A stretch of 64,000 nucleotides of DNA from Massilibacteroides vaginae. Lineage in GTDB: Bacteria; Bacteroidota; Bacteroidia; Bacteroidales; Tannerellaceae. Position numbers and translations under genes: made by a program. Position 1 is the first letter of the stretch; every line of letters starts with the position of its first letter. The notes beneath the pieces were generated by a model, which was not told the DNA's origin, made no database searches, and was given only the letters and a program-made list of their open reading frames with translations. The stretch is taken from NCBI RefSeq assembly GCF_900178525.1, contig NZ_FXDJ01000007.1, forward strand, positions 248,001-312,000, read 5' to 3'. This document shows, piece by piece, positions 1 to 64,000 of this stretch.

Positions 1-1033
1 CGTCTATCGCCCTTCTCAACTCCATCAAACGGGTGGAGTCATTGGGGTGAATACGTCCTGTTTTATCCGGTGGAACATTTAACAGTAGGGTAGAATTGCG
101 TCCTACGGAAGTGTAGTAAATATCCATTAGTTTACCTAACGACTTTACCTTATCGTCCGTAGAAGGGCTATAAAACCATCCTGGACGAATAGATGTATTT
201 GTTTCGGCAGGCACCCAATCAGCTCCGTTTATATTCCCCATATTCAACGAATCGGGATTCGGTCCTTTTGCACCGGGTTCGTATCCTTCAATATCCAATC
301 TCGACCAGTTTGTTTCGCCAACATGCCCTTGCTCGTTGCCAACCCAACGGCAACCCGGACCTACATCACTGAAAATTACCGCTTGAGGCTGGTGACTGTA
401 AACCGTGTTGTTGAACAAATCCCAATCGTAAACCTGGTTCTTTCCACCATGACCTTCGCCATTGGCTCCATCAAACCATTGTTCAAAAACCTCACCGTAA
501 TTGGTCAACACCTCCGTAAGTGTATTAACGAATATATCGTTGTAGGTCGGCGTTCCGTATGCCGGATGGTTCTGATCCCAGGGTGAGAGGTATACGCCAA
601 ACTTCAAACCGTATTCTTTACAAGCGTCGGAAAGTTCTTTCAGCAAGTCGCCTTTCCCGTCTTTCCATGGACTTTCGCGCACAGTGTGTGTACTAAAGTT
701 ACTCGGCCATAAGCAAAAACCATCGTGGTGTTTCGCTGTAATTACGATCCCTTTCATACCCGCGGCTTTTGCCACTGCTGCCCATTGACGACAATCTACA
801 GCAGAAGGATTGAACACCTTGGGGTTTTCTTTTCCATTTCCCCACTCCACATCGGTAAACGTGTTCGGACCAAAATGAATAAACATATTGTATTCCATTT
901 TCTGCCAAACCAACTGATGCTCCGAAGGAAGTACTCCAAATGGCGCGGGAGGTGCTACCTGATTATTACAAGATAACAGGAAGCCACATAAAGTGAATGC
1001 AGCACCCAAATTGCAGATTTTACTCTTCTTCAT
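1..1033 (-). CDS. Alpha-L-fucosidase, GH29 family, lipoprotein; C-terminus cut off by window edge
   Basis: The reverse strand is open from an ATG at 1033 to the window edge, giving the first 344 residues. Residues 1-22 are a lipoprotein signal ending in the lipobox LLSC (Cys22), so the enzyme is probably anchored in the envelope. The GH29 barrel begins near residue 36: HFGPNTF at 53-59, AKHHDGF at 100-106, and WFDGANGE at 187-194, whose Asp188 fits the family's catalytic nucleophile. GH29 enzymes release alpha-L-fucose from glycans. The GDP-fucose genes at 9.2-11.5 kb are not adjacent, so a link between fucose release and fucosylation is only a suggestion. No promoter is assigned in the 38 bp between its start and the end of the transporter gene. 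The call as GH29 is firm; the exact linkage hydrolysed is unknown. Confidence 0.9.
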   Translation of the reverse strand, partial: MKKSKICNLGAAFTLCGFLLSCNNQVAPPAPFGVLPSEHQLVWQKMEYNMFIHFGPNTFTDVEWGNGKENPKVFNPSAVDCRQWAAVAKAAGMKGIVITAKHHDGFCLWPSNFSTHTVRESPWKDGKGDLLKELSDACKEYGLKFGVYLSPWDQNHPAYGTPTYNDIFVNTLTEVLTNYGEVFEQWFDGANGEGHGGKNQVYDWDLFNNTVYSHQPQAVIFSDVGPGCRWVGNEQGHVGETNWSRLDIEGYEPGAKGPNPDSLNMGNINGADWVPAETNTSIRPGWFYSPSTDDKVKSLGKLMDIYYTSVGRNSTLLLNVPPDKTGRIHPNDSTRLMELRRAID

Positions 1034-1071
1034 TCGCGTTTAAAATTTATGCTAAAAACAATAAAAACCGA

Positions 1072-2382
1072 TCAAATAAACTGAATCAACAACAATCCGA
1101 GCAATACCGACGTAGCAGTTGCTATTAATCCGGGTATCATGAATGAATGATTCAACATATATTTACCGATCCGGGTGGTGCCCGTCCGGTCAAAATTGAT
1201 TGCCGCCACTACCGTTGGATAGTTGGGTATAAAGAAATAGCCGTTTACAGCTGGAAACAGCGCAATCAACATAAAAGGCGAAATACCAAGGGCAATACCT
1301 AAAGGTAATAATGCCCGTATAGTGGCCGCCTGACTAAACAAGAGGATAGACATCAGAAACAAAGCAAGCCCAAACAACCAGGGCATTTTCGTAACGGTCT
1401 CTTCAATTGAAGCTTTCAATTCGACTATATTTCCCGCAATAAACGTATCTCCCATCCAGGCGATTCCAAAGATCGCGATCACCGCTTGCATTCCGGCCAG
1501 AAAGACAGAACCTTGCGCGGCTTTAACAGCATCTGTTTTCGTGATCAGTAAAATAAGCGCAGCAGCCGACAACATAATTATTTCGATGATATAAGCCATA
1601 CTCAATTGATACGTTTCTCCGTCGGATATATAAACCGGACGTAAACTCTCAAGTGAACCGAATAAAACTATCGCTACGGTAGCCAAAACAAATAACACAA
1701 CGGCCCATATTGCTTTCCGAAAATGCGCTACGCCTTTGGCTTCGTAATGATCCATTTTAAATTCACCGCTCTCCAATCTTCGCTTAAATTCAGGATCATC
1801 ACCCAGCTCTTTCCCTACGCGCATCGAATAAAATGCTCCGGTTAAAACACCGGCTAACGTACAAGGAACCGAAATCATCAGAATATTTATCAAGCTGACA
1901 CCCGTAAAAGACAATAAACTCAACAAGGCTACGGTTGCAGCCGAAATAGGACTGGCGGTTATTGCCTGTTGCGAAGCAATTACGGAAATAGCCAACGGTC
2001 GTTCCGGTCTTATTTTAGAGTCGGTAGCCACCTCGGCAATTACCGGAAGCACAGAATAAGCAACATGCCCTGTTCCGGCCAGAAAAGTAAAGGAATAAGT
2101 AACCAAAGGACCAAGTATCGTAATCCGTTCAGGATGTTTGCGAAGTAATTTTTCCGCCCATTTCACCATCAGATCCAATCCTCCGGCAGCCTGCATAGCA
2201 CTGGCAGCGGTAATAACAGAAGCAATCATCAACATCACATCAATAGGTGGCGATGTAGGCTCAAGACCAAAGATAAAAGTGAGGCAAGCCAACCCCAATC
2301 CCCCCAGAACACCTAAACCGATCCCTCCCAAGCGAGCTCCGATGACAATTGCGGTTAGAATAAAAAGTAATTGTAAAATCAT
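1072..2382 (-). CDS. dcuB: Anaerobic C4-dicarboxylate antiporter, DcuA/DcuB family
   Basis: The 436-residue protein is hydrophobic throughout and matches the length and sequence of the DcuA/DcuB family. Conserved stretches include the N-terminal GARLGGIGLGVLGGLG, the loop LAGTGHVAYSVLPVIAEVA near residue 100, and ASQQAITASPISAA near residue 137. These inner-membrane carriers exchange external fumarate, malate or aspartate for succinate during fumarate respiration, which suits a succinate-forming anaerobe. DcuA and DcuB cannot be told apart here. It appears to be a single-gene unit with its own promoter. The fucosidase gene downstream starts 38 bp after its stop and could also be read from it. 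Confidence 0.93.
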   Translation of the reverse strand: MILQLLFILTAIVIGARLGGIGLGVLGGLGLACLTFIFGLEPTSPPIDVMLMIASVITAASAMQAAGGLDLMVKWAEKLLRKHPERITILGPLVTYSFTFLAGTGHVAYSVLPVIAEVATDSKIRPERPLAISVIASQQAITASPISAATVALLSLLSFTGVSLINILMISVPCTLAGVLTGAFYSMRVGKELGDDPEFKRRLESGEFKMDHYEAKGVAHFRKAIWAVVLFVLATVAIVLFGSLESLRPVYISDGETYQLSMAYIIEIIMLSAAALILLITKTDAVKAAQGSVFLAGMQAVIAIFGIAWMGDTFIAGNIVELKASIEETVTKMPWLFGLALFLMSILLFSQAATIRALLPLGIALGISPFMLIALFPAVNGYFFIPNYPTVVAAINFDRTGTTRIGKYMLNHSFMIPGLIATATSVLLGLLLIQFI

Positions 2383-2416
2383 AAGCTAAAGTTTGCTTAA
2401 AGAACTATTTTAAGCA

Positions 2417-2424
2417 CAAAACTA
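2417..2424 (-). promoter_or_regulatory. -7 box of dcuB promoter
   Basis: The reverse strand reads TAGTTTTG, matching the Bacteroidota -7 consensus TAnnTTTG, 35 bp before the dcuB start codon. No TTTG is found at the expected -33 position. Confidence 0.55.
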
Positions 2425-2584
2425 CGTATTTTTTTGAGATCATAAGGGAATATAGTATAACAAAGAGGAGCAGTCCGGATTCGCAGGAGCAAAAAGCCTT
2501 CGCCCTTATCCACAAAACCATCTAATAATCATTTGTATACCCTTATCACTCAAAGCTTATCGAAGCATCCCATCCCAACACATT

Positions 2585-2606
2585 GTCACCCTGAGCCTGT
2601 CGAAGC
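2585..2606. repeat. Dispersed intergenic repeat of the 'CCTGAGCCTGTCGAAG' type
   Basis: The string CACCCTGAGCCTGTCGAAG is followed by CATCTCAT. A degenerate relative (TATCGAAGCATCCCAT) lies about 35 bp upstream. Strings of this kind recur in intergenic DNA of environmental Bacteroidota, to my recollection. No coding capacity is seen. Confidence 0.45.
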
Positions 2607-2644
2607 ATCTCATACCATCTGACTATTAATTAATGTAGCCATTT

Positions 2645-2709
2645 GCAAAGATCTCTCCACTGCGGTCGAGATGACAGAGAGGGTGGTCGGGTTGAAATTG
2701 AGGGTGGTT
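2645..2709. repeat. Direct repeat R1, copy 1
   Basis: A 65-bp block containing GATCTCTCCACTGCGGTCGA and then GATGACAGAGAGGGTGGTCG recurs at 3075-3139 with few differences. The two copies bracket the ~210-bp element at 2791. No open frame runs through it. Confidence 0.75.
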
Positions 2710-2720
2710 TATGTTCGTAG

Positions 2721-2740
2721 GGGCGAAAAATTTTTCGCCC
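2721..2740. repeat. Perfect 20-bp palindrome
   Basis: GGGCGAAAAATTTTTCGCCC is a perfect inverted repeat in the non-coding region upstream of dcuB. It could fold in RNA or mark a dispersed palindromic repeat; it lacks a following T-run on either strand. Confidence 0.6.
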
Positions 2741-2790
2741 TGATCAACCGTGTTATCAATCGTGCTTTCAACCGCCTATAAACATTGATT

Positions 2791-3001
2791 TTTTAAGCTA
2801 AAAACAGGCCTTGTTTTTCTGTTTTTTAGCGGTTTCCTATACTACTGACAATCAGCGCATTGTAGAGGCCGAAAAACATAAAGGTTATTTTTCGAAAAAT
2901 AAAGGATATATTTTGAAAAATAAAGGATATCTTTTTTTTTATATAGTATTATGAAAAAAGGCTTCATTTTAATGCTGACTTTTTTGAGCACTAATCCGAA
3001 G
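2791..3001 (+). repeat. Dispersed ~210-bp non-coding element, copy A
   Basis: This 211-bp block aligns with 49602-49809 and 63291-63498. All three start TTTTAAG(C/T)TA, carry CTGAYAATCAG at offset 54, and AAGGTTATTTTTC at offset 90. The latter is followed by two or three copies of the word ATAAAGGATAT. The 3' parts share a TTTAA-GCTGA-TTT region ending near TAATYCGR. It lies between dcuB and the DUF3791-like gene and contains no credible open frame. Its function is unknown. Confidence 0.8.
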
Positions 3002-3074
3002 TTAGAGTAGACAAAAAAACACTGCCAACCAGAAAAAAATAGTTGATCTCTTTCACTATTTAATTACGCCCCAT

Positions 3075-3139
3075 GCAGAGATCTCTCCACTTCGGTCGAG
3101 ATGACAGGGAGGGTGGTCGGGATGATAGTGAGGGTTGAT
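3075..3139. repeat. Direct repeat R1, copy 2
   Basis: Second copy of the block at 2645-2709, here with GATCTCTCCACTTCGGTCGA and GATGACAGGGAGGGTGGTCG. It ends about 25 bp after the 3' end of the gene at 3165-3386. Confidence 0.75.
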
Positions 3140-3164
3140 CCGATTGATATTATATCGCACAGAT

Positions 3165-3386
3165 TTATTTAATCTTTCCCATTTTAATTTCTGATTTCAA
3201 AATCTCATACACATACGCTGAACTTTCAATATATAAACCGGTAGCTTCGTCCGAAAGTTTTTCAAATGTTTCTGAGTTATGAAACATGACTATTGCTACA
3301 GGCATAGTCATATCATGATCCTCCATCAGATAAGTAATGATATCTTTTGTTATCCCCTCTATTAAATATTGTGCCTTTTTATTCAT
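3165..3386 (-). CDS. Small DUF3791-like protein of the DUF3990 module
   Basis: A 73-residue soluble protein with a C-terminus of the form TGLYIESSAYVYEILKSEIK. Short proteins of this kind commonly sit beside DUF3990 genes in Bacteroidota and Firmicutes; the DUF3791 label is from memory and tentative. It is the last of three co-oriented genes. An 84-bp gap separates it from the DUF3990 gene and holds an imperfect inverted repeat (AAACGA...TCGTTT, 3447-3472). It may act as a partner or part of the antitoxin. No catalytic motif or membrane segment is visible. Confidence 0.7.
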   Translation of the reverse strand: MNKKAQYLIEGITKDIITYLMEDHDMTMPVAIVMFHNSETFEKLSDEATGLYIESSAYVYEILKSEIKMGKIK

Positions 3387-3470
3387 ACGATAATAGTTTT
3401 TTATATTAAAGTAGTATAGAACTCACATAAACACTCATATTGGTGTAAACGAGCATTTCATATGTTCGTT

Positions 3471-3947
3471 TCATAACACATTAAGATATGCCGCAGCTTT
3501 CTGCGAACGAAAAAAATATTGAGAAGATATACGCTTGTACCTAAGCCCACTAACTAATGTTGGCAGGTCGATTATCCCATCATCGAAATTACGAAATAAT
3601 GTAGCTATTGTATCATCGGCTACGGGACCAATAACAATATCGTATTCATGGATAGGATGTACTTGCGTTCTGCTCCGATTGCACATAACAAACAAAGCCC
3701 ATTCCTCATCAGGATTTTCAAAACATTTGATCGACAAAGAAGAGGTATTGAATGCTGCCTCTTTATCAAATTCAAAAACAGTAACAATTGGTTCTCCACC
3801 ATAAATTGCTGCTGTACGCCTCGCCATCTGCATAGCCTGCTCCTTTATATCTGTAAGATAGAATCCTTGTCCAAAATCTTTATAAGGTTTGCATCTGGCA
3901 AAGTCTACGGTTTTAACAGCAATATTAGAGCCGTGAAAAAGTTTCAT
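3471..3947 (-). CDS. DUF3990 protein, ADP-ribosyltransferase-like candidate toxin
   Basis: The 158-residue protein has the layout of the ADP-ribosyltransferase fold. The start is LFHGSN with His5, followed by DFGQGFYLTD with Tyr30, then an acidic NPDEEWALFVMCNR at 78-91 (Glu81/Glu82). These fit an H-Y-E style active site, but the catalytic assignment is my inference. DUF3990 proteins lack an established activity as far as I know. Its ATG overlaps the stop of the upstream XRE gene by 4 bp (ATGA), so the two are translationally coupled. The order of regulator first, then enzyme, under one autoregulated promoter is typical of toxin-antitoxin or defence modules. Confidence 0.82.
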   Translation of the reverse strand: MKLFHGSNIAVKTVDFARCKPYKDFGQGFYLTDIKEQAMQMARRTAAIYGGEPIVTVFEFDKEAAFNTSSLSIKCFENPDEEWALFVMCNRSRTQVHPIHEYDIVIGPVADDTIATLFRNFDDGIIDLPTLVSGLRYKRISSQYFFRSQKAAAYLNVL

Positions 3948-4372
3948 AAAATCCCCCCTCCTTGATTATAACAAACACGAGCTAAATCTTGCACACTATC
4001 TTCAAATGACAATAAATGCTCCGCTTCGTAATGTTCGGTAAGAAAATCTAATCCTTTATATCGGTTTAAATAATTGCTTGCTTCGCGTACTGTCAGATTA
4101 TAGGTTTTGGCAAACTCATTTATAACAGCAATAACATAACCAACAACTCGTTTATCAACATTTTTAACACTAACTAACCTAACTGTAGCAGATAAATTCA
4201 AAGATTCAAGTACTTTATTGACCGTTTTTATAGTTAGCCCTTTTCCACTTTCTATCTTTGATATTTGAGCCTTACCTACACCGACCTTTGCACCAAGATC
4301 CTCTTGTGTCATTCCTCGTCGAAGTCTTTCATCTCGGATCAATACCCCTATTTTATTGATTTGAACATCCAT
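3944..4372 (-). CDS. XRE-family regulator fused to a DUF3791 domain (candidate antitoxin)
   Basis: Starting at the ATG at 4372 gives 142 residues. Residues 8-62 form an XRE helix-turn-helix (RRGMTQEDLGAKVGVGKAQI then SKIESGKG). Residues 76-138 look like DUF3791 (INEFAKTYNLTVREASNYL then YKGLDFLTEHYEAEHLL). A GTG at 4387 also opens this frame, but it is the last base of the -7 box TATCTTTG, so it cannot be within the transcript. The gene leads the three-gene module. An inverted repeat at 4402-4419, just upstream of the -7 box, is a probable operator for this protein. The DNA-binding role is well supported; the antitoxin role is inferred from context. Confidence 0.85.
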   Translation of the reverse strand: MDVQINKIGVLIRDERLRRGMTQEDLGAKVGVGKAQISKIESGKGLTIKTVNKVLESLNLSATVRLVSVKNVDKRVVGYVIAVINEFAKTYNLTVREASNYLNRYKGLDFLTEHYEAEHLLSFEDSVQDLARVCYNQGGGIL

Positions 4373-4386
4373 ACTTACCTTTTTCA

Positions 4387-4394
4387 CAAAGATA
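4387..4394 (-). promoter_or_regulatory. -7 box of the XRE/DUF3990 module
   Basis: The reverse strand reads TATCTTTG (TAnnTTTG consensus). It lies 15 bp before the ATG at 4372, which leaves a very short leader and decides that start. Confidence 0.65.
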
Positions 4395-4401
4395 AGTAAG
4401 G

Positions 4402-4419
4402 GTTTCCTACTTTGGAAAC
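4402..4419. promoter_or_regulatory. Candidate XRE operator (inverted repeat)
   Basis: GTTTCC, six bases, GGAAAC forms an exact inverted repeat. It falls in the -7/-33 interval of the module's promoter, where a bound repressor would block RNA polymerase. Confidence 0.6.
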
Positions 4420-4542
4420 TTTAGGCTTGTTTTTTATTCTCTTCTGATATGAAGACGCCGGATAGTTACGATTTGGAAACACTTCGATTCGGCAATAATT
4501 ACAAAAAAGAGGCGGGCTTTTAGCGGTTTACATCCTTTTTCT

Positions 4543-4550
4543 TAACTTTG
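4543..4550 (+). promoter_or_regulatory. -7 box of ffh promoter
   Basis: TAACTTTG matches TAnnTTTG and lies 45 bp before the ffh ATG. The -33 element is not clear. Confidence 0.55.
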
Positions 4551-4595
4551 TGTCCCATTAAATGGAAATTTAAACAAATTATATATTAAGGAACT

Positions 4596-5924
4596 ATGTT
4601 TGAGAATCTAAGTGATAGGTTAGATAGGTCGTTTAAACTACTAAAAGGTGAAGGTAGGATTACTGAAATCAATGTTGCTGAAACGCTGAAAGATGTACGT
4701 AGAGCATTGCTTGACGCTGACGTAAACTACAAGGTGGCAAAGCAATTCACAGATACAGTAAAAGAAAAGGCGCTTGGTCAAAATGTACTTACCGCTGTTA
4801 AACCCAGTCAGTTAATGGTTAAGATCGTGCATGACGAATTAGCCGAATTAATGGGGGGAACAGCTGCCGAAATCGACTTGACCGGTTCTCCTGCTATCAT
4901 CCTTATGTCTGGTTTGCAAGGTTCGGGTAAGACTACTTTTACAGGAAAATTAGCCAATATGCTGAAAACCAAAAAAGGGAGAAAGCCTCTTTTGGTTGCC
5001 TGTGATGTGTATCGCCCTGCCGCTATTGAACAGCTTCGTATACTGGGAGAACAAATCGGTGTTCCGGTATACTCCGAACCGGAAAACAAAAACCCGGTGC
5101 AGATTGCTCAAAATGCTATTAAGGAAGCAAAAGCCAACGGAAACAACTTAGTTATAGTAGATACCGCCGGACGTTTAGCTATTGACGAACAGATGATGCA
5201 GGAAATCGCAGCTATCAAGAATGCGATCGAACCTTCCGAAACTTTGTTTGTCGTTGATGCCATGACCGGGCAAGATGCCGTTAATACAGCTAAAGAATTT
5301 AACGATCGCCTGAATTTTGACGGTGTAGTGCTTACCAAATTGGATGGTGACACACGAGGCGGTGCCGCTTTATCTATCCGCACGGTAGTAACCAAGCCGA
5401 TCAAATTTGTGGGTACGGGCGAAAAAATGGACGCACTGGATGTATTCCACCCGGGACGTATGGCCGACCGTATTTTAGGCATGGGGGATATCGTTTCGTT
5501 GGTTGAACGTGCTCAGGAGCAATACGACGAAGAAGAAGCGAAGCGATTACAAAAGAAAATCGCCAAAAACCAGTTTGACTTCAATGACTTTATTGCCCAG
5601 ATTCACCAGATCAAGAAAATGGGTAACCTGAAGGATCTCGCAGCTATGATACCGGGTGTTGGCAAAGCCTTGAAAAATGTGGATATCGACGACAATGCCT
5701 TTAAAAGTATCGAGGCAATAATCTATTCTATGACTCCGGCAGAACGGACAAATCCGGCTATTCTTAACGGTTCGCGCCGCCAACGCATAGCGCAAGGAAG
5801 CGGAACAAATGTGCAGGAGGTAAACAGATTAATCAAACAGTTTGATGAAACACGCAAAATGATGCGTATGCTTACAAATGCCAAACCGGGTGCAGGTAAA
5901 AAACTTCCTTCGTTCAGGAAATAA
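4596..5924 (+). CDS. ffh: Signal recognition particle protein Ffh
   Basis: The 442-residue GTPase binds 4.5S RNA and signal sequences on nascent inner-membrane proteins and docks with FtsY. An N-domain helical bundle (1-90) is followed by the G domain: P-loop [15 protein letters not shown] near 107-121, then [12 protein letters not shown], then DTAGR, then the [14 protein letters not shown] segment. The methionine-rich M domain (about 325-430) includes [10 protein letters not shown] and [12 protein letters not shown]. Length is normal for the family. folD follows after 17 bp, so the two are probably co-transcribed. Confidence 0.97.
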
Positions 5925-5941
5925 GAAAGGATAATAATAAT

Positions 5942-6841
5942 ATGGAAAAACAACGACAGACGCAATTATTGGACGGCAAAGCAGTAGCCGCCACAATGAA
6001 AGCCGAAATAGCGGCAGAGGTAGAAAAAATCAAAGCTAAAGGTGGTAAAACGCCTCATTTGGCCGCTATATTAGTAGGGCACGACGGAGGCAGCGAAACT
6101 TATGTGGCAAGCAAAGTCAGAACCTGCGAAGAAGTCGGGTTTAAATCCAGTTTGATCCGCTACGAAAGTGATGTAACCGAAGAAGAGTTGCTTCGAAAAG
6201 TAATGGAGCTAAACAACGATGATGATGTGGATGGCTTTATTGTACAACTTCCCTTGCCTAAGCATATTGCTGAACAAAAAATAATCGAAGCGATCGATTA
6301 TCGCAAGGACGTGGACGGATTTCATCCTATTAATGTAGGACGTATGTCTATTGGTCTGCCTTGTTTTGTATCTGCCACTCCGGCAGGCATCCTTGAGTTG
6401 CTGAAACGATATGAAATAGATACAAAAGGCAAACATTGTGTTGTTTTAGGACGCAGTAATATCGTGGGCAAACCCATGGCAAGCCTGATGATGCAAAAAG
6501 CCTATCCGGGAGACTGCACCGTAACGGTTTGTCATAGCCGTTCTGAAAACCTGAAAGAAATGTGCTTGCAGGCGGATATCATAATCGCAGCGTTGGGTGT
6601 TCCAGAATTTGTTAAGGCAGACATGGTAAAAGACGGCGTTGTTATTGTTGACGTAGGTACTACACGCGTTCCGAGCGATGCAACAAAAAGCGGCTATAAA
6701 CTTACGGGAGATGTTAAGTTTAGCGAGGTAGCACCTAAATGCTCTTTTATCACACCGGTACCGGGCGGAGTAGGGCCCATGACTATTATCTCTTTGATGC
6801 GAAACACATTGCTTGCCGGCAAAAAAGAAATTTACAAATAA
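5942..6841 (+). CDS. folD: Bifunctional methylenetetrahydrofolate dehydrogenase / methenyl-THF cyclohydrolase FolD
   Basis: This cytosolic enzyme interconverts 5,10-methylene-THF and 10-formyl-THF, supplying one-carbon units for purines and initiator tRNA formylation. Diagnostic stretches are [20 protein letters not shown] with the catalytic Lys, then [16 protein letters not shown] and the [15 protein letters not shown] segment. The NADP-binding motif [16 protein letters not shown] follows, and [12 protein letters not shown] lies near the end. At 299 residues it is slightly longer than the usual ~285-295, the extra being N-terminal. It lies 17 bp after ffh and is followed by a tRNA with its own promoter. 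Confidence 0.97.
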
Positions 6842-6866
6842 GTGGTGCTTTTTTACGCACGAACTC

Positions 6867-6896
6867 TTGCAATATAAAATAAAACATCTATCTTTG
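6867..6896 (+). promoter_or_regulatory. Promoter of tRNA-His
   Basis: TTG at 6867-6869 and TATCTTTG at 6889-6896 are separated by 19 bp, the Bacteroidota spacing. The tRNA begins 40 bp further on. Confidence 0.65.
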
Positions 6897-6935
6897 CACC
6901 GTCTTAAAGAGATCACATCAGATATAGGACTAAAT

Positions 6936-7013
6936 GGTGATTGTAGCTCAGTTGGTTAGAGCATTGGATTGTGGTTCCAAGGGTCGTGGGTTCGAATCCC
7001 ATCATTCACCCCA
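6936..7013 (+). tRNA. tRNA-His (GTG)
   Basis: A cloverleaf folds with anticodon stem TTGGA/TCCAA around loop TTGTGGT; the anticodon GTG is at 6971-6973. The T arm is GTGGG-TTCGAAT-CCCAT. An extra 5' G (6936) can pair with C73, the tRNA-His hallmark. The 3' CCA is encoded (7011-7013), unlike the other two tRNAs in this window. One U:U mismatch occurs in the acceptor stem. Confidence 0.95.
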
Positions 7014-7020
7014 CATAATT

Positions 7021-7053
7021 AAAAAGCGGTCTTTTACAGGTCGCTTTTTTTTA
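7021..7053 (+). terminator. Rho-independent terminator after tRNA-His
   Basis: AAAAGCG and CGCTTTT form a stem with a short loop, followed by a run of eight T. Confidence 0.75.
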
Positions 7054-7103
7054 ATACTGGTTGGAAAGTTAAGCGAAAGGATTTATTTAACACATTATTG
7101 AAC

Positions 7104-7478
7104 ATGAATCTTACAGGGGTCTATGCCATCGGCATGCTTATCATTTCAAATATCTTCATGACTCTTGCCTGGTACGGACATCTAAAGATGAAAGAGATTA
7201 CCTGGTTTTCCGCTCTTCCGTTATTAGGTATCATTTTAATTAGTTGGGGAATCGCTTTTTTTGAATATTGCTTTCAGGTCCCTGCCAACCGTATCGGATT
7301 TCAGCACAACGGAGGTCCGTTCTCACCTATTCAACTTAAGGTTATTCAGGAGGTGATCAGCTTGAGTACTTTTGTTATTTTCTCCTCTTTATTTTTCAGA
7401 TCGGAAGTCTTGAAATGGAATCACTACCTGGCTTTTTTACTTCTTATACTTGCTGTCTATCTGGTATTTAAAAAGTAA
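7104..7478 (+). CDS. DMT-family membrane protein, DUF486
   Basis: A 124-residue protein with four predicted membrane segments. The conserved loop WGIAFFEYCFQVPANRIGF then GPFSPIQLKVIQEVI is characteristic of the DUF486 family, small members of the drug/metabolite transporter superfamily. The ATG at 7104 is chosen over a TTG two codons upstream. Substrate is unknown. It stands alone between the tRNA-His terminator and the dedA promoter. Confidence 0.88.
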   Translation: MNLTGVYAIGMLIISNIFMTLAWYGHLKMKEITWFSALPLLGIILISWGIAFFEYCFQVPANRIGFQHNGGPFSPIQLKVIQEVISLSTFVIFSSLFFRSEVLKWNHYLAFLLLILAVYLVFKK

Positions 7479-7569
7479 ACGGGAAGTAAGCTTTTATTTT
7501 GACTTGTTATTTTAATATTATTTCAACATTCATTACCATTCCAAGCCTGCGTTTTTTCTATTTTTTACC

Positions 7570-7577
7570 TATGTTTG
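7570..7577 (+). promoter_or_regulatory. -7 box upstream of dedA
   Basis: TATGTTTG fits TAnnTTTG and implies a leader of about 70 nt before the ATG at 7655. No -33 match is seen. Confidence 0.45.
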
Positions 7578-7654
7578 CACACACAAATCATGGTTTGGAG
7601 TAAGTTTTTTGTATTTGGTCTTTATTTTTCCAAACTTAACATATTAATATTCAT

Positions 7655-8296
7655 ATGGAAATTGTCCAGTTTCTCTTTGATTTTATTCTTCACATCGATG
7701 TCCATCTGGCAGAACTTGTTGCCAACTACGGAGTTTGGGTATACGCCATTTTATTTTTGATCATTTTTTGTGAAACAGGTTTGGTAGTAACCCCTTTCCT
7801 ACCCGGTGATTCGCTTTTGTTTGTAGCCGGAGCTTTAGCCTCTTTAGGCGACAACGATATTAATGTACACCTGATGGTGTTGCTGTTGATAAGTGCTGCG
7901 ATTTTGGGAGATTTAGTAAATTATTTGATTGGCAAATTCTTTGGAGAGAAGCTTTTCAGTAATCCGGATTCAAAAGTATTCAAACAAAGCTACCTCGATA
8001 AAACCCACGATTTTTACGAGAAACATGGCGGAAAAACAATTATTTTAGCCCGTTTTGTACCTATCATCCGAACGTTTGCGCCATTTGTTGCCGGAATGGG
8101 AAAAATGTGTTATAAACAATTTGGCCTTTTCAATATTACCGGTGGCATCATCTGGGTTTCATTATTTATGTATGCCGGTTACTTTTTCGGAGGATTAGAA
8201 GTGGTGCAAAACAACTTAAAACTACTGATTGTGCTGATAATCGTGGTTTCTATTATCCCCGGAGTTGTTGAAGTTTGGAGAAACAGAAAGAAATAG
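7655..8296 (+). CDS. DedA family (VTT/SNARE-associated) membrane protein
   Basis: The 213-residue protein carries the DedA core: the re-entrant segment [25 protein letters not shown] and the later [25 protein letters not shown] (abridged motif: RF.P..R...P..AG). DedA proteins are inner-membrane lipid transport or scramblase-type proteins needed for normal proton motive force, and some recycle undecaprenyl phosphate. Five or six membrane spans are expected. rfbA follows after 34 bp, so co-transcription with the sugar-nucleotide genes is possible; an undecaprenyl-phosphate link would suit that context but is inference. Confidence 0.93.
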
Positions 8297-8330
8297 TTTA
8301 TTTTGCCATAAACAATAAAACAAATAAGTT

Positions 8331-9206
8331 ATGAAAGGTATTGTATTAGCCGGAGGGTCGGGAACCCGTTTATACCCAATAACGAAAGGAGTATCTAAAC
8401 AACTTTTACCGGTTTTTGACAAACCGATGATCTATTATCCGATTTCCGTATTAATGTTGGCCGGAATACGGGAAATCCTCATCATTTCAACTCCACATGA
8501 CTTACCCGGATTCCAGCGATTGCTGGGAGATGGCTCCGATTATGGTGTTCACTTCGAATATGCCGAACAACCATCTCCGGACGGATTGGCACAAGCTTTT
8601 ATTATAGGGGCTGATTTTATAGGCAACGATTCAGCCTGCTTAGTGCTTGGCGACAATATATTTTACGGTCAAAACTTTTCATCAACGCTAAAAAAAGCGG
8701 TAAAAAATGTGGAAGAAGAGGGCAAAGCAACTGTGTTCGGCTATTACGTTAATGATCCCGAACGTTATGGTGTAGCAGAGTTTGATAAGCAGGGGAATGT
8801 GCTCAGTATAGAAGAGAAACCGGCAAATCCTAAATCAAACTATGCCGTTGTAGGACTGTATTTCTACCCCAACAAAGTAGTCAACACAGCCCGACAGATA
8901 AAACCATCAGCACGTGGCGAGCTGGAAATAACAACCGTTAATCAGGAGTTCCTGAAGGATAATGAACTCAAGGTGGAAGTGCTGGGACGAGGCTTTGCCT
9001 GGTTAGACACAGGCACACACGATTCTCTTTCTGAAGCATCCACATTCATTGAGGTCATTGAAAAAAGACAAGGGTTAAAAATCGCTTGTCTTGAAGAGAT
9101 CGCGTACAATAAAGGATGGATTGATGACAGTAAACTAGAAGAGGTCGCTTCCGTTATGGCAAAAAATCAATACGGACAGTATCTGATGCGATTTCTCAAA
9201 AAATAA
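8331..9206 (+). CDS. rfbA: Glucose-1-phosphate thymidylyltransferase
   Basis: RfbA/RmlA joins dTTP and glucose-1-phosphate to give dTDP-glucose, the first step to dTDP-rhamnose and related sugars. The nucleotidyltransferase signature [20 protein letters not shown] begins at residue 6, followed by the DKPMIYYP motif, LGDNIFYG and the [19 protein letters not shown] region. At 291 residues it has the usual length. The partner genes rfbB, rfbC and rfbD are absent here; instead it leads directly into GDP-fucose genes, 5 bp before fcl. The product may feed a pathway encoded elsewhere. Confidence 0.96.
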
Positions 9207-9211
9207 GTTTG

Positions 9212-10294
9212 ATGAATAAAGAAAGTAAAATATTTGTTGCCGGACATCGCGGACTGGTGGGTTCCGCTATTTTGAAAAACCTGAAAGAAAAAGGTTTTCA
9301 GAATTTTGTACTTAAAACGCATGCAGAACTGGATCTGACAAATCAGGATGCGGTGAATCGTTTTTTTGCTGAAGAAAAACCGGAATACATCTTTCTTTCC
9401 GCGGCTCATGTAGGTGGCATCATGGCAAACAATACCTACCGGGGAGATTTCATTTACCGTAATTTAATGATTCAAAACAATGTTATCCATGCTTCTTATG
9501 TAAATAACGCAAAGAAACTTCTTTTCTTAGGAAGCACTTGTATTTACCCAAGGGAAGCTCCGCAACCAATGAATGAAGCTTGTTTGCTAACATCTCCTCT
9601 TGAGTACACCAATGAACCGTACGCGATAGCAAAGATAGCAGGCATCAAACTGTGTGAGAGTTATAATCTGCAATACGGAACAAACTTTATCGCAGTTATG
9701 CCTACAAACCTATACGGACCTAATGACAATTTCAATCTGGAAACATCTCATGTACTTCCTGCTATTATCAGAAAGATGCATTTGGCTCATTGCTTAAAGT
9801 CCGGGCATAAGGACGCACTAAGGAAAGACCTGAACGCACGTCCCGTAGAAGGTGTTAACGGAAATGCATCCGACAATGACATTAATGCTTTACTCAGTAA
9901 ATACGGTATAACGGAAAATCACATGGAACTATGGGGAACCGGAAAGCCTATGCGCGAATTCTTATGGAGCGAGGAAATGGCAGATGCCTGTGTTTTTGTT
10001 ATGCAGAAAATAGACTTCAAAGACTTAGTTTCTTCAGAAAAAGAAATCAGAAACACCCATATAAATATAGGTACAGGTAAAGAAATTTCCATAAAAGATG
10101 TTGCTTTATTGGTTCAAAGAGCAATCGGATATGAGGGGAAATTGATTTTCAACACCGATAAACCCGATGGAACATTACGCAAACTTACGGATGTATCTAA
10201 ATTGAACGCACTGGGCTGGAAGCACTCTATAGAGATTGAAGAAGGTGTAGAACGTCTTTACAAATGGTATATAGAAAGTATTTCTCAACAATAA
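9212..10294 (+). CDS. fcl: GDP-L-fucose synthase
   Basis: Fcl (WcaG) is the epimerase/reductase that turns GDP-4-keto-6-deoxymannose into GDP-L-fucose. It is an extended SDR with the NADP motif [10 protein letters not shown] near residue 11, the [17 protein letters not shown] signature of this family, and the catalytic YAIAK near residue 143. The ATG at 9212 is preferred to an immediately preceding TTG. At 360 residues it carries an insert around 190-220 ([18 protein letters not shown]) compared with the ~320-residue enterobacterial form, as in other Bacteroidota. gmd, the preceding step, follows after 13 bp. Confidence 0.95.
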
Positions 10295-10307
10295 AATAAC
10301 ATATATA

Positions 10308-11459
10308 ATGGGAAAAGTGGCATTAATAACCGGTATAACAGGTCAGGACGGAGCTTATCTGGCAGAATATTTAATTAAAAAAGGGTATACTGTTCACGGC
10401 ATCAAAAGAAGATCCTCGATGTTTAATACAGAAAGAATTGACCATTTATATCAGGATCCGCATATAGAAAACAGAAATCTGATTTTACATTACGGTGATC
10501 TGACCGATAGTCTGAATCTGACTCGTATAATAGGAGAAACACAACCGGATGAAATTTACAATCTGGCAGCGATGAGTCATGTAAAAGTAAGTTTCGACAC
10601 ACCGGAATACACGGCAAACGCAGATGGTTTAGGCGTATTAAGAATCCTCGAAGCTGTACGCTTGCTTAATCTGACATCAAAAACCCGCATATATCAAGCA
10701 TCTACATCTGAACTATATGGCTTGGTGCAGGAAGTACCTCAAAAAGAGACAACGCCTTTTTATCCAAGAAGTCCTTATGCCGTAGCCAAACTTTATGGGT
10801 ATTGGATTACTGTAAACTACCGTGAAGCTTACAAGATGCACGCCTCAAATGGAATTCTATTCAATCATGAATCCCCATTAAGAGGAGAAACATTTGTAAC
10901 ACGCAAGGTAACACGCGCAGTTTCCCGAATTGCTTTGGGAATGCAGGATAATCTATTCATGGGTAACCTTTCATCCAAACGAGACTGGGGGCATGCCAAA
11001 GATTACATCAAGGCGATGTATTTGATTCTACAACAAGACCAGCCGGATGATTACGTCATAGCAACAGGACAAACAACAACTATCCGTGATTTTATCACTA
11101 TGTCTTTCGAAGAGATAGGCTTAGGTATAGAGTTTATAAACAAAGGAGTTGACGAAACAGCTATTTTAAGAGAAGTAAACGAAAAAACATTTAAAGAGAA
11201 GGTCGGTGATAATTACTTAGAAGAAATTACCCGTAAAATCGGCAAATTACTTGTTGGAGTTGACCCGCAATACTTCCGTCCTACTGAAGTCGAACTGCTG
11301 ATCGGTGATGCAAGCAAAGCAAAAAGACAACTTGGATGGGAACCCAAGTATGACCTAAAAGCCCTTGTTTCTGATATGATATCTTCGGATTTAAAGCTTA
11401 TGAAAAAAGAGTTTTTTCTTAAAAGCGGAGGATATCAAGTACTTAACTATTTCGAATGA
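10308..11459 (+). CDS. gmd: GDP-mannose 4,6-dehydratase
   Basis: Gmd converts GDP-D-mannose to GDP-4-keto-6-deoxy-D-mannose, the precursor for Fcl. The N-terminal [18 protein letters not shown] holds the NADP motif, followed by [18 protein letters not shown], the QASTSELYG active-site stretch, YAVAK near residue 157, and [15 protein letters not shown]. Length (383) is normal. With fcl it completes GDP-mannose to GDP-fucose. In gut Bacteroidales GDP-fucose supplies capsule and surface glycoprotein fucosylation; which use applies here cannot be read from the window. Confidence 0.96.
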
Positions 11460-11481
11460 GGTAAACTTTTTAGGTTTTTTG

Positions 11482-11512
11482 TTTGTTTTAATATAAAAAA
11501 GAGTTAATTTTG
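11482..11512 (+). promoter_or_regulatory. Strong promoter of the OmpA-type porin
   Basis: TTTG (11482-11485), exactly 19 bp, then TAATTTTG (11505-11512) is a perfect Bacteroidota sigma-70 (RpoD/SigAB) promoter. It leaves a leader of about 50 nt before the ATG at 11571. Confidence 0.85.
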
Positions 11513-11570
11513 CTACGTTTTAAATGTAGTATAAGGGAAATATAGATTGTTTAATTTAAATGTGAAAAAT

Positions 11571-12722
11571 ATGAAGACAAAGAGTTTTGTATTAGCTTTG
11601 TTATCTGTTTTTGTTCTATCAGCTTCAGCTCAGGAATACCAGCCACAAGTTGGTTTCAGTACTGAAAATGGATCAAAAACAAATTTTAAAAAGAACAAAG
11701 CCGGTGATAACTGGTTTATCACTTTAGGTGTGGGTGGAAATGTTTTGTTTGGTGATGACAACTCTCAAGCAGATTTTGGAGACAGAATTAATATTGCCCC
11801 ACAATTATCGTTTGGAAAATGGTACAATCCTTATTGGGGTGCTCGTTTACAATTAAATGGTGGTCCGATGAAAAGTTTCGTTAACCCTAACGGTACTACA
11901 GAATTAAAAGCATATTGGTTAAATCCTCACCTTGATATCATGTGGGATATAACAAATTATTGGGCTCCTTATAAGGAAAGTAAAGTATTCCGTTTTATTC
12001 CTTTTGCCGGTATCGGTTATGCGGTAAGATCTGGAAAAACAGCTGATAACGGAGATGTATACAAAAGATCTGAAACTCCTTCTATTAACTTAGGTGCTAT
12101 CATGTCATTCCGTTTAAACAAACGTGTTGACTTGAACATTGAAGGTCAATATGTATTATTGCAGGAACACTTCAACCGTGTAACAACAGGTCACGCAACT
12201 GATCGCATTGGTCAAGTTACAGCTGGTTTGAATTTCAAATTAGGAAAAACTGATTTCGAAGTTCTTCAGCCAATGGATTATGCTTTATTAAATGACTTGA
12301 ATAGCCAAATCAACGCATTACGTGCTGAAAACGACGAATTAAGCAAACGTCCGGTTTCTTGCCCAGAATGCGAAGAAGTTGCTCCGACAATCATCAACAA
12401 TTATTCAGAAAATGTTGTTTACTTCCGTTTAAACAGTGCTAAAATTGACAAAAATCAACAGATTAACATCTTTAACACTGCTGAATTCATGAAAGAAAAA
12501 GACGCTCCTATCAAAGTTATCGGTTATGCTGACCAAAAGACAGGAACATCTACTTACAACATGTCATTATCTGAAAAACGTGCAAGAGCGGTTGCTAAAG
12601 AACTAATCGAAAAATATGGTATATCTTCTAACCAAATCACTATCGAGTGGAAAGGTTCTGACGAACAACCATACAGCGAAAACAATTGGAACCGTGTTGT
12701 TATCATGAGAGCTAACAACTAA
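11571..12722 (+). CDS. Major outer-membrane protein, OmpA family
   Basis: The ATG at 11571 begins a clear signal peptide (MKTKSFVLALLSVFVLSASA, cleaved before QEYQ); the frame is open further upstream but has no signal there. Residues 45-235 form an N-terminal beta-barrel, followed by a short coiled linker (LNSQINALRAENDELSK) with a CPEC dicysteine motif. A peptidoglycan-binding OmpA domain follows (NVVYFRLNSAKIDKNQQINI; YADQKTGTSTYNMSLSEKRA). Such proteins tether the outer membrane to peptidoglycan. The perfect promoter, terminator and regular codon use suggest high expression. 383 residues matches relatives in Porphyromonadaceae-like genomes. Confidence 0.95.
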   Translation: MKTKSFVLALLSVFVLSASAQEYQPQVGFSTENGSKTNFKKNKAGDNWFITLGVGGNVLFGDDNSQADFGDRINIAPQLSFGKWYNPYWGARLQLNGGPMKSFVNPNGTTELKAYWLNPHLDIMWDITNYWAPYKESKVFRFIPFAGIGYAVRSGKTADNGDVYKRSETPSINLGAIMSFRLNKRVDLNIEGQYVLLQEHFNRVTTGHATDRIGQVTAGLNFKLGKTDFEVLQPMDYALLNDLNSQINALRAENDELSKRPVSCPECEEVAPTIINNYSENVVYFRLNSAKIDKNQQINIFNTAEFMKEKDAPIKVIGYADQKTGTSTYNMSLSEKRARAVAKELIEKYGISSNQITIEWKGSDEQPYSENNWNRVVIMRANN

Positions 12723-12760
12723 TAATACAGATTAACAGTTTGTTAATTACAAATAGCTGA

Positions 12761-12796
12761 AAGAGTAGCAGGTTTATCTTGCTACTCTTTTTTTAT
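12761..12796 (+). terminator. Terminator of the OmpA gene
   Basis: AGAGTAGCA and TGCTACTCT form a perfect 9-bp stem followed by a seven-T run. Confidence 0.9.
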
Positions 12797-12841
12797 GCCC
12801 TTTTTATTCTTATTTTAACCATTTCTATCATGATTAAGTTG

Positions 12842-12849
12842 TAGTTTTG
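12842..12849 (+). promoter_or_regulatory. -7 box upstream of tamB
   Basis: TAGTTTTG matches TAnnTTTG. The implied transcript start near 12855 leaves only about 70 nt before the first ordinary start codon (GTG at 12927). Confidence 0.5.
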
Positions 12850-12926
12850 TGATTTAAAAATATAGCACTATCAGAGGGTTAAAATACATAGTTGTCAGTC
12901 TTTTTGTCGTTTTTTGGATATTCTAC

Positions 12927-15900
12927 GTGATTCCGGTGATATTACTCAACATTCCTTATATACAAAATAAGGTGTCCGGAATAGCTACAGCTGAATTGTC
13001 TGAACATTTAGGTGTGCCCGTTAAAATAGGAAAGGTTGATATAGAATGGATCAATCGAATAATATTAGAAGAAGTCTATCTCGAAGATCAAAATGGAGGT
13101 GTATTATTTGATGCGTCTCATATATCCGCTGGTTTTGAATTACTCCCGTTATTTAAGAAAAAAATTGTCTTTAATACGATCCGTCTGTTTGGCTTTTCGA
13201 TGAAGCTAAATAAACAAACACCTGAAGACAAGCTAAACCTACAGTTTGTTATTGATGCCTTCGCAAGCAAGGATACTTTGAAGAAAAGCACTTATATTGA
13301 CATGAGGCTCAATTCAATCATTATGAGGCGAGGTAGTTTTTTTTATGATGTCTTTTCTGAACCTGTAACAAATGAAAAATTCAACGCAAAACATATCGGC
13401 GTTAAAAATATTAGCGCTAACATATCTGTAAAAGAATTGACGACGAACAGCATTAACGCTCAAATTAAAAAAATGAGTTTTGATGAAAATTCCGGGCTTT
13501 CTCTTGATAAACTATCCCTGCAACTCAAAGCAGACAGAGATAGCGCAACGATTCATAACCTGCAACTTAAACTACCAAAAACTGACTTCAAGATCAACGA
13601 AGCTCGTATAGAGCTAAAAGACATAGAAACCCTTGAAGATTTAGTAAACAACGCCCCTATCGAACTAACGATAACACCCTCGGAAGTACGTTTAAGCGAT
13701 TTAAAAGCGTTCGTTCCCGCCTTCACTAATTTCAAGGAGATCATTAATATTTCAGCCGAGGCTTCCGGTTATATCAACAGCATTGATTTAAAAAGGCTAT
13801 CTCTTAATTACAGTGATAAAGTTCAGTTTCTGGGTAAAATGGAACTGAAAGGAATTACCACTCCCGAAGACGCATATCTGTATGGACAAGTAAGTAAAAT
13901 GCAGATTACAAATGATGGCATTAAAGGGATCGTTAACAATTTCAGTGAAAAGCCTGTCGAACTGCCCGATCCTTTAAATCATCTTGGCGTATTGCATTTC
14001 ACCGGCGAAATCTCGGGCTTCTTAGATAACCTCGTGGCTTATGGAAAGCTGACATCGGCTATAGGGACAATTGAAACAGACCTCAATTTCGGACATGATA
14101 AGAATAAAAAAATAGGCACTTTCATCAAAGGACATATTGGAAGTTCCGATCTTGAGATTAAAGAGCTATTTGACGAAGGCAACCCTTTTGGTAATGCTCG
14201 TTTCAATATTACAATTAATGCGTTAAGGCCTGTAAATGAAAATTTCTCGGGAGAAATTGAAGCTGAAATATTGAATTTTGATTATTTGGGATACAATTAC
14301 AAGAACCTGCTTTTCTCCGGGAATTTTAAGGAAAACGGATTTGACGGGAAAATCCACATCGACGATCCTAACGGATATCTTCTGGCGGAAGGAACATTCT
14401 TGAACAAAGGGCAAAATTCTTTATTTAATTTCACTGCGGATGTTAAAAACTTTCGTCCGGACCTCCTCCATCTGACCGACAAATATAAGTCTCCGGATAT
14501 TTCTTTCTCCATGAATGCGGATTTCACGGGTAACACAATTGATAACATTGAAGGAGAGATACAAATTGACAGTCTGTCTTTTATCACTGAACCATCGCAA
14601 TTTTTCCTCGATAAATTCCTGATTGTTGCGTCAGGGCATGAATCCGACAGAAAACTCCACATTGAATCCGACATTATCAATGGCGAAGTAAACGGAGCAT
14701 ATTCGTTTGGAACGATTGTTCCCGATATTCTGAGCACCTTGCAACAACATGTTCCCTCGCTGGTCAAAAACACGCGGGTTAAAAGCCGTAAAGTAGAGGA
14801 AAATAACTTTTCTCTTTTGCTGACTTTAGAAAACACAGAAGCTCTTTCCAACACACTTAAGCTTCCTTTTACAGTGGTTAGTCAGGCAAGAATAACAGGA
14901 TTTTATAATACGGTATATGACAAGATCAGGTTAGAGGCTTATTTGCCGAAGTTCAACATCGGAGGCTCTATGTTTGAGTCCGGCTACCTTACTTGCGATA
15001 ATCAATCCGGCCAAATGGATGTTAATCTGAAAGTAACCAACTACAACAAAAAAGGAAGCCGTAATTATATCGATCTGCATGCCGACGCGAATGAAGACAA
15101 GATCAACACCCTGTTTACCTGGGCGAACAATAAGGAAACTAATTTTAACGCGAGCTTCGGTACTTCTACCGTTTTTTTGAAAGAAGAAGACCTGCAAGGG
15201 AAAATTTCAACACGGATAGAAACATCAATTATCCCCAACTATCTTACCATCAATGATTCTACATGGAATATTTCGCCAAGCGTTATCAGTGTAGAAAACG
15301 GACGGATAGGAATTGATAAATTCTACGCCTCTCGTGGCAATGAATATATATTAATTGATGGAGTAATATCAAAAGACCCGTCTGAAGTGTTGCATCTGGA
15401 TTTGAAAGACATTGAATTAAGTTACATTTTCAAGACGGTTAACATCGAAGTTTTGAAATTTGGCGGCAAAGCTACCGGAACCGTCAATATACAGGATTTG
15501 TTTAACAGCCGAATGTTGAATACAGATTTAGAAATCAACAATTTTTCGTTCAACGAAGTGGAGTTTGGACAACTTAATCTGTTTAGCGAATGGGATGACA
15601 CACAGCAGGGAATACTGATGTTAGGAACAATTTACAAGAACGACAGCACCTGGACTGACGTAAATGGGTACATATACCCCGTTGGCGAGAAATCCGGACT
15701 GTCTCTGTATTTTGACGCGAAAGACATCAACCTCGCCTTTTTGAAACCTTTCATGGAGAATATTACCTCAGATATTGGCGGATCGGGATCCGGGCTTATT
15801 CATTTGCATGGTTCTTTCAAAGATATATCCGTAGAAGGAAATGCACTCGTGCGAGATGGTCTTATCGGGATTGGTTTTCTTAACACACAGTATACTTTTA

Positions 15901-17378
15901 CGGATTCGCTCTACCTGACGAAAGATAAAATCATCACAAAGGGACTTTCTATACAGGATAAAGCGGGGAATAATGGGAAAGTAGACCTCACCGTTGATCA
16001 TAATTACTTCCGTAATTTTAAATTTTCGGTCAATGTAAGTGCCGAAAACATGCTTGTGTATGATGTTACGGAGAGACAAAACCCCATGATTTTCGGATCA
16101 GTATATGGCAAAGGTGGAGCCAGAATATCCGGAAACGAGAAGATCATCAATATTGATGTTAATATGCAAAGCGCACCTAAAACCATGTTGAACTTAAACT
16201 TCATGGGAGCCAGTAGAGCCTCTGAATACGATTTCATCACGTTTGTAGACAAAAACGCGCTGGCTTTGATAGACAGCACCTCGACAGACTCTACCGCTTT
16301 AGCTGCGCGAAACAACATAAACGGGAGTGATGAAGGTTCAGAAATCCGAATGAACATGATGTTGGACATTACACCCGACGCGAATGTGGAGTTAGTTGTT
16401 GATCCCGCAGCAGGAGACAAACTAAAGGCTACCGGAAGCGGAAGTGTACAGATTGAATACGGAACGAAAACTGATTTGCGTATGTATGGAGGGGTTGACA
16501 TTCACAGCGGCAGTTACAACTTCAGTTTGCAACAACTTATACATAAAGACTTTAAAATAGGCGAAGGCAGTACGGTAAGTTTCCGCGGAGATCCGTTTGA
16601 TGCAAACTTAGACATTAACGCGATATATAATCTGACAGCCAATATCGGTGATCTGGATAGAAATCTGATCGAACAAAGCGGACGTGCAAATATTCCGGTA
16701 AGCTGCATACTAAATATCAACGGCCAGCTACGCAATCCTATGGTAAAATTTGACATTCAGCTACCCGGATCAAACGCAGAGTTGGAACGCATAGTAAAAG
16801 GGTTGGTCGATACAGACGAAATGATGTCACTTCAAATCATCTATCTCCTTGTATTGAATAAGTTTTACACCCCGGATTATATGACAGGAACAAGTTCAAA
16901 CGAATTAAACGCTGCCGCCTCATCCGCACTGTCGTCCCAACTTTCCGGCATGCTGAACACCCTGACAGACAAAGTACAGATCGGAACGAACATACGCACC
17001 AGTCAGGATGGCATAGCCGATCCGGAATTTGAAATGCTATTATCAAGTCAGCTACTCGACAACAGACTATTGTTCAATGGTAATTTCGGAGTCAGAAACA
17101 ACCCTTATCAGGAAAGCACATTTGTGGGAGAATTCGACTTGGAATACAAACTAACCGAAACAGGCGAGATACGATTAAAAGCCTACAATCATGCCAATGA
17201 TATGTATCGCTACCAAAAACAGTCGCTTACCACGCAGGGAATCGGCATCATGTACAGAAAAGACTTCAATATTTTCTCCGACATATTCAAACGCAAAAAA
17301 AGACTCCCCCTCCCTCCTCTTCCAACAGACACCATAGCTGTACCGGAAAAAAAGGGAAAAACGGTTGTTTCCGAATAG
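12927..17378 (+). CDS. tamB: TamB-like translocation and assembly module protein
   Basis: A 1483-residue protein with an N-terminal membrane anchor, a long series of repetitive beta-rich segments (each alternating 'GxxxxDxxF' type strands), and a C-terminal TamB/DUF490 domain (about 1130-1460). That domain holds IEYGTKTDLRMYGGVDIHSG, then GRANIPVSCILNINGQLRNP, then LQIIYLLVLNKF. TamB-type proteins bridge the inner and outer membrane and move phospholipid or help outer-membrane protein assembly. The first ATG/GTG/TTG is the GTG at 12927, but the frame is open and strongly hydrophobic upstream to 12858 (LKYIVVSLFVVFWIFY), so the true start may be upstream at a non-standard codon. No TamA partner gene is nearby. 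Confidence 0.88.
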   Translation: MIPVILLNIPYIQNKVSGIATAELSEHLGVPVKIGKVDIEWINRIILEEVYLEDQNGGVLFDASHISAGFELLPLFKKKIVFNTIRLFGFSMKLNKQTPEDKLNLQFVIDAFASKDTLKKSTYIDMRLNSIIMRRGSFFYDVFSEPVTNEKFNAKHIGVKNISANISVKELTTNSINAQIKKMSFDENSGLSLDKLSLQLKADRDSATIHNLQLKLPKTDFKINEARIELKDIETLEDLVNNAPIELTITPSEVRLSDLKAFVPAFTNFKEIINISAEASGYINSIDLKRLSLNYSDKVQFLGKMELKGITTPEDAYLYGQVSKMQITNDGIKGIVNNFSEKPVELPDPLNHLGVLHFTGEISGFLDNLVAYGKLTSAIGTIETDLNFGHDKNKKIGTFIKGHIGSSDLEIKELFDEGNPFGNARFNITINALRPVNENFSGEIEAEILNFDYLGYNYKNLLFSGNFKENGFDGKIHIDDPNGYLLAEGTFLNKGQNSLFNFTADVKNFRPDLLHLTDKYKSPDISFSMNADFTGNTIDNIEGEIQIDSLSFITEPSQFFLDKFLIVASGHESDRKLHIESDIINGEVNGAYSFGTIVPDILSTLQQHVPSLVKNTRVKSRKVEENNFSLLLTLENTEALSNTLKLPFTVVSQARITGFYNTVYDKIRLEAYLPKFNIGGSMFESGYLTCDNQSGQMDVNLKVTNYNKKGSRNYIDLHADANEDKINTLFTWANNKETNFNASFGTSTVFLKEEDLQGKISTRIETSIIPNYLTINDSTWNISPSVISVENGRIGIDKFYASRGNEYILIDGVISKDPSEVLHLDLKDIELSYIFKTVNIEVLKFGGKATGTVNIQDLFNSRMLNTDLEINNFSFNEVEFGQLNLFSEWDDTQQGILMLGTIYKNDSTWTDVNGYIYPVGEKSGLSLYFDAKDINLAFLKPFMENITSDIGGSGSGLIHLHGSFKDISVEGNALVRDGLIGIGFLNTQYTFTDSLYLTKDKIITKGLSIQDKAGNNGKVDLTVDHNYFRNFKFSVNVSAENMLVYDVTERQNPMIFGSVYGKGGARISGNEKIINIDVNMQSAPKTMLNLNFMGASRASEYDFITFVDKNALALIDSTSTDSTALAARNNINGSDEGSEIRMNMMLDITPDANVELVVDPAAGDKLKATGSGSVQIEYGTKTDLRMYGGVDIHSGSYNFSLQQLIHKDFKIGEGSTVSFRGDPFDANLDINAIYNLTANIGDLDRNLIEQSGRANIPVSCILNINGQLRNPMVKFDIQLPGSNAELERIVKGLVDTDEMMSLQIIYLLVLNKFYTPDYMTGTSSNELNAAASSALSSQLSGMLNTLTDKVQIGTNIRTSQDGIADPEFEMLLSSQLLDNRLLFNGNFGVRNNPYQESTFVGEFDLEYKLTETGEIRLKAYNHANDMYRYQKQSLTTQGIGIMYRKDFNIFSDIFKRKKRLPLPPLPTDTIAVPEKKGKTVVSE

Positions 17379-17402
17379 CAAAAATAGCCCTCGCCAATAC
17401 CG

Positions 17403-17493
17403 CTGATTATAAGCCATTTATAATCGCAAAAAACATAAAGGTTATTTTTAAAAAGATATCCTTTATTTTTCAAAAAATAACCTTTATGTTTTT
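17403..17493. repeat. Palindromic relative (B) of the ~210-bp element
   Basis: CATAAAGGTTATTTTT (17434-17449) faces its reverse complement ending at 17488, with GATATCCTTTATTTTT between them. The left part (CTGATTATAAG... at 17403) resembles offset 54-100 of the ~210-bp element, with nearly the same spacing to AAGGTT (35 versus 36). It lies between the convergent tamB and lipB genes, where a hairpin could end transcription from both sides. Confidence 0.7.
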
Positions 17494-17527
17494 AAAGACA
17501 TTACTATGTGTTTTTTCAGGGTATGAA

Positions 17528-18190
17528 TCACGGAAATAATTCACGGAAAATTTCCAGCAAACGTGTTTTGGCTAACTCAAAATCTTGAGGACTTTTTAAT
17601 TCATTTTCCAATGAAGTTACGCCCTTATCAATAAAGCCGCAGGGATTAATTAATGAATAATAAGAAAGGTCTGTGTTTATATTCAGCGCAAATCCATGCA
17701 TGGTTACAAAACGACTGCTTTTCACTCCGATAGCACAAATCTTACGCGCGTTTTTCTTATCCGTATCTATCCATACACCGGTGGCCCCTTCCAGTCGTTC
17801 GGCTTTTATTCCATAGAGACCCAGAAAGCGGATTACGGCCTCTTCCATCAGATGGATGTATTGCTTCAAACCCAATTCCCAATATTCCAGATCGAAAATC
17901 GGATAGCCGGTAATCTGTCCCGGACCATGGTAGGTAATATCCCCTCCTCTGTTTGTGTGATAATAGGCTACACCACGTTGTGTAAGCAGTTCTTCGGGGA
18001 TAAGCAAATTATTCTCTTTACCGCTTTTCCCAATGGTAAGTACCGGATTGTGCTCGCAAAAGATCAGCCGGTTTATAGATTTATCGCCCTTTTGTTTGGC
18101 TTCGATTAAAGCATCAAATAATTTTGTTTGGCGTTCAAAGGCATCTTCATAATTTATCCTTCCCCAATCGATGTAACTAAAGCTCTCCAT
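17528..18190 (-). CDS. lipB: Octanoyltransferase LipB
   Basis: LipB moves octanoate from acyl-ACP to lipoyl domains of 2-oxoacid dehydrogenases and GcvH. The family signature [20 protein letters not shown] spans residues 81-100. The catalytic pair is visible as Lys157 ([18 protein letters not shown]) and Cys184 ([13 protein letters not shown]). Length 220 is normal. Its start overlaps the end of mtgA by 37 bp, so the two are probably read on one mRNA. The start [10 protein letters not shown] matches where relatives begin, so the overlap is likely real. Confidence 0.96.
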
Positions 18191-18921
18191 TTTTTTCTTT
18201 TTTTAGTGGGTAATTTACCGTCTTCTTTCTTATATCCCATATCTATACGGAACATTTTCCCCATCAATGAGATGATTGTAGACTGTCGTTTCTGCATATA
18301 GACAGATGGTTTGGCGGAATTAAATCTGCGGGGGTTGGGTAGGCTGGCTGCTATCAACGCCGCCTCTGATTGCGTTAATTGATAGGCTTGCTTATCAAAA
18401 TGCAAGTTGGCAACGGCTTCCGCTCCGTAAATTCCATTCCCCATTTCGATCGAATTAAGGTAAACTTCCATAATCCGTTCTTTCCCCCATATCCATTCAA
18501 TAAGCAATGTAAAATAAACTTCTATACCTTTACGAATGTACGACTGTGCCGGCCACAGAAATACATTTTTAGCCGTCTGTTGAGAGATTGTACTCGCTCC
18601 GCGAACGCGCTTTCCACGTTCGGCTTCTTCACGGGCTTTCTGAATCTGCTCAACATCAAAACCGTCATGTTCAAGAAAGAGGTTGTCTTCTGAAGCCACA
18701 ACGGCCTGAACCAGCGGTTGGGCAATTTGTGATAAAGGCACCCAATGATGCTTAAGAGTTAACTCTTTCCCCTCCTTTTTTTGTTCATACAACCGTATAA
18801 ACATCAATGGAGTATAATAAACAGGAATGTATTTATAAACTACAACAGCGAGAATACTGGATATAAAAAAAAGTATCAGCAAGTTTCTCATCCAGATCAA
18901 AATACGTTTGAGTATCTTCAT
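18154..18921 (-). CDS. mtgA: Monofunctional peptidoglycan glycosyltransferase MtgA
   Basis: A GT51 enzyme that polymerises lipid II into glycan strands at the outer face of the inner membrane. A single N-terminal membrane segment (11-30) is followed by the glycosyltransferase domain: [16 protein letters not shown] with catalytic Glu78, [18 protein letters not shown], then [20 protein letters not shown] and [16 protein letters not shown]. At 255 residues it has a basic C-terminal tail that extends into lipB. It lacks a transpeptidase domain. Its leader contains the terminator of ompH. Confidence 0.95.
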
Positions 18922-18948
18922 ATAATTTGATTACAAAAAAAACCACAT

Positions 18949-18956
18949 CAAAGGTA
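18949..18956 (-). promoter_or_regulatory. -7 box of mtgA-lipB
   Basis: The reverse strand reads TACCTTTG (TAnnTTTG), 28 bp before the mtgA ATG. It abuts the T-tract of the ompH terminator. Confidence 0.55.
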
Positions 18957-18957
18957 A

Positions 18958-18990
18958 CAAAAAAGCGGTTTACGTTTCCGCAAACCGCTC
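18958..18990 (-). terminator. Terminator of the ompH gene
   Basis: On the reverse strand AGCGGTTT and AAACCGCT form an 8-bp stem around GCGGAAACGT, followed by a T-run. Confidence 0.85.
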
Positions 18991-19014
18991 TAAATAAAAC
19001 TGATATAAATATTG

Positions 19015-19623
19015 TTATTTGCTTGGTGACGTGTAATTCTTGTTCAGATACGCGATAATCTCAGCAGTAATGTCGTATGCATCGCCTGCTAAAAGAATAT
19101 TATCACCCATTGTGTTACTAAAAATCACCTGGTATCCCTTTGTTTGATTAAAAACTTTCAATTGAGCTACGATAGTATCCCGTAATTGTTCGTTTAGCTT
19201 TTGTTGTTCGATCATTAACTCTTGCGTCAAACGTTCGTCTAAAGCTTGTAATTCCTGTTGTTTGCCTAACAAACGTTGTTGTTCTTCTTGCGCGCGCTGC
19301 GGAGTTAAAAACGCGTTATTTTGATATTTACGTTCAAATTCCTGCATATCACTTCTCAAAGCATTTGCCTTTTGATTGATATTCAAACGGGAATCTTCCT
19401 GTTTTTTCATAATCACTTCATTCAGGTCTTTTGAATAATTATAATTCAATAAGAGAGAATCTACGTTTACATAAGCAATAGGTAATATACCGCTTACGCC
19501 TTCCGCTCCAGCCAGAACAGCCTGAGGAGATCCGGATTCTTTCTTCCCTGAAAAGTGCATTACGAATAAAATAATAACCGCTAAAGCAAGGACTCCGTTA
19601 ATGAGGTAGTTAATGTTCTTCAT
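19015..19623 (-). CDS. OmpH/Skp-family periplasmic chaperone
   Basis: A 202-residue protein with one N-terminal membrane or signal segment (residues 6-23), then IAYVNVDSLLLNYNYSKDLN at the start of the Skp/OmpH domain. A long charged coiled coil (about 75-160, rich in Q, E, L and K) forms the tentacles of Skp trimers. The end, GYQVIFSNTMGDNILLAGDAYDITAEIIAYLNK, is the family's conserved beta core. Skp proteins hold unfolded outer-membrane proteins in the periplasm. An IS1595-type element lies only 12 bp upstream of the start codon and separates the gene from its original leader. Confidence 0.9.
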   Translation of the reverse strand: MKNINYLINGVLALAVIILFVMHFSGKKESGSPQAVLAGAEGVSGILPIAYVNVDSLLLNYNYSKDLNEVIMKKQEDSRLNINQKANALRSDMQEFERKYQNNAFLTPQRAQEEQQRLLGKQQELQALDERLTQELMIEQQKLNEQLRDTIVAQLKVFNQTKGYQVIFSNTMGDNILLAGDAYDITAEIIAYLNKNYTSPSK

Positions 19624-19634
19624 AAAGTCTAAAT

Positions 19635-19642
19635 TAAATCTT
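19635..19642. repeat. Target-site duplication, left copy
   Basis: TAAATCTT directly precedes the left end of the insertion sequence and is repeated at 20623-20630. Confidence 0.92.
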
Positions 19643-20622
19643 TTGGTATAGGCGTTTAGACCGCACTAATTAATTATTTGATTGTAAGCGAATAGGATTA
19701 TTTAAAACCATTCTTTTTATGAGTATATCGAATATTGTCTCCATATTTGAACGTCTGTTATACCTAAAGTGGTATTCATCAAGGTATCCTTGAAGACGTT
19801 CTTTGGTACAATGATGATGAATTCCTCTGAGCCAACCTTTCAGGTTCATAATGTGGATATGTAAATCCTTGAAGTTTTTTCCGTCGTCAGATTTTACCTG
19901 TTCGAGATTTGGAAAATCTTTTTTCAAGGGTATATAACCTCTCCATTCGTCAGTAATTATTCTTGCATCTTTACTGATATATGATTCAAAGAAAGGACGA
20001 AAAGAAGCCGAAGAAGCATCCTCGATACATTGAGCATAAGCTCGTCCAACTCCACTCTCAACTATTTCGAGAGCGACAATGACAAGCTTCTTTTCTCCTT
20101 TGTAACGACCTCGTTTCCCTTCTTCTTCACCGCCAATATAGAATTCATCAACATGAACTAGTCCTTTGATTAAATGCTTTTTACTGCTTTGCATTGCTTG
20201 CTGTATTTTCCATTTGAACTCCCAGCAAGTTTTTTGTCGCAGTTCATATTCTTGAGACAACTCTAAAGAGGACATTCCTTTCTTTTTGGTACTTATCTTA
20301 AATGCAATATGAAAAGCCAGGTGCAAAGGAAACTTACATTTATCAAACATAGTTCCTGAAGTGGGACTTTCGTCATATTTACATCTTGTACATCTTCTTG
20401 AAAAAGGTCTTACGCCTTTGCAAAAATTTGTATGTCCACATCTTTTACATTGATAAGCGTTATCATTCCATTTGATTGCTGATATGTATTCATAGCAGAC
20501 TTCATCTGAGCTAAAAGTATTGTAAAATTTGATTGAGTTCACTCCTAAAAATCGTTTTCGTTCATTCATGCTACAAAGGTAGCAAATCATAAAAATCAGT
20601 GCGGTCTAAACGCCTATACCAA
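19643..20622 (-). mobile_element. Complete IS1595-family insertion sequence, 980 bp
   Basis: The element is bounded by perfect 25-bp terminal inverted repeats, beginning TTGGTATAGGCGTTTAGACC at 19643-19667 with the reverse complement at 20598-20622. It is flanked by 8-bp direct repeats (TAAATCTT), the size normal for IS1595. It carries one intact transposase gene on the reverse strand. Exact ends and duplications indicate a recent insertion. It stands between a small membrane-protein gene and ompH, all on the same strand, so it splits what looks like a two-gene unit. Confidence 0.95.
19670..20590 (-). CDS. IS1595-family (ISXO2-like) transposase
   Basis: The 306-residue protein has an N-terminal zinc ribbon (CKRCGH near 52 and CTRCKYDESPTSGTMF near 87) and a DDE-type ISXO2 domain. 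The acidic residues lie in LVHVDEFYIGG, RIITDEWRGY and YLDEYHFRYNRR (the last following GIHHHCTKE). The frame is complete with no disruptions. A second ATG at 20569 (MNERKRF) may be the true start, giving 299 residues. A TACCTTTG -7-like box sits at 20574-20581 between the two candidates. Confidence 0.93.
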   Translation of the reverse strand: MICYLCSMNERKRFLGVNSIKFYNTFSSDEVCYEYISAIKWNDNAYQCKRCGHTNFCKGVRPFSRRCTRCKYDESPTSGTMFDKCKFPLHLAFHIAFKISTKKKGMSSLELSQEYELRQKTCWEFKWKIQQAMQSSKKHLIKGLVHVDEFYIGGEEEGKRGRYKGEKKLVIVALEIVESGVGRAYAQCIEDASSASFRPFFESYISKDARIITDEWRGYIPLKKDFPNLEQVKSDDGKNFKDLHIHIMNLKGWLRGIHHHCTKERLQGYLDEYHFRYNRRSNMETIFDILIKRMVLNNPIRLQSNN

Positions 20623-20630
20623 TAAATCTT
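20623..20630. repeat. Target-site duplication, right copy
   Basis: TAAATCTT follows the right terminal repeat and matches 19635-19642 exactly. Confidence 0.92.
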
Positions 20631-20647
20631 TATTTATTTTTTAGTTT

Positions 20648-20860
20648 TTAAATTTCATTCAATCGTTCATATAAATTCTTTTTGCTGTTCGCATGGGCAT
20701 GTTGCGACTGAGCACAAGAAATCCCCCGGTCTCTCAGCGCTTTGTTTCCGCTTACGTGTGTATTTGGAAACTCACCATTCTTCTTAAGTATTATATTCAC
20801 ACATAGTAATATAATTGAAATAACAAGAATTATGACTGTAAGTAATAAGGTTGTGAGCAT
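20648..20860 (-). CDS. Small single-pass membrane protein of unknown function
   Basis: A 70-residue protein with one strong membrane helix (residues 3-26). A compact motif follows: FPNTHVSGNKALRDRGISCA, with His and Cys, then a polar tail. I recall similar short proteins annotated 'membrane or secreted protein' in Bacteroidales, which argues that it is real; no function is known to me. It has its own -7 box (20881-20888). Before the IS landed it would have been the gene directly upstream of ompH, about 45 bp away. Confidence 0.7.
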   Translation of the reverse strand: MLTTLLLTVIILVISIILLCVNIILKKNGEFPNTHVSGNKALRDRGISCAQSQHAHANSKKNLYERLNEI

Positions 20861-20880
20861 TTTCTATATATTTGTAGGTG

Positions 20881-20888
20881 CAAATATA
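20881..20888 (-). promoter_or_regulatory. -7 box of the small membrane-protein gene
   Basis: The reverse strand reads TATATTTG, 20 bp before the start at 20860. It may once have served ompH as well. Confidence 0.55.
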
Positions 20889-20995
20889 AGAGTTTAAGTG
20901 ATTATAAAGTATTTAATTCTATAATTTTTCTGTTCATCCGCCATTGTACCTGTTGGTTGGAATGGCGGAATAACCTCAATAAACATTATAATGAT

Positions 20996-22453
20996 ATGAA
21001 AATTACGGATCTAAACCCGAAAATCGTATGGAAGTTCTTCCATGAAATCACACAAGTTCCCCGCCCGTCAAAAAAAGAAGGAAAAATAATTCAGTATCTT
21101 GAAAATTTCGCAAAAGAGTACAATATCGCCATCAAGAAAGACGAAGCCGGCAATATACTAATGTCGAAACCGGCAACTCCCGGCTACGAAAACCTGCCTA
21201 CTGTTATTCTTCAATCGCACGTAGATATGGTTTGCGAAAAGAATAGCGGAACAACGCACGACTTTGATAACGACCCGATTGAAACAATTGTTGACGGTGA
21301 TTGGCTACGTGCTAATGACACCACATTAGGTGCAGACAATGGCGTAGGTGTTGCCGCTGAATTAGCGATTCTGGCTTCTGATGATATTGAGCACGGACCT
21401 ATCGAATGTTTATTCACCATTGATGAAGAAACAGGACTTACCGGAGCAAAAGAACTGAAAGCCGGCTTTATGACAGGCGAAATATTGCTGAACTTAGACA
21501 GTGAAGACGAAGGTGAAATTTTTATCGGATGTGCCGGTGGAAAGGATACACAAGCGTTGTTTACGTTCAAACCGACTGCCACCGATCCTGCTTTACACTA
21601 TCTCCGAGTTGATGTTAAAGGTCTTAACGGTGGGCACTCCGGAGGCGAAATACATAAAGGATTGGGTAATGCAAATAAGATTTTGGTTCGCTTCCTTTAT
21701 CTGCTGCAACAAAAATATGACATCACACTATGCGAAATCAACGGAGGTAACCTTCGCAATGCCATTGCTCGTGAGGCATACGCTGTGATAGGAATTCCGG
21801 CAAGTGCTAAAGAAGATGTACGTGTAATGCTGAATAATTTTGCGGCTGATGTAGAAAACGAGTTAAAACACGTAGATAAAAACGTGAAATTATTATTGGA
21901 ATCTGCCACTCGTCCGGAAACGGCTATCGATAAAGAAACAGCAGGAAAGATAATCTTTTCTCTACAAGCTGCTCCGCATGGTGTTATCGGTATGAGCCAC
22001 GAAATTGAAGGCTTGGTGGAAACTTCGACAAACCTGGCTTCTGTCAAAACATTGGCAGACAACACCGTCTTAGTAGGAACCAGTCAGCGCAGTTCTATCG
22101 AATCAAACAAATTAGCCGTTGCTAATCAGGTTGCTGCTACTTTCCTATTGGCCGGAGCAAAAGTAACCCATGGTGACGGATATCCGGGATGGGCTCCGAA
22201 TGCAGAGTCTTTAATTATGCAAGTGGCACAAGATTCATATAAGCGTTTATTCGGAAAAGAAGCAGCGATCAAAGCGATCCACGCAGGTTTGGAATGCGGA
22301 CTTTTCCTTGAAAAGTATCCTTATCTGGATATGATTTCATTCGGTCCTACCTTGCGTGACGTTCACTCGCCAAACGAACGAATCCAGATCAGCACCGTTG
22401 ATCTGTGGTGGAAGCATTTGCTGGATGTATTAAAAAGTATTCCTGCAAAATAA
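20996..22453 (+). CDS. pepD: Aminoacyl-histidine dipeptidase (Xaa-His dipeptidase)
   Basis: A cytosolic M20C zinc peptidase that cleaves dipeptides such as carnosine-like Xaa-His. Metal and catalytic motifs are SHVDMVCEKN (His75, Asp77), TTLGADNGVGVA (Asp114), TIDEETGLTGA (Glu144/145) and LLNLDSEDEGEIFIGCAGG (abridged: LDSED). The C-terminal HAGLECGLF and SFGPTLRDVHSPNE stretches complete the site. The ATG at 20996 (MKITDLNP) is preferred to an upstream TTG that adds 13 non-conserved residues; it gives 485 residues, the normal length. Confidence 0.95.
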   Translation: MKITDLNPKIVWKFFHEITQVPRPSKKEGKIIQYLENFAKEYNIAIKKDEAGNILMSKPATPGYENLPTVILQSHVDMVCEKNSGTTHDFDNDPIETIVDGDWLRANDTTLGADNGVGVAAELAILASDDIEHGPIECLFTIDEETGLTGAKELKAGFMTGEILLNLDSEDEGEIFIGCAGGKDTQALFTFKPTATDPALHYLRVDVKGLNGGHSGGEIHKGLGNANKILVRFLYLLQQKYDITLCEINGGNLRNAIAREAYAVIGIPASAKEDVRVMLNNFAADVENELKHVDKNVKLLLESATRPETAIDKETAGKIIFSLQAAPHGVIGMSHEIEGLVETSTNLASVKTLADNTVLVGTSQRSSIESNKLAVANQVAATFLLAGAKVTHGDGYPGWAPNAESLIMQVAQDSYKRLFGKEAAIKAIHAGLECGLFLEKYPYLDMISFGPTLRDVHSPNERIQISTVDLWWKHLLDVLKSIPAK

Positions 22454-22478
22454 AAGGAACTCATATACGTTATTGATA

Positions 22479-22513
22479 GTAGAGACGCATGGTTGTGCGT
22501 CTCTACGTTTTAA
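22479..22513 (+). terminator. Hairpin/terminator after pepD
   Basis: GTAGAGACGCA and TGCGTCTCTAC form a perfect 11-bp stem with a 6-base loop, then GTTTTAATT. The same palindrome type is seen as a dispersed repeat in other genomes, so it may be a repeat used as a terminator. Confidence 0.7.
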
Positions 22514-22530
22514 TTATTTTGCATTCGTAT

Positions 22531-23997
22531 ATGAAAAAAATATATTTACTGCCTTTCTTTCTGCTTTTCCTGATCTACGGTTGTAGTGATCTGGAAGATA
22601 ACTATTCGACAAATCCGAATCATACGCTTGCGTTCTCTACCGATACAATAGCCTTTGACACCGTATTTACAACGGTCAGCTCGGCCACTAAAAAGCTGAT
22701 GGTTTACAATAGAAACAAGGAAGCACTAAACATACAATCGATTTCATTGGCAAGTCAGGGAAATTCCGGATTCCGCATCAATGTGGATGGAAGAAAAGGA
22801 ACGGAATTCAACGACATCGGAATCCTGAGTAAAGACAGCATGTATGTTTTCGTAGAGGTAACTGTCGATCCGCAAGACAGAAACAATCCTTTTGAGCTTA
22901 AAGATTCACTTCAGTTTATGTTAAATGGCGGCAAACAGTCGGTTTTGCTACAGGCTTACGGGCAAGATGCGATTATAATAAAAGAAGGTTTGTTTATCAA
23001 TAACGACACCACCATTACAAGTGATCGCCCTTATCTGATCTATGACAGCCTGGTGGTATCTCCCAACGCAACCTTAACGATTGAAGCCGGAACAGGTTTC
23101 TATCTACGAAACAATGCAAAGATCAACGTATTCGGCACAATAAAAGCTTTAGGCACACTAAACAGTCCGGTTGTATTCAGAGGCGATAGATTGGATGATC
23201 TGATTGCGGGAGAGCTTTCATTCGATCACGTTCCCGGACAATGGGGTGGTCTTACCTTTTTTCCTGAGAGCTACAATAATGTATTCCGGCATACCAGTAT
23301 TCGTAACGGCAAGAACGGAATAATTTGTTTGCCGTCTACAACGGAACAACCCAAAATTACGTTTACCTCATCACAGGTTAAAAATATGTCCGGCAATCTT
23401 CTTTATTCCGAAAACTGTCATATAGAGGCTTATAACACAGAATTCAGTAATGCGGAAGACAGTCTGCTGGCTTTGTCGGGAGGTAAATACCGTTTTACAC
23501 ATTGCACGATCGCGAATTTCATAAAGATCAAAAGCAGAACAGAAGCTCAGTCTGTAATACTGCAAAACAACAAAGGCATTACAGGTAAACAATCCTTTCC
23601 GATTGAGCAGGCTTATTTTGAAAATTGCATCATCGACGGCAGCAAAAGTCAAGAAACAGGTGAAATAAAAATAGAGTCGTCCGGCGATTTCAGCTATCAT
23701 TTTACCAATTGCCTTTTAAGACAAAAAAACGACTTTGCTCAAACCACAAATTGTGTTTTCAATGAAGGAATTAATGCAAACAGTTACAAACTGAACGGTA
23801 ACAAAGAGGAAAATTACATCTTTGACTACCGCCTAAAAACCGATAAAGACGGCAATTCGAAAGCGATTGGAAAAGCCGATATTGAAATAGCACGTCTTTA
23901 CCCACAAGACAGATATGGAGTAACGCGCATTTCGGACAGTATTCTTCCGGACATAGGAGCCTACCAATATGTTCCTGAGCCTGAGGATAAAAAGTAA
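22531..23997 (+). CDS. Surface lipoprotein with a right-handed beta-helix region
   Basis: The ATG at 22531 starts a lipoprotein signal with lipobox LIYGC (Cys near residue 18). The mature 470 residues contain an N-terminal beta-sandwich-like part. A stretch resembling parallel beta-helix coils follows (about 180-430: DSLVVSPNATLTIEAGTGFY, INVFGTIKALGTLNSPVVFR, then repeated short IxNxxF turns). It ends in PDIGAYQY, a motif common at the end of such Bacteroidota proteins. It is probably exposed on the outer membrane. The next gene begins 10 bp downstream, so both are one unit. Ligand is unknown. Confidence 0.82.
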   Translation: MKKIYLLPFFLLFLIYGCSDLEDNYSTNPNHTLAFSTDTIAFDTVFTTVSSATKKLMVYNRNKEALNIQSISLASQGNSGFRINVDGRKGTEFNDIGILSKDSMYVFVEVTVDPQDRNNPFELKDSLQFMLNGGKQSVLLQAYGQDAIIIKEGLFINNDTTITSDRPYLIYDSLVVSPNATLTIEAGTGFYLRNNAKINVFGTIKALGTLNSPVVFRGDRLDDLIAGELSFDHVPGQWGGLTFFPESYNNVFRHTSIRNGKNGIICLPSTTEQPKITFTSSQVKNMSGNLLYSENCHIEAYNTEFSNAEDSLLALSGGKYRFTHCTIANFIKIKSRTEAQSVILQNNKGITGKQSFPIEQAYFENCIIDGSKSQETGEIKIESSGDFSYHFTNCLLRQKNDFAQTTNCVFNEGINANSYKLNGNKEENYIFDYRLKTDKDGNSKAIGKADIEIARLYPQDRYGVTRISDSILPDIGAYQYVPEPEDKK

Positions 23998-24007
23998 CAG
24001 TCGCTAC

Positions 24008-25048
24008 ATGATCAAAACCTTAACCATCCTTTTTCTCCTATATCCTTTTTTTTCCTGCATTGCCCAAACCAATTTTAGGGTAATGAGTTATAATGCGGAA
24101 AACTTATTCGATGTAACAAAATCACCCGATAAAAACGATGGCGAATTTCAACCGGATGGCAAACGAAACTGGACGAAAAGCCGTTATTATCACAAACTAC
24201 AACAAATAGCCAAGGTTATTTCGGCCGCCGGAGAATGGGATACGCCTGCTTTAGTAGCGCTTTGCGAAGTGGAAAATGACACGGTTATTCATCATTTACT
24301 CGGACGGACGCCACTGCGAAAACAGGATTATCATTACCGGATGACTACCGGAAGAGACGATAGAGGAATCAACACCGCGTTGCTTTATCAGCGGGATAAA
24401 TTCAAATACCTTTCGCATGCGGAACATGTTATTCCTTTCACAGACACTCAAAAAAGATCACGTAATATCCTGCATGTAACCGGACAAATTAGTACTCGAG
24501 ACACGCTCGATATCTTTGCCTGTCACTTCCCTTCGCGCTATGGCGGTGAAAAAGAATCCGAACAGGCACGAACAGATGCCGCTCTGTATCTTCGTAGTCT
24601 CTGCGACTCGCTTTATAAGATAAGAGAAAATTGTCTTCTTCTTATCATGGGCGATTTTAATGATATTCCGCAAGACAAAAGCCTGAGTCAACAACTCAGG
24701 GCACTTCCTCCGCAAAGAAAAAAAGAACAAGATCCGGACCTCACCTTGTATAATTTGGTATATAACGAAAAAGGAAGTCACAAATACCGGGACTCATGGA
24801 GCCAGTTAGATCATATAATCGTCAATTCGTCTCTTCTTTCCTACTTAGATCCGTCGAGCGTTCGTGTTTTCTCCCCTCCTTTTCTGCTAACAGAAGACAA
24901 GGTTTGGCGTGGAAAGCGTCCTTTAAGAACTTATCACGGTTACAAGTACGAAAGAGGTTTTAGCGATCATCTGCCGGTAATAGCAGACTTTAATCTGCAA
25001 AGCTCGAATTCTCCGGATAAAAAAAGAGTTACAGACACAAGCCCGTAA
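24008..25048 (+). CDS. Secreted endonuclease/exonuclease/phosphatase-family protein
   Basis: The ATG at 24008 begins a signal peptide (MIKTLTILFLLYPFFSCIAQ). The metal-dependent EEP fold follows: MSYNAENLFDV, LVALCEVEND with the metal-binding Glu, ACHFPSRYGGE, LIMGDFNDIP, and the final GFSDHLPVIADF with the Asp-His pair. Such secreted enzymes can cut nucleic acids or phosphodiesters; the substrate is not predictable here. Its stop codon lies inside the downstream terminator stem. It is co-transcribed with the beta-helix lipoprotein. Confidence 0.9.
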   Translation: MIKTLTILFLLYPFFSCIAQTNFRVMSYNAENLFDVTKSPDKNDGEFQPDGKRNWTKSRYYHKLQQIAKVISAAGEWDTPALVALCEVENDTVIHHLLGRTPLRKQDYHYRMTTGRDDRGINTALLYQRDKFKYLSHAEHVIPFTDTQKRSRNILHVTGQISTRDTLDIFACHFPSRYGGEKESEQARTDAALYLRSLCDSLYKIRENCLLLIMGDFNDIPQDKSLSQQLRALPPQRKKEQDPDLTLYNLVYNEKGSHKYRDSWSQLDHIIVNSSLLSYLDPSSVRVFSPPFLLTEDKVWRGKRPLRTYHGYKYERGFSDHLPVIADFNLQSSNSPDKKRVTDTSP

Positions 25049-25057
25049 CTCTTTTAA
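25021..25057. terminator. Bidirectional terminator between convergent genes
   Basis: AAAAGAGTTAC and GTAACTCTTTT form a stem of about 11 bp with A and T runs on both sides, serving the EEP gene (+) and the T9SS cargo gene (-). The EEP stop codon TAA is in the right arm. Confidence 0.85.
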
Positions 25058-25077
25058 AAACATTCCTTTTACAAATA

Positions 25078-28000
25078 CTATTTTACCATCACCTTGGTTA
25101 TCGTTTTCTTTCCATTAGGTGCTGTTACATGAAGCAAGTAAACTCCGGAAGCAGCATTTACAGGGATATTGGTAATCTCACTATTCGAATAATGAAGATA
25201 TAGCTTCCGACCGGATAAGTCGAACAGTTCTATCAAATAGAGAATACTATCAGTCGAAGGAGTGTGCCCCTCTATCGTTAAATAACTATTCGCTGAAACC
25301 GGATTGGGATAAACCCTAAGCGAGGCACGAGGAGCATCGCCGGTAAAAGCTAACGCGCAACTTTCGTCATACGTGTCGTCGGCATAATAAGCACGAACAG
25401 TATAGCTGCCATTCAAGCCTTTTTCATCCGTATAGTATACGGAGGTACCATTCTCTGAAATAGCCTGACCGTCCTTATACCACTGGAATTTCACATAACC
25501 CTTTGTTGTATTATCCACGTACAATACATCATCCCATTTCATTAGTATCGAGAGCGTATTCATTGTCGCGTAAACAGAATCACTTTTCAATGAGCCGCAA
25601 GCGTTCGAAACAACCACATAATACAGTCCTGTCGTTTCAGCAGATAGTTGGCTACTGTATTCATCAGACGTAGCACCGACCACCTCTTCACCTTTAAAAT
25701 ACCATTGGTAAGTCAACCCATCGCCACTTGCCTCCACAGAAAACACGAAAGCATCTCCCTGGCAACCACTTACAGACACTGGTTGTCCGGCAATAACAAC
25801 GCCGCTTAACACATCAAATTCGAAAGGATATTCGGTAATGATATTCGCATTTCCCGAACTGCGCAAAACGATCTTGCCAACGTATCTGCCTTTCGATACT
25901 CCTGCAGGCATAGCTATGGCAATATAATTTTCCGGTAATTTCTCATAAACCTCCACATCCTTAAATCCCGCGTTCTTGGCTTCGTCTGAGAATAGAACCG
26001 TGTATTCCAGCGGATGTGAGGTATACAACACATCGTAAGGTATATGTATGAAAGCATCCGTCGGACAGAAAGGAACCGTTGGTTTAACGGTTATACCGGG
26101 TTCGGGATCAGGAGTTGAACTTGTTTTCCATTGAGCATATAAATCGATATGATCAGACAGTGTAACGTTAGCTCCTACTTCATAGGCAGTGCCCGAACCA
26201 TCGGGTTTCGTATTCCAGTTTACGAAAAGATAATTGTCATTCGGTGCCGTATAGTACAACGGTGCATCGGTGTAATTTAATATCGTATACAAACAATCCG
26301 GAGCATTGCTGATTGTATGTTCACTACCGCCTCCACCATTCGGATGATAAGTAATCCCACAAGTGGTGCCCGGAAGCGGTTCGTCCCATTGTGCAACTAA
26401 TCTGGTTGGGCATGTAAACACATAGGATTCACTTATTGTATAAGTATTACCTAAGCTGTCTTTCCAGCAAATAAAAACATGGTTAGGATTTAATGGAGCA
26501 AAGTCAATTTGAGGATTCGTATAATCAAAAATCACATGCGACCCGTTCTTTGCCGTATTAAAAGTCTTTGGATCACCTACCCCAATACCAGAATCATAAA
26601 TAATGGCAAAAACGGAAGAAGTAACTTCTTCCCAAATCGCATAAAGCGTAAGATTTTCGGTAGGCGAAATAGTAGCTCCAACGGCATGCGCTGTACCTGT
26701 ACCATCGGATTTTGTATTCCAACCTTTAAACTGATGATTCGTTGTCGGAGCAGTAAAATTGAGTAAAGCATCTGTATAGTTTAACACAGCATGACTTCCA
26801 TCCGATTCTGTATTAACCGTGTTCGCAGTGCCTCCTCCACCATTCGGATCATACGTTACTGTAATCGGGGGTGTATCTTCTCCCCAAATCGCATAAAGCG
26901 TAAGATTGCCCGAAGTAAAAGTAATAGGTGAACCTACAGCGTAGGCCGGGTCCGGATCTGTGGCAGTTGAATCAGTAGCCCAACCCTTAAACGCTTTACC
27001 TTCCGGATGCGTTCCTTTCAGCTTGCCGGCTCCACCATCTACAACCAGGCCTTCTTCGTCAATAGCATTTACGGAATAATAAACCGTGTCCGGCAAATAA
27101 TATTCAGTACCATCATAAGCCGTTAATGCAGCCATACCAAATTTGCCACTGGTTGAATGGTATTTTACCCAGGATATTTCGACAGCACCATGATCCTTAA
27201 ATCGGTTAAACGATCTTTGGTCTTTACCTGTTTGTATAACCCCTTGAGTATTTTCCGCAATACCCTCCGGTTTTATTGGGATGGTTGGAATTATTTCAGC
27301 ATCTACTCCCGCTGAAGTAGTTGAATAATTTGTTACAGGTTTCACTTCGTATAGACCTAAAGCATCTTCAATAAGATTTGCATAGGGTTTTATTCCTACA
27401 TTAATATTATCTGCATTAGTATTAACAATATTATAAGTCCCAGCTATATTACTCTTAGCAGATGTTGCATCTATTATACTTCCGTTTTTATCAAGAATTG
27501 CATTACCTACAAATAAATTATTGTCAAGCGTAAGCTTTACAGTAGACCTAAACGAATTTCCAGAGCTGCATCCTATTGAGCCTCCACCCGGCATACTAGC
27601 ACTTGTTGTTATTCCACCAACAGTATTAAAAGCAAAAGTATTACCTTTCAATAAAACTTCTGCATGCAACACACCAGTGAAACCAACATTTTGAAATATT
27701 TGTATAGCTCCACCTGAGTATTGAGCATTATCTATTCCGTATGCTTTATTACCATAAAAAGTATTATTTTCGAAAAAGATTTTATCGACAACATCCCCAT
27801 TACCGGAACCTTCCGTTTGAATTAAAATAGCACCACCATCATCATATGCAATATTCTCAATAAAAGAAGAATTCTTAATATCCAAAGAAGCTTCTTTACG
27901 CATATTTAATATATAAATTGCTCCACCATCATACGTGCTGGCTTTGGAGCCATTTTCTCCATTTGTTTGATTTCCTTCGAAAAGACATTCATTAATTATG

Positions 28001-28698
28001 AGCTTACCACTAAAGTAATGCATGGACATCGCACCACCACCGCCACCTAAAACGCCGGTATTAGCTGCTTTATTTATATTATTCCTAAAGATTGTATTAT
28101 TAAGAGTAAGCGTGCCGGAAAAGCCCTTAGAAGCAATAGCACCACATTCATACCCCCCCGATGAGCCCGAATTTCCTTCTATTGTCGAGTTATTTATGGT
28201 TAGTTTTGCATTTCCTAACCAAATAGCCGGGCCGGCACCGGCGTGATTATTATAAATCTTCGTATTTTCTATTTCAGTAGAAGCACTACCTGATGTAGAT
28301 ATATTTATAGCTCCACCTGGCGCATTATAAAACTCACATTTGTCTAAGAGAACTGTTCCTGCAGATGCTCTATTATCGAATAATCTTCCGGTAATACTTG
28401 TTCCATCCATTTTAAGTTCTTTGAATGTAAGACCCCCTGTTCCATTACCATTAATCTTTATAGCTCCCGTGTTCCAGACAACAGCACTGCAATCTATCGT
28501 AACATCTACATTGGGTTGAGATAAAGTCATCACTCCCGAAGTAAAACCGGCATCCAAAACAAATATCTCCCCACCCGAAGCAGCAGAAACAGCAGCCGTC
28601 AATTCCGCAACATTATTAACAGTCTGTGCCGACGGCTTAACCGATGCCGCAATAAGCAGCATTAATCCTAAATAAATTGATCGTAAAAACTTATTCAT
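25078..28698 (-). CDS. Large T9SS-exported surface protein (beta-helix, InlB-type repeats, Ig-like domain)
   Basis: 1206 residues. A signal peptide (1-24, ending PSAQ) is followed by a right-handed beta-helix region (about 30-430) rich in 'ANxxFxxNxAxxxGGAI' turns. Four Listeria-Bacteroides (InlB B-type) repeats follow (about 540-890), recognised by VTYDPNGGGGTANTV, FKGWNTKSDGTG and NLTLYAIW. Next comes a PKD/Ig-like domain (LTYQWYFKGEEVVGATS near 1010). The type A T9SS sorting domain ends the protein: LRVYPNPVSANSYLTIEG, then LFDLSGRKLYL, then GVYLLHVTAPNGKKTITKVM. It should be carried through the outer membrane and anchored at the surface, probably as an adhesin. A beta-barrel gene lies 16 bp upstream on the same strand. 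Confidence 0.92.
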   Translation of the reverse strand: MNKFLRSIYLGLMLLIAASVKPSAQTVNNVAELTAAVSAASGGEIFVLDAGFTSGVMTLSQPNVDVTIDCSAVVWNTGAIKINGNGTGGLTFKELKMDGTSITGRLFDNRASAGTVLLDKCEFYNAPGGAINISTSGSASTEIENTKIYNNHAGAGPAIWLGNAKLTINNSTIEGNSGSSGGYECGAIASKGFSGTLTLNNTIFRNNINKAANTGVLGGGGGAMSMHYFSGKLIINECLFEGNQTNGENGSKASTYDGGAIYILNMRKEASLDIKNSSFIENIAYDDGGAILIQTEGSGNGDVVDKIFFENNTFYGNKAYGIDNAQYSGGAIQIFQNVGFTGVLHAEVLLKGNTFAFNTVGGITTSASMPGGGSIGCSSGNSFRSTVKLTLDNNLFVGNAILDKNGSIIDATSAKSNIAGTYNIVNTNADNINVGIKPYANLIEDALGLYEVKPVTNYSTTSAGVDAEIIPTIPIKPEGIAENTQGVIQTGKDQRSFNRFKDHGAVEISWVKYHSTSGKFGMAALTAYDGTEYYLPDTVYYSVNAIDEEGLVVDGGAGKLKGTHPEGKAFKGWATDSTATDPDPAYAVGSPITFTSGNLTLYAIWGEDTPPITVTYDPNGGGGTANTVNTESDGSHAVLNYTDALLNFTAPTTNHQFKGWNTKSDGTGTAHAVGATISPTENLTLYAIWEEVTSSVFAIIYDSGIGVGDPKTFNTAKNGSHVIFDYTNPQIDFAPLNPNHVFICWKDSLGNTYTISESYVFTCPTRLVAQWDEPLPGTTCGITYHPNGGGGSEHTISNAPDCLYTILNYTDAPLYYTAPNDNYLFVNWNTKPDGSGTAYEVGANVTLSDHIDLYAQWKTSSTPDPEPGITVKPTVPFCPTDAFIHIPYDVLYTSHPLEYTVLFSDEAKNAGFKDVEVYEKLPENYIAIAMPAGVSKGRYVGKIVLRSSGNANIITEYPFEFDVLSGVVIAGQPVSVSGCQGDAFVFSVEASGDGLTYQWYFKGEEVVGATSDEYSSQLSAETTGLYYVVVSNACGSLKSDSVYATMNTLSILMKWDDVLYVDNTTKGYVKFQWYKDGQAISENGTSVYYTDEKGLNGSYTVRAYYADDTYDESCALAFTGDAPRASLRVYPNPVSANSYLTIEGHTPSTDSILYLIELFDLSGRKLYLHYSNSEITNIPVNAASGVYLLHVTAPNGKKTITKVMVK

Positions 28699-28714
28699 CC
28701 TACTTATTCTTTAA

Positions 28715-29692
28715 TTATAGTTTAAAACGGACTCCGATTTTAACACCGAAAGCTATGGGCTTGATTTTGCCCGTCAAATAGGAATTGAGCATACCATTAT
28801 AATGAATGTCTTGCCCTATTTTCGTGCCGGATCCGGAATGGTATACGGTGGGTGCGGTGAAGAGGTTTTCATCACCGTTCTTTTTCAAATTGCTGAACCC
28901 ATAATCAAGATAACCTCCAATGGTCAAATCGGTGCTTTCATCAAGCATTACAAGAAAACCAACATCGGCAGTTCCGGCGATACCCATTTTCAACTTTGCC
29001 TTGTCGTTCCAATTGAGCGTTGAATTGGGGTCGGTAATAGTTCCATAACCATGTTTTGACACAGCCGGATTGGAGGGAGAACCCATATCTGTAGGGACAC
29101 CATCGTATTTTCCGGATACATTTAATTGACTTTCATGCCCGTTTTTGATCTTGAACTTTGCGTTGACGGGCAAAAGCAGTTTAACACCCAGTCCGCCATA
29201 CAAACCCCACTTTTCGGCGTCGCCAAAACGAGTTTGATAAGTTGCCATCACCGGGATTTCGAAAAAGAAAACCGTCTGCTTCTCTTCCAGATTACTGATA
29301 CGCGTGCGAAGTTCAAATTCTTTGGGACGCCCCTCATAATCATCATCAATCAATGTTCCCAACGCAAAAAACTTGTCGTCCGTAATGCCTCCTTTCAATT
29401 TTCCAACAGATGCGTAACGGGAAATTCCCAAGCCGGAGGATATCCCCCAATGCTTATCAAAAAAATAACTGTAAGATAAATCCAGACCATAGCCTAAATC
29501 AGTAGATTGGCTACCTTTTTCTTTCAACTCCGAACTATACAACTTATAGTCTAATCCGCCACCAGCGGCCTTCAGAGAAACAGAAACATAAGATCCTTTC
29601 CCGTAATCAGTCCCTTTGTAGTGGTTGTTTTGGGCAAAAGTAAAAAATGCGCCCATAAAAATCAGAGAACAAAATAGTTTAATTTTTCTCAT
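28715..29692 (-). CDS. Outer-membrane beta-barrel protein
   Basis: A 325-residue protein with signal peptide (MRKIKLFCSLIFMGAFFTFA) and alternating amphipathic strands throughout: GSYVSVSLKAAGGGLDYKLY, LGYGLDLSYSYFFDKHWGIS, TADVGFLVMLDESTDLTIGG. It ends in a typical barrel strand, FGVKIGVRFKL, with hydrophobic last residue. It fits the general 'outer membrane beta-barrel' families of Bacteroidota and is not a recognisable PorP/SprF. The T9SS cargo gene starts 16 bp after its stop, so the two are probably co-expressed and may work together at the surface. Confidence 0.85.
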   Translation of the reverse strand: MRKIKLFCSLIFMGAFFTFAQNNHYKGTDYGKGSYVSVSLKAAGGGLDYKLYSSELKEKGSQSTDLGYGLDLSYSYFFDKHWGISSGLGISRYASVGKLKGGITDDKFFALGTLIDDDYEGRPKEFELRTRISNLEEKQTVFFFEIPVMATYQTRFGDAEKWGLYGGLGVKLLLPVNAKFKIKNGHESQLNVSGKYDGVPTDMGSPSNPAVSKHGYGTITDPNSTLNWNDKAKLKMGIAGTADVGFLVMLDESTDLTIGGYLDYGFSNLKKNGDENLFTAPTVYHSGSGTKIGQDIHYNGMLNSYLTGKIKPIAFGVKIGVRFKL

Positions 29693-30040
29693 ACCTTTCT
29701 TAACTATGTGACAAAATAATAATAGTCTCTATCTATATATAAATTCTCAAATTCTTTTAAATGACAATACCACCCCACTAAAATAATCGGGAAATCAAAA
29801 GCATTAAACTTTGCTTATTTCATTGAAAAATAGAGGATACTATTCATTTTAAAAACTTAAAAACACAACTCAATCAGTTAATCAATACAATAAAAAACGT
29901 GCGAATATACATGTAATAATCCACATTGTAACACATTTTATGAAATATGCATATTTTATACCCAACGTTAATTAGTATTACCCATTAAAAAAAACGAACA
30001 ATAGAACAAAAACTCCGACAAATAGAATACAATTTCATTT
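29693..30040. other. AT-rich non-coding region upstream of the barrel gene
   Basis: No open frame, RNA gene or exact promoter match is seen. A TATTTTG-like run near 29710-29720 on the reverse strand may serve the barrel gene. The next bases (30041-30138) hold a structured repeat. Confidence 0.5.
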
Positions 30041-30138
30041 ATATCCTTTATTTCTCTTTTTCCACAACTGTGGTAAAACTTTACTACAGTTGTGGAAAAG
30101 TTTTTCTATATATATAGAAAAAGAGAAATAAAGGTTAT
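30041..30138. repeat. Structured palindromic repeat, copy C
   Basis: The outer arms ATATCCTTTATTTCTCTTTT (start 30041) and their complement ending in AAATAAAGGTTAT (30138) match at 21 of 22 positions. Inside, CCACAACTGT-GTAAA faces TTTACTACAGTTGTGG, and CTATATATATAG makes a third small hairpin. The outer arms use the same word (ATAAAGGWTAT) as the ~210-bp element, and the inner word ACTTTACTACAGTT recurs at 38.95 kb. Confidence 0.75.
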
Positions 30139-30203
30139 TAAAGAAAAAAGATAGGAATATTGAGAGAAATACAAACCATACATCTGAATGCGTTATGTTT
30201 TAA

Positions 30204-30223
30204 TTTTTTTTTTGGGGGGGGGG
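30204..30223. repeat. T10-G10 homopolymer tract
   Basis: Ten T are followed by ten G and then AGAGAG, directly beyond the 3' end of the nuclease gene (stop at 30238-30240). Homopolymers of this length are prone to slippage, but no coding frame crosses it. Confidence 0.85.
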
Positions 30224-30237
30224 AGAGAGTCCTGCTT

Positions 30238-31170
30238 TTATCTAAAAAACGACCAAAACTTTAAATCTACCTTTGCTTCCATTTCTTTTTCAATCTCGTT
30301 TGGGAATTGTGAGAAGAAGTCTATGCCGGTTACTTCTTCGACTCGGTCTACGGTTACGGCAAGATCTCGTGGGGATGTTTGTTTATAATCACGATTTTCG
30401 AACAGAAAACCAATGCTTTGTGCTTTCTCGGGGTCGCAAACAACTTTATAGAACATACGTGGTATGCCTACTCTGTTTTTGCCTAAACGCTTCAGGTCCT
30501 TTTCAATTACGGGACCACAGGCAATGTAGATTCGTTTGTGTTCTTTTGCCCATACACGAATGGTCATTTCCAGATCATTCCATACACCACTGTTAAGGCC
30601 TCTGTCTTGTGGACAAATATTACTAAAGTAAAATGTTTCTCGCATTACTTTCTCCGACCATTTCATGTCGCCGGCTGGTACCATGTGCCCACGATCGTAA
30701 CCTGTACGTGTGTAATCTTCGTTGAGCGCAGTGGCTCCTTTTACTTCCGGATCGGGAATAAATTTGTTGTGTCTTTTTACTTTATTGTTACTTACTTTCT
30801 CTCGGGTAAGTTCATAGGCCACCCAGTTCGGGATTTTAAAATCGGAATTATAGGAAACGGTATAGCCTTCGTGTTTAATGATTTGTTGTTTCGCCCCGTT
30901 TTTTAGGACCGGAATTTCGGCTCCTGTGGGCAGATTTTCCGTTTTTAGTTTATTCGGTGCTTTAGATTCGATAATCTCGGGCACTTTTTGTACAATACCA
31001 TCAACTACTTTTTGCGCTTTTTCTTCCGGAACATAATGAAGATACAGGAACGACAGCCCGATAATAGCAACGATCAGCACACATACAATGGCGATAAAAC
31101 GCTTGATCTCTACCCAAAATGATTTCCCACGCTGCGTGTTTTTCTTTTTCCTTACTTTTCTTTTTGCCAT
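30238..31170 (-). CDS. DNA/RNA non-specific endonuclease, membrane-anchored
   Basis: A 310-residue protein with a very basic N-terminus, one membrane segment (25-47) and a beta-beta-alpha metal nuclease domain. The active-site motif is TGYDRGHMVPAGDMKWSE (His as general base), followed by the metal-binding Asn in GLNSGVWNDLEMTIR. The domain probably faces the periplasm. NucA/NucG-type nucleases degrade DNA and RNA without sequence specificity. No immunity-type protein gene is adjacent. It is divergent from the MscS gene. Confidence 0.93.
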   Translation of the reverse strand: MAKRKVRKKKNTQRGKSFWVEIKRFIAIVCVLIVAIIGLSFLYLHYVPEEKAQKVVDGIVQKVPEIIESKAPNKLKTENLPTGAEIPVLKNGAKQQIIKHEGYTVSYNSDFKIPNWVAYELTREKVSNNKVKRHNKFIPDPEVKGATALNEDYTRTGYDRGHMVPAGDMKWSEKVMRETFYFSNICPQDRGLNSGVWNDLEMTIRVWAKEHKRIYIACGPVIEKDLKRLGKNRVGIPRMFYKVVCDPEKAQSIGFLFENRDYKQTSPRDLAVTVDRVEEVTGIDFFSQFPNEIEKEMEAKVDLKFWSFFR

Positions 31171-31255
31171 TTCCTCAATCTGTTTCTATGGCAAAGATAG
31201 GAGTTTTACACAGAAGTGCGCGCCTCATCATAAGTACTAATAATTATATTATACT

Positions 31256-31263
31256 TACTTTTG
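31256..31263 (+). promoter_or_regulatory. -7 box of the mechanosensitive channel gene
   Basis: TACTTTTG matches TAnnTTTG, 22 bp before the ATG. AAAGGAAAT just before the start may act as a ribosome-binding site. Confidence 0.55.
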
Positions 31264-31284
31264 CGGTAAATAAAGGAAATATTT

Positions 31285-32553
31285 ATGGATAATTTGAGAG
31301 AATGGGCAAATAATCTTTTACAACTTATAGGGCTATCATCCGAAACTGCTGATCGTTTTGACAATCTTCTTGTTTTGTTCTTGATCTTAATAGTTGCTTA
31401 TGTAATTGACTTCGTTTGCCGTAATATTATTTTAAAAATCTTCACTAAAATCGCGAATAAAACAAAGACGATCTGGGATGATCTGATCATCGAGCGAAAG
31501 CTTATTCATAAAATGATTAATATTGTTCCGTCAATTTTCATCTACATGATGCTTGCCTACGCTTTTCCGGAGCAAAATCAAAGTGAACTGCTCGATTTGC
31601 TGAAGCGTCTTTGCGAAGTTTACATCATTGCCATCTCTTTACGTTTTGTTTACGCTTCTTTAGGATTGGTACACGAGGTTTATAGTCAAAAGGAGGCTTT
31701 GAGAAATAAACCATTGAAAGGTTTTATCCAGATAATGCAGATAACAGTTATTGTTATCGGAATAATAGCGATTGTCGGCATATTAATAAACCAGCCTATA
31801 AAAGGATTGCTTACCGGACTTGGTGCCTCTGCTGCTATTTTAACATTGGTTTTTAAGGATACTATACTTGGTTTTGTTGCCGGAATACAATTATCGGCTA
31901 ACGATATGCTGAGACCCGGCGACTGGATCACAATGGATAAATACAAGGCTGACGGGGTGGTTATTGAAATGACTCTTTATGCTGTTAAAGTAAGAAATTG
32001 GGACAATACGGTAACGACCGTTCCGCCGTACGCGTTAATCAGTGACTCGTTCCAGAACTGGAGAAACATGTTCGAATCCGGTGGTCGCCGCACCAAACGA
32101 TCTATCAATATTGATATAAACAGTGTTCGTTTTTGTACTCCTGAAATGCTTGAGAAATTTCGTAAAATATCTTTGATCACTGATTATATCGATGGGAAAG
32201 AAGAAGAATTAAGTACGTTCAACGAGTTACATAATATCGATTCGTCTATTTTGGTAAATGGTAGGCGACAAACAAACTTAGGTGTATTCCGTAATTATCT
32301 GCTGCGCTATCTGAAAAGTTATCCGGGCATCAATCACGATCTTATGTGCATGGTTCGTCATCTACAACCTACAGATAAGGGTATTCCAATTGAATTGTAT
32401 TTCTTCTCGGCAGACAGAACTTGGGTGGTTTATGAATCGCTTCAAGCTGATATATTCGACCATGTGCTTGCCGTTATTCCCGAATTCGATCTTCGTGTAT
32501 TTCAGGATATATCGGGAAATGATCTGCATCAACTTAAAACTGAAAGTAAATAA
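31285..32553 (+). CDS. Mechanosensitive channel, MscS family (YbdG-like)
   Basis: The 422-residue protein has several N-terminal membrane helices and then the pore-lining helix and beta domain of MscS: GLGASAAILTLVFKDTILGF, AGIQLSANDMLRPGDWI, GVVIEMTLYAVKVRNWDNTV, TVPPYALISDSFQNW. The long C-terminal cytoplasmic part (SINIDINSVRFCTPEML onwards) resembles E. coli YbdG (MscM) more than MscS itself. These channels open on membrane tension and release osmolytes. Its last 20 bp overlap the end of the convergent MBOAT gene. Confidence 0.92.
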   Translation: MDNLREWANNLLQLIGLSSETADRFDNLLVLFLILIVAYVIDFVCRNIILKIFTKIANKTKTIWDDLIIERKLIHKMINIVPSIFIYMMLAYAFPEQNQSELLDLLKRLCEVYIIAISLRFVYASLGLVHEVYSQKEALRNKPLKGFIQIMQITVIVIGIIAIVGILINQPIKGLLTGLGASAAILTLVFKDTILGFVAGIQLSANDMLRPGDWITMDKYKADGVVIEMTLYAVKVRNWDNTVTTVPPYALISDSFQNWRNMFESGGRRTKRSINIDINSVRFCTPEMLEKFRKISLITDYIDGKEEELSTFNELHNIDSSILVNGRRQTNLGVFRNYLLRYLKSYPGINHDLMCMVRHLQPTDKGIPIELYFFSADRTWVVYESLQADIFDHVLAVIPEFDLRVFQDISGNDLHQLKTESK

Positions 32554-34093
32554 ACGGCTGTACACCGGCATTTTTGAACTGAACAACTATAAATATAGTA
32601 ATAATCAACATCAACGCCTGCACCAGTAAAGGCGAACGGGTAACAATTCCCTGTACATACGCGTCCGCTTTTTTCGGCATAAAGTGAAAGATGTATCCCA
32701 ACACCATAAGGGCCGATACCACGGAATAACCGCTAATAAACTGAATGAAAATTTCAGGATGGAAATTCGTGAATATCTGGGTCAATATTTCTTTTACTGT
32801 TTGTATCGAATCTGCCCTGAAAAATATCCAGCCAAAGCAAACAACATGAAAGGTAAATATCGTACCTGTAAACCGGCGCACAATGCCCATCTCCTCTCCC
32901 GTCTGTTTGAAACTTTTAAAACGCCCCATAATAAATTTGTGGATAGCCAAAGCTATACCGTGCAAAGCACCCCAAAGGATAAAACGTATTGAAGCACCGT
33001 GCCACAAACCTCCCAGCAGCATGGTAATAAACAAATTCACATAGGTTCGTATCTTTCCCTTCCGGTTTCCTCCTAACGATATATAAAGATAATCTTTCAG
33101 CCAGGAAGACAAGGAGATATGCCATCTACGCCAAAATTCCGTAATTGTAGCAGACTGGTAGGGAGAATCAAAGTTGACATTAAAACGAAAACCAAGCAGC
33201 AACGCGATACCGATTGCCATATCCGAATAGCCCGAAAAATCACAGTAAATCTGTAGGGCATAACCATAAACGCCCAGCAAATTCTCCACTCCGGTATAAA
33301 GCAAGGGCGAATCAAACACACGGTCTACAAAATTGAAACTAATATAATCGGATATAACTGTTTTCTTGATCAGCCCACAAAGCACAAGATACAACCCTTC
33401 GCCGAATTGCAAGCGACTTAATGTCGGAGCCTTATACATCTGGGGGATAAATTCGCGCGCACGAACAATCGGTCCTGCCACAAGCATGGGGAAGAAAGAA
33501 ACATAAAACAAATAATCTATCCACCTATGCAATACCACAGTTTTCCCTCTGTAAATATCTATGATGTAACTGATCGACTGAAACGTGAAGAAAGAAAGAC
33601 CTACCGGTAGAAAAATATCCATCTTCTCAAAGCTCATCCGCTGCAAAGTGGCATCTCCTAAAAGATAGCCAATTTCATTACCGGCTCTTACAATTAGCTC
33701 ATACAAGAAGTTGAAATATTTGAAATAAGCCAACATGCCCAGATTTACACAAAGGCTAAGCGTTACCAGTAACTTCTTTTTCCATTGTGTTGCAGTTATT
33801 TCCAGCACACGCCCGATCAGATAATCGGAAGTAGCCGTAAAGATCAGCAGTCCAAACCACAAGCCACTACTTTTATAGTAGAAATACAGGGAAAACAATG
33901 TCACATAAATAATACGCGCCAACGTATTTTTCCGAAGTGACATGTAGATCATAAAAAACCCAATAAACAGAATAAAAAACAATCCACTACTAAAAAGCAT
34001 AGGGGAATTCGGTTGATAAGTAAGCAGATCGAGTGCTTTATCAATCGACAATTGAGAGAAATAAATACGTATTGAATCTAACAGAGTTTCCAT
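32534..34093 (-). CDS. MBOAT-family membrane O-acyltransferase (AlgI/DltB-like)
   Basis: A 519-residue, many-span membrane protein. MBOAT features are the PMLVAGPIVRAREFIPQM stretch, FWRRWHISLSSWLKDYLYIS with the first His, and LLGGLWHGASIRFILWGALH with the invariant catalytic His. Such proteins carry acyl groups across the inner membrane for O-acetylation of alginate-like polymers, teichoic acids or peptidoglycan. Two SGNH hydrolase-like genes directly upstream are the expected extracytoplasmic partners. Its ATG shares one base with the stop of the preceding gene (TAATG), implying coupled translation. Confidence 0.93.
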   Translation of the reverse strand: METLLDSIRIYFSQLSIDKALDLLTYQPNSPMLFSSGLFFILFIGFFMIYMSLRKNTLARIIYVTLFSLYFYYKSSGLWFGLLIFTATSDYLIGRVLEITATQWKKKLLVTLSLCVNLGMLAYFKYFNFLYELIVRAGNEIGYLLGDATLQRMSFEKMDIFLPVGLSFFTFQSISYIIDIYRGKTVVLHRWIDYLFYVSFFPMLVAGPIVRAREFIPQMYKAPTLSRLQFGEGLYLVLCGLIKKTVISDYISFNFVDRVFDSPLLYTGVENLLGVYGYALQIYCDFSGYSDMAIGIALLLGFRFNVNFDSPYQSATITEFWRRWHISLSSWLKDYLYISLGGNRKGKIRTYVNLFITMLLGGLWHGASIRFILWGALHGIALAIHKFIMGRFKSFKQTGEEMGIVRRFTGTIFTFHVVCFGWIFFRADSIQTVKEILTQIFTNFHPEIFIQFISGYSVVSALMVLGYIFHFMPKKADAYVQGIVTRSPLLVQALMLIITIFIVVQFKNAGVQPFIYFQF

Positions 34094-35466
34094 TATTCGT
34101 CTTTAATTGCTACTTCGTGTGTGTTGTTTTTATAGCTATTCATCCAGGATAAAAAGAATAAATCAGCATGAGCCCGGTATCCTTCTTTTGTGAAGTGCAC
34201 CCGGTCTCTACCGAGATAACCGCCTTTGTACCACTTTTGAGATGAATCTTTTCCTCCTGTCGCTACAAAAAGGTCCCAACAGGCTATACCTTCCTGGTTG
34301 GCTTGTTTTATTAAGGCAGAAGCAACTTTTGATGTATTATCGTTTCGAACATATACTCTTTGCTTATTAACTCTTTTCCGCTTGTAGCATTCAGCGGGAG
34401 TAGTCAGCAACAATGCGGTATGAGGCATATATTTTTTTACCATCAATAAAAAATCATGAATCTGACCACGGAACTCATTTTCATCAAAACGAACGCCAAA
34501 AGACTCATTCGTACCTAAAGATATGATCAATAGATCCGGCTTAAGTAATGCCAATCGAGGTAAATAATCCGGATCGGTATAATTTACAAACATGGCACCG
34601 TTCACTCCGACGGAATGATACAAAACACCCGGATTACCATTTGTCAGATTCAGACCATAATAAATATTCGAAAAATCAGATGCCGGCAAAAGAACATCCG
34701 TATCCGGTTTACGACGGGTGCTATGAAGTTGCAGTATGTCGGTAGATTTTGTTATCCTAAAGGTGTCCATTAATAAACGGGGAGCCAGACTTTGCTCGTT
34801 TCTGGAGGTACTCACCGAATCTTTCAACGGACCGGCCGGCAACATCGGTGTAGCTTTATCTCCGCGATAAAGTACAGCCTGATTAAATTCATAGCCTGCA
34901 CCATTATTCGGTGCAATAACAACATCTAAATTTACCGAACCGGATAGCGTTTTGAGTCCTATACCTCCGGGGCCTATCGGTGTTTTCTTCTGCTTTTGTA
35001 TAATTCTTCCGGCAACCCAGTCTTTAGCAGCCGATCGCAGGAAATAATCGTCCGGTTCGTTTGTTCGGGAAAGTTTAAAAGGAGCAACCCATCCCCTGCC
35101 CGCATTGCCGAATTGCTGATGCAACAAACGCATTATGCGCCCCGATAAATGTCCGGCCTGCACATGCGAATCTCCGAGATGAACGATAGTCAGGGTAGTA
35201 TCCTTTCCGGATTCCAACGCACGCAAAATATTAAAAACAGGTTCCAGATGATTCGTTTCATCTTTTATGATTAATTGAGATGCTACGGCAAAAGACAAAT
35301 CGGCTTTTAATGTATCCGCAGGTTTAATTATTGAGTCATGTTCGGGCAAAAAGGGCAACGCCGACACGGTTTGCGCTTGCGCGTAATTAGTTGCAGATAA
35401 TAATAAGCTCCCCAAAAACCAAAATAGCAGGAATGGGTTAATGTATCGTTTTTGCTGCCTCATCAT
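34093..35466 (-). CDS. SGNH/GDSL hydrolase-like protein, second of the MBOAT operon
   Basis: A 457-residue exported protein with an N-terminal signal (about 12-32). The SGNH blocks are visible: IVHLGDSHVQAGHLSG with the nucleophile Ser, IISLGTNESFG with block-III Asn, and DRVHFTKEGYRAHADLF with the Asp-His pair. It probably transfers or removes acyl groups in the periplasm, working with the MBOAT protein. It overlaps the upstream SGNH gene by 29 bp. Substrate polymer is unknown. Confidence 0.88.
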   Translation of the reverse strand: MMRQQKRYINPFLLFWFLGSLLLSATNYAQAQTVSALPFLPEHDSIIKPADTLKADLSFAVASQLIIKDETNHLEPVFNILRALESGKDTTLTIVHLGDSHVQAGHLSGRIMRLLHQQFGNAGRGWVAPFKLSRTNEPDDYFLRSAAKDWVAGRIIQKQKKTPIGPGGIGLKTLSGSVNLDVVIAPNNGAGYEFNQAVLYRGDKATPMLPAGPLKDSVSTSRNEQSLAPRLLMDTFRITKSTDILQLHSTRRKPDTDVLLPASDFSNIYYGLNLTNGNPGVLYHSVGVNGAMFVNYTDPDYLPRLALLKPDLLIISLGTNESFGVRFDENEFRGQIHDFLLMVKKYMPHTALLLTTPAECYKRKRVNKQRVYVRNDNTSKVASALIKQANQEGIACWDLFVATGGKDSSQKWYKGGYLGRDRVHFTKEGYRAHADLFFLSWMNSYKNNTHEVAIKDE

Positions 35467-36880
35467 AAAATTCTTTTTCCAACATTAACGCATCATAAAA
35501 AACCTTAGCGATTTCTCGTCCGCCTCGAAAACTCAAGTGCGTATAATCTTTACTTGCCCAATTATTTTCCACAAAACGGGTCATACTGTTTACACCTCCC
35601 ATGGCTCCAAACGTATTCCAAAACGTAATTCCGGTGCTTTTAGCGATTTGCCGCTGAGCATGCAACAACGCGAGAACAGCCGGCATTGTTTCGAACGAAT
35701 CCTCAGACTGATAAGCCCGGTCGGATACGCCCATCAACAAGATATCCGCATTCGGGAAACACTGCTGTATATGTCTTACCACTCCTATCATGCGGGCTCT
35801 GTACCATCCATAATTCAATATCTCTTCGCTCACTACATTTAAACCGTACTGAAGCACAATAAGATCATACGGGCGAACTTCTGCAAAATCCTGACAAAGC
35901 TCTATATTGAGGCGATCAAGAATTAAACCCGAATTTCCACGAAGAGAAAAATTATCAACCACTATACCGTCATTGTCTTCCATTGCAGTACCGAAAGCCA
36001 GCATCTCTTCACCACCGGAAAACTGAAATGAAGCTTCTTTAAAAGGTTTGTTTATTTCAAAGAAACCAAACTCATTTTTAGGAGGCAATCTCTTTACAAC
36101 CGTATCCGGAAGCGCATCCGTAACATAAGCGATTGTACCGGGAGAATCTCCCATATAATAGAACTTAAACGATGAAACGTCGGCCAGTTTCGGATGTAAA
36201 TCTGCCGATTTGATACGCAACGAAGCCTTTCCCTCCGGTTCAAACAACGTTCCGGAAAACATATACGAATGCGTAGTATCCTTCAGTATCGAATGTGCTT
36301 TCCAGCCTTCTGCTTTTTGATTAATTGTAGGGCGGTATTGGTCTGTAATCGAAAAGACAGGAACAAAACCCACACCGTTGCCACCGAATTGCTTTTGCAA
36401 CGCGGTTCTTATATCCGACACAATAATATCGCCTTCAATAAATGAGTCGCCAAGAAAAGCGATTCTGACCGGTCTGTTAAGTGTTTCCCTTGACTTTAGC
36501 GCGGAAAAGAAACGCGACAGCCCCACATGTCCTGTGGAATAATCTTCAATATGCATACCCGCTGAATCCGCACCAGCCACGGCGTATGTCGTATAATATA
36601 ATGAATCTCTTAACGCCAACTTAGTAGAATCAAGCGTTTTGTCAACAACAAGCGAATCCTGAATCAGTTCATGCTCGGGAATTGTATCTGTCTCTTCCAG
36701 CTGCCTCATCAACGAATCTAAAGATATAGCGACGGGTTTTACACGAACATCTGCCAGTAAATCCACTTTCTTCAGTTTATATCCACCAATTGAATCAGGA
36801 AGCCAATAGAGAACTATGCTTCCTGCAAATGCAATAAAGAGTACAATAAATAATCTTACAAAGCTATTCTCTTTGTTCAT
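35438..36880 (-). CDS. SGNH/GDSL hydrolase-like protein, first of the MBOAT operon
   Basis: A 480-residue protein anchored by an N-terminal membrane segment (9-27). SGNH blocks: IAFLGDSFIEGDIIVSDIR with the nucleophile Ser, LIVLQYGLNVVSEE with block-III Asn, and KDYTHLSFRGGREIAKVF with the Asp-His pair. It is related in layout to the next gene, suggesting an old duplication with divergence. It leads a three-gene operon ending in the MBOAT gene and has its own -7 box. Confidence 0.88.
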   Translation of the reverse strand: MNKENSFVRLFIVLFIAFAGSIVLYWLPDSIGGYKLKKVDLLADVRVKPVAISLDSLMRQLEETDTIPEHELIQDSLVVDKTLDSTKLALRDSLYYTTYAVAGADSAGMHIEDYSTGHVGLSRFFSALKSRETLNRPVRIAFLGDSFIEGDIIVSDIRTALQKQFGGNGVGFVPVFSITDQYRPTINQKAEGWKAHSILKDTTHSYMFSGTLFEPEGKASLRIKSADLHPKLADVSSFKFYYMGDSPGTIAYVTDALPDTVVKRLPPKNEFGFFEINKPFKEASFQFSGGEEMLAFGTAMEDNDGIVVDNFSLRGNSGLILDRLNIELCQDFAEVRPYDLIVLQYGLNVVSEEILNYGWYRARMIGVVRHIQQCFPNADILLMGVSDRAYQSEDSFETMPAVLALLHAQRQIAKSTGITFWNTFGAMGGVNSMTRFVENNWASKDYTHLSFRGGREIAKVFYDALMLEKEFYDEAAKTIH

Positions 36881-36900
36881 TTCAGTTACTTAATAGGGCG

Positions 36901-36908
36901 CAAATATA
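36901..36908 (-). promoter_or_regulatory. -7 box of the SGNH-SGNH-MBOAT operon
   Basis: The reverse strand reads TATATTTG, 20 bp before the first ATG. Confidence 0.55.
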
Positions 36909-37117
36909 CAGAATATAAATTTTGCTTTACCGCAGATAAATATTTTCTATAGTTTTATACCCGAACTTTCCTTACTTTTACAAAACAAAACAGAAAAAGG
37001 GTTTGTTAGATATATAGAAATCAATAATACAAAACTGGTATGATGACACTTTTTTTGAGTTTGTTTATATTTATATCAACAAATAATGAAATAATTAATA
37101 AAAAGGAGAATAATAGT

Positions 37118-37693
37118 ATGAAATTTGAATTAGTAAAATTACCTTATGAAACCGATGCGCTGGCACCAGTAATCAGTAAACAAACAATTGAATTACATCA
37201 CGGCAAACACCTGCAAGCCTATGTAACTAATTTAAACAATCTTATCCCAGGAACTAAGTTCGAGAATGCAGACATTGAAACGATCATTCGTGAATCAGAC
37301 GGCGCTATTTTTAATAACGCAGGACAAATATTAAATCACGATTTGTATTTTACTCAGTTTTCACCAAAAGGTGGAGGCGAGCCTACAGGTAAATTGGCTG
37401 AAGCAATTAAAAATACCTGGGGATCTTTTGAAAGTTTCAAAGCTGAATTCGAGGCTGCGGGTGTTTCTCTTTTCGGATCAGGTTGGGCATGGCTTGCCAA
37501 AGATAAAGAAGGCAAATTAGTAATCACCAAAGAAGCAAACGGTAGCAACCCTGTTAAGAACGGTTTGACTCCAATCCTTGGCTTTGATGTTTGGGAACAC
37601 TCATACTATCTTGACTATCAAAACCGTCGTGCAGATCACCTCAAAGCTTTGTGGCAGATCATCGACTGGGAAGCGGTAGGTAAAAGATACTAA
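37118..37693 (+). CDS. sodB: Superoxide dismutase, Fe/Mn family
   Basis: The ATG at 37118 is chosen because AAAAGGAG lies 10 bp before it and the family start (MKFELVKLPYETDALAP) follows; an upstream ATG at 37040 would add a 26-residue hydrophobic leader. The 191-residue enzyme has metal ligands His27 (ELHHGKHLQAY), His74 (NHDLYF), Asp157 and His161 (GFDVWEHSYYLDYQNRR). Gln70 in NNAGQILNH is the position used by iron and cambialistic enzymes. It protects an anaerobe during air exposure. It has its own terminator. Confidence 0.96.
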   Translation: MKFELVKLPYETDALAPVISKQTIELHHGKHLQAYVTNLNNLIPGTKFENADIETIIRESDGAIFNNAGQILNHDLYFTQFSPKGGGEPTGKLAEAIKNTWGSFESFKAEFEAAGVSLFGSGWAWLAKDKEGKLVITKEANGSNPVKNGLTPILGFDVWEHSYYLDYQNRRADHLKALWQIIDWEAVGKRY

Positions 37694-37717
37694 TCGATAT
37701 TTTATTTAGTAATTTAG

Positions 37718-37754
37718 AAAGAGACATCTTCTTAGTAGGATGTCTCTTTTTTTT
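37718..37754 (+). terminator. Terminator of sodB
   Basis: AAAGAGACATC and GATGTCTCTTT form an 11-bp perfect stem, followed by a long T-run. Confidence 0.93.
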
Positions 37755-37817
37755 GTTTGTTCACTGCAGTTATTCAAAATGCAAACGAACAACAGTCCTA
37801 CCAAACAGGAAAAGTGT

Positions 37818-37825
37818 TATTTTTG
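37818..37825 (+). promoter_or_regulatory. -7 box upstream of the Gfo/Idh gene
   Basis: TATTTTTG matches TAnnTTTG, 35 bp before the ATG at 37860. Confidence 0.45.
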
Positions 37826-37859
37826 AGATACAAAAGAGATTCATTTATACTATAATATC

Positions 37860-38852
37860 ATGAAAACAATAAAATGGGGCATACTGGGATGCGGAGATGT
37901 TTGTGAAGTAAAAAGCGGTCCGGCTTTTTACAAATGCGAAAACTCTGCCTTACTGGCAGTTATGCGAAGAGATGCCCGGAAAGCAGCAGATTTTGCCCTA
38001 CGCCACAATGTGCCACGTTTTTACGCCAACGCGGATGATTTGATTAACGATCCGGAAGTGGATGTGGTTTACGTTGCCACACCGCCGGGCAGCCATGCCG
38101 AGCTGACCATCAAAGCCCTGCAGGCTGGAAAACCGGTTTATGTGGAAAAACCAATGGGATGCAATTACGCCGAATGCCTACGGATGGTAGAAGCGGCAAA
38201 AACAAGCGGACAGCAACTATGGGTGGCTTATTACCGGCGTTCGTTGCCTTATTTCCTGAAAGTAAAGGAGCTATTGGAACAACAAGCCATCGGAAAAGTG
38301 CAGACGGTAAAAGTTGAATTCTTCCGTCCTCCTCTTTTATCAGATATAGAAAAAGCAGCGCATACCTGGCGTGTCGATAAAAAAATTGCCGGAGGCGGAT
38401 ATTTCTATGATATGGCATCTCATACGATTGACATGTTACTCTTTTTATTGGGACAGATTAAAACGGCGAGTGGAATTGTTGGACATGTTGGAGGATTATA
38501 TGCTGCCGAAGACACCGTCAGCGCGTCGTTGCTTTTTGAATCCGGCGTGGTGGGATCCGGCCTTTGGTGCTACGTTTCATCAGACGTACAAACGAAAGAC
38601 CTGATTGAAATAACCGGAGATAAAGGCATTATCCGCTTTTCGACATTCGATTTTTCCGATATAGAATACATCACACACGCCGGAACAGAGAAGTTCGGCT
38701 TCCCTAAACCGGAACATATCCAGCAATTTATGATACAAAGCATTGTTGATGAACTTTCCGGCAAAGGAAAATGCCCTTCTTCCGGCGAATCGGGAGCCTT
38801 AACTAACCGGGTTATCGATCTGATTTTTTCAGGCAATGCAGGTTCTATTTAA
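37860..38852 (+). CDS. Gfo/Idh/MocA-family NAD(P)-dependent oxidoreductase
   Basis: A 330-residue cytosolic enzyme. The Rossmann motif WGILGCGDVCEVKSGPAFYK opens the protein, followed by VYVATPPGSHAELTIKALQ and the catalytic VEKPMGCNYAECLRM with Lys. The C-terminal domain has GGGYFYDMASHTIDMLLFLLG with the His of the active site. Members oxidise or reduce sugars, inositols or related alcohols; the substrate is not predictable. It is monocistronic. Confidence 0.9.
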   Translation: MKTIKWGILGCGDVCEVKSGPAFYKCENSALLAVMRRDARKAADFALRHNVPRFYANADDLINDPEVDVVYVATPPGSHAELTIKALQAGKPVYVEKPMGCNYAECLRMVEAAKTSGQQLWVAYYRRSLPYFLKVKELLEQQAIGKVQTVKVEFFRPPLLSDIEKAAHTWRVDKKIAGGGYFYDMASHTIDMLLFLLGQIKTASGIVGHVGGLYAAEDTVSASLLFESGVVGSGLWCYVSSDVQTKDLIEITGDKGIIRFSTFDFSDIEYITHAGTEKFGFPKPEHIQQFMIQSIVDELSGKGKCPSSGESGALTNRVIDLIFSGNAGSI

Positions 38853-38932
38853 TGAACGATAGTTATTTTAATAAATCGACATACATTCATTTTGACAGGC
38901 AATACTATATTTCAATATTTATATCCTTTATT

Positions 38933-39018
38933 TTGCTTTTTCCATATATATAGAAAAACTTTACTACAGTTATAGAAAAACTTTACCACAGATATAGAAA
39001 AAGGAAAATAAAGGACTT
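38933..39018. repeat. Structured palindromic repeat, copy D
   Basis: The left arm ATATCCTTTATTTTGC (38933) and a right arm GGAAAATAAAGGACTTT enclose two tandem copies of the word AAAAACTTTACYACAG plus a TATAG step. The arrangement and inner word match copy C at 30.04 kb. A further half-copy (AAAAGGTTATAAAGAAAAAA) continues to 39050. It fills most of the space between the Gfo/Idh and tldE genes, which converge here. Confidence 0.7.
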
Positions 39019-39064
39019 TAAGGAAAAAGAAAAGGTTATAAAGAAAAAAAACTTGTATAAAGCC

Positions 39065-39103
39065 AAAAAAAGGGACAAAGCAGATCATCGCCTTGTCCCT
39101 TTT
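39065..39103 (-). terminator. Terminator of the maturase-tldD-tldE operon
   Basis: On the reverse strand AAAAGGGACAA and TTTGTCCCTTTT form a stem of about 10 bp followed by T residues. Confidence 0.88.
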
Positions 39104-39122
39104 GTATGTAATGAGGTTTTAA

Positions 39123-40442
39123 TTATAAACCGCTAAAGTCAACGCTTTCAAAAGCCAGCGATGGCACCTTCCAGCTTGACGAAGGACGCGGATCGTTGCC
39201 GATTTCGAGCAGGTTGCTCCATAACGTCAGCATATTTCCCGTGATGTTCATTTCCGAGATTGGCTGTGTAAGCTTACCATTCTCGATCAGGAAGCCCTCT
39301 ACACCATAAGAGAAGTCGCCTGTTGTGCTGTTGCTATTACCACCGTTAAATCCGGTGATAAGGATTCCTTTTTTGGTAGCAGCTATTAATCCGTCGGTAT
39401 CTTTATCTCCCATTTGAAGATTGATGATAGACGGTCCGCTGATGGTTTGCGGCGTAGCCATCTTGTTCGCGCTGTACGTGTCGATGAAATAAGTTTTCAA
39501 CACACCACCTTCAATCACAGGCATTTGCTTCGTAGCCACACCTTCTCCATCAAAGTAACGCGCTCCGGAAGCACGTTTGATATGCGGCGTGTCAGTAATA
39601 AACAATTTGTCGCTCACAATTTTCTGGTCCAGTTTATCAATCAGGAAAGAATTTTTCTGCTGAATAGCCGATCCATAAAGCGCACCCATAATGGGTGAAA
39701 GCAAACGAGCCGAGTTCATATTGTCTACAATCATGGTGTACTTGCCGGAAGCCACCTTCTTTTGTCCTAACTTGCGAATCACACGTTCGAGCGCCTTAGT
39801 GCCTAATCCTTTTTTAATTAGCGTATCGTAGAATAAGGCGGAGTCGTACCAGTAAGAAGACGGGCGAGCTTCGCCATCTCCCTTAATGCTGACACTTGAC
39901 ACCAGTGAAAAAGAAGAAGCTGAGCTTTCGCCTTCAAAGCCATTGCTGGTTATCATATATTTAAACTCCGTATCATCGCTGTATGAAGCCTCCGCGGAGA
40001 TAATGCGCTCATCCTTGCCCATTATTTCTTCGCAAGTACCCATAGCGAGAGAAACTTTGTCGTCCGGATTTACATTTTCCGCTTTAGGATCGTAAAGTTC
40101 CAGGTCAGGTTGCCCACCTTTATAATATAAAGAAGCATCCGGTAGCGTACGCGCGGTATCTTCCGCAAGGTAGCGGGTAGAATCCACACCGTTCTTAATA
40201 AAACTTTCCAGTTCTTTGCGATCTATGCGATTAGTAGAGAAGGAGCCGAAGCGTCCGTCTACATATAATTGTATTACTAAGCTGCACTCCGTAGCCTGTT
40301 GCAGGCGGTCAATTTTCATATTGCGCACTTCCAGCGAGCTGTTTGAGCCGCTATACAGACTTACTCTTGCATCCTGACATCCGTTTTTCAGGGCAAAATC
40401 CATAGCCCATTGGGCCAATTTCTTATTTTCGTTCGTTATCAT
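39123..40442 (-). CDS. pmbA: TldE/PmbA-family protein
   Basis: 439 residues without a signal peptide. PmbA/TldE is the non-catalytic partner of the TldD zinc protease. Recognisable parts are the N-terminal LAQWAMDFALKNGCQDARVS, VDNMNSARLLSPIMGALYGS, and the C-terminal GFNGGNSNSTTGDFSYGVEG and GNMLTLWSNLLEIGNDP. TldD/E pairs trim unfolded or modified peptides, for example in microcin B17 maturation and CcdA turnover in E. coli. It starts 1 bp after the stop of tldD, so the pair is tightly coupled. Confidence 0.92.
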   Translation of the reverse strand: MITNENKKLAQWAMDFALKNGCQDARVSLYSGSNSSLEVRNMKIDRLQQATECSLVIQLYVDGRFGSFSTNRIDRKELESFIKNGVDSTRYLAEDTARTLPDASLYYKGGQPDLELYDPKAENVNPDDKVSLAMGTCEEIMGKDERIISAEASYSDDTEFKYMITSNGFEGESSASSFSLVSSVSIKGDGEARPSSYWYDSALFYDTLIKKGLGTKALERVIRKLGQKKVASGKYTMIVDNMNSARLLSPIMGALYGSAIQQKNSFLIDKLDQKIVSDKLFITDTPHIKRASGARYFDGEGVATKQMPVIEGGVLKTYFIDTYSANKMATPQTISGPSIINLQMGDKDTDGLIAATKKGILITGFNGGNSNSTTGDFSYGVEGFLIENGKLTQPISEMNITGNMLTLWSNLLEIGNDPRPSSSWKVPSLAFESVDFSGL

Positions 40443-40443
40443 A

Positions 40444-41976
40444 TCAGCTTTCTCCTCCTACTGTAAGTTTGCTAACTAAGGCAGAGGGCATACCGCAGGT
40501 AACAGGACAAGATTGTCCGTCTTTACCGCAAGTCCAAGTGCCGTTGTCCATTTTGTAATTGTTGCCTACCATGGTAATATCGGCCAAAGCCTTCGGACCA
40601 TTGCCGATAATGTTAATGTCTTTGATAGGCTGAGTCAGTTTGCCGTTTTCAATCAGGTAGCCGTCTTTCACGAAGAAAGTAAAGTCGCCGGCACCGATTT
40701 GCACCTGTCCATTCGTAAAGTTTGAAGCATAGATCCCTTTCTTTACGGTAGAGATCATCTCTTCTTCCGTTACATTGCCTGCCTCCATATAAGTAGCACG
40801 CATACGCGGTATAGGCATCATACGGAAAGACTCCCGACGCCCGTTTCCTGTGGATGGAATGCCGTAATGCTTCGCACTCAAGCGATCGTGCAAATAGCTG
40901 GTAAGAACGCCGTCTTTTACAATATACGTTTTTTGTCCTTCTATGCCTTCGTCGTCAATATTCACCGAACCACGATTGAACGGGATCGTTCCGTCGTCCA
41001 CTACGGTAATGTTTTCATTACATATTTTTTTGTTCAGCTGATCGGCAAAAATAGAAGTATTCTTGCGGTTAAAGTCTGCTTCAAAAGCATGTCCGATTGC
41101 TTCGTGCAATAAAATACCCGATCCTCCGGCACCCATAACCACAGGCATTTCACCTCCCTTAGGCTTTATTGCCTGAAACAGGATAGATGTTTTTTCAATC
41201 GCTTCTTTGGCCAGGGTTTCAATAACCTCATCCGTCAAAAACTCAGCTCCCATACGGTAAGAACGCGCGGCATACGAATTTTCGATCTTCCCGTTTTCTT
41301 CCATAATGCAAACAGCACTAAGTGTAACCATCGGACGATAGTCGTAATACATCTGCCCTTCCGAATTACAGAATAAAATATGAGAAGTAGAATCTCCCAA
41401 AGAAGCACTTACCTTATTAACCCGCTTGTCGAGCGCAAACACTTTGTCGTTAAGTTTTTGCAGATAAGGCATTTTTTCCTTTACCGCAATTTCATCCCAT
41501 GCTGTTTGCACGGTGTAATAATTGTTCGTTACCGGAATCTCGGTCAGGTTGACCGCCGCCGTTGTTTTACCCGCGTTAGCAATGCGCGCGGCTGTACGTG
41601 CCGCCTTAAGCATTTCGTCCAGCGTAATGGTTTCCACATAGGCATAACCCGTTTGATCTCCGGAGAGAACGCGTACTCCCATTCCAAAATCGATATTCGA
41701 CGCTGCACGATTAACGGCTCCGTCCTGCAATCCAATATTGTTTCTGTACGTATGTTCAAAGAAAAGATCGGCATAATCTCCTCCTTTTTCGAGTGCTGCT
41801 GCCAACACTTTTTTCAAATCCTGCTCGCTCACTCCAAAATGATTTTGAGCAAACGAGATACCGGCTGCTTTGTCGGCTGCACTACCGGTACAACCTCCTA
41901 AAAAGGAAGGGGCCGCTAATGAACCAATCATAACCATACCTCCTGTTTTAATAAAATCGCGTCTGTTAAACTTCAT
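40444..41976 (-). CDS. tldD: TldD-family metalloprotease with Tat signal and lipobox
   Basis: A 510-residue TldD with the zinc motif LLHEAIGHAFEADF (HExxxH) and the later Cys-containing end PVTCGMPSALVSKLTVGG. Unlike cytosolic E. coli TldD it begins MKFNRRDFIKTGGMVMIGSL, a twin-arginine signal followed by FLGGC, a lipobox with Cys near residue 29. If functional, the protein is exported folded by Tat and lipidated. Its partner TldE has no signal of its own. A radical SAM maturase gene lies 15 bp upstream in the same operon. Confidence 0.93.
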   Translation of the reverse strand: MKFNRRDFIKTGGMVMIGSLAAPSFLGGCTGSAADKAAGISFAQNHFGVSEQDLKKVLAAALEKGGDYADLFFEHTYRNNIGLQDGAVNRAASNIDFGMGVRVLSGDQTGYAYVETITLDEMLKAARTAARIANAGKTTAAVNLTEIPVTNNYYTVQTAWDEIAVKEKMPYLQKLNDKVFALDKRVNKVSASLGDSTSHILFCNSEGQMYYDYRPMVTLSAVCIMEENGKIENSYAARSYRMGAEFLTDEVIETLAKEAIEKTSILFQAIKPKGGEMPVVMGAGGSGILLHEAIGHAFEADFNRKNTSIFADQLNKKICNENITVVDDGTIPFNRGSVNIDDEGIEGQKTYIVKDGVLTSYLHDRLSAKHYGIPSTGNGRRESFRMMPIPRMRATYMEAGNVTEEEMISTVKKGIYASNFTNGQVQIGAGDFTFFVKDGYLIENGKLTQPIKDINIIGNGPKALADITMVGNNYKMDNGTWTCGKDGQSCPVTCGMPSALVSKLTVGGES

Positions 41977-41991
41977 ATTCTGCTATTTAGT

Positions 41992-43215
41992 TTATTTGTT
42001 TTTTTCTTTTGCCCATTCCATCACGTTGGCCGGAGGCCGTTTCGCCAGTAATTCCTGCTTCATAAAATCCATATAAGGAGCCACGTGGTTAAAAAATTTC
42101 TTGAACCCCACACAAAGATAGTTAAGCCCATATTCGCCATTTGCAGTGTAAAGGAAACGATTTTTCGGACACTCTCCGTTACAAGCGAACAGGAATTCAC
42201 ACGCTTTACATTGCGTAGGAAGTTTGTCTTGTTTATCATTTCCGAAACGAATCTGCTCAGTACTGTACATCATCTCTGTAATAGAACGAGTCCGGATATT
42301 TCCGAGTTTATATTCCGGAAACACAAAATGATCACAAGCGTACATATCTCCGTTGAATTCCATCACACCGGCATGTCCGCAAGTTTTAGCCAGCGTACAA
42401 ACACCCGGTTGTTCACCAACCCAGTTAGCAAGTGTGGAATCAAACAGTTGAATGTAGTAAGTGCCTACATCGCTTTTCAGCCATTCATCGAAGATAGCGC
42501 AAAGAAACTCACCCCATTTCATCGCGTCTACCGAAAAAGGAGCCAGCGTTACCTCCTGATCTTTTTCATCAGGGGTGCTTAGTTTATTCTGCTTCATCCG
42601 TTCAACAATAGGCGAAAACTGAATATAATGACAATCAATACTTTTGAAAAAGTTATAAAATTCCAAAGGAAAGTCTACATTGTAATCATTCACAACAGCC
42701 ATCGCGTTATACTCGACCTGATGTTTTTTCAACAACTCAATGCCTTTCATCACTTTGTAAAATGACGGCAAACCTTGTTTATTGCGCCGATACTCATCGT
42801 GAAACTCCTGTGGCCCGTCAATGGAAACACCAACCAGGAAATTATTTTCCTTGAAGAAGAGACACCACTCGTCTGTCAGCAATGTGCCGTTGGTTTGTAT
42901 GCAGTTATCGATCTGTCGCCCTCTTCCGTATTTGCGTTGCAACTCCAATGCTTTTTTGTAAAAAGAGATAGGGCGCATCAGCGTTTCACCACCATGCCAG
43001 GTAAAAAGTATTTCGGGGGTTGTTTGACATTCGATGTATTCTTTAATGAATTTCTCCAGCAACTCATCGGTCAATATATGATTTTTCACCTCCGGATAGA
43101 AGTGGGATTTTTCCAGGTAGTAACAATACTCGCAAGCCAAATTACACACTGCACCAATTGGTTTCAACATAACATAAATTGGTTTAGCGAATGGCGATAA
43201 AAAGGTGCTGCTCAT
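41992..43215 (-). CDS. Anaerobic sulfatase-maturating-enzyme-like radical SAM/SPASM protein
   Basis: The ATG at 43215 gives 407 residues; a TTG two codons earlier is less likely. The radical SAM cluster motif CNLACEYCYY (CxxxCxxC) is near residue 29. The C-terminal SPASM region carries further cysteines: CTLAKTCGHAGVMEFNGDMY, CDHFVFPEYKLGNI, CKACEFLFACNGECPKNRF. This is the layout of anSME enzymes, which oxidise a Cys or Ser in sulfatases to formylglycine without oxygen. No sulfatase gene is in the window; the downstream partners are tldD and tldE. Confidence 0.92.
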   Translation of the reverse strand: MSSTFLSPFAKPIYVMLKPIGAVCNLACEYCYYLEKSHFYPEVKNHILTDELLEKFIKEYIECQTTPEILFTWHGGETLMRPISFYKKALELQRKYGRGRQIDNCIQTNGTLLTDEWCLFFKENNFLVGVSIDGPQEFHDEYRRNKQGLPSFYKVMKGIELLKKHQVEYNAMAVVNDYNVDFPLEFYNFFKSIDCHYIQFSPIVERMKQNKLSTPDEKDQEVTLAPFSVDAMKWGEFLCAIFDEWLKSDVGTYYIQLFDSTLANWVGEQPGVCTLAKTCGHAGVMEFNGDMYACDHFVFPEYKLGNIRTRSITEMMYSTEQIRFGNDKQDKLPTQCKACEFLFACNGECPKNRFLYTANGEYGLNYLCVGFKKFFNHVAPYMDFMKQELLAKRPPANVMEWAKEKNK

Positions 43216-43238
43216 GTACAATCATTATTTGTAGGAAA

Positions 43239-43246
43239 CAAATGTA
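43239..43246 (-). promoter_or_regulatory. -7 box of the maturase-tldD-tldE operon
   Basis: The reverse strand reads TACATTTG (TAnnTTTG), 23 bp before the ATG at 43215. Confidence 0.55.
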
Positions 43247-43322
43247 GTAAAAATATGACCTATTATAAGAAAACGCACATTACTATTTAGTTTGATGCGG
43301 AAACAATGTTTCATTTATTTTG

Positions 43323-43330
43323 TACTTTTG
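43323..43330 (+). promoter_or_regulatory. -7 box of the cyclophilin gene
   Basis: TACTTTTG matches TAnnTTTG, 24 bp before the ATG at 43355; this placement supports that start over an earlier in-frame codon. Confidence 0.55.
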
Positions 43331-43354
43331 TCCAACATTAAAAAAAGTTACTGT

Positions 43355-44023
43355 ATGAAACCTTTCCTATCCCTTCTTTTATCGGCCATTATAACTACTG
43401 TGTGCAGTGTTCAGGCACAAGAGGCCGAAACCTTAGTACTTATTGACACAGACATGGGAAAAATCAAGGTTAAACTATATAACGAAACTCCGCAACACCG
43501 GGATAATTTCATTAAACACATCAATGAGAAAACTTATGACGGATTGCTTTTTCACCGGGTAATCAAACAATTTATGATACAAGCAGGAGACGTTACCTCG
43601 AAAGACGCTCCACTCGACAAGGAACTTGGCAGTGGAGATTTGAGCTACACCGTGCCTGCAGAATTTGTTTATCCGCAATACTTCCACAAAGCAGGAGCCT
43701 TATGCGCGGCAAGAACAAAGGATGAAGATAATCCGGAAAAGAGTTCCTCTCCTACTCAATTCTATATCGTAACAGGTAATTATTTCACGGAATTGGAATT
43801 GAATAAAATGGAGAAGGAAAAGAATTTCACGTTAACTCCTGAACAGCGCGAAGCCTACATGCTTTCGGGAGGTGCGCCTCATTTAGATGGAAACTATACG
43901 GTTTTTGGAGAAGTAATCAGCGGAATGAAAACGGTCAACAAGATTCAGTTTGTCCCAACAAATGAAAAAGACCGTCCACTGAAAAACATTAAAATCAAGA
44001 CGGTAACAGTTGTTAAAAAATAG
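43355..44023 (+). CDS. Periplasmic cyclophilin-type peptidyl-prolyl isomerase
   Basis: The ATG at 43355 begins a signal peptide (MKPFLSLLLSAIITTVCSVQ, then AQ). The cyclophilin fold follows: TDMGKIKVKLYNETPQHRDN, YDGLLFHRVIKQFMIQAGD with the catalytic Arg, SSPTQFYIVTG, and GNYTVFGEVISGMKTVNKI. It contains the insert with MEKEKNFTLTPEQREAYMLS that many Bacteroidota members have. The 222-residue protein helps fold exported proteins. The MATE transporter frame overlaps its end by 14 bp. Confidence 0.94.
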   Translation: MKPFLSLLLSAIITTVCSVQAQEAETLVLIDTDMGKIKVKLYNETPQHRDNFIKHINEKTYDGLLFHRVIKQFMIQAGDVTSKDAPLDKELGSGDLSYTVPAEFVYPQYFHKAGALCAARTKDEDNPEKSSSPTQFYIVTGNYFTELELNKMEKEKNFTLTPEQREAYMLSGGAPHLDGNYTVFGEVISGMKTVNKIQFVPTNEKDRPLKNIKIKTVTVVKK

Positions 44024-45356
44024 TTACAAAACGCATTATAAACAAATAATACAATTGGGTGTCCCTATCATGTTGGGACAACTGGGTATTATCATTGTTG
44101 GGTTTGCCGATAATATTATGGTAGGTCACCATAGTATGGAGGAATTGGCCGCCGCCTCGTTTGTAAACAACTTCTTCACGCTGGCCTCTATTTTCGGCAT
44201 TGGCTTTTCGTATGGACTTACTCCGATTATCAGTGCGCTTACCGCCCGAAAAGAACCCCGTGATGCCGGAGCAATTCTAAAGAATAGCTTATTAAGCAAT
44301 TTCCTGATCGGCATAGGACTTGTTGTTGCTATGACCATCCTCATATTGAACATAAACAAACTCAACCAACCTACAGAACTAATCCCCCTCATCATTCCTT
44401 ACTACCTACTGCAATTAGCATCTATTCCTTTCGTGATGCTGTTTAATGCCTTCAAACAATTCAGCGATGGCATGGGTGATACAGTTACTCCGATGTGGAT
44501 CATGCTTGGAACGAACGTAATAAACATATTTGGTAATTATCTCTTTATCTACGGCAACTTCGGTTGTCCGGAGATGGGATTAAATGGTGCGGGAATGACT
44601 ACTCTTGCCATACGTATTCTTGCCCTTATTCTGTTTTGCCTGCTGTTTCTGTTTCACCCCAAGTATCAAGAATTCCGTATAGGTTTCAAAAACTCATTTA
44701 TCAATCGAAACTCTCAGGGATTGTTGTTCCGCATGGGCATTCCGGTTGGGATTCAGATGGGTGTAGAAAGTGGCTCTTTCAGTCTGAGTGTGCTTATGAT
44801 GGGATGGATAGGAAGCGTGGCCTTGGCTGCGCATCAGATTGTAGGCGTAGTCACAACTTTAGGCTTCATGATTTATTACGGTATTGGTGCTGCGGTAGCT
44901 ATCCGGGTGAGTATGTGTAAAGGACAAAACGATATAGTTAACGCGCGCCGCACCGCATTTGCCGGTCTGCACATTATTATATGGTTAGCATTAAGCGTTA
45001 TGCTTATCATTTTTCTATGTCGCAACTATATGGGTTATCTTTTCACAGACGATGAAGATGTGGTCAGAATGGCCGCTTTATTGGCCTTCCCGGTTATTCT
45101 TTATCAGTTTGGAGACGGAATGCAGATTTTGTTTGCTAATGCATTAAGAGGCATTTCCGATGTGAAGTTTCTTGCTTATTCTGCTTTTGTATGTCACTTC
45201 GGAATTGCGCTACCGCTCGGATATTTCTGTGGATTTATCTTGGATTGGGGACCATTAGGCATTTGGTCGGGCTTTCCGATAAGCCTTACCGCATTAGGTA
45301 TTGTATTAGGCTACCGGTTTAACAAGAAAACAACGTCATGGAAAAAAACGAATTAA
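44010..45356 (+). CDS. MATE-family efflux transporter
   Basis: A 448-residue, 12-span protein of the multidrug and toxin extrusion family: QLGVPIMLGQLGIIIVGFAD and NIMVGHHSMEELAAASFVN at the start, GDTVTPMWIMLGTNVINIFG in the middle, and GIPVGIQMGVESGSFSLS at the second half. It starts with TTG at 44010; no ATG is near and relatives begin at the same place. Substrates of MATE pumps (cations, drugs) cannot be read from sequence. The next transporter gene overlaps its end by 19 bp. Confidence 0.93.
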   Translation: MLKNSYKTHYKQIIQLGVPIMLGQLGIIIVGFADNIMVGHHSMEELAAASFVNNFFTLASIFGIGFSYGLTPIISALTARKEPRDAGAILKNSLLSNFLIGIGLVVAMTILILNINKLNQPTELIPLIIPYYLLQLASIPFVMLFNAFKQFSDGMGDTVTPMWIMLGTNVINIFGNYLFIYGNFGCPEMGLNGAGMTTLAIRILALILFCLLFLFHPKYQEFRIGFKNSFINRNSQGLLFRMGIPVGIQMGVESGSFSLSVLMMGWIGSVALAAHQIVGVVTTLGFMIYYGIGAAVAIRVSMCKGQNDIVNARRTAFAGLHIIIWLALSVMLIIFLCRNYMGYLFTDDEDVVRMAALLAFPVILYQFGDGMQILFANALRGISDVKFLAYSAFVCHFGIALPLGYFCGFILDWGPLGIWSGFPISLTALGIVLGYRFNKKTTSWKKTN

Positions 45357-46315
45357 GGCTATCGGATTATCGGGGACATCTGGCGATGCTTACAGCCAAT
45401 ATTTTGTGGGGATTAATGGCTCCGATATCCAAAAAGGTATTATCATCCGGATTAATTGACGCGATATCACTTACCACATTTCGTTTAGTTGGCGCCGCCA
45501 TCCTATTCTGGATAGCCTCCTGCTTCACAAAGAAAGAAGAAGTAAGTCCGCAAGATATGATACGCCTCTTCTTTGCCGCCTTATTGGGGATCGTTTTCAA
45601 CCAAGGATCTTACGTTATGGGTGTTTCGCTTACCTCTCCGATCAACGCTTCAATCGTAACTACAACAAGCCCGATCATAACGATGATTGTCGCAGCCCTT
45701 TACCTGAAAGAGCCTATTACGGGAAAGAAAATATCAGGCATATTTGTCGGTGCATCCGGGGCTTTGCTTTTGATTATGGGAAGTCAGCAAACAACAACCG
45801 GTGGCAACGCCGGAAATATCGGAGGTGATTTATTGTGTTTATTGGCGCAGTTTAGTTATTCCATATATTTTGTGCTTTTCAAAGGTTTGATCGGACGGTA
45901 TTCTCCGGTCACATTAATGAAGTGGATGTTTATGTATGCCTCGGTTTGCTGCATACCTTTCTCCTACAACCATATTACTGCAATCGATTTCCCGGCTCTG
46001 TCAATGGATATTTATATAGGGATTGCCTATGTTGTGGTTGGCGGAACGTTTATTACCTATTTCCTTGTGCCGGTAGGACAGCGATTGCTACGCCCTACTG
46101 TTGCGCTAATGTATAATTACATGCAACCGATCGTTGCTTCGGTTGTAACGATACTGTGGGGAATGGATACATTCGGATTGAGCAAATCGCTTGCCATTGT
46201 GCTTGTGTTCGCAGGCGTTTATATTGTAACGAAGAGTAAGTCTAAAGCACAATTAGACGAGGAAGAGGCAATAAAAAACGCCGGATTAAAGTCCGGCGGT
46301 AATACCAAGCCATAA
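45338..46315 (+). CDS. EamA/DMT-superfamily transporter
   Basis: A 325-residue protein with ten membrane spans in two EamA halves: ANILWGLMAPISKKVLSSGL at the start and IGGDLLCLLAQFSYSIYFVL at the second half. The SPINASIVTTTSPIITMIVA segment is typical of this family. Such carriers export amino acids, metabolites or drugs; the substrate is unknown. It is translationally coupled to the MATE gene and overlaps the convergent rluA-type gene by 30 bp. Confidence 0.9.
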   Translation: MEKNELRLSDYRGHLAMLTANILWGLMAPISKKVLSSGLIDAISLTTFRLVGAAILFWIASCFTKKEEVSPQDMIRLFFAALLGIVFNQGSYVMGVSLTSPINASIVTTTSPIITMIVAALYLKEPITGKKISGIFVGASGALLLIMGSQQTTTGGNAGNIGGDLLCLLAQFSYSIYFVLFKGLIGRYSPVTLMKWMFMYASVCCIPFSYNHITAIDFPALSMDIYIGIAYVVVGGTFITYFLVPVGQRLLRPTVALMYNYMQPIVASVVTILWGMDTFGLSKSLAIVLVFAGVYIVTKSKSKAQLDEEEAIKNAGLKSGGNTKP

Positions 46316-46960
46316 ATTATCATCGGGTACGGGAGCGATTATTTTTACCGGCTGCTTAGATACCGGATGAATAAACTCAGCGCTATGGGCATGCAAGCTT
46401 ATACCCCCGTCTTTATTTGAACGGTCTGCCCCATACTTCAAATCGCCTTTTATCGGACAACCCATTTTTGCTAACTGACAACGTATTTGATGATGCCGTC
46501 CGGTTTTGAGATCTATCTCAAGCAAATAGTAATTGTCTGAAGTTGCTATCAGTTTGTAATGAAGGATCGCCTTCTTTGATTCCGGTTTTTCCGTATCGTA
46601 AGCATAACTCTTGTTTTGCTTTTCATTACGCACCAACCAATGTACCAACTCCCCTTCTTCCTGCGGAGGACGGTTCTTCACGATTGCCCAATACGTTTTT
46701 TTGATATCCCCGTTGCGGAACATTTCGTTCATTCGGGGTAACGCTTTGCTGGTTTTAGTAAATAAAACAAGACCGCTTACCGGGCGGTCCAAACGATGAG
46801 TAACCCCGACATAAACATTTCCGGGTTTGCAATACTTCTCTTTCAGCCACGCCTTAAGCATGTCGGAAAGAGGAGTATCACCGGTTTTATCTCCTTGTAC
46901 AATCTCGCTGCAAGTTTTATTTACAGCGATCAGGTGATTGTCTTCGTAGATAACTTCCAT
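46286..46960 (-). CDS. RluA-family pseudouridine synthase
   Basis: A 224-residue short RluA-type enzyme without an S4 domain. The catalytic motif VTHRLDRPVSGLVLFTKTSK carries Asp58. LEIDLKTGRHHQIRCQLAKM and GCPIKGDLKYGA are further conserved blocks. It isomerises uridines in rRNA or tRNA; which site is unknown. It lies 1 bp downstream of fabG on the same strand, so it is probably read with the fatty-acid genes. Confidence 0.94.
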   Translation of the reverse strand: MEVIYEDNHLIAVNKTCSEIVQGDKTGDTPLSDMLKAWLKEKYCKPGNVYVGVTHRLDRPVSGLVLFTKTSKALPRMNEMFRNGDIKKTYWAIVKNRPPQEEGELVHWLVRNEKQNKSYAYDTEKPESKKAILHYKLIATSDNYYLLEIDLKTGRHHQIRCQLAKMGCPIKGDLKYGADRSNKDGGISLHAHSAEFIHPVSKQPVKIIAPVPDDNLWLGITAGL

Positions 46961-46961
46961 A

Positions 46962-47708
46962 TCAGGTATTCATTCCGCCACAAACGTTGATCACCTGGCC
47001 TGTTACGTATGATGAAAGATCAGAAGCAAGATATACCGCGGTATTAGCCACATCATCCGGCGTTCCACCTCTACGTAGAGGAATTTGTTTAGCCCATTCA
47101 GCTTTTACTTCTTCAGAAAGCACAGCAGTCATATCTGTAATAATAAATCCCGGAGCAATGGCATTGGCACGGATTCCGCGAGATCCTAATTCTTTAGCGA
47201 TACTCTTAGCCAGCCCGATCATACCTGCCTTTGAAGCCGAATAGTTGCTCTGCCCTGCATTACCCGAAACACCAACAACAGAAGCCATGTTAATAATGCT
47301 TCCACATTTTTGTTTCATCATAACCGGAGTAAGCGCATGAACAAAATTGAAGGCAGACTTCAGGTTTACGTTGATAACCATATCCCACTGTTGCTCGGTC
47401 ATACGCATCATCAGTCCGTCACGAGTGATTCCGGCATTGTTCACCAAAATATCCACACGTCCGAAATCCTTCACTATTTCTGCAACTACATTATGCGTAT
47501 CTTCGAAATCAGCAGCATTAGACGCATACCCTTTTGCTCTTACACCAAAGGCTTCTATTTCTTTCTGGGTAGCCAAACCGTTTTCATCGATGTTCAAATC
47601 GGTAAAGGCTACATCAGCACCTTCTGAGGCAAATTTCAAAGCAATTGCCTTTCCGATACCACGAGCAGCTCCGGTAACTAAGGCCACTTTTCCTTCCAGT
47701 AACTTCAT
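46962..47708 (-). CDS. fabG: 3-oxoacyl-ACP reductase FabG
   Basis: A 248-residue SDR. The NADP motif TGAARGIGKAIA (residues 12-23), the NNAG motif at 90-93, and the catalytic Ser143, Tyr156 and Lys160 (NYSASKAGMIGLAKSIAKEL) are all present, followed by RANAIAPGFI. FabG reduces 3-oxoacyl-ACP in fatty-acid elongation. It follows a FabH-like synthase and TetR regulator on the same strand, so the group may run a dedicated initiation/reduction step. Confidence 0.93.
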   Translation of the reverse strand: MKLLEGKVALVTGAARGIGKAIALKFASEGADVAFTDLNIDENGLATQKEIEAFGVRAKGYASNAADFEDTHNVVAEIVKDFGRVDILVNNAGITRDGLMMRMTEQQWDMVINVNLKSAFNFVHALTPVMMKQKCGSIINMASVVGVSGNAGQSNYSASKAGMIGLAKSIAKELGSRGIRANAIAPGFIITDMTAVLSEEVKAEWAKQIPLRRGGTPDDVANTAVYLASDLSSYVTGQVINVCGGMNT

Positions 47709-47727
47709 AATCTTATTATTAAAATAT

Positions 47728-48672
47728 TTAACATTTAATCAAACAAGCACCGGCCGAGTAACCGCCACCAAACACGGTAAGGCAAATCAAATCTCCAGAC
47801 TTGTATTTTTCTGTATTTTGAGCATAAACAAGCGCGGAGCTTACCGAACCGGTATTTCCAAGCTCTTTAATATTATGCAATATTCGTTCATCTTCAAGGT
47901 TTAATTGTTTCGCGATATTGGCCATAATCCGCATATTTGCCTGATGACCGATCAGATAACTCAAGTTATCCAACGTATATCCATTTTTCTCCAGCAAATA
48001 AAGGGCATTTTTGGGCATGTAGGTACAGGCTTGTATAAAAACATCCTTTCCTTCGGGCATCCTAATTCCACCATGTATAGGTCGAAGTTGTACTCCCTCC
48101 GGTCCTTTACTGATATGTCCAAGCCCTTCCGTGAATATATCTACAATTTCAGGTTCATTGTCTGCCATTTTATCTTTTGAGATAAAAAACGCGGCTGCCG
48201 CATCTCCCCAAAGGTGTCCGGATTTGGGATCCGTTTCATTATAATACGCAGAATTTTTATCTGCTGAAATAATTAACGCCTTGGTAGCCTTACCCATTGC
48301 AAAATAACCTTCCACCACTTCCAGTGCATTCACAAACGAAGAACAGGCAGAAGAAAGATACAAGGCTTTTGTCTTCTCTATGCCATATTCGCGTTGCGCA
48401 ACATGTGCCGCGGTTGCTACTGTATCAAATGGAGAATAAGAGGCGGAAATTATCAAGTCCACCTCCTTTATATCGTATGGTAATTTAGACAACGCATTGT
48501 TAATCGCCTTCAGTCCCATTGTATTAATATTTTCTTCATCTTTTGCCTTGGATCGGGTTATAATACCTGTCCGTTGTTCAATCCACTCACTCGTTAAGCC
48601 ATTCAAATTAAGAAAGTGTTGATTATGTACTCTCTCTTCCGGCACATAATATCCAGTTGCATTAATAAACAT
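47728..48672 (-). CDS. FabH-like 3-oxoacyl-ACP synthase III
   Basis: The 314-residue thiolase-fold enzyme has the KAS III triad: Cys110 in YLSSACSSFVNALEV, His243 in LIGHQANMRIM, and Asn273 in LGNTGSVSSALV. FabH enzymes condense an acyl-CoA primer with malonyl-ACP. As it sits behind a TetR regulator rather than in a plsX-fabH-type cluster, it may be a second, regulated KAS III with a different primer. That specialisation is inference. Confidence 0.9.
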   Translation of the reverse strand: MFINATGYYVPEERVHNQHFLNLNGLTSEWIEQRTGIITRSKAKDEENINTMGLKAINNALSKLPYDIKEVDLIISASYSPFDTVATAAHVAQREYGIEKTKALYLSSACSSFVNALEVVEGYFAMGKATKALIISADKNSAYYNETDPKSGHLWGDAAAAFFISKDKMADNEPEIVDIFTEGLGHISKGPEGVQLRPIHGGIRMPEGKDVFIQACTYMPKNALYLLEKNGYTLDNLSYLIGHQANMRIMANIAKQLNLEDERILHNIKELGNTGSVSSALVYAQNTEKYKSGDLICLTVFGGGYSAGACLIKC

Positions 48673-48681
48673 TTTAAATCT

Positions 48682-49269
48682 TTATTTGATCCTTATTCCG
48701 TTGAATATCAAATTCATTACGTTATCTCGTCTCTTTATTCTCTGTGAAATATTGTCTCCCATTTTCCCCCGGATATAAGGTACTTCTATCCCTTTCAGGG
48801 CATGGTGCAATACAAGAGCTGTTATCTCCACATCAGGCATACAAAAAACCCCTTCTTTTACGCCATCAGCCAGAATTTTTTTAATAATCTCAATCTCGCG
48901 CAGATCAAAACTCTTCCTCACTTTTTCAACCCGCCAGATATCTCTGAAGAAAGTGGCCCGCAACGTGCCGTTTCTGAAAACTATTGCTTTTACAGCATCT
49001 AATCTGGCGTAAATAAAAGTTAATAATTTTTCATCGGCAGGTAATTCTTTAGCCGCCACTTCAACCAAGATTTTATGTAATCTATCCAGTTCAGACTCTA
49101 CTACAGCCAGATATATTTCATTTTTATTTTTAAAATAGGTATAAAGCGTGCGTCTTCCTTTACGCGATGCCTGCGCTATGTCGTTCATTGTCGTATTGTC
49201 TACACCCGACCGGGCAAATAATTGCCGGGCAACATCAACAAGCATATCTCGTGTTTTAGAAACTGTCAT
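48682..49269 (-). CDS. TetR/AcrR-family regulator
   Basis: A 195-residue protein with the TetR N-terminal DNA-binding domain: RQLFARSGVDNTTMNDIAQA then SRKGRRTLYTYFKNKNEIY (residues about 14-55). The C-terminal ligand domain is not assignable to a subgroup. It lies 9 bp upstream of the fabH-like gene on the same strand, so it probably controls its own operon in response to a fatty-acid-type ligand; the ligand is inference. Confidence 0.9.
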   Translation of the reverse strand: MTVSKTRDMLVDVARQLFARSGVDNTTMNDIAQASRKGRRTLYTYFKNKNEIYLAVVESELDRLHKILVEVAAKELPADEKLLTFIYARLDAVKAIVFRNGTLRATFFRDIWRVEKVRKSFDLREIEIIKKILADGVKEGVFCMPDVEITALVLHHALKGIEVPYIRGKMGDNISQRIKRRDNVMNLIFNGIRIK

Positions 49270-49363
49270 TTAGAATTATACTGCACAAATTAATTGAATA
49301 TGTGCGCAAAGTACTCAAAAAAGATTGTATCTACCAAGAGGATTAAAAAAAACTTACATATAA

Positions 49364-49394
49364 TTTGTTTTATTAAAATCTTTCAATACCTTTG
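49364..49394 (+). promoter_or_regulatory. Promoter of tRNA-fMet
   Basis: TTTG (49364-49367), exactly 19 bp, then TACCTTTG (49387-49394): a perfect Bacteroidota promoter, 32 bp before the tRNA. Confidence 0.85.
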
Positions 49395-49426
49395 CACTCG
49401 CAATCAAGTAATGATAGCAACTATAT

Positions 49427-49498
<72 letters not shown>

Positions 49499-49506
49499 CA
49501 AAATAA

Positions 49507-49536
49507 AGAATCACAGTAATGTGGTTCTTTTTTTTT
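49507..49536 (+). terminator. Terminator of tRNA-fMet
   Basis: AGAATCACA and TGTGGTTCT form a 9-bp stem with one T:G wobble and loop GTAA, followed by nine or more T. Confidence 0.85.
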
Positions 49537-49601
49537 GCCCTAATAGATAGTTTCTCTTCTGCCCCCCGATTTTTCTTCTCCTGCCCCCAATTTTCCCGCA
49601 A

Positions 49602-49809
49602 TTTTAAGTTAAAATCATGCTTTTTTACCACTAAAAATGAGTCCATCATAACAACCTGACAATCAGCACAATAATTGTTCCCAAATTTATAAAGGTTATT
49701 TTTCTGAAAATAAAGGATATTTTTTCACAAATAAAGGATATTTATTTAAACATAAAGGATGTATTTAAAGCAGTCCTTTTTTAGCAGTAAAATTGAAATG
49801 TTAATTCCG
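49602..49809 (+). repeat. Dispersed ~210-bp non-coding element, copy E
   Basis: A 208-bp copy with TTTTAAGTTA at the start, CTGACAATCAG at offset 54 and AAGGTTATTTTTC at offset 90. Three further ATAAAGGATRT words follow. It ends TTGAAATGTTAATTCCG, a 17-bp end shared with copy F. It lies between tRNA-fMet and the DUF1080 gene; no open frame is present. Confidence 0.8.
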
Positions 49810-49946
49810 ATTGTTACAAGGCTTCGTTCAATCGGTTTTTTGCTCTAAATCCGGTTATTAATTCGAAAACACACGAAATCGTAGCTTTTTCCTCTATTAT
49901 TTCTTAAAAAAAATGCTAAATGAAGCATTAATTCAATCAATCATTA

Positions 49947-49966
49947 TACATTTGTGCACGTACACA
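49947..49966 (+). promoter_or_regulatory. -7 box and overlapping palindrome upstream of the DUF1080 gene
   Basis: TACATTTG (49947-49954) fits the -7 consensus. It overlaps TGTGCACGTACACA (49953-49966), an imperfect 14-bp palindrome placed where a repressor or activator could act. Confidence 0.45.
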
Positions 49967-50047
49967 TTTGATGTGGATTCAGTGAATAAACCTGTTTGGG
50001 CATTAGCACAATAATTCAATGTTACTATTTATAAAAAAACGAATGTT

Positions 50048-51424
50048 ATGAAGAAACATGTAAATTGGGCAGTTGCAGCTCTTGTACTGCTTTGTAGTTG
50101 TCAGCCGAATGATGGATGGCATAAGTTATTTAACGGAAAAGACTTCACTGGTTTTGTGCAGCTCAACGGAGAGGCGCCTTATGAAGTAGTGGATGGTTGT
50201 ATGGTAGGAACTTCGGTTAAAGGACAACCAAACAGCTTCTTGGCAACAGAAAAAAACTATGGCGACTTTATTTTAGAGTTTGAAGTGTTATGTGATCCGG
50301 TATTAAACTCGGGCGTTCAGTTTCGCAGTCAGAGCAAACCGGAATATAATAATGGACGCGTACATGGTTATCAGTGCGAAATTGACCCTTCAGACCGTGC
50401 ATGGAGCGGAGGTATTTACGATGAAGCCCGTCGCGGTTGGTTGGTTCCGCTTACCGACAATCCGGCCGGACAGAAAGCTTACAAAAGAGATGATTGGAAT
50501 AAATATCGCATTGAAGCGATCGGAAATAACATCCGCATTTGGCTGAATGGTGTAAATACGGCTAATTTATTTGACGAGGAGGATGCAAGCGGTTTTATTG
50601 CTTTTCAGGTGCATGGCATCGGCAAAGACGACGCTAAAGATGGCAAGCAGATTAAATGGCGAAACATCCGTATAAAAACGGAAAATCTGGATGCTGAACG
50701 TATGCAAGGTGAATTAACAGCGGAAACAAACCGCATTCCTAATTACCTCACTGATTCGGAAAAATCAAACGGTTGGAAGTTACTGTTCGATGGAAACACT
50801 ACAAACGGATGGCGTGGTGCTCATAAAGAAAAATTCCCGGATCATGGTTGGAAAGTGGAAAACGGACAGCTGATCGTTTTAAAATCCGGCGGTGGAGAAT
50901 CGACCAATGGTGGAGATATTGTAACGGTTGACGAGTATTCTGCGTTCGAACTTAAACTGGAGTTTAAACTAACCGAAGGCGCTAATAGCGGAATCAAATA
51001 TTTCGTAACAGAGAAAGAAAAACCAAGCGGATCGGCTTTTGGATTGGAATATCAGCTACTGGATGACAGCAAACACCCGGATGCAAAACTATCTACTTCG
51101 GTAGACGGAAGTCGCACGTTGGCCAGTCTGTATGATATGATTCCGGCTACCAACAAACGGTTCAACGGCATTGGCCAATGGAATCAGGTTGTGCTCAAAG
51201 CGTTTCCCGACAACAAAGTGGAGTATTGGCTGAATGGCATGAAAACGCTTGAATATGTACGTGGATCTGATGCTTTCCGCGAAGCGGTGAAAGGTAGCAA
51301 ATACGCGGCTAAAATGTATAACGAGTTCGGTCGCTTCGGTGAAGCGGAAAAAGGACGTCTTTTATTGCAGGATCATGGCGACGAAGTGGCTTTCCGCAGT
51401 ATAAAAGTTCGCGAGTTGAAATAG
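50048..51424 (+). CDS. Lipoprotein with two DUF1080 (3-keto-disaccharide hydrolase type) domains
   Basis: A 458-residue lipoprotein with lipobox LLCSC (Cys near 18). Two DUF1080 jelly-roll domains follow in tandem: WHKLFNGKDFTGFVQLNG (from 24) and WKLLFDGNTTNGWRGAHKEK (from about 240). Each has its own SGVQF/SGIKYF and WLNG motifs. The family includes 3-keto-disaccharide hydrolases and other glycan-binding or hydrolysing proteins; carbohydrate processing at the cell surface is likely. It probably forms a pair with the sugar-kinase-like gene that follows 83 bp later, although that gene has its own -7 box. Confidence 0.9.
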   Translation: MKKHVNWAVAALVLLCSCQPNDGWHKLFNGKDFTGFVQLNGEAPYEVVDGCMVGTSVKGQPNSFLATEKNYGDFILEFEVLCDPVLNSGVQFRSQSKPEYNNGRVHGYQCEIDPSDRAWSGGIYDEARRGWLVPLTDNPAGQKAYKRDDWNKYRIEAIGNNIRIWLNGVNTANLFDEEDASGFIAFQVHGIGKDDAKDGKQIKWRNIRIKTENLDAERMQGELTAETNRIPNYLTDSEKSNGWKLLFDGNTTNGWRGAHKEKFPDHGWKVENGQLIVLKSGGGESTNGGDIVTVDEYSAFELKLEFKLTEGANSGIKYFVTEKEKPSGSAFGLEYQLLDDSKHPDAKLSTSVDGSRTLASLYDMIPATNKRFNGIGQWNQVVLKAFPDNKVEYWLNGMKTLEYVRGSDAFREAVKGSKYAAKMYNEFGRFGEAEKGRLLLQDHGDEVAFRSIKVRELK

Positions 51425-51465
51425 AATAAATCAATAAACTATTTCCTGCTTACGAAGGCTTTTCT

Positions 51466-51473
51466 TATTTTTG
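51466..51473 (+). promoter_or_regulatory. -7 box upstream of the kinase-like gene
   Basis: TATTTTTG matches TAnnTTTG, 35 bp before the ATG at 51508. Confidence 0.5.
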
Positions 51474-51507
51474 CCGGATGTATGCTTACTAACTTAAATA
51501 TAATATC

Positions 51508-52602
51508 ATGTCTAAAACTAAAGAACAGTATTTGGAAATTCTTTCGCGTTTTCCGCTGGAAGGAACAATCGGAACAATCGAACCGTTTGGAAACGGTCAT
51601 ATCAATGACACACTGAAGGTTACAAACAACGCGAATGAAACCTTATGCATACTGCAACGAATCAATCATCAGATATTCACAAACGTGGATATGTTGCAGG
51701 GAAATATTAATAAAGTTACGAAACACATCCGCAAGAAACTGGAAGCGCGTGGCGAAAAAGATATTGATCGCAAGGTGTTGACTTTTCTGCCTACTTTAGA
51801 TGGACAATTATATTATTTTGACGGCGAAAGTTATTGGCGCGTTTGTTTGTTTATCCCACGTAGCCGGAGCTTTGAAGAGATCACACCCGAACTTTCTTTT
51901 GAAGCCGGTAAAGCCTTTGGTGATTTTCAATTCATGCTGGCCGATTTGCCAGAAGGTGCGTTAGGAGAAACTATCCCTAATTTTCACAACATGGAGTTCC
52001 GCCTGCAACAATTTCGCGAAGCGGTACAGGCCAATGCGGCTAACCGCTTAAACGAAGTGCAGGATCTGGTAAACGAGATTGAAAAGCGAGCTAAGTCAAT
52101 GTGCATTCAGGAAGAATTGTACAGAGAAGGAAAGCTAACAAAAAGAACCAATCATTGCGACACCAAGGTAAACAACATACTTTTTGATGAAAACGGCAAG
52201 GTTTTATGTGTTATCGATTTAGACACGGTTATGCCCGGTTTTGTTTTGTCTGATATAGGCGACTTTATCCGCACAGGAGCGAACGCAGGGGCCGAAGATG
52301 ATGAAAACCTGGATCGGGTTTTTGTTAACATGGACATATTCAAATCTTACACCCGTGGCTATATGGAAACAGCTAAAGCCTTTTTAAGTCCGCTGGAAAT
52401 AAGTTTGCTGCCCTATGGCGGACGACTTTTAACCTATATGCAGACCGTGCGTTTCCTTACCGATTACATCAATGGAGACACATACTATAAAATAAAAAGT
52501 CCGAAACACAACCTGATTCGCACTAAAGCACAGTTCAAACTACTTCAAAGTCTGGAAGAACATGCAGCGGAAATGGATAATTTCATGAAAGAATGGTTGT
52601 AA
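51508..52602 (+). CDS. APH-fold phosphotransferase, possibly an N-acetylhexosamine 1-kinase (NahK-like)
   Basis: A 364-residue cytosolic kinase of the aminoglycoside-phosphotransferase fold. The catalytic loop THCDTKVNNILFD (usually HxDxxxxN) and the metal site VIDLDTVMPGFVLSDIGDFI are present. The 'CDTKVNN...DLDTVMPG' pattern resembles NahK, which phosphorylates GlcNAc and GalNAc at C1 in the lacto-N-biose pathway, more than antibiotic kinases. No other genes of that pathway are in the window, so the substrate is uncertain. It is followed by a clear terminator. Confidence 0.8.
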   Translation: MSKTKEQYLEILSRFPLEGTIGTIEPFGNGHINDTLKVTNNANETLCILQRINHQIFTNVDMLQGNINKVTKHIRKKLEARGEKDIDRKVLTFLPTLDGQLYYFDGESYWRVCLFIPRSRSFEEITPELSFEAGKAFGDFQFMLADLPEGALGETIPNFHNMEFRLQQFREAVQANAANRLNEVQDLVNEIEKRAKSMCIQEELYREGKLTKRTNHCDTKVNNILFDENGKVLCVIDLDTVMPGFVLSDIGDFIRTGANAGAEDDENLDRVFVNMDIFKSYTRGYMETAKAFLSPLEISLLPYGGRLLTYMQTVRFLTDYINGDTYYKIKSPKHNLIRTKAQFKLLQSLEEHAAEMDNFMKEWL

Positions 52603-52643
52603 AACCGACCGAATAACAGCTCTTTTTGATTAAACAAAAACAA

Positions 52644-52678
52644 TCCCGGCTATTCACAGAGTAGACCGGGTTTTTTTT
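52644..52678 (+). terminator. Terminator after the kinase-like gene
   Basis: CCCGG-CTA and TAG-A-CCGGG form a bulged stem followed by eight T. Confidence 0.8.
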
Positions 52679-52785
52679 GGGATACACCTCAGTAATACCC
52701 GATTAATCGCCCCATTCATTTTGTCAATGAATTGACTATAATGCGTTTTCATAAAGCATCATGCAATAGAATACGAATTATTCAC

Positions 52786-52793
52786 TAATTTTG
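52786..52793 (+). promoter_or_regulatory. -7 box of ricT-gldH
   Basis: TAATTTTG matches TAnnTTTG, 39 bp before the ricT ATG at 52833. Confidence 0.55.
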
Positions 52794-52832
52794 TATATTC
52801 AACATATACTATATATATATTATAGACAAACA

Positions 52833-54197
52833 ATGGAATTTAAACAATATAGAAGCTGCTGCGGCATGAGTGGAAAAGGATGCTGCAAAAAGCAAGATCA
52901 TAAATTAAATACGTACGATTGGTTATGTGATGTGCCCGATGCCGATAAAGCAACGGATTTCATTGAGGTTCAATTTAAAAATACAAGAAAAGGGTATTAC
53001 CTGAACAACACGAAAATCCCCTTGGTAAAAGGAGATGTGGTTGCGGTAGAAGCTTCGCCGGGTCATGACATTGGTACGGTTACACTCACCGGAAAGCTTG
53101 TTTTGCTTCAAATGAAAAAGAACAATGTTCGTACAACGGAAGAATCGGAAGTAAAGAAAGTTTACCGTTTGGCAAAGCCTGCTGATATTGAAAAATTTGA
53201 AGAAGCAAAGGCTAAAGAAGACGCCACAATGATCCGCTCGCGCCAAATTGCCTCGGAATTAGGACTGAATATGAAAATCGGGGATGTGGAGTATCAGGGA
53301 GACGGCAACAAAGCGATTTTCTACTACATCGCCGACGAACGTGTAGACTTTAGGCAACTGATCAAAGTATTAGCGGAAAACTTTCGGGTACGTATCGAAA
53401 TGAAACAGATCGGCGCGCGTCAAGAGGCCGGCAGAATCGGGGGAATAGGTCCGTGCGGTCGCGAACTTTGTTGTTCAAAGTGGATGACCAGTTTTGTTTC
53501 GGTAGCAACAGGAGCTGCTCGTTATCAGGATATCTCCATGAATCCGCAAAAACTGGCAGGCCAATGCGCTAAACTGAAATGTTGTCTGAACTACGAAGTA
53601 GATGCTTACGTGGATGCGCAAAAACGATTGCCCTCACGCGAAATCGTATTGGAAACGAAAGATAATTCGTATTACCATTTTAAAACAGATATATTTAAAC
53701 GCGAAATCACCTACTCTACCGATAAGTCTTTCGCCGCAAACTTGGTAACTATCCCGGCCAGCCGTGTTTTCGACATAATAAACATGAACAAAAAGGGCAA
53801 CAAGCCGGTAGTACTTGAGGCTGATGCTAAACCTCAACCGCCCAAACGAGACGCCATGGATATTCTTGGGCAAGATAGCGTAACCCGTTTTGACTCGCCC
53901 ACCGCTCCGAAAAAGAAGAAAAAGAAAAACAAAAGGCCCGGAGAGAATAAAGAAAACGGAGAGGTTACCGATAATTCCGCACCGGTAAAAAACAGACCGA
54001 GACCTCAGAAGGTAGTAAAAAACAATCAGGATGAAGCACAGAAACCGGAAGGAGAAGCTAAAAAGCGTCCGCCTTTCAACCGCAATAATCGTATGCGCCG
54101 GAAACCTGATGCGCCAAACAACAAGGAGTCTGATAATAACAAACCTAAAATAAAGAATGCGGGACCTTCTACAGATCAAGGCAATAAAAAGGATTAG
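52833..54197 (+). CDS. ricT: PSP1-domain protein RicT (YaaT)
   Basis: The ATG at 52833 gives 454 residues. A Cys-rich N-terminus (YRSCCGMSGKGCCKKQ) precedes the PSP1 C-terminal region. Its cysteines GPCGRELCCSKWM and CAKLKCCLNYEVDAY match the Fe-S-binding Cys of B. subtilis YaaT. YaaT-type proteins work with RicA/RicF in RNA processing in Firmicutes; the role in Bacteroidota is not established. From about residue 345 a Lys/Pro/Asn-rich, probably disordered tail follows (KKKKKKNKRPGENKENGEV), a feature seen in relatives. The gldH start lies within its last 41 bp. Confidence 0.92.
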   Translation: MEFKQYRSCCGMSGKGCCKKQDHKLNTYDWLCDVPDADKATDFIEVQFKNTRKGYYLNNTKIPLVKGDVVAVEASPGHDIGTVTLTGKLVLLQMKKNNVRTTEESEVKKVYRLAKPADIEKFEEAKAKEDATMIRSRQIASELGLNMKIGDVEYQGDGNKAIFYYIADERVDFRQLIKVLAENFRVRIEMKQIGARQEAGRIGGIGPCGRELCCSKWMTSFVSVATGAARYQDISMNPQKLAGQCAKLKCCLNYEVDAYVDAQKRLPSREIVLETKDNSYYHFKTDIFKREITYSTDKSFAANLVTIPASRVFDIINMNKKGNKPVVLEADAKPQPPKRDAMDILGQDSVTRFDSPTAPKKKKKKNKRPGENKENGEVTDNSAPVKNRPRPQKVVKNNQDEAQKPEGEAKKRPPFNRNNRMRRKPDAPNNKESDNNKPKIKNAGPSTDQGNKKD

Positions 54198-54678
54198 TCT
54201 TTTAATTGGCATCGCATTCTTGTGTTTTTCCTGTAAATACGATGTTCTCTATGATCAATATCAGATCATAGAGAATACCGTATGGAATAAGGATAAAGAA
54301 TATTATTTCACATTTATGGTGGACGACATAGATGTACCCTATGATATAACGCTTGAAATCAGGAATAACAATCAGTATCCATACCAGAATCTTTGGCTGT
54401 TCTGTGGAGAAGAGCGTCCGGTGGGAGCTTTAAGAAGAGACACGGTAGAATGTATGCTTGCCGATGATTACGGCAAATGGTATGGACAAGGTATATCGTT
54501 GTTTCAATTAAGCACACCTCTGAGAAAGAACTATTACTTCAGCCATAAAGGTCAGCATACGTTCAGCTTCAGACAGGGTATGCGAAATGACAATCTGAAA
54601 GGGATACAGGAGTTAGGGCTTAAAGTGTCCAAATCCGTCAATTCCCCCGTCTCGACGAATCCAGCCGAAGGAAAATAA
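54157..54678 (+). CDS. gldH: Gliding motility lipoprotein GldH
   Basis: A 173-residue lipoprotein with lipobox LCFSC (Cys near 24) and the GldH pattern YDQYQIIENTVWNKDKEYYF, then FMVDDIDVPYDITLEIRNN, NLWLFCGEERPVGALRRDTV and a GIQELGLKV end. GldH is needed for gliding in Flavobacteria; in non-gliding Bacteroidales it accompanies T9SS or envelope genes. It overlaps ricT by 41 bp upstream and rodA by 41 bp at the 3' end, an unusually compact arrangement. Confidence 0.9.
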   Translation: MRDLLQIKAIKRISLLIGIAFLCFSCKYDVLYDQYQIIENTVWNKDKEYYFTFMVDDIDVPYDITLEIRNNNQYPYQNLWLFCGEERPVGALRRDTVECMLADDYGKWYGQGISLFQLSTPLRKNYYFSHKGQHTFSFRQGMRNDNLKGIQELGLKVSKSVNSPVSTNPAEGK

Positions 54679-56083
54679 ACAGAAGTATTGTAAAGCCCAA
54701 CAGTGAAGATCCTCCGTAACTAAAGAAGGGCAAAGGGATACCTATAACAGGAGTAAGCCCAATCACCATTCCGATGTTAATCACTAAATGAAAGAGGAAT
54801 ATAGAAGCTACGCTATAGCCATATATACGTGCAAACGCCGTTTCCTGCCGTTCGGCTAATTGTATAAGCCGGATAATAAAAGCGCTGAATAATAAAACAA
54901 CCAAAGTTGAGCCAACAAAGCCATGTTCTTCCCCGATTGTACAAAAGATAAAGTCGGTTTCCTGTTCGGGCACATATTTTAGTTTCGTTTGCGTACCATT
55001 AAGAAAGCCCTTGCCAGTTAATCCGCCCGAACCAATCGCTATCTTCGACTGATTTACGTTATAGCCGGCTCCGGTAGGATCGTCTTCCAATCCCAACGAC
55101 ACCTTTATACGTACCTGATGATGGGGTTCAAGTATATTATCAAAAACATATTCTATGGAAAACAAAAACGCGATAGAACCCAAAGCAAAAATGGCGATCA
55201 ACGCATATTTCATTATCCAGGTTCGAAAAGCAAGATATAAAAGATAGCAACAGAGTGATAAAGTTAACGCTAATGCGATCCAATAAAAATTTACAGGCAC
55301 AAGCAAAGACACAATATATCCGGCAAGAAACGCGAAAGCGATGATGGAGACAATCCAATAAAGTATGCCTTTATTTCTACTCGCACCTACTGTCAGGATG
55401 GTTGTTATGACCAAAATCATCAATGTTACAATCAACTCTCCTAAAGGAGTTATTCCAACAATCACGTCAAGAAATTTCATATTTGTAACAAAGAACAATA
55501 CTGCGCAACAGCCTATGAGCAATACCTTTCCGGACATTCCTTCCCGGTATAAAACAAGAAAGAAAGCCAAATAAACAAGTGCCGAACCTGTTTCTTTTTG
55601 CAACAAAATGCATATCATCGGAATAAAAATAAGCAGCAGTGTGGACACAAAGTTCTTAGGCGTGTTTAGCTTAAAGCCATACTGGCTCATAAAGCGGGCC
55701 ACAGCCAACGCGGTTGCAAACTTGGCAAACTCCGCAGGTTGCAAACGAACAGGCCCAAGTACCAACCAGGATCCGGAACCTTTAATATCCGGTGCTAAGA
55801 ATATGGTAGCTATTAATAAAAGAACGATTATGAAATAAATAAAATAAGCAAAGACATCAAAGATATCTTTATCCAGCATCATTATAATAAACACCAGCCC
55901 CACCGACAAGCCTATCCAAAGTAATTGCGATCCCGGACGACCGGCTACATCAAACAGACTCATACTATCGTATTCATAGCTGGCACCACATATTGTGAAC
56001 CAACCGGCTATAACCATAATAATATAAAACAGAATGGTTAACCAGTCAATCGACTTCAATATGCTGACTTTCCTAATAGACAT
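54638..56083 (-). CDS. rodA: Rod-shape-determining SEDS glycosyltransferase RodA
   Basis: A 481-residue, ten-or-more-span SEDS protein that polymerises lipid II in the elongasome. Conserved parts include LQPAEFAKFATALAVARFMS, LQKETGSALVYLAFFLVLYR, GSGGLTGKGFLNGTQTKLKY, VPEQETDFIFCTIGEEHGFV and GLTPVIGIPLPFFSYGGSSL. The length exceeds E. coli RodA (370) through a middle insert, as usual in Bacteroidota. It is the last gene of the mreB operon and overlaps mrdA by 11 bp. Confidence 0.96.
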   Translation of the reverse strand: MSIRKVSILKSIDWLTILFYIIMVIAGWFTICGASYEYDSMSLFDVAGRPGSQLLWIGLSVGLVFIIMMLDKDIFDVFAYFIYFIIVLLLIATIFLAPDIKGSGSWLVLGPVRLQPAEFAKFATALAVARFMSQYGFKLNTPKNFVSTLLLIFIPMICILLQKETGSALVYLAFFLVLYREGMSGKVLLIGCCAVLFFVTNMKFLDVIVGITPLGELIVTLMILVITTILTVGASRNKGILYWIVSIIAFAFLAGYIVSLLVPVNFYWIALALTLSLCCYLLYLAFRTWIMKYALIAIFALGSIAFLFSIEYVFDNILEPHHQVRIKVSLGLEDDPTGAGYNVNQSKIAIGSGGLTGKGFLNGTQTKLKYVPEQETDFIFCTIGEEHGFVGSTLVVLLFSAFIIRLIQLAERQETAFARIYGYSVASIFLFHLVINIGMVIGLTPVIGIPLPFFSYGGSSLLGFTILLFIFLRLDSSRRGN

Positions 56084-57929
56084 TTGTAGGAGTAATTACG
56101 GCATTTTTTATATATTGTTCTGTGTATTGACTCTCTTCAGAGATCGTACCTTTCAGGTATTTTTCCAACATTAATTTACCGATCGGCACAGCATAGGTTG
56201 CTCCGAATCCGGCATTTTGGATAAATACAGAAATGGCTACCTGTGGTTTGTCGTACGGAGCAAACCCCATAAAAGCCGAGTGGTCTTTACCTCCGGGATT
56301 TTCCACGGTACCTGTTTTTCCGCAAACTTCAATATCGGGAAGAGCCGCACCACGACAAGTTCCTGCCACAACCGCCATACGCATCCCTTCCGCGGTTAAA
56401 TCATAATGTCTTTTTTCAACAGACGTGTATCTTTTGTTTGTATATAGCGTATCCATAGGCGTATCCTGAACTTCTTTTACCACATGCGGTGTAATAAAAT
56501 ATCCCCTGTTCGCTATCGTAGTTGCCAGATTACAAATCTGGAGAGGGGTTGTTTGTATTTCTCCTTGTCCTATCGCTATAGATATGATTGTGCTTGAATT
56601 CCATCTTTTCTTGTAGGGCTTATCGTATGTTTTGCTGCTGGGGATAAATCCTCGGTTTTCGCCCGGCAAGTCAATACCTAATCGATAACCGTATCCCATA
56701 CTCACAATATGATTCTTCCAGACCTCAAAAGCTTCCTGCACATTCGGATATCGCTTCCTGCTGTCTAACAAGTCACGCAGCCCCCAACAGAAATAGGCAT
56801 TACAAGAGGTAGCAATAGCCCCAACGAGGTTAGTCGGAGACGGATGCCAGTGGCAGGCAGGTTTGCCATTTCTAAATGGATAACCATGCGCACAAGTATA
56901 TAATGTTTGAGAATTGATTACACCTTCCTGCAAAAAAACAAGTCCTTGTGCCGGTTTGAAAGTTGACCCCGGAGGATAGGCCGCCATATATGCACGTCCG
57001 TAAAGAGGGTTATTGGGGTCGGTTTCTAATAATTTATGATTCTTCCCCCGCTGTCTGCCAACTAAAATGCCCGGATCAAAAGTAGGCGATGAAACCATAC
57101 AAAGCACTTCTCCCGTAGTGGGCTCGATCATCACAATTGCGCCCAGCTTATTTTGCATTAGTTCTTCTCCATAAGCTTGAAGATCCATATCAATGGAAAG
57201 CGTCAGACTCTTGCCGGAAACAGGAGATACATCATGTATCCCTTCTTCATAACGCCCTTTAATGCGTCCATGCGCATCCCGCAATAGAATTTCGACACCT
57301 TTTTCGCCTCTTAATACAGTTTCATAGGAACGCTCTACTCCGGTACGACCCGAATTGTCACCTCTTACATAATAACTGTCTTCTTCCATATCCTTTCGGT
57401 TCACTTCTCCAACGCTGCCTAAAACATGAGCTGCGTAAGGAAATTCATATTTCCGAATGGTGGTATTTTGTATATAGAATCCCGGGAATTTATATAATTT
57501 CTCCTGCAAAGCACCGTACTCCTTTTCAGACAATTGATTCATAAAAGTCTGTGGTACGTAAGAAGAGTATCCGGGATTTAATTTTCTGTTCTTTATCTCT
57601 TCAATGCGTTTAACGAATATATCTTTTGTTATTCCGAGTATATTGCAGAAATCTGTTGTATCGAAGGGCTGAATCTCGCGCATGATAAGCATAACATCAT
57701 AGGCCGGTTGATTAAAAACCAGCAGCTTACCGTTCCGATCATAGATCAGTCCTCTGGAAGGATAAAGCGTTTTATTCAGAAAAGCGTTGTTGTTGGCTTT
57801 GGCTTTATAATCACTGTCTATAACCTGAAGGTAAAACAACCTGATAATAAAAACTATCGTGACAACAATTATTGCCGAAATTAAAACATAACGCCTGTTG
57901 GAAAGATTGTATTTCGTATTATTCTCCAT
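56073..57929 (-). CDS. mrdA: Penicillin-binding protein 2 (elongasome transpeptidase)
   Basis: The start at 57929 (MENNTKYNLSNRRYVL) gives 618 residues and a single N-terminal membrane helix; an upstream alternative would add 13 residues inside mreD. Transpeptidase motifs are GSTFKPAQGL (SxxK), ATSCNAYFCWG (SxN) and CGKTGTVENPGGKDHSAFMG (KTG). It crosslinks new peptidoglycan with RodA. It overlaps mreD by 11 bp and rodA by 11 bp, so the block is translationally coupled. Confidence 0.96.
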   Translation of the reverse strand: MENNTKYNLSNRRYVLISAIIVVTIVFIIRLFYLQVIDSDYKAKANNNAFLNKTLYPSRGLIYDRNGKLLVFNQPAYDVMLIMREIQPFDTTDFCNILGITKDIFVKRIEEIKNRKLNPGYSSYVPQTFMNQLSEKEYGALQEKLYKFPGFYIQNTTIRKYEFPYAAHVLGSVGEVNRKDMEEDSYYVRGDNSGRTGVERSYETVLRGEKGVEILLRDAHGRIKGRYEEGIHDVSPVSGKSLTLSIDMDLQAYGEELMQNKLGAIVMIEPTTGEVLCMVSSPTFDPGILVGRQRGKNHKLLETDPNNPLYGRAYMAAYPPGSTFKPAQGLVFLQEGVINSQTLYTCAHGYPFRNGKPACHWHPSPTNLVGAIATSCNAYFCWGLRDLLDSRKRYPNVQEAFEVWKNHIVSMGYGYRLGIDLPGENRGFIPSSKTYDKPYKKRWNSSTIISIAIGQGEIQTTPLQICNLATTIANRGYFITPHVVKEVQDTPMDTLYTNKRYTSVEKRHYDLTAEGMRMAVVAGTCRGAALPDIEVCGKTGTVENPGGKDHSAFMGFAPYDKPQVAISVFIQNAGFGATYAVPIGKLMLEKYLKGTISEESQYTEQYIKNAVITPTNVY

Positions 57930-58437
57930 TTTTAACGGCCTCCATATTAAAGGCTTCAACAATAGCAATCAGAACAACACTTAACAAAGCACTTGAGAGT
58001 ATGCGGATCACCAAAAACAAGGGATCAAATAAAGTAAGAGACTCCACTAAAAACAAAACAACATGGTGCAGAACAACAAACATAACCGTATACCGTAAAA
58101 AGCCTCCTGTTCCGAAGACTGAATACGAAGGATAAGCTCCTTCGAGTAATTCCTTTCCTATAAGCAAACGTATCATTCCTGCCCTGAAAAAACCAACGAA
58201 AGTACAAGCGGCAGCATGCATCCCCGGCGTATTCGAGAAGACATCTATAGTTAGTCCGGTCACAAAAGAAATCAATAACATGGCTGAGTTGGAAACACCA
58301 ACCGGAAGTTTGAGCAAAAAGTAAAGATACAGAAATGGAGTGGCTATCCTCAAATAGTAAATATTGTTCAGTATCAATACTTGTATTGTTACGAACACGA
58401 TGAAGTACAACAACCCTCTAATGATATTTCTAATCAT
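57919..58437 (-). CDS. mreD: Rod-shape-determining protein MreD
   Basis: A 172-residue hydrophobic protein with five or six spans and the conserved FVTGLTIDVFSNTPGMHAAA region. MreD links MreC to the elongasome in the inner membrane. It overlaps mreC by 8 bp and mrdA by 11 bp. The call rests on sequence and on operon position. Confidence 0.9.
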   Translation of the reverse strand: MIRNIIRGLLYFIVFVTIQVLILNNIYYLRIATPFLYLYFLLKLPVGVSNSAMLLISFVTGLTIDVFSNTPGMHAAACTFVGFFRAGMIRLLIGKELLEGAYPSYSVFGTGGFLRYTVMFVVLHHVVLFLVESLTLFDPLFLVIRILSSALLSVVLIAIVEAFNMEAVKNGE

Positions 58438-59287
58438 TCTTTCTGCCCTCCTGTTCTAATGTTCTCTGTTCTTCTTGCCGGTAATTCCGCAACACACGAA
58501 CATTACTTAGCGACGCAAAGTCTGTCGACAATTCAACATCTAAAGAGAAAAAATTATCATCCCTTTCTTTCTGGAATGCGTGAATTGTACCTACAATAAT
58601 TCCTGGAGGAAAAATAGTTGAAAAACCACTGGTAACGATCGTATCTCCTTGTAGAAACTCAACATGTCGCGGCAATTGCTCCAGATTCGCATATTTAATG
58701 CTCCGACCATTCCAGGTCATCGACCCAAAATAGCTACTGCCCTTTACTTTGCAACTTAGATTAAATTTCGGATTAAGTATGGGGAGGATTAGCGCCATGT
58801 GGTCGGAAACCGAGGCCACTACTCCTACCACTCCTTTGTCTGAAACTACACCCATATCAGGAGATATTCCATCCTCTTTTCCTTTATTTATTGTAATAAA
58901 GTTAGACGCATAGCTCACACTATTATATATCACCCTGGCCATCACGAAGTCATAAGGAAATGGACGCTCGGTAGAATCAGGGGCAAAACCTTGAAACAAA
59001 AGGGTGTCTGCTTGCAATATTTCCAATTGTTCCTGAATCCGGAGCAACTCCATTTCCAACTGCCCGTTGCGTTCAGAAAGGTCGCGGTTAATCTCCCGCA
59101 GGTCCATATAAGAAGTGAGCGAACCGGTTATCGACGCGATACGTCCGGTCACAACATTGGCTGAACTCAAGATTATATTCCTTTGATAAGCATTATTACG
59201 ATAAATAAAAACAAAGGAAATAATCTCAAGTAAAATAAATAAAAACCAATGCCTTTTGCTGACCAGAAATTCGAGCAGTTTACGCAT
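58430..59287 (-). CDS. mreC: Rod-shape-determining protein MreC
   Basis: A 285-residue protein with a membrane segment (13-30), a coiled coil (about 60-95: LREINRDLSERNGQLEMELL), and the MreC periplasmic beta core (VMARVIYNSVSYASNFITIN, DMGVVSDKGVVGVVASVSDH, VEFLQGDTIVTSGFSTIFPP). It couples cytoplasmic MreB to the periplasmic PBP2. It lies 80 bp downstream of mreB. Confidence 0.94.
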   Translation of the reverse strand: MRKLLEFLVSKRHWFLFILLEIISFVFIYRNNAYQRNIILSSANVVTGRIASITGSLTSYMDLREINRDLSERNGQLEMELLRIQEQLEILQADTLLFQGFAPDSTERPFPYDFVMARVIYNSVSYASNFITINKGKEDGISPDMGVVSDKGVVGVVASVSDHMALILPILNPKFNLSCKVKGSSYFGSMTWNGRSIKYANLEQLPRHVEFLQGDTIVTSGFSTIFPPGIIVGTIHAFQKERDDNFFSLDVELSTDFASLSNVRVLRNYRQEEQRTLEQEGRKND

Positions 59288-59367
59288 ATCATCCTATCTA
59301 TTGGCTGCCAATAACCAGTAATCGACAAAAATCACTATCACTATTCAACAGTCAACTTACCGCCCGG

Positions 59368-60387
59368 TTATCGGATAAGGAAATTAAACTTATCAATATT
59401 TTTCAACGCGATACCGGTTCCCTTAGCTACTGCGTGAAGCGGATCTTCGGCAATATGGAACTTAATGTTGATCTTGTCTGTTAATCGCTTATCCAAACCG
59501 CGCATCAAAGCACCTCCACCGGCAAGGTAGATACCGTTTCTTACAATATCGGCATACAATTCGGGGGGAGTCTGTTCAAGTGCGCTTAATATCGCAGCTT
59601 CCATTTTAGAGATCGACTTTTCCAGACAATGCGCTATCTCCTGATAGGAAACAGGAACCTCCATCGGTAAAGCAGTCATCTGATTAGGTCCGTGTACAAT
59701 ATAATCTTCGGGAGGATTTTCCAGCGAGGTCAAAGCCGAACCTACATTTATCTTTATCAACTCAGCCGTGCGCTCACCTACCTTTACATTATGTTGTCTT
59801 CGCATGTACTCCATAATATCAGCAGTCAGATCATCACCGGCAATACGAATGGATTTGTTTGAAACAATACCTCCAAGTGAGATTACCGCAATTTCGGTTG
59901 TACCTCCACCTATATCAACAATCATGTTTCCTTCGGGTGCTTCTACGTCTATACCGATACCGATAGCAGCAGCCATTGGTTCATAGATCATATAAACTTC
60001 CCGACCACCGGCGTGCTCTGCCGAGTCGCGAACTGCACGCAACTCCACTTCCGTACTGCCGGAAGGAATACAAACAACGATTCTGAGTGAAGGAGAAAAC
60101 CAGCGTCCACGTGGGTTTATCATCTTAATCATTCCGCGAATCATTTGCTCTGCAGCAAAGAAGTTCGCGATTACCCCATCTCTGAGCGGACGGATAGTCC
60201 GTATATTTTCGTGCGTTTTACCGTGCATCTGTCTGGCCTTCTCGCCAACGGCCAGTACTTTGTCTGTTCTTCTATCTAAAGCGACTACGGAAGGTTCGTC
60301 TACTACAATTTTCCCATTTGTGATAATTATAGTATTGGCCGTTCCGAGATCAATTGCAATCTCTTGCGTAAAAGAGAATAATCCCAT
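59368..60387 (-). CDS. mreB: Rod-shape-determining protein MreB
   Basis: A 339-residue bacterial actin. ATP-binding parts are visible: IAIDLGTANTIIITNGKIVV, NFFAAEQMIRGMIKMI, VVCIPSGSTEVELRAVRDSA, MIVDIGGGTTEIAVISLGGI and YLAGGGALMRGLDKRLT. Filaments guide peptidoglycan elongation. It sits 20 bp downstream of purH and probably shares its transcript, as in other Bacteroidota. Confidence 0.97.
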   Translation of the reverse strand: MGLFSFTQEIAIDLGTANTIIITNGKIVVDEPSVVALDRRTDKVLAVGEKARQMHGKTHENIRTIRPLRDGVIANFFAAEQMIRGMIKMINPRGRWFSPSLRIVVCIPSGSTEVELRAVRDSAEHAGGREVYMIYEPMAAAIGIGIDVEAPEGNMIVDIGGGTTEIAVISLGGIVSNKSIRIAGDDLTADIMEYMRRQHNVKVGERTAELIKINVGSALTSLENPPEDYIVHGPNQMTALPMEVPVSYQEIAHCLEKSISKMEAAILSALEQTPPELYADIVRNGIYLAGGGALMRGLDKRLTDKINIKFHIAEDPLHAVAKGTGIALKNIDKFNFLIR

Positions 60388-60407
60388 TGTTCTTTTTCTT
60401 TACAAAA

Positions 60408-61931
60408 TTAATGTTTAAAGTGGCGTACGCCTGTCTTCACCATTGCCACACCGTGTTCATTGCAATAGTCGACAGACAGTTTGTCGTTCACCGATCCACC
60501 CGGTTGCACAACAGCCGTAATTCCGGCTTTCGCGGCAATTTCCACACAATCAGGGAAAGGGAAAAATGCATCCGAAGCCATCACGGCACCGTTTAAATCG
60601 AATTCAAATGAATTAGCTTTTTCAATTGCCTGTCTAAGAGCGTCAACACGTGATGTTTGTCCAATTCCGCTTGCGCATAATTGTTTATTTTTCACCAAAG
60701 TGATTGCGTTTGACTTGCTATGTTTTACCAACTTATTAGCAAACAACAAATCCTCGATTTCTCTTGCATCCGGTTGTTTGTTTGTGATTGGTTCCAGATC
60801 AGCAGCAGTTTGAATACTCAAATCTTTCTCCTGCACCAATACGCCGTTCAGCAAAGAACGGAACTGCACCGGGCAAGTTCTCAATTGTTTACGTATCAAA
60901 ATAATGCGGTTTTTCTTTTGCATAAGCACTTCTAACGCATCCGTGTCATAATCCGGAGCAATAATTACTTCAAAGAAAATTTTACTGATCTCTTCCGCCA
61001 CTTCTTTATCGATAATGGCGTTGGAGATTAAAATTCCTCCAAAAGCAGAAACCGGATCACCTGCCAAAGCATCTTTCCATGCTTCGAGCACAGTTGGGCG
61101 TGACGCTATTCCACAAGCATTATTATGCTTAAGGATAGCAAACGTGTTTTCATCAAACTCATCGATCAGTCCTACCGCAGCATCGATATCCAGTAAATTA
61201 TTGTATGATATTTCTTTTCCGTGTATCTGATCGAACATAGCTTCAAACTTGCCATAGAAATCAGCATTCTGATGTGGATTTTCTCCATAACGCAAATGCT
61301 TCTTTTCGTCTACCGCAACACGCAAAACCGAGCCATCCCTATCGTCAAAGTAATTAAAGATAGCACTATCATAGCCTGAAGAAACCGCAAAAGCTTCTTT
61401 AGCAAACCATTTACGATCAACAATTGTTGTTTCTGCTCCCTTCTCTTCAAGTAATTGAAAAAGCGGAGAATACTGATCCTTAGAAGCCACAATCACTACA
61501 TCTTTGAAGTTTTTAGCAGCCGCGCGAATCAATGAAATACCACCTATATCTATTTTTTCTATAATTGCCTGTTCTTCGGCGCCGGAAGCCACTGTTTCCC
61601 GGAAGGGATACAGATCGACAATTACTAAGTCTATTTCGGGAATGTTGTATTGAGCCAATTGGGTTTGGTCAGTCTCATTTTCTCTGCGGGCAAGAATTCC
61701 TCCGAAAATATTCGGATGTAATGTTTTAACCCGACCGCCTAAAATGGAAGGAAAGCCGGTAAGGTCTTCCACCGCTTCGCAGGGTAAACCTAAAGATTCT
61801 ATAAAAGATTTTGTACCTCCTGTAGAAATAAAACTAACACCTTCCGCATGCAGTTTTTTTATTATTTCGTCAAGCCCGTCTTTATGAAACACAGAAATCA
61901 GAGCTCGTTTAATTCGTTTTGTTGCAGCCAT
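60408..61931 (-). CDS. purH: Bifunctional AICAR transformylase / IMP cyclohydrolase
   Basis: PurH does the last two steps of IMP synthesis using 10-formyl-THF, to which FolD at 5.9 kb contributes. The N-terminal MGS-like domain carries ALISVFHKDGLDEIIKKLHA and STGGTKSFIESLG. The transformylase domain has LRYGENPHQNADFYG, ILKHNNACGIAS, SNAITLVKNKQLCASGIGQT and AFFPFPDCVEIAAKAGITAV. 507 residues is the usual length. It heads the mre operon. Confidence 0.97.
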   Translation of the reverse strand: MAATKRIKRALISVFHKDGLDEIIKKLHAEGVSFISTGGTKSFIESLGLPCEAVEDLTGFPSILGGRVKTLHPNIFGGILARRENETDQTQLAQYNIPEIDLVIVDLYPFRETVASGAEEQAIIEKIDIGGISLIRAAAKNFKDVVIVASKDQYSPLFQLLEEKGAETTIVDRKWFAKEAFAVSSGYDSAIFNYFDDRDGSVLRVAVDEKKHLRYGENPHQNADFYGKFEAMFDQIHGKEISYNNLLDIDAAVGLIDEFDENTFAILKHNNACGIASRPTVLEAWKDALAGDPVSAFGGILISNAIIDKEVAEEISKIFFEVIIAPDYDTDALEVLMQKKNRIILIRKQLRTCPVQFRSLLNGVLVQEKDLSIQTAADLEPITNKQPDAREIEDLLFANKLVKHSKSNAITLVKNKQLCASGIGQTSRVDALRQAIEKANSFEFDLNGAVMASDAFFPFPDCVEIAAKAGITAVVQPGGSVNDKLSVDYCNEHGVAMVKTGVRHFKH

Positions 61932-61967
61932 TTTACAGTTTTTCTTATTCTAATTCATTTAGGAAGA

Positions 61968-61975
61968 CAAAAATA
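61968..61975 (-). promoter_or_regulatory. -7 box of the purH-mre operon
   Basis: The reverse strand reads TATTTTTG (TAnnTTTG), 36 bp before the purH ATG. The rest of the 299-bp gap up to tRNA-Pro holds that tRNA's promoter and no other feature that I can see. Confidence 0.5.
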
Positions 61976-62195
61976 GCTATTTATATTCTAATATTCTCAC
62001 CCCCCGACAAAAAAACGGAACATATCTCCTATTTCAATAAACTTTCTCGTGTTTTTATTTTTTTTCACACTAAATCAATATTCGTCATCACAAAACCCAG
62101 TGCCTTATATAATTGTCAATGAATAAGATCCGCACAAACCCGGATAAAAACAACATTTTTTCCGATTCTAATTTTCAATATGTATAAAAATACTA

Positions 62196-62203
62196 TATCT
62201 TTG
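62196..62203 (+). promoter_or_regulatory. -7 box of tRNA-Pro
   Basis: TATCTTTG matches TAnnTTTG, 27 bp before the tRNA; TTTC lies at about the -33 position, one base from consensus. Confidence 0.65.
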
Positions 62204-62230
62204 CGCCTCGTATAACGAAGGTTATACAAT

Positions 62231-62303
62231 CGGGATGTAGCACAGTTGGTAGCGCGCCACGTTCGGGACGTGGAGGTCGGAAGTTCGAGTCTTCTTATCC
62301 CGA
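62231..62303 (+). tRNA. tRNA-Pro (CGG)
   Basis: Anticodon stem CCACG/CGTGG encloses loop TTCGGGA, so the anticodon is CGG. Acceptor CGGGATG pairs with TATCCCG and the T arm is GGAAG-TTCGAGT-CTTCT. The 3' CCA is not encoded (CTC follows the discriminator A). Confidence 0.94.
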
Positions 62304-62309
62304 CTCAAC

Positions 62310-62347
62310 AAGGGCAAATGAATTGATATTCAATTCGTTTGCCCTTG
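62310..62347. terminator. Long hairpin after tRNA-Pro
   Basis: AAGGGCAAATGAATTG and CAATTCGTTTGCCCTT form a 16-bp stem with one wobble pair. It lacks a following T-run, so it may be a processing or factor-dependent stop rather than a classic terminator. Confidence 0.45.
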
Positions 62348-62450
62348 GTCGTAGATAGCGGTAAAGAGTATTATATCCTATACTTATCCCTAAAGATATA
62401 CCGAATAAAAGCCCCGACACTAAGGCCAGGGCAAATCAAGTTCTTTGTAA

Positions 62451-62846
62451 TCAAAAGCTAAAATGAACCTTACCTATCTCTTTTGAGAACTCCTGAATAC
62501 TATTAAAAATCTTTTTAGATGTTTCTTTACTTGGATTTCTATACCCTGCGGCATAACTCCATAATTGTTTTTGATTTATTCCGGTAATTTCTTTCATACC
62601 TGCAAATGAGATGTACTTAGAATAGTATTTTAAGAATCCGGAGGTGTCAAAAGTAAACTCTATTTCATATGGTTCGGAAAACAACTTGTCTCCTTCTTCT
62701 TTCAACAACTTAATCGCTTCTAATAAACTGTTTTTTGTCTCTTCAACTGTGTCGCCGGCACCATATACTCCAGGTACATTTTCAATCCAGACACCAAACT
62801 GGTCTTTCCCACCTGTGATAATAGCTTTTAAAATATTTTTTTTCAT
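62451..62846 (-). CDS. hicB: HicB-family antitoxin
   Basis: A 131-residue protein. The N-terminal HicB fold (1-60) shows KAIITGGKDQFGVWIENVPG then VYGAGDTVEETKNSLLEAIK. The C-terminal part (about 80-125, FAGMKEITGINQKQLWSYAA then GYRNPSKETSKKI) looks like a helix-turn-helix that binds the operator. HicB neutralises HicA and represses the operon. It follows hicA by 49 bp on the same strand. Confidence 0.92.
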   Translation of the reverse strand: MKKNILKAIITGGKDQFGVWIENVPGVYGAGDTVEETKNSLLEAIKLLKEEGDKLFSEPYEIEFTFDTSGFLKYYSKYISFAGMKEITGINQKQLWSYAAGYRNPSKETSKKIFNSIQEFSKEIGKVHFSF

Positions 62847-62895
62847 AACCAGTTAAAAAAATTAATATATAATAAATTCAAATGAAGGATGGGGG

Positions 62896-63075
62896 CTATT
62901 TAAGCCCCATATCCTTTTGCAATCTAAGCCGAAGTCCTTCCGGAATCTCTTTAGAGCCATGATCCGGCACTGTGTACTTTAAACCATCTTTCTCGTAGAT
63001 TACGTGACTTCCACTTTGTCGAACCTTAACCCATCCCTGACGGGTAATCATTCTGTGAAATTCTTTGTACTTCAT
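62896..63075 (-). CDS. hicA: HicA-family mRNA interferase toxin
   Basis: A 59-residue protein, translated here from the ATG at 63075: MKYKEFHRMITRQGWVKVRQ, then SGSHVIYEKDGLKYTVPDHG, then SKEIPEGLRLRLQKDMGLK. The dsRBD-like HicA fold and the catalytic His24 in SGSHVIY are present, so the toxin looks intact. HicA cleaves mRNA without ribosome dependence. GGGGCT-AGCCCC at 62891-62908 forms a small hairpin around the stop codon. It is the first gene of the pair. Confidence 0.92.
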   Translation of the reverse strand: MKYKEFHRMITRQGWVKVRQSGSHVIYEKDGLKYTVPDHGSKEIPEGLRLRLQKDMGLK

Positions 63076-63104
63076 TAACTCAAATATCGCTTTTGATTAC
63101 ACCA

Positions 63105-63112
63105 CAAATGTA
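63105..63112 (-). promoter_or_regulatory. -7 box of hicAB
   Basis: The reverse strand reads TACATTTG (TAnnTTTG), 29 bp before the hicA ATG. Confidence 0.6.
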
Positions 63113-63157
63113 GGAAATATTTCCATCACAACCAATCTTTTTGATAGAAATATTTCC
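63113..63157. promoter_or_regulatory. Paired palindromic operator candidates for HicB
   Basis: GGAAATATTTCC (63113-63124, perfect palindrome) directly borders the -7 box. AGAAATATTTCC (63146-63157) repeats it 33 bp upstream, both followed by ATCA. The spacing is about three helical turns, so two HicB units could bind the same face and cover the -33 region. Confidence 0.65.
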
Positions 63158-63290
63158 ATCATAAAACCGTCTTACTTATCACAAGAAGAACTGTTATACT
63201 GTACTAATATTAATCACTATGACATTGCTGCCCTATTAAAATTCAACAATGACCAAAACAGAAGCATCCTATTGGTAGATTTTTTTCATT

Positions 63291-63498
63291 TTTTAAGTTA
63301 AAAACAGGGCTTTTTCTCCTCTTTTTTGAGATTCATATACACCACTGATAATCAGGGCATTGTATATTGACAAAAACACAAAGGTTATTTTTCCGAAAAT
63401 AAAGGATATTTTCGGAAAAATAAAGGATATCTTTTCAATTATATAGTAATGTAAAAAAACGCCTCTACTTTAAGGCTGATTTTGAAATGTTAATTCGG
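63291..63498 (+). repeat. Dispersed ~210-bp non-coding element, copy F
   Basis: A 208-bp copy with TTTTAAGTTA start, CTGATAATCAG at offset 54 and AAGGTTATTTTTC at offset 90. Two ATAAAGGATAT words and the end TTGAAATGTTAATTCGG follow. Its last ~29 bp overlap the 3' end of the symporter gene, so part of the element encodes that protein's final residues. Confidence 0.8.
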
Positions 63499-64000
63499 TT
63501 GAAACGTCGGTGTTTGGTTTTTTATATATTTTATCCAGAACCAACGCGATGGCACCGTCTCCAACAACATTACAGGCAGTGCCAAAACTATCAATCGCGA
63601 TGTAGACGGCTATCATCAACGCCACATCCGCTTCACCGAAACCGAGTATTGATTGCAACGGACCGATTGCTGCCATTATAGCTCCTCCGGGAACACCCGG
63701 TGCTGCAATCATTATAATTCCCAGCATGCAAATAAAACCTGCGAATGTTGCCAAATCGTGCGGGTAGCCTGTTATCATACATACAGCCAATGCTGTGGCT
63801 GTTATTTTCAATGTACTTCCTGCCAGATGGATGGTGCAGCACAACGGAACACAAAAGCCGGCCACATCTTCGTTTACGCCATTTTTCAATGTCTGCCGCA
63901 GCGTAACCGGTATAGTTGCAGCCGAAGAGGATGTGCCTAAGGCGGTTGCATACGCCGGCATCATAGTCCACAGTAGTTTAAACGGATTTTTCTTCACAAT
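63470..64000 (-). CDS. Dicarboxylate/amino-acid:cation symporter, C-terminal part; start lies beyond the window
   Basis: The last 176 residues of a DAACS-family Na+ or H+ symporter. Visible motifs are TALGTSSSAATIPVTLRQTL (the SSSAxxP hairpin), IMIAAPGVPGGAIMAAIGPL, and AIDSFGTACNVVGDGAIALV in the transport core. The family moves glutamate, aspartate, serine/threonine or C4-dicarboxylates; substrate cannot be fixed from this part. The frame runs through the window edge, so the first codon seen is not the start. Its C-terminal tail is encoded within repeat copy F. Confidence 0.92.
   Translation of the reverse strand: MVKKNPFKLLWTMMPAYATALGTSSSAATIPVTLRQTLKNGVNEDVAGFCVPLCCTIHLAGSTLKITATALAVCMITGYPHDLATFAGFICMLGIIMIAAPGVPGGAIMAAIGPLQSILGFGEADVALMIAVYIAIDSFGTACNVVGDGAIALVLDKIYKKPNTDVSTELTFQNQP

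Follow-up and report, generated by a model that had tools for sequence, protein, structure and literature searches.

Insertion sequences of the IS1595 family carry terminal inverted repeats and generate an 8-bp target duplication. In some other insertion sequences, such as IS10 and IS50, RNA structure hides the start of the transposase gene. Hiding of the transposase start by RNA structure is also described for IS200 (PMC3196728, PMC12594629). Two Bacteroides elements are listed as promoting resistance genes, namely IS1186 for cfiA and IS1168 for nimA and nimB (PMC9330008). In Amoebophilus asiaticus, a member of the Bacteroidetes, contiguous transcripts are reported for 9 of 10 tested pairs of an insertion sequence and a gene on the same strand (PMC3196728).

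Here, we characterized a 980-bp element that lies directly upstream of an ompH gene in a stretch of 64,000 nucleotides (the window). It is a confirmed, recent and ordinary IS1595-family insertion in a conserved two-gene unit, and it shares with the family (NF033547; PF12762) the transposase profile, a single transposase gene, perfect terminal repeats and the 8-bp duplication. As with IS1186 and IS1168, the insertion is directly upstream of a gene and in the same bacterial order; unlike in those cases, the end facing ompH has no exact -7 box, and ompH was probably not silent before but served by an upstream promoter. As in IS200, IS10 and IS50, a predicted hairpin lies by the transposase start codon and would be carried by RNA from outside, but in this element the -7 box of the promoter itself forms the basis of the hairpin, and its function as a shield is a prediction. 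The locus resembles the Amoebophilus asiaticus pairs in that an insertion sequence and a host gene lie on the same strand of a Bacteroidetes genome, although those pairs were tested by RT-PCR (PMC3196728), whereas the ompH locus is known from sequence alone. The element and its parts are as follows.

19643..20622, minus strand: 980-bp IS1595-family insertion sequence (terminal repeats matching at 25/25 bases, family profiles, three genomic copies without differences)
19635..19642, no strand assigned: target duplication TAAATCTT, 8 bp, ompH side (sequence)
20623..20630, no strand assigned: target duplication TAAATCTT, 8 bp, small-gene side (sequence)
19643..19667, minus strand: terminal inverted repeat, ompH side (end comparison)
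20598..20622, minus strand: terminal inverted repeat, transposase-start side (end comparison)
19670..20569, minus strand: transposase gene, 299 codons when read from MNERK, its likely start (profiles, alignment of relatives)
20574..20581, minus strand: exact -7 box TACCTTTG, predicted transposase promoter, 4 nt 5' of the ATG (box scan)
20569..20584, minus strand: palindrome TGCTAC-CTTT-GTAGCA spanning the -7 box, RNA hairpin predicted at -6.6 kcal/mol (fold prediction)

The earlier note on this DNA had described an IS1595-type element with perfect 25-bp ends, exact flanking duplications and an intact transposase reading in the same direction as ompH, and we found this description to be accurate. 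The first 25 bases of the two ends match at 25/25 positions, TAAATCTT directly flanks both ends, and the transposase and ompH are both on the minus strand. The distance to the ompH start, given as 12 bp, needed a slight correction: the element lies 19 nt and the duplication 11 nt from the ATG. The transposase frame is open, with a longest ORF of 306 codons (19670-20590), and its start is likely at 20569 rather than 20590 because near relatives align from the codon at 20569. The protein matched both NCBIfam NF033547 (3.9e-52, 177 bits, cut-off 75) and Pfam DDE_Tnp_IS1595 (PF12762; 5.4e-25, 88.6 bits, cut-off 27), and a candidate N-terminal zinc ribbon (PF12760) scored 24.2 bits, just below its cut-off of 25.4. 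Cysteines 48, 51, 67 and 70 and the acidic residues D148, D214 and E272, a candidate catalytic triad, are invariant across 7 aligned transposases. Given the profile scores above cut-offs, the terminal repeats and the 8-bp duplications, the element belongs to the IS1595 family.

Three full copies of the element are present in the genome (contigs C2, C3 and C4). They are 100% identical over 980 bp, and their 8-bp duplications differ (TAAATCTT, AAAGTTTA and TTGTTTTA). No match to the element was found in the two other genomes of the same genus (2/2), and both keep the empty site, with a gap of 31-32 nt between the small gene and ompH compared with 36 nt once the window flanks are rejoined. Because the copies are identical with different duplications and the congeners are without the element, the insertion is recent, as the earlier note had proposed, and it is not by chance that a perfect 25-base inverted repeat and an exact 8-base duplication occur together at three genomic sites. 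It is an ordinary genome change but a clean one, with the prior state visible in the congeners, and it offers a natural test of what an insertion sequence that lacks a recognisable outward promoter does to an operon in Bacteroidales.

Relatives of the element, many of them partial, were found at the family level in 13/123 genomes by DNA and in 8/123 genomes by protein (1e-30); they were found in 17/295 genomes at the order level (1e-60) and in 10/395 at the class level (1e-50), each count including the element's own genome. The closest fetched relative from other genomes, L073, has 77% DNA identity over 979 columns. A protein search of viral contigs returned two relatives. Carriage of the element itself on a plasmid or phage was considered and rejected, as blastn of both collections gave no match. 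With regard to the other two copies in the genome, one (L021, 2001-2980) is located between an HTH gene and a DUF1847 gene in the opposite orientation, and the other (L022, 2001-2980) is located between yqeY and an EamA transporter gene in the same orientation, 92 bp before the EamA ORF; the duplications of both are AT-rich.

The insertion site falls within a unit with the following features.

19015..19623, minus strand: ompH paralogue, intact, 202 aa (Pfam OmpH 5.2e-21; 85-87% identical in two congeners)
20648..20860, minus strand: conserved small membrane-protein gene, 70 aa, first in the unit (homologous ORF in 25/26 related loci)
20881..20888, minus strand: exact -7 box TATATTTG, conserved promoter of the small gene-ompH unit (box scan, related loci)
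18962..18991, minus strand: strong terminator-like hairpin after ompH, 13 pairs (terminator scan)

To characterize this unit, we used 29 related ompH loci, of which 26 were usable after leaving out L038, L049 and L051, which had too little upstream DNA. A homologous small ORF lies directly 5' of ompH in 25 of these, with a gap of 9-47 nt (homology judged by eye), and an exact TATATTTG box (TAnnTTTG) is found 19-23 nt 5' of the small gene in 24/26 loci. From the small-gene start to ompH, none of those 24 loci has any exact box; the box of L033, which the script listed as internal (longer frame), was reassigned by eye to 20 nt 5' of the small gene. The exceptions are L050, which has the small ORF without the box, and L052, which has an unrelated ORF. 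With one conserved box ahead of the small gene and none internal, the two genes look like one unit, and they probably form one transcription unit with one promoter at 20881-20888. The earlier note had proposed that a -7 box at these positions probably served both genes; the exact box is indeed there (20888-20881, minus strand), and it is the only one conserved. The element sits between ompH and this probable promoter, also as claimed, and separates the two. The effect of the insertion should stop at ompH because the 13-pair terminator-like hairpin follows that gene.

The 70-aa protein had no Pfam or NCBIfam match at E 0.001; it appears to span the membrane once and carries a conserved motif resembling FPNTHxxGNxAL-KGIxC. 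The unit promoter (20867-20888) forms an almost perfect palindrome in which both strands carry an exact TATATTTG box, and the palindrome is present in 23/26 related loci (by script). It may be an operator, or a two-way promoter that also serves the divergent gene at 20957-22453.

We consider it likely that ompH, now separated from the small gene, is still transcribed by read-through of the element. A recently active IS1595-family element transposed into the short gap between the small gene and ompH, oriented with transcription and with no recognisable outward promoter at its ompH end. Polymerase from the old promoter (20881-20888) would cross the whole element into ompH, RNA from the transposase's own -7 box (20574-20581) would also extend into ompH, and the transposase-ompH messages would terminate at the hairpin after ompH. 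The earlier note had named a separate promoter in the element's final 80 bp as a finding that would refute its reading; an exact-box scan found no exact TAnnTTTG box there, so we rejected an outward promoter of this host type at this end and regard read-through as the likeliest source of ompH mRNA. Exact boxes upstream of ompH, in the right direction and at likely gene starts, are found at 20888-20881 and 20581-20574, and a third at 20351-20344, within the transposase frame, could contribute to ompH transcription. The first two have no TTG at a distance of 17-23 nt upstream, so it is on the -7 box that both predicted promoters rest. The transposase stop is 46 nt 5' of the ompH ATG, and since the duplication gives back the 8 bases it covers, the 19 nt before this ATG read as they did before the insertion. 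Promoter activity, transcripts and transcript amounts at this locus are inferred from the DNA.

Alternatively, read-through may end inside the element, such that the insertion largely silences the window ompH and the other OmpH paralogues make the loss tolerable. Transcription into ompH could be cut by the one terminator-like site found on the minus strand within the element (20025-20008), or by Rho-dependent loss if the transposase is untranslated, and the hairpin predicted at the start of the transposase gene could keep read-through RNA from being translated and expose it to Rho; three other OmpH-family genes are present in the genome. However, with 7 pairs, of which 3 are G-C, the terminator-like site is weak, and the 3 such sites in 18900-21100 compare with a shuffled mean of 1.3, so a single site may be chance. 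Moreover, past the old promoter the transposase brings a -7 box of its own, and ompH is intact. We regard silencing as an unlikely outcome. A promoter of its own right before the ompH ATG, with the insertion changing little, seems to us improbable. The nearest candidate box to ompH, TAATTTAG at 19636-19629, falls outside the element and is one mismatch from the -7 consensus, and about 20 nt before ompH are largely alike among relatives (by eye), but the window contains, per kb and strand, 8.4 boxes that differ from the consensus at no more than one position, the 24 loci above lack an exact box anywhere from the small-gene start to ompH, and such a promoter would leave almost no leader.

Two further analyses were discarded. 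A sigma-70 scan returned 6 sites against a shuffled mean of 7.9, which is no excess, and was set aside because the phylum is reported to use the TAnnTTTG box (PMC7366714). A structural change at the ompH start was not a useful candidate, as folds of -12.8 kcal/mol after and -11.1 kcal/mol before the insertion were uninformative; in local folds, the mean unpaired value at the start was 0.55 after versus 0.47 before.

Two of the three other OmpH-family genes are located behind a bamA-like gene and one adjoins a guaA-like gene (labels recognised from sequence and a POTRA match). As the pair behind the bamA-like gene is intact, the window ompH appears to be an accessory paralogue, and the likeliest outcome of the insertion would be an accessory ompH expressed by read-through. 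Loss of this gene may be mild, given the two OmpH genes behind the POTRA-domain (bamA-like) gene and the paralogue by the guaA-like gene. The outer-membrane stress that the earlier note had expected is thus a weaker prediction, since the window ompH differs from the bamA-linked pair, which stays intact.

Next, we considered the palindrome at the transposase promoter. In B. thetaiotaomicron, the promoter motif is centred at -7, and two transposases are named among the few genes whose leaders are shorter than 10 nt (PMC7366714). Given a motif centred at -7 and a box 4 nt 5' of the ATG, the RNA start is predicted at or next to the AUG, and the element's own transposase RNA is predicted to be leaderless. 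It would lack the hairpin because the hairpin is built on the -7 box, and the hairpin is expected only in RNA starting upstream of the palindrome (20569-20584). We tentatively suggest, with more doubt than belief, that, in the clade of Bacteroidales IS1595 elements to which this one belongs, the 16-base palindrome serves as the -7 box and also shields against translation. RNA begun at the box would start at the AUG, without the left arm of the hairpin, and be translated; RNA from a host promoter would carry the whole hairpin beside the AUG and stay untranslated. If true, the element would tolerate an active operon, such as the one before ompH, without a rise in transposase, and the hairpin would illustrate how elements in bacteria without Shine-Dalgarno signals escape activation by their neighbours. 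This promoter hairpin may be a modest lead; we found no published description of such a promoter palindrome in a literature search outside most subscription journals.

The least biased set consists of 8 relatives found by protein search with a complete 5' end (L053, L054, L056, L065, L070, L073, L074 and L075; 62-76% protein identity). The exact box is 4 nt before the ATG in 8/8 of these and the stem is present in 5/8. Across all 20 aligned elements, own included, the exact box is found in 19 and a stem of at least 5 pairs beside the AUG in 15 (missing in L074, L065, L062, L070 and L135), counts in which L131, L134 and L135, from a search imposing box and spacing, and several other rows, from DNA matches including the box, are no evidence for either because the search presupposed them. 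The predicted stem energy is -5.7 to -9.4 kcal/mol in 13 of the 14 stem-bearing relatives and only -1.8 in L131, whose stem has a different arm sequence and a larger loop. We left out L067, which nearly duplicates L054 and shares its genome, as well as repeats of identical loci and pattern matches not leading into a transposase start. Several rows are cut or decayed (L068 has 3 open codons and L131 has 21), and L131 owes its place in the family to 15 aligned residues (E 0.013) and its end sequence.

As a distant contrast set, we used 29 transposase starts at 32-49% identity, 26 of them with a usable ATG. An exact box 4 nt before the ATG was found in 0/26; in 7/26 an exact box lies no more than 70 nt away (17-23 nt from the ATG, 0-3 stem pairs), and the remaining 19/26 have none within 70 nt. 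Among 259 distinct exact boxes (window plus 29 ompH loci), a 6-pair stem occurs only at the element's own box, and 5-pair stems occur at five, all of them the opposite-strand box of the small gene-ompH promoter. In Prevotella bryantii, start-region stems of -5.2 and -11.1 kcal/mol are reported to cut protein to 0.12 and 0.007 (PMC3155529). In the window copy, the hairpin pairs only the A of the AUG, and the in-frame ATG at 20590, 5' of the hairpin, could start translation on read-through RNA. The palindrome could also serve DNA binding instead.

A strong claim of covariation for the hairpin was rejected as too weak. The share of paired cells was 82.9% versus 79.1% when shuffled (4/500 shuffles reach 82.9%), and the covariation score was 0.169 versus 0.116 (8/500). 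There were 3 double-changed cells versus 0.7 (14/500), and 2 pairs with double changes versus 0.7 (59/500). Some slid structures had equal or higher numbers of double-changed cells (up to 5, at slide -1), and the paired cells of slid structures were far fewer, at 13.6-54.3%.

Two further loci were noted. L065, from the same-family genome G056, has two different IS1595-like elements (1501-2468 and 2767-3475) near each other on one strand, the second of which aligns only from query position 269 onward. L144 has an IS1595-like end and a similar box region followed by an open frame, MAKVIRIV..., without a transposase match, and is perhaps a recombined or non-autonomous element.
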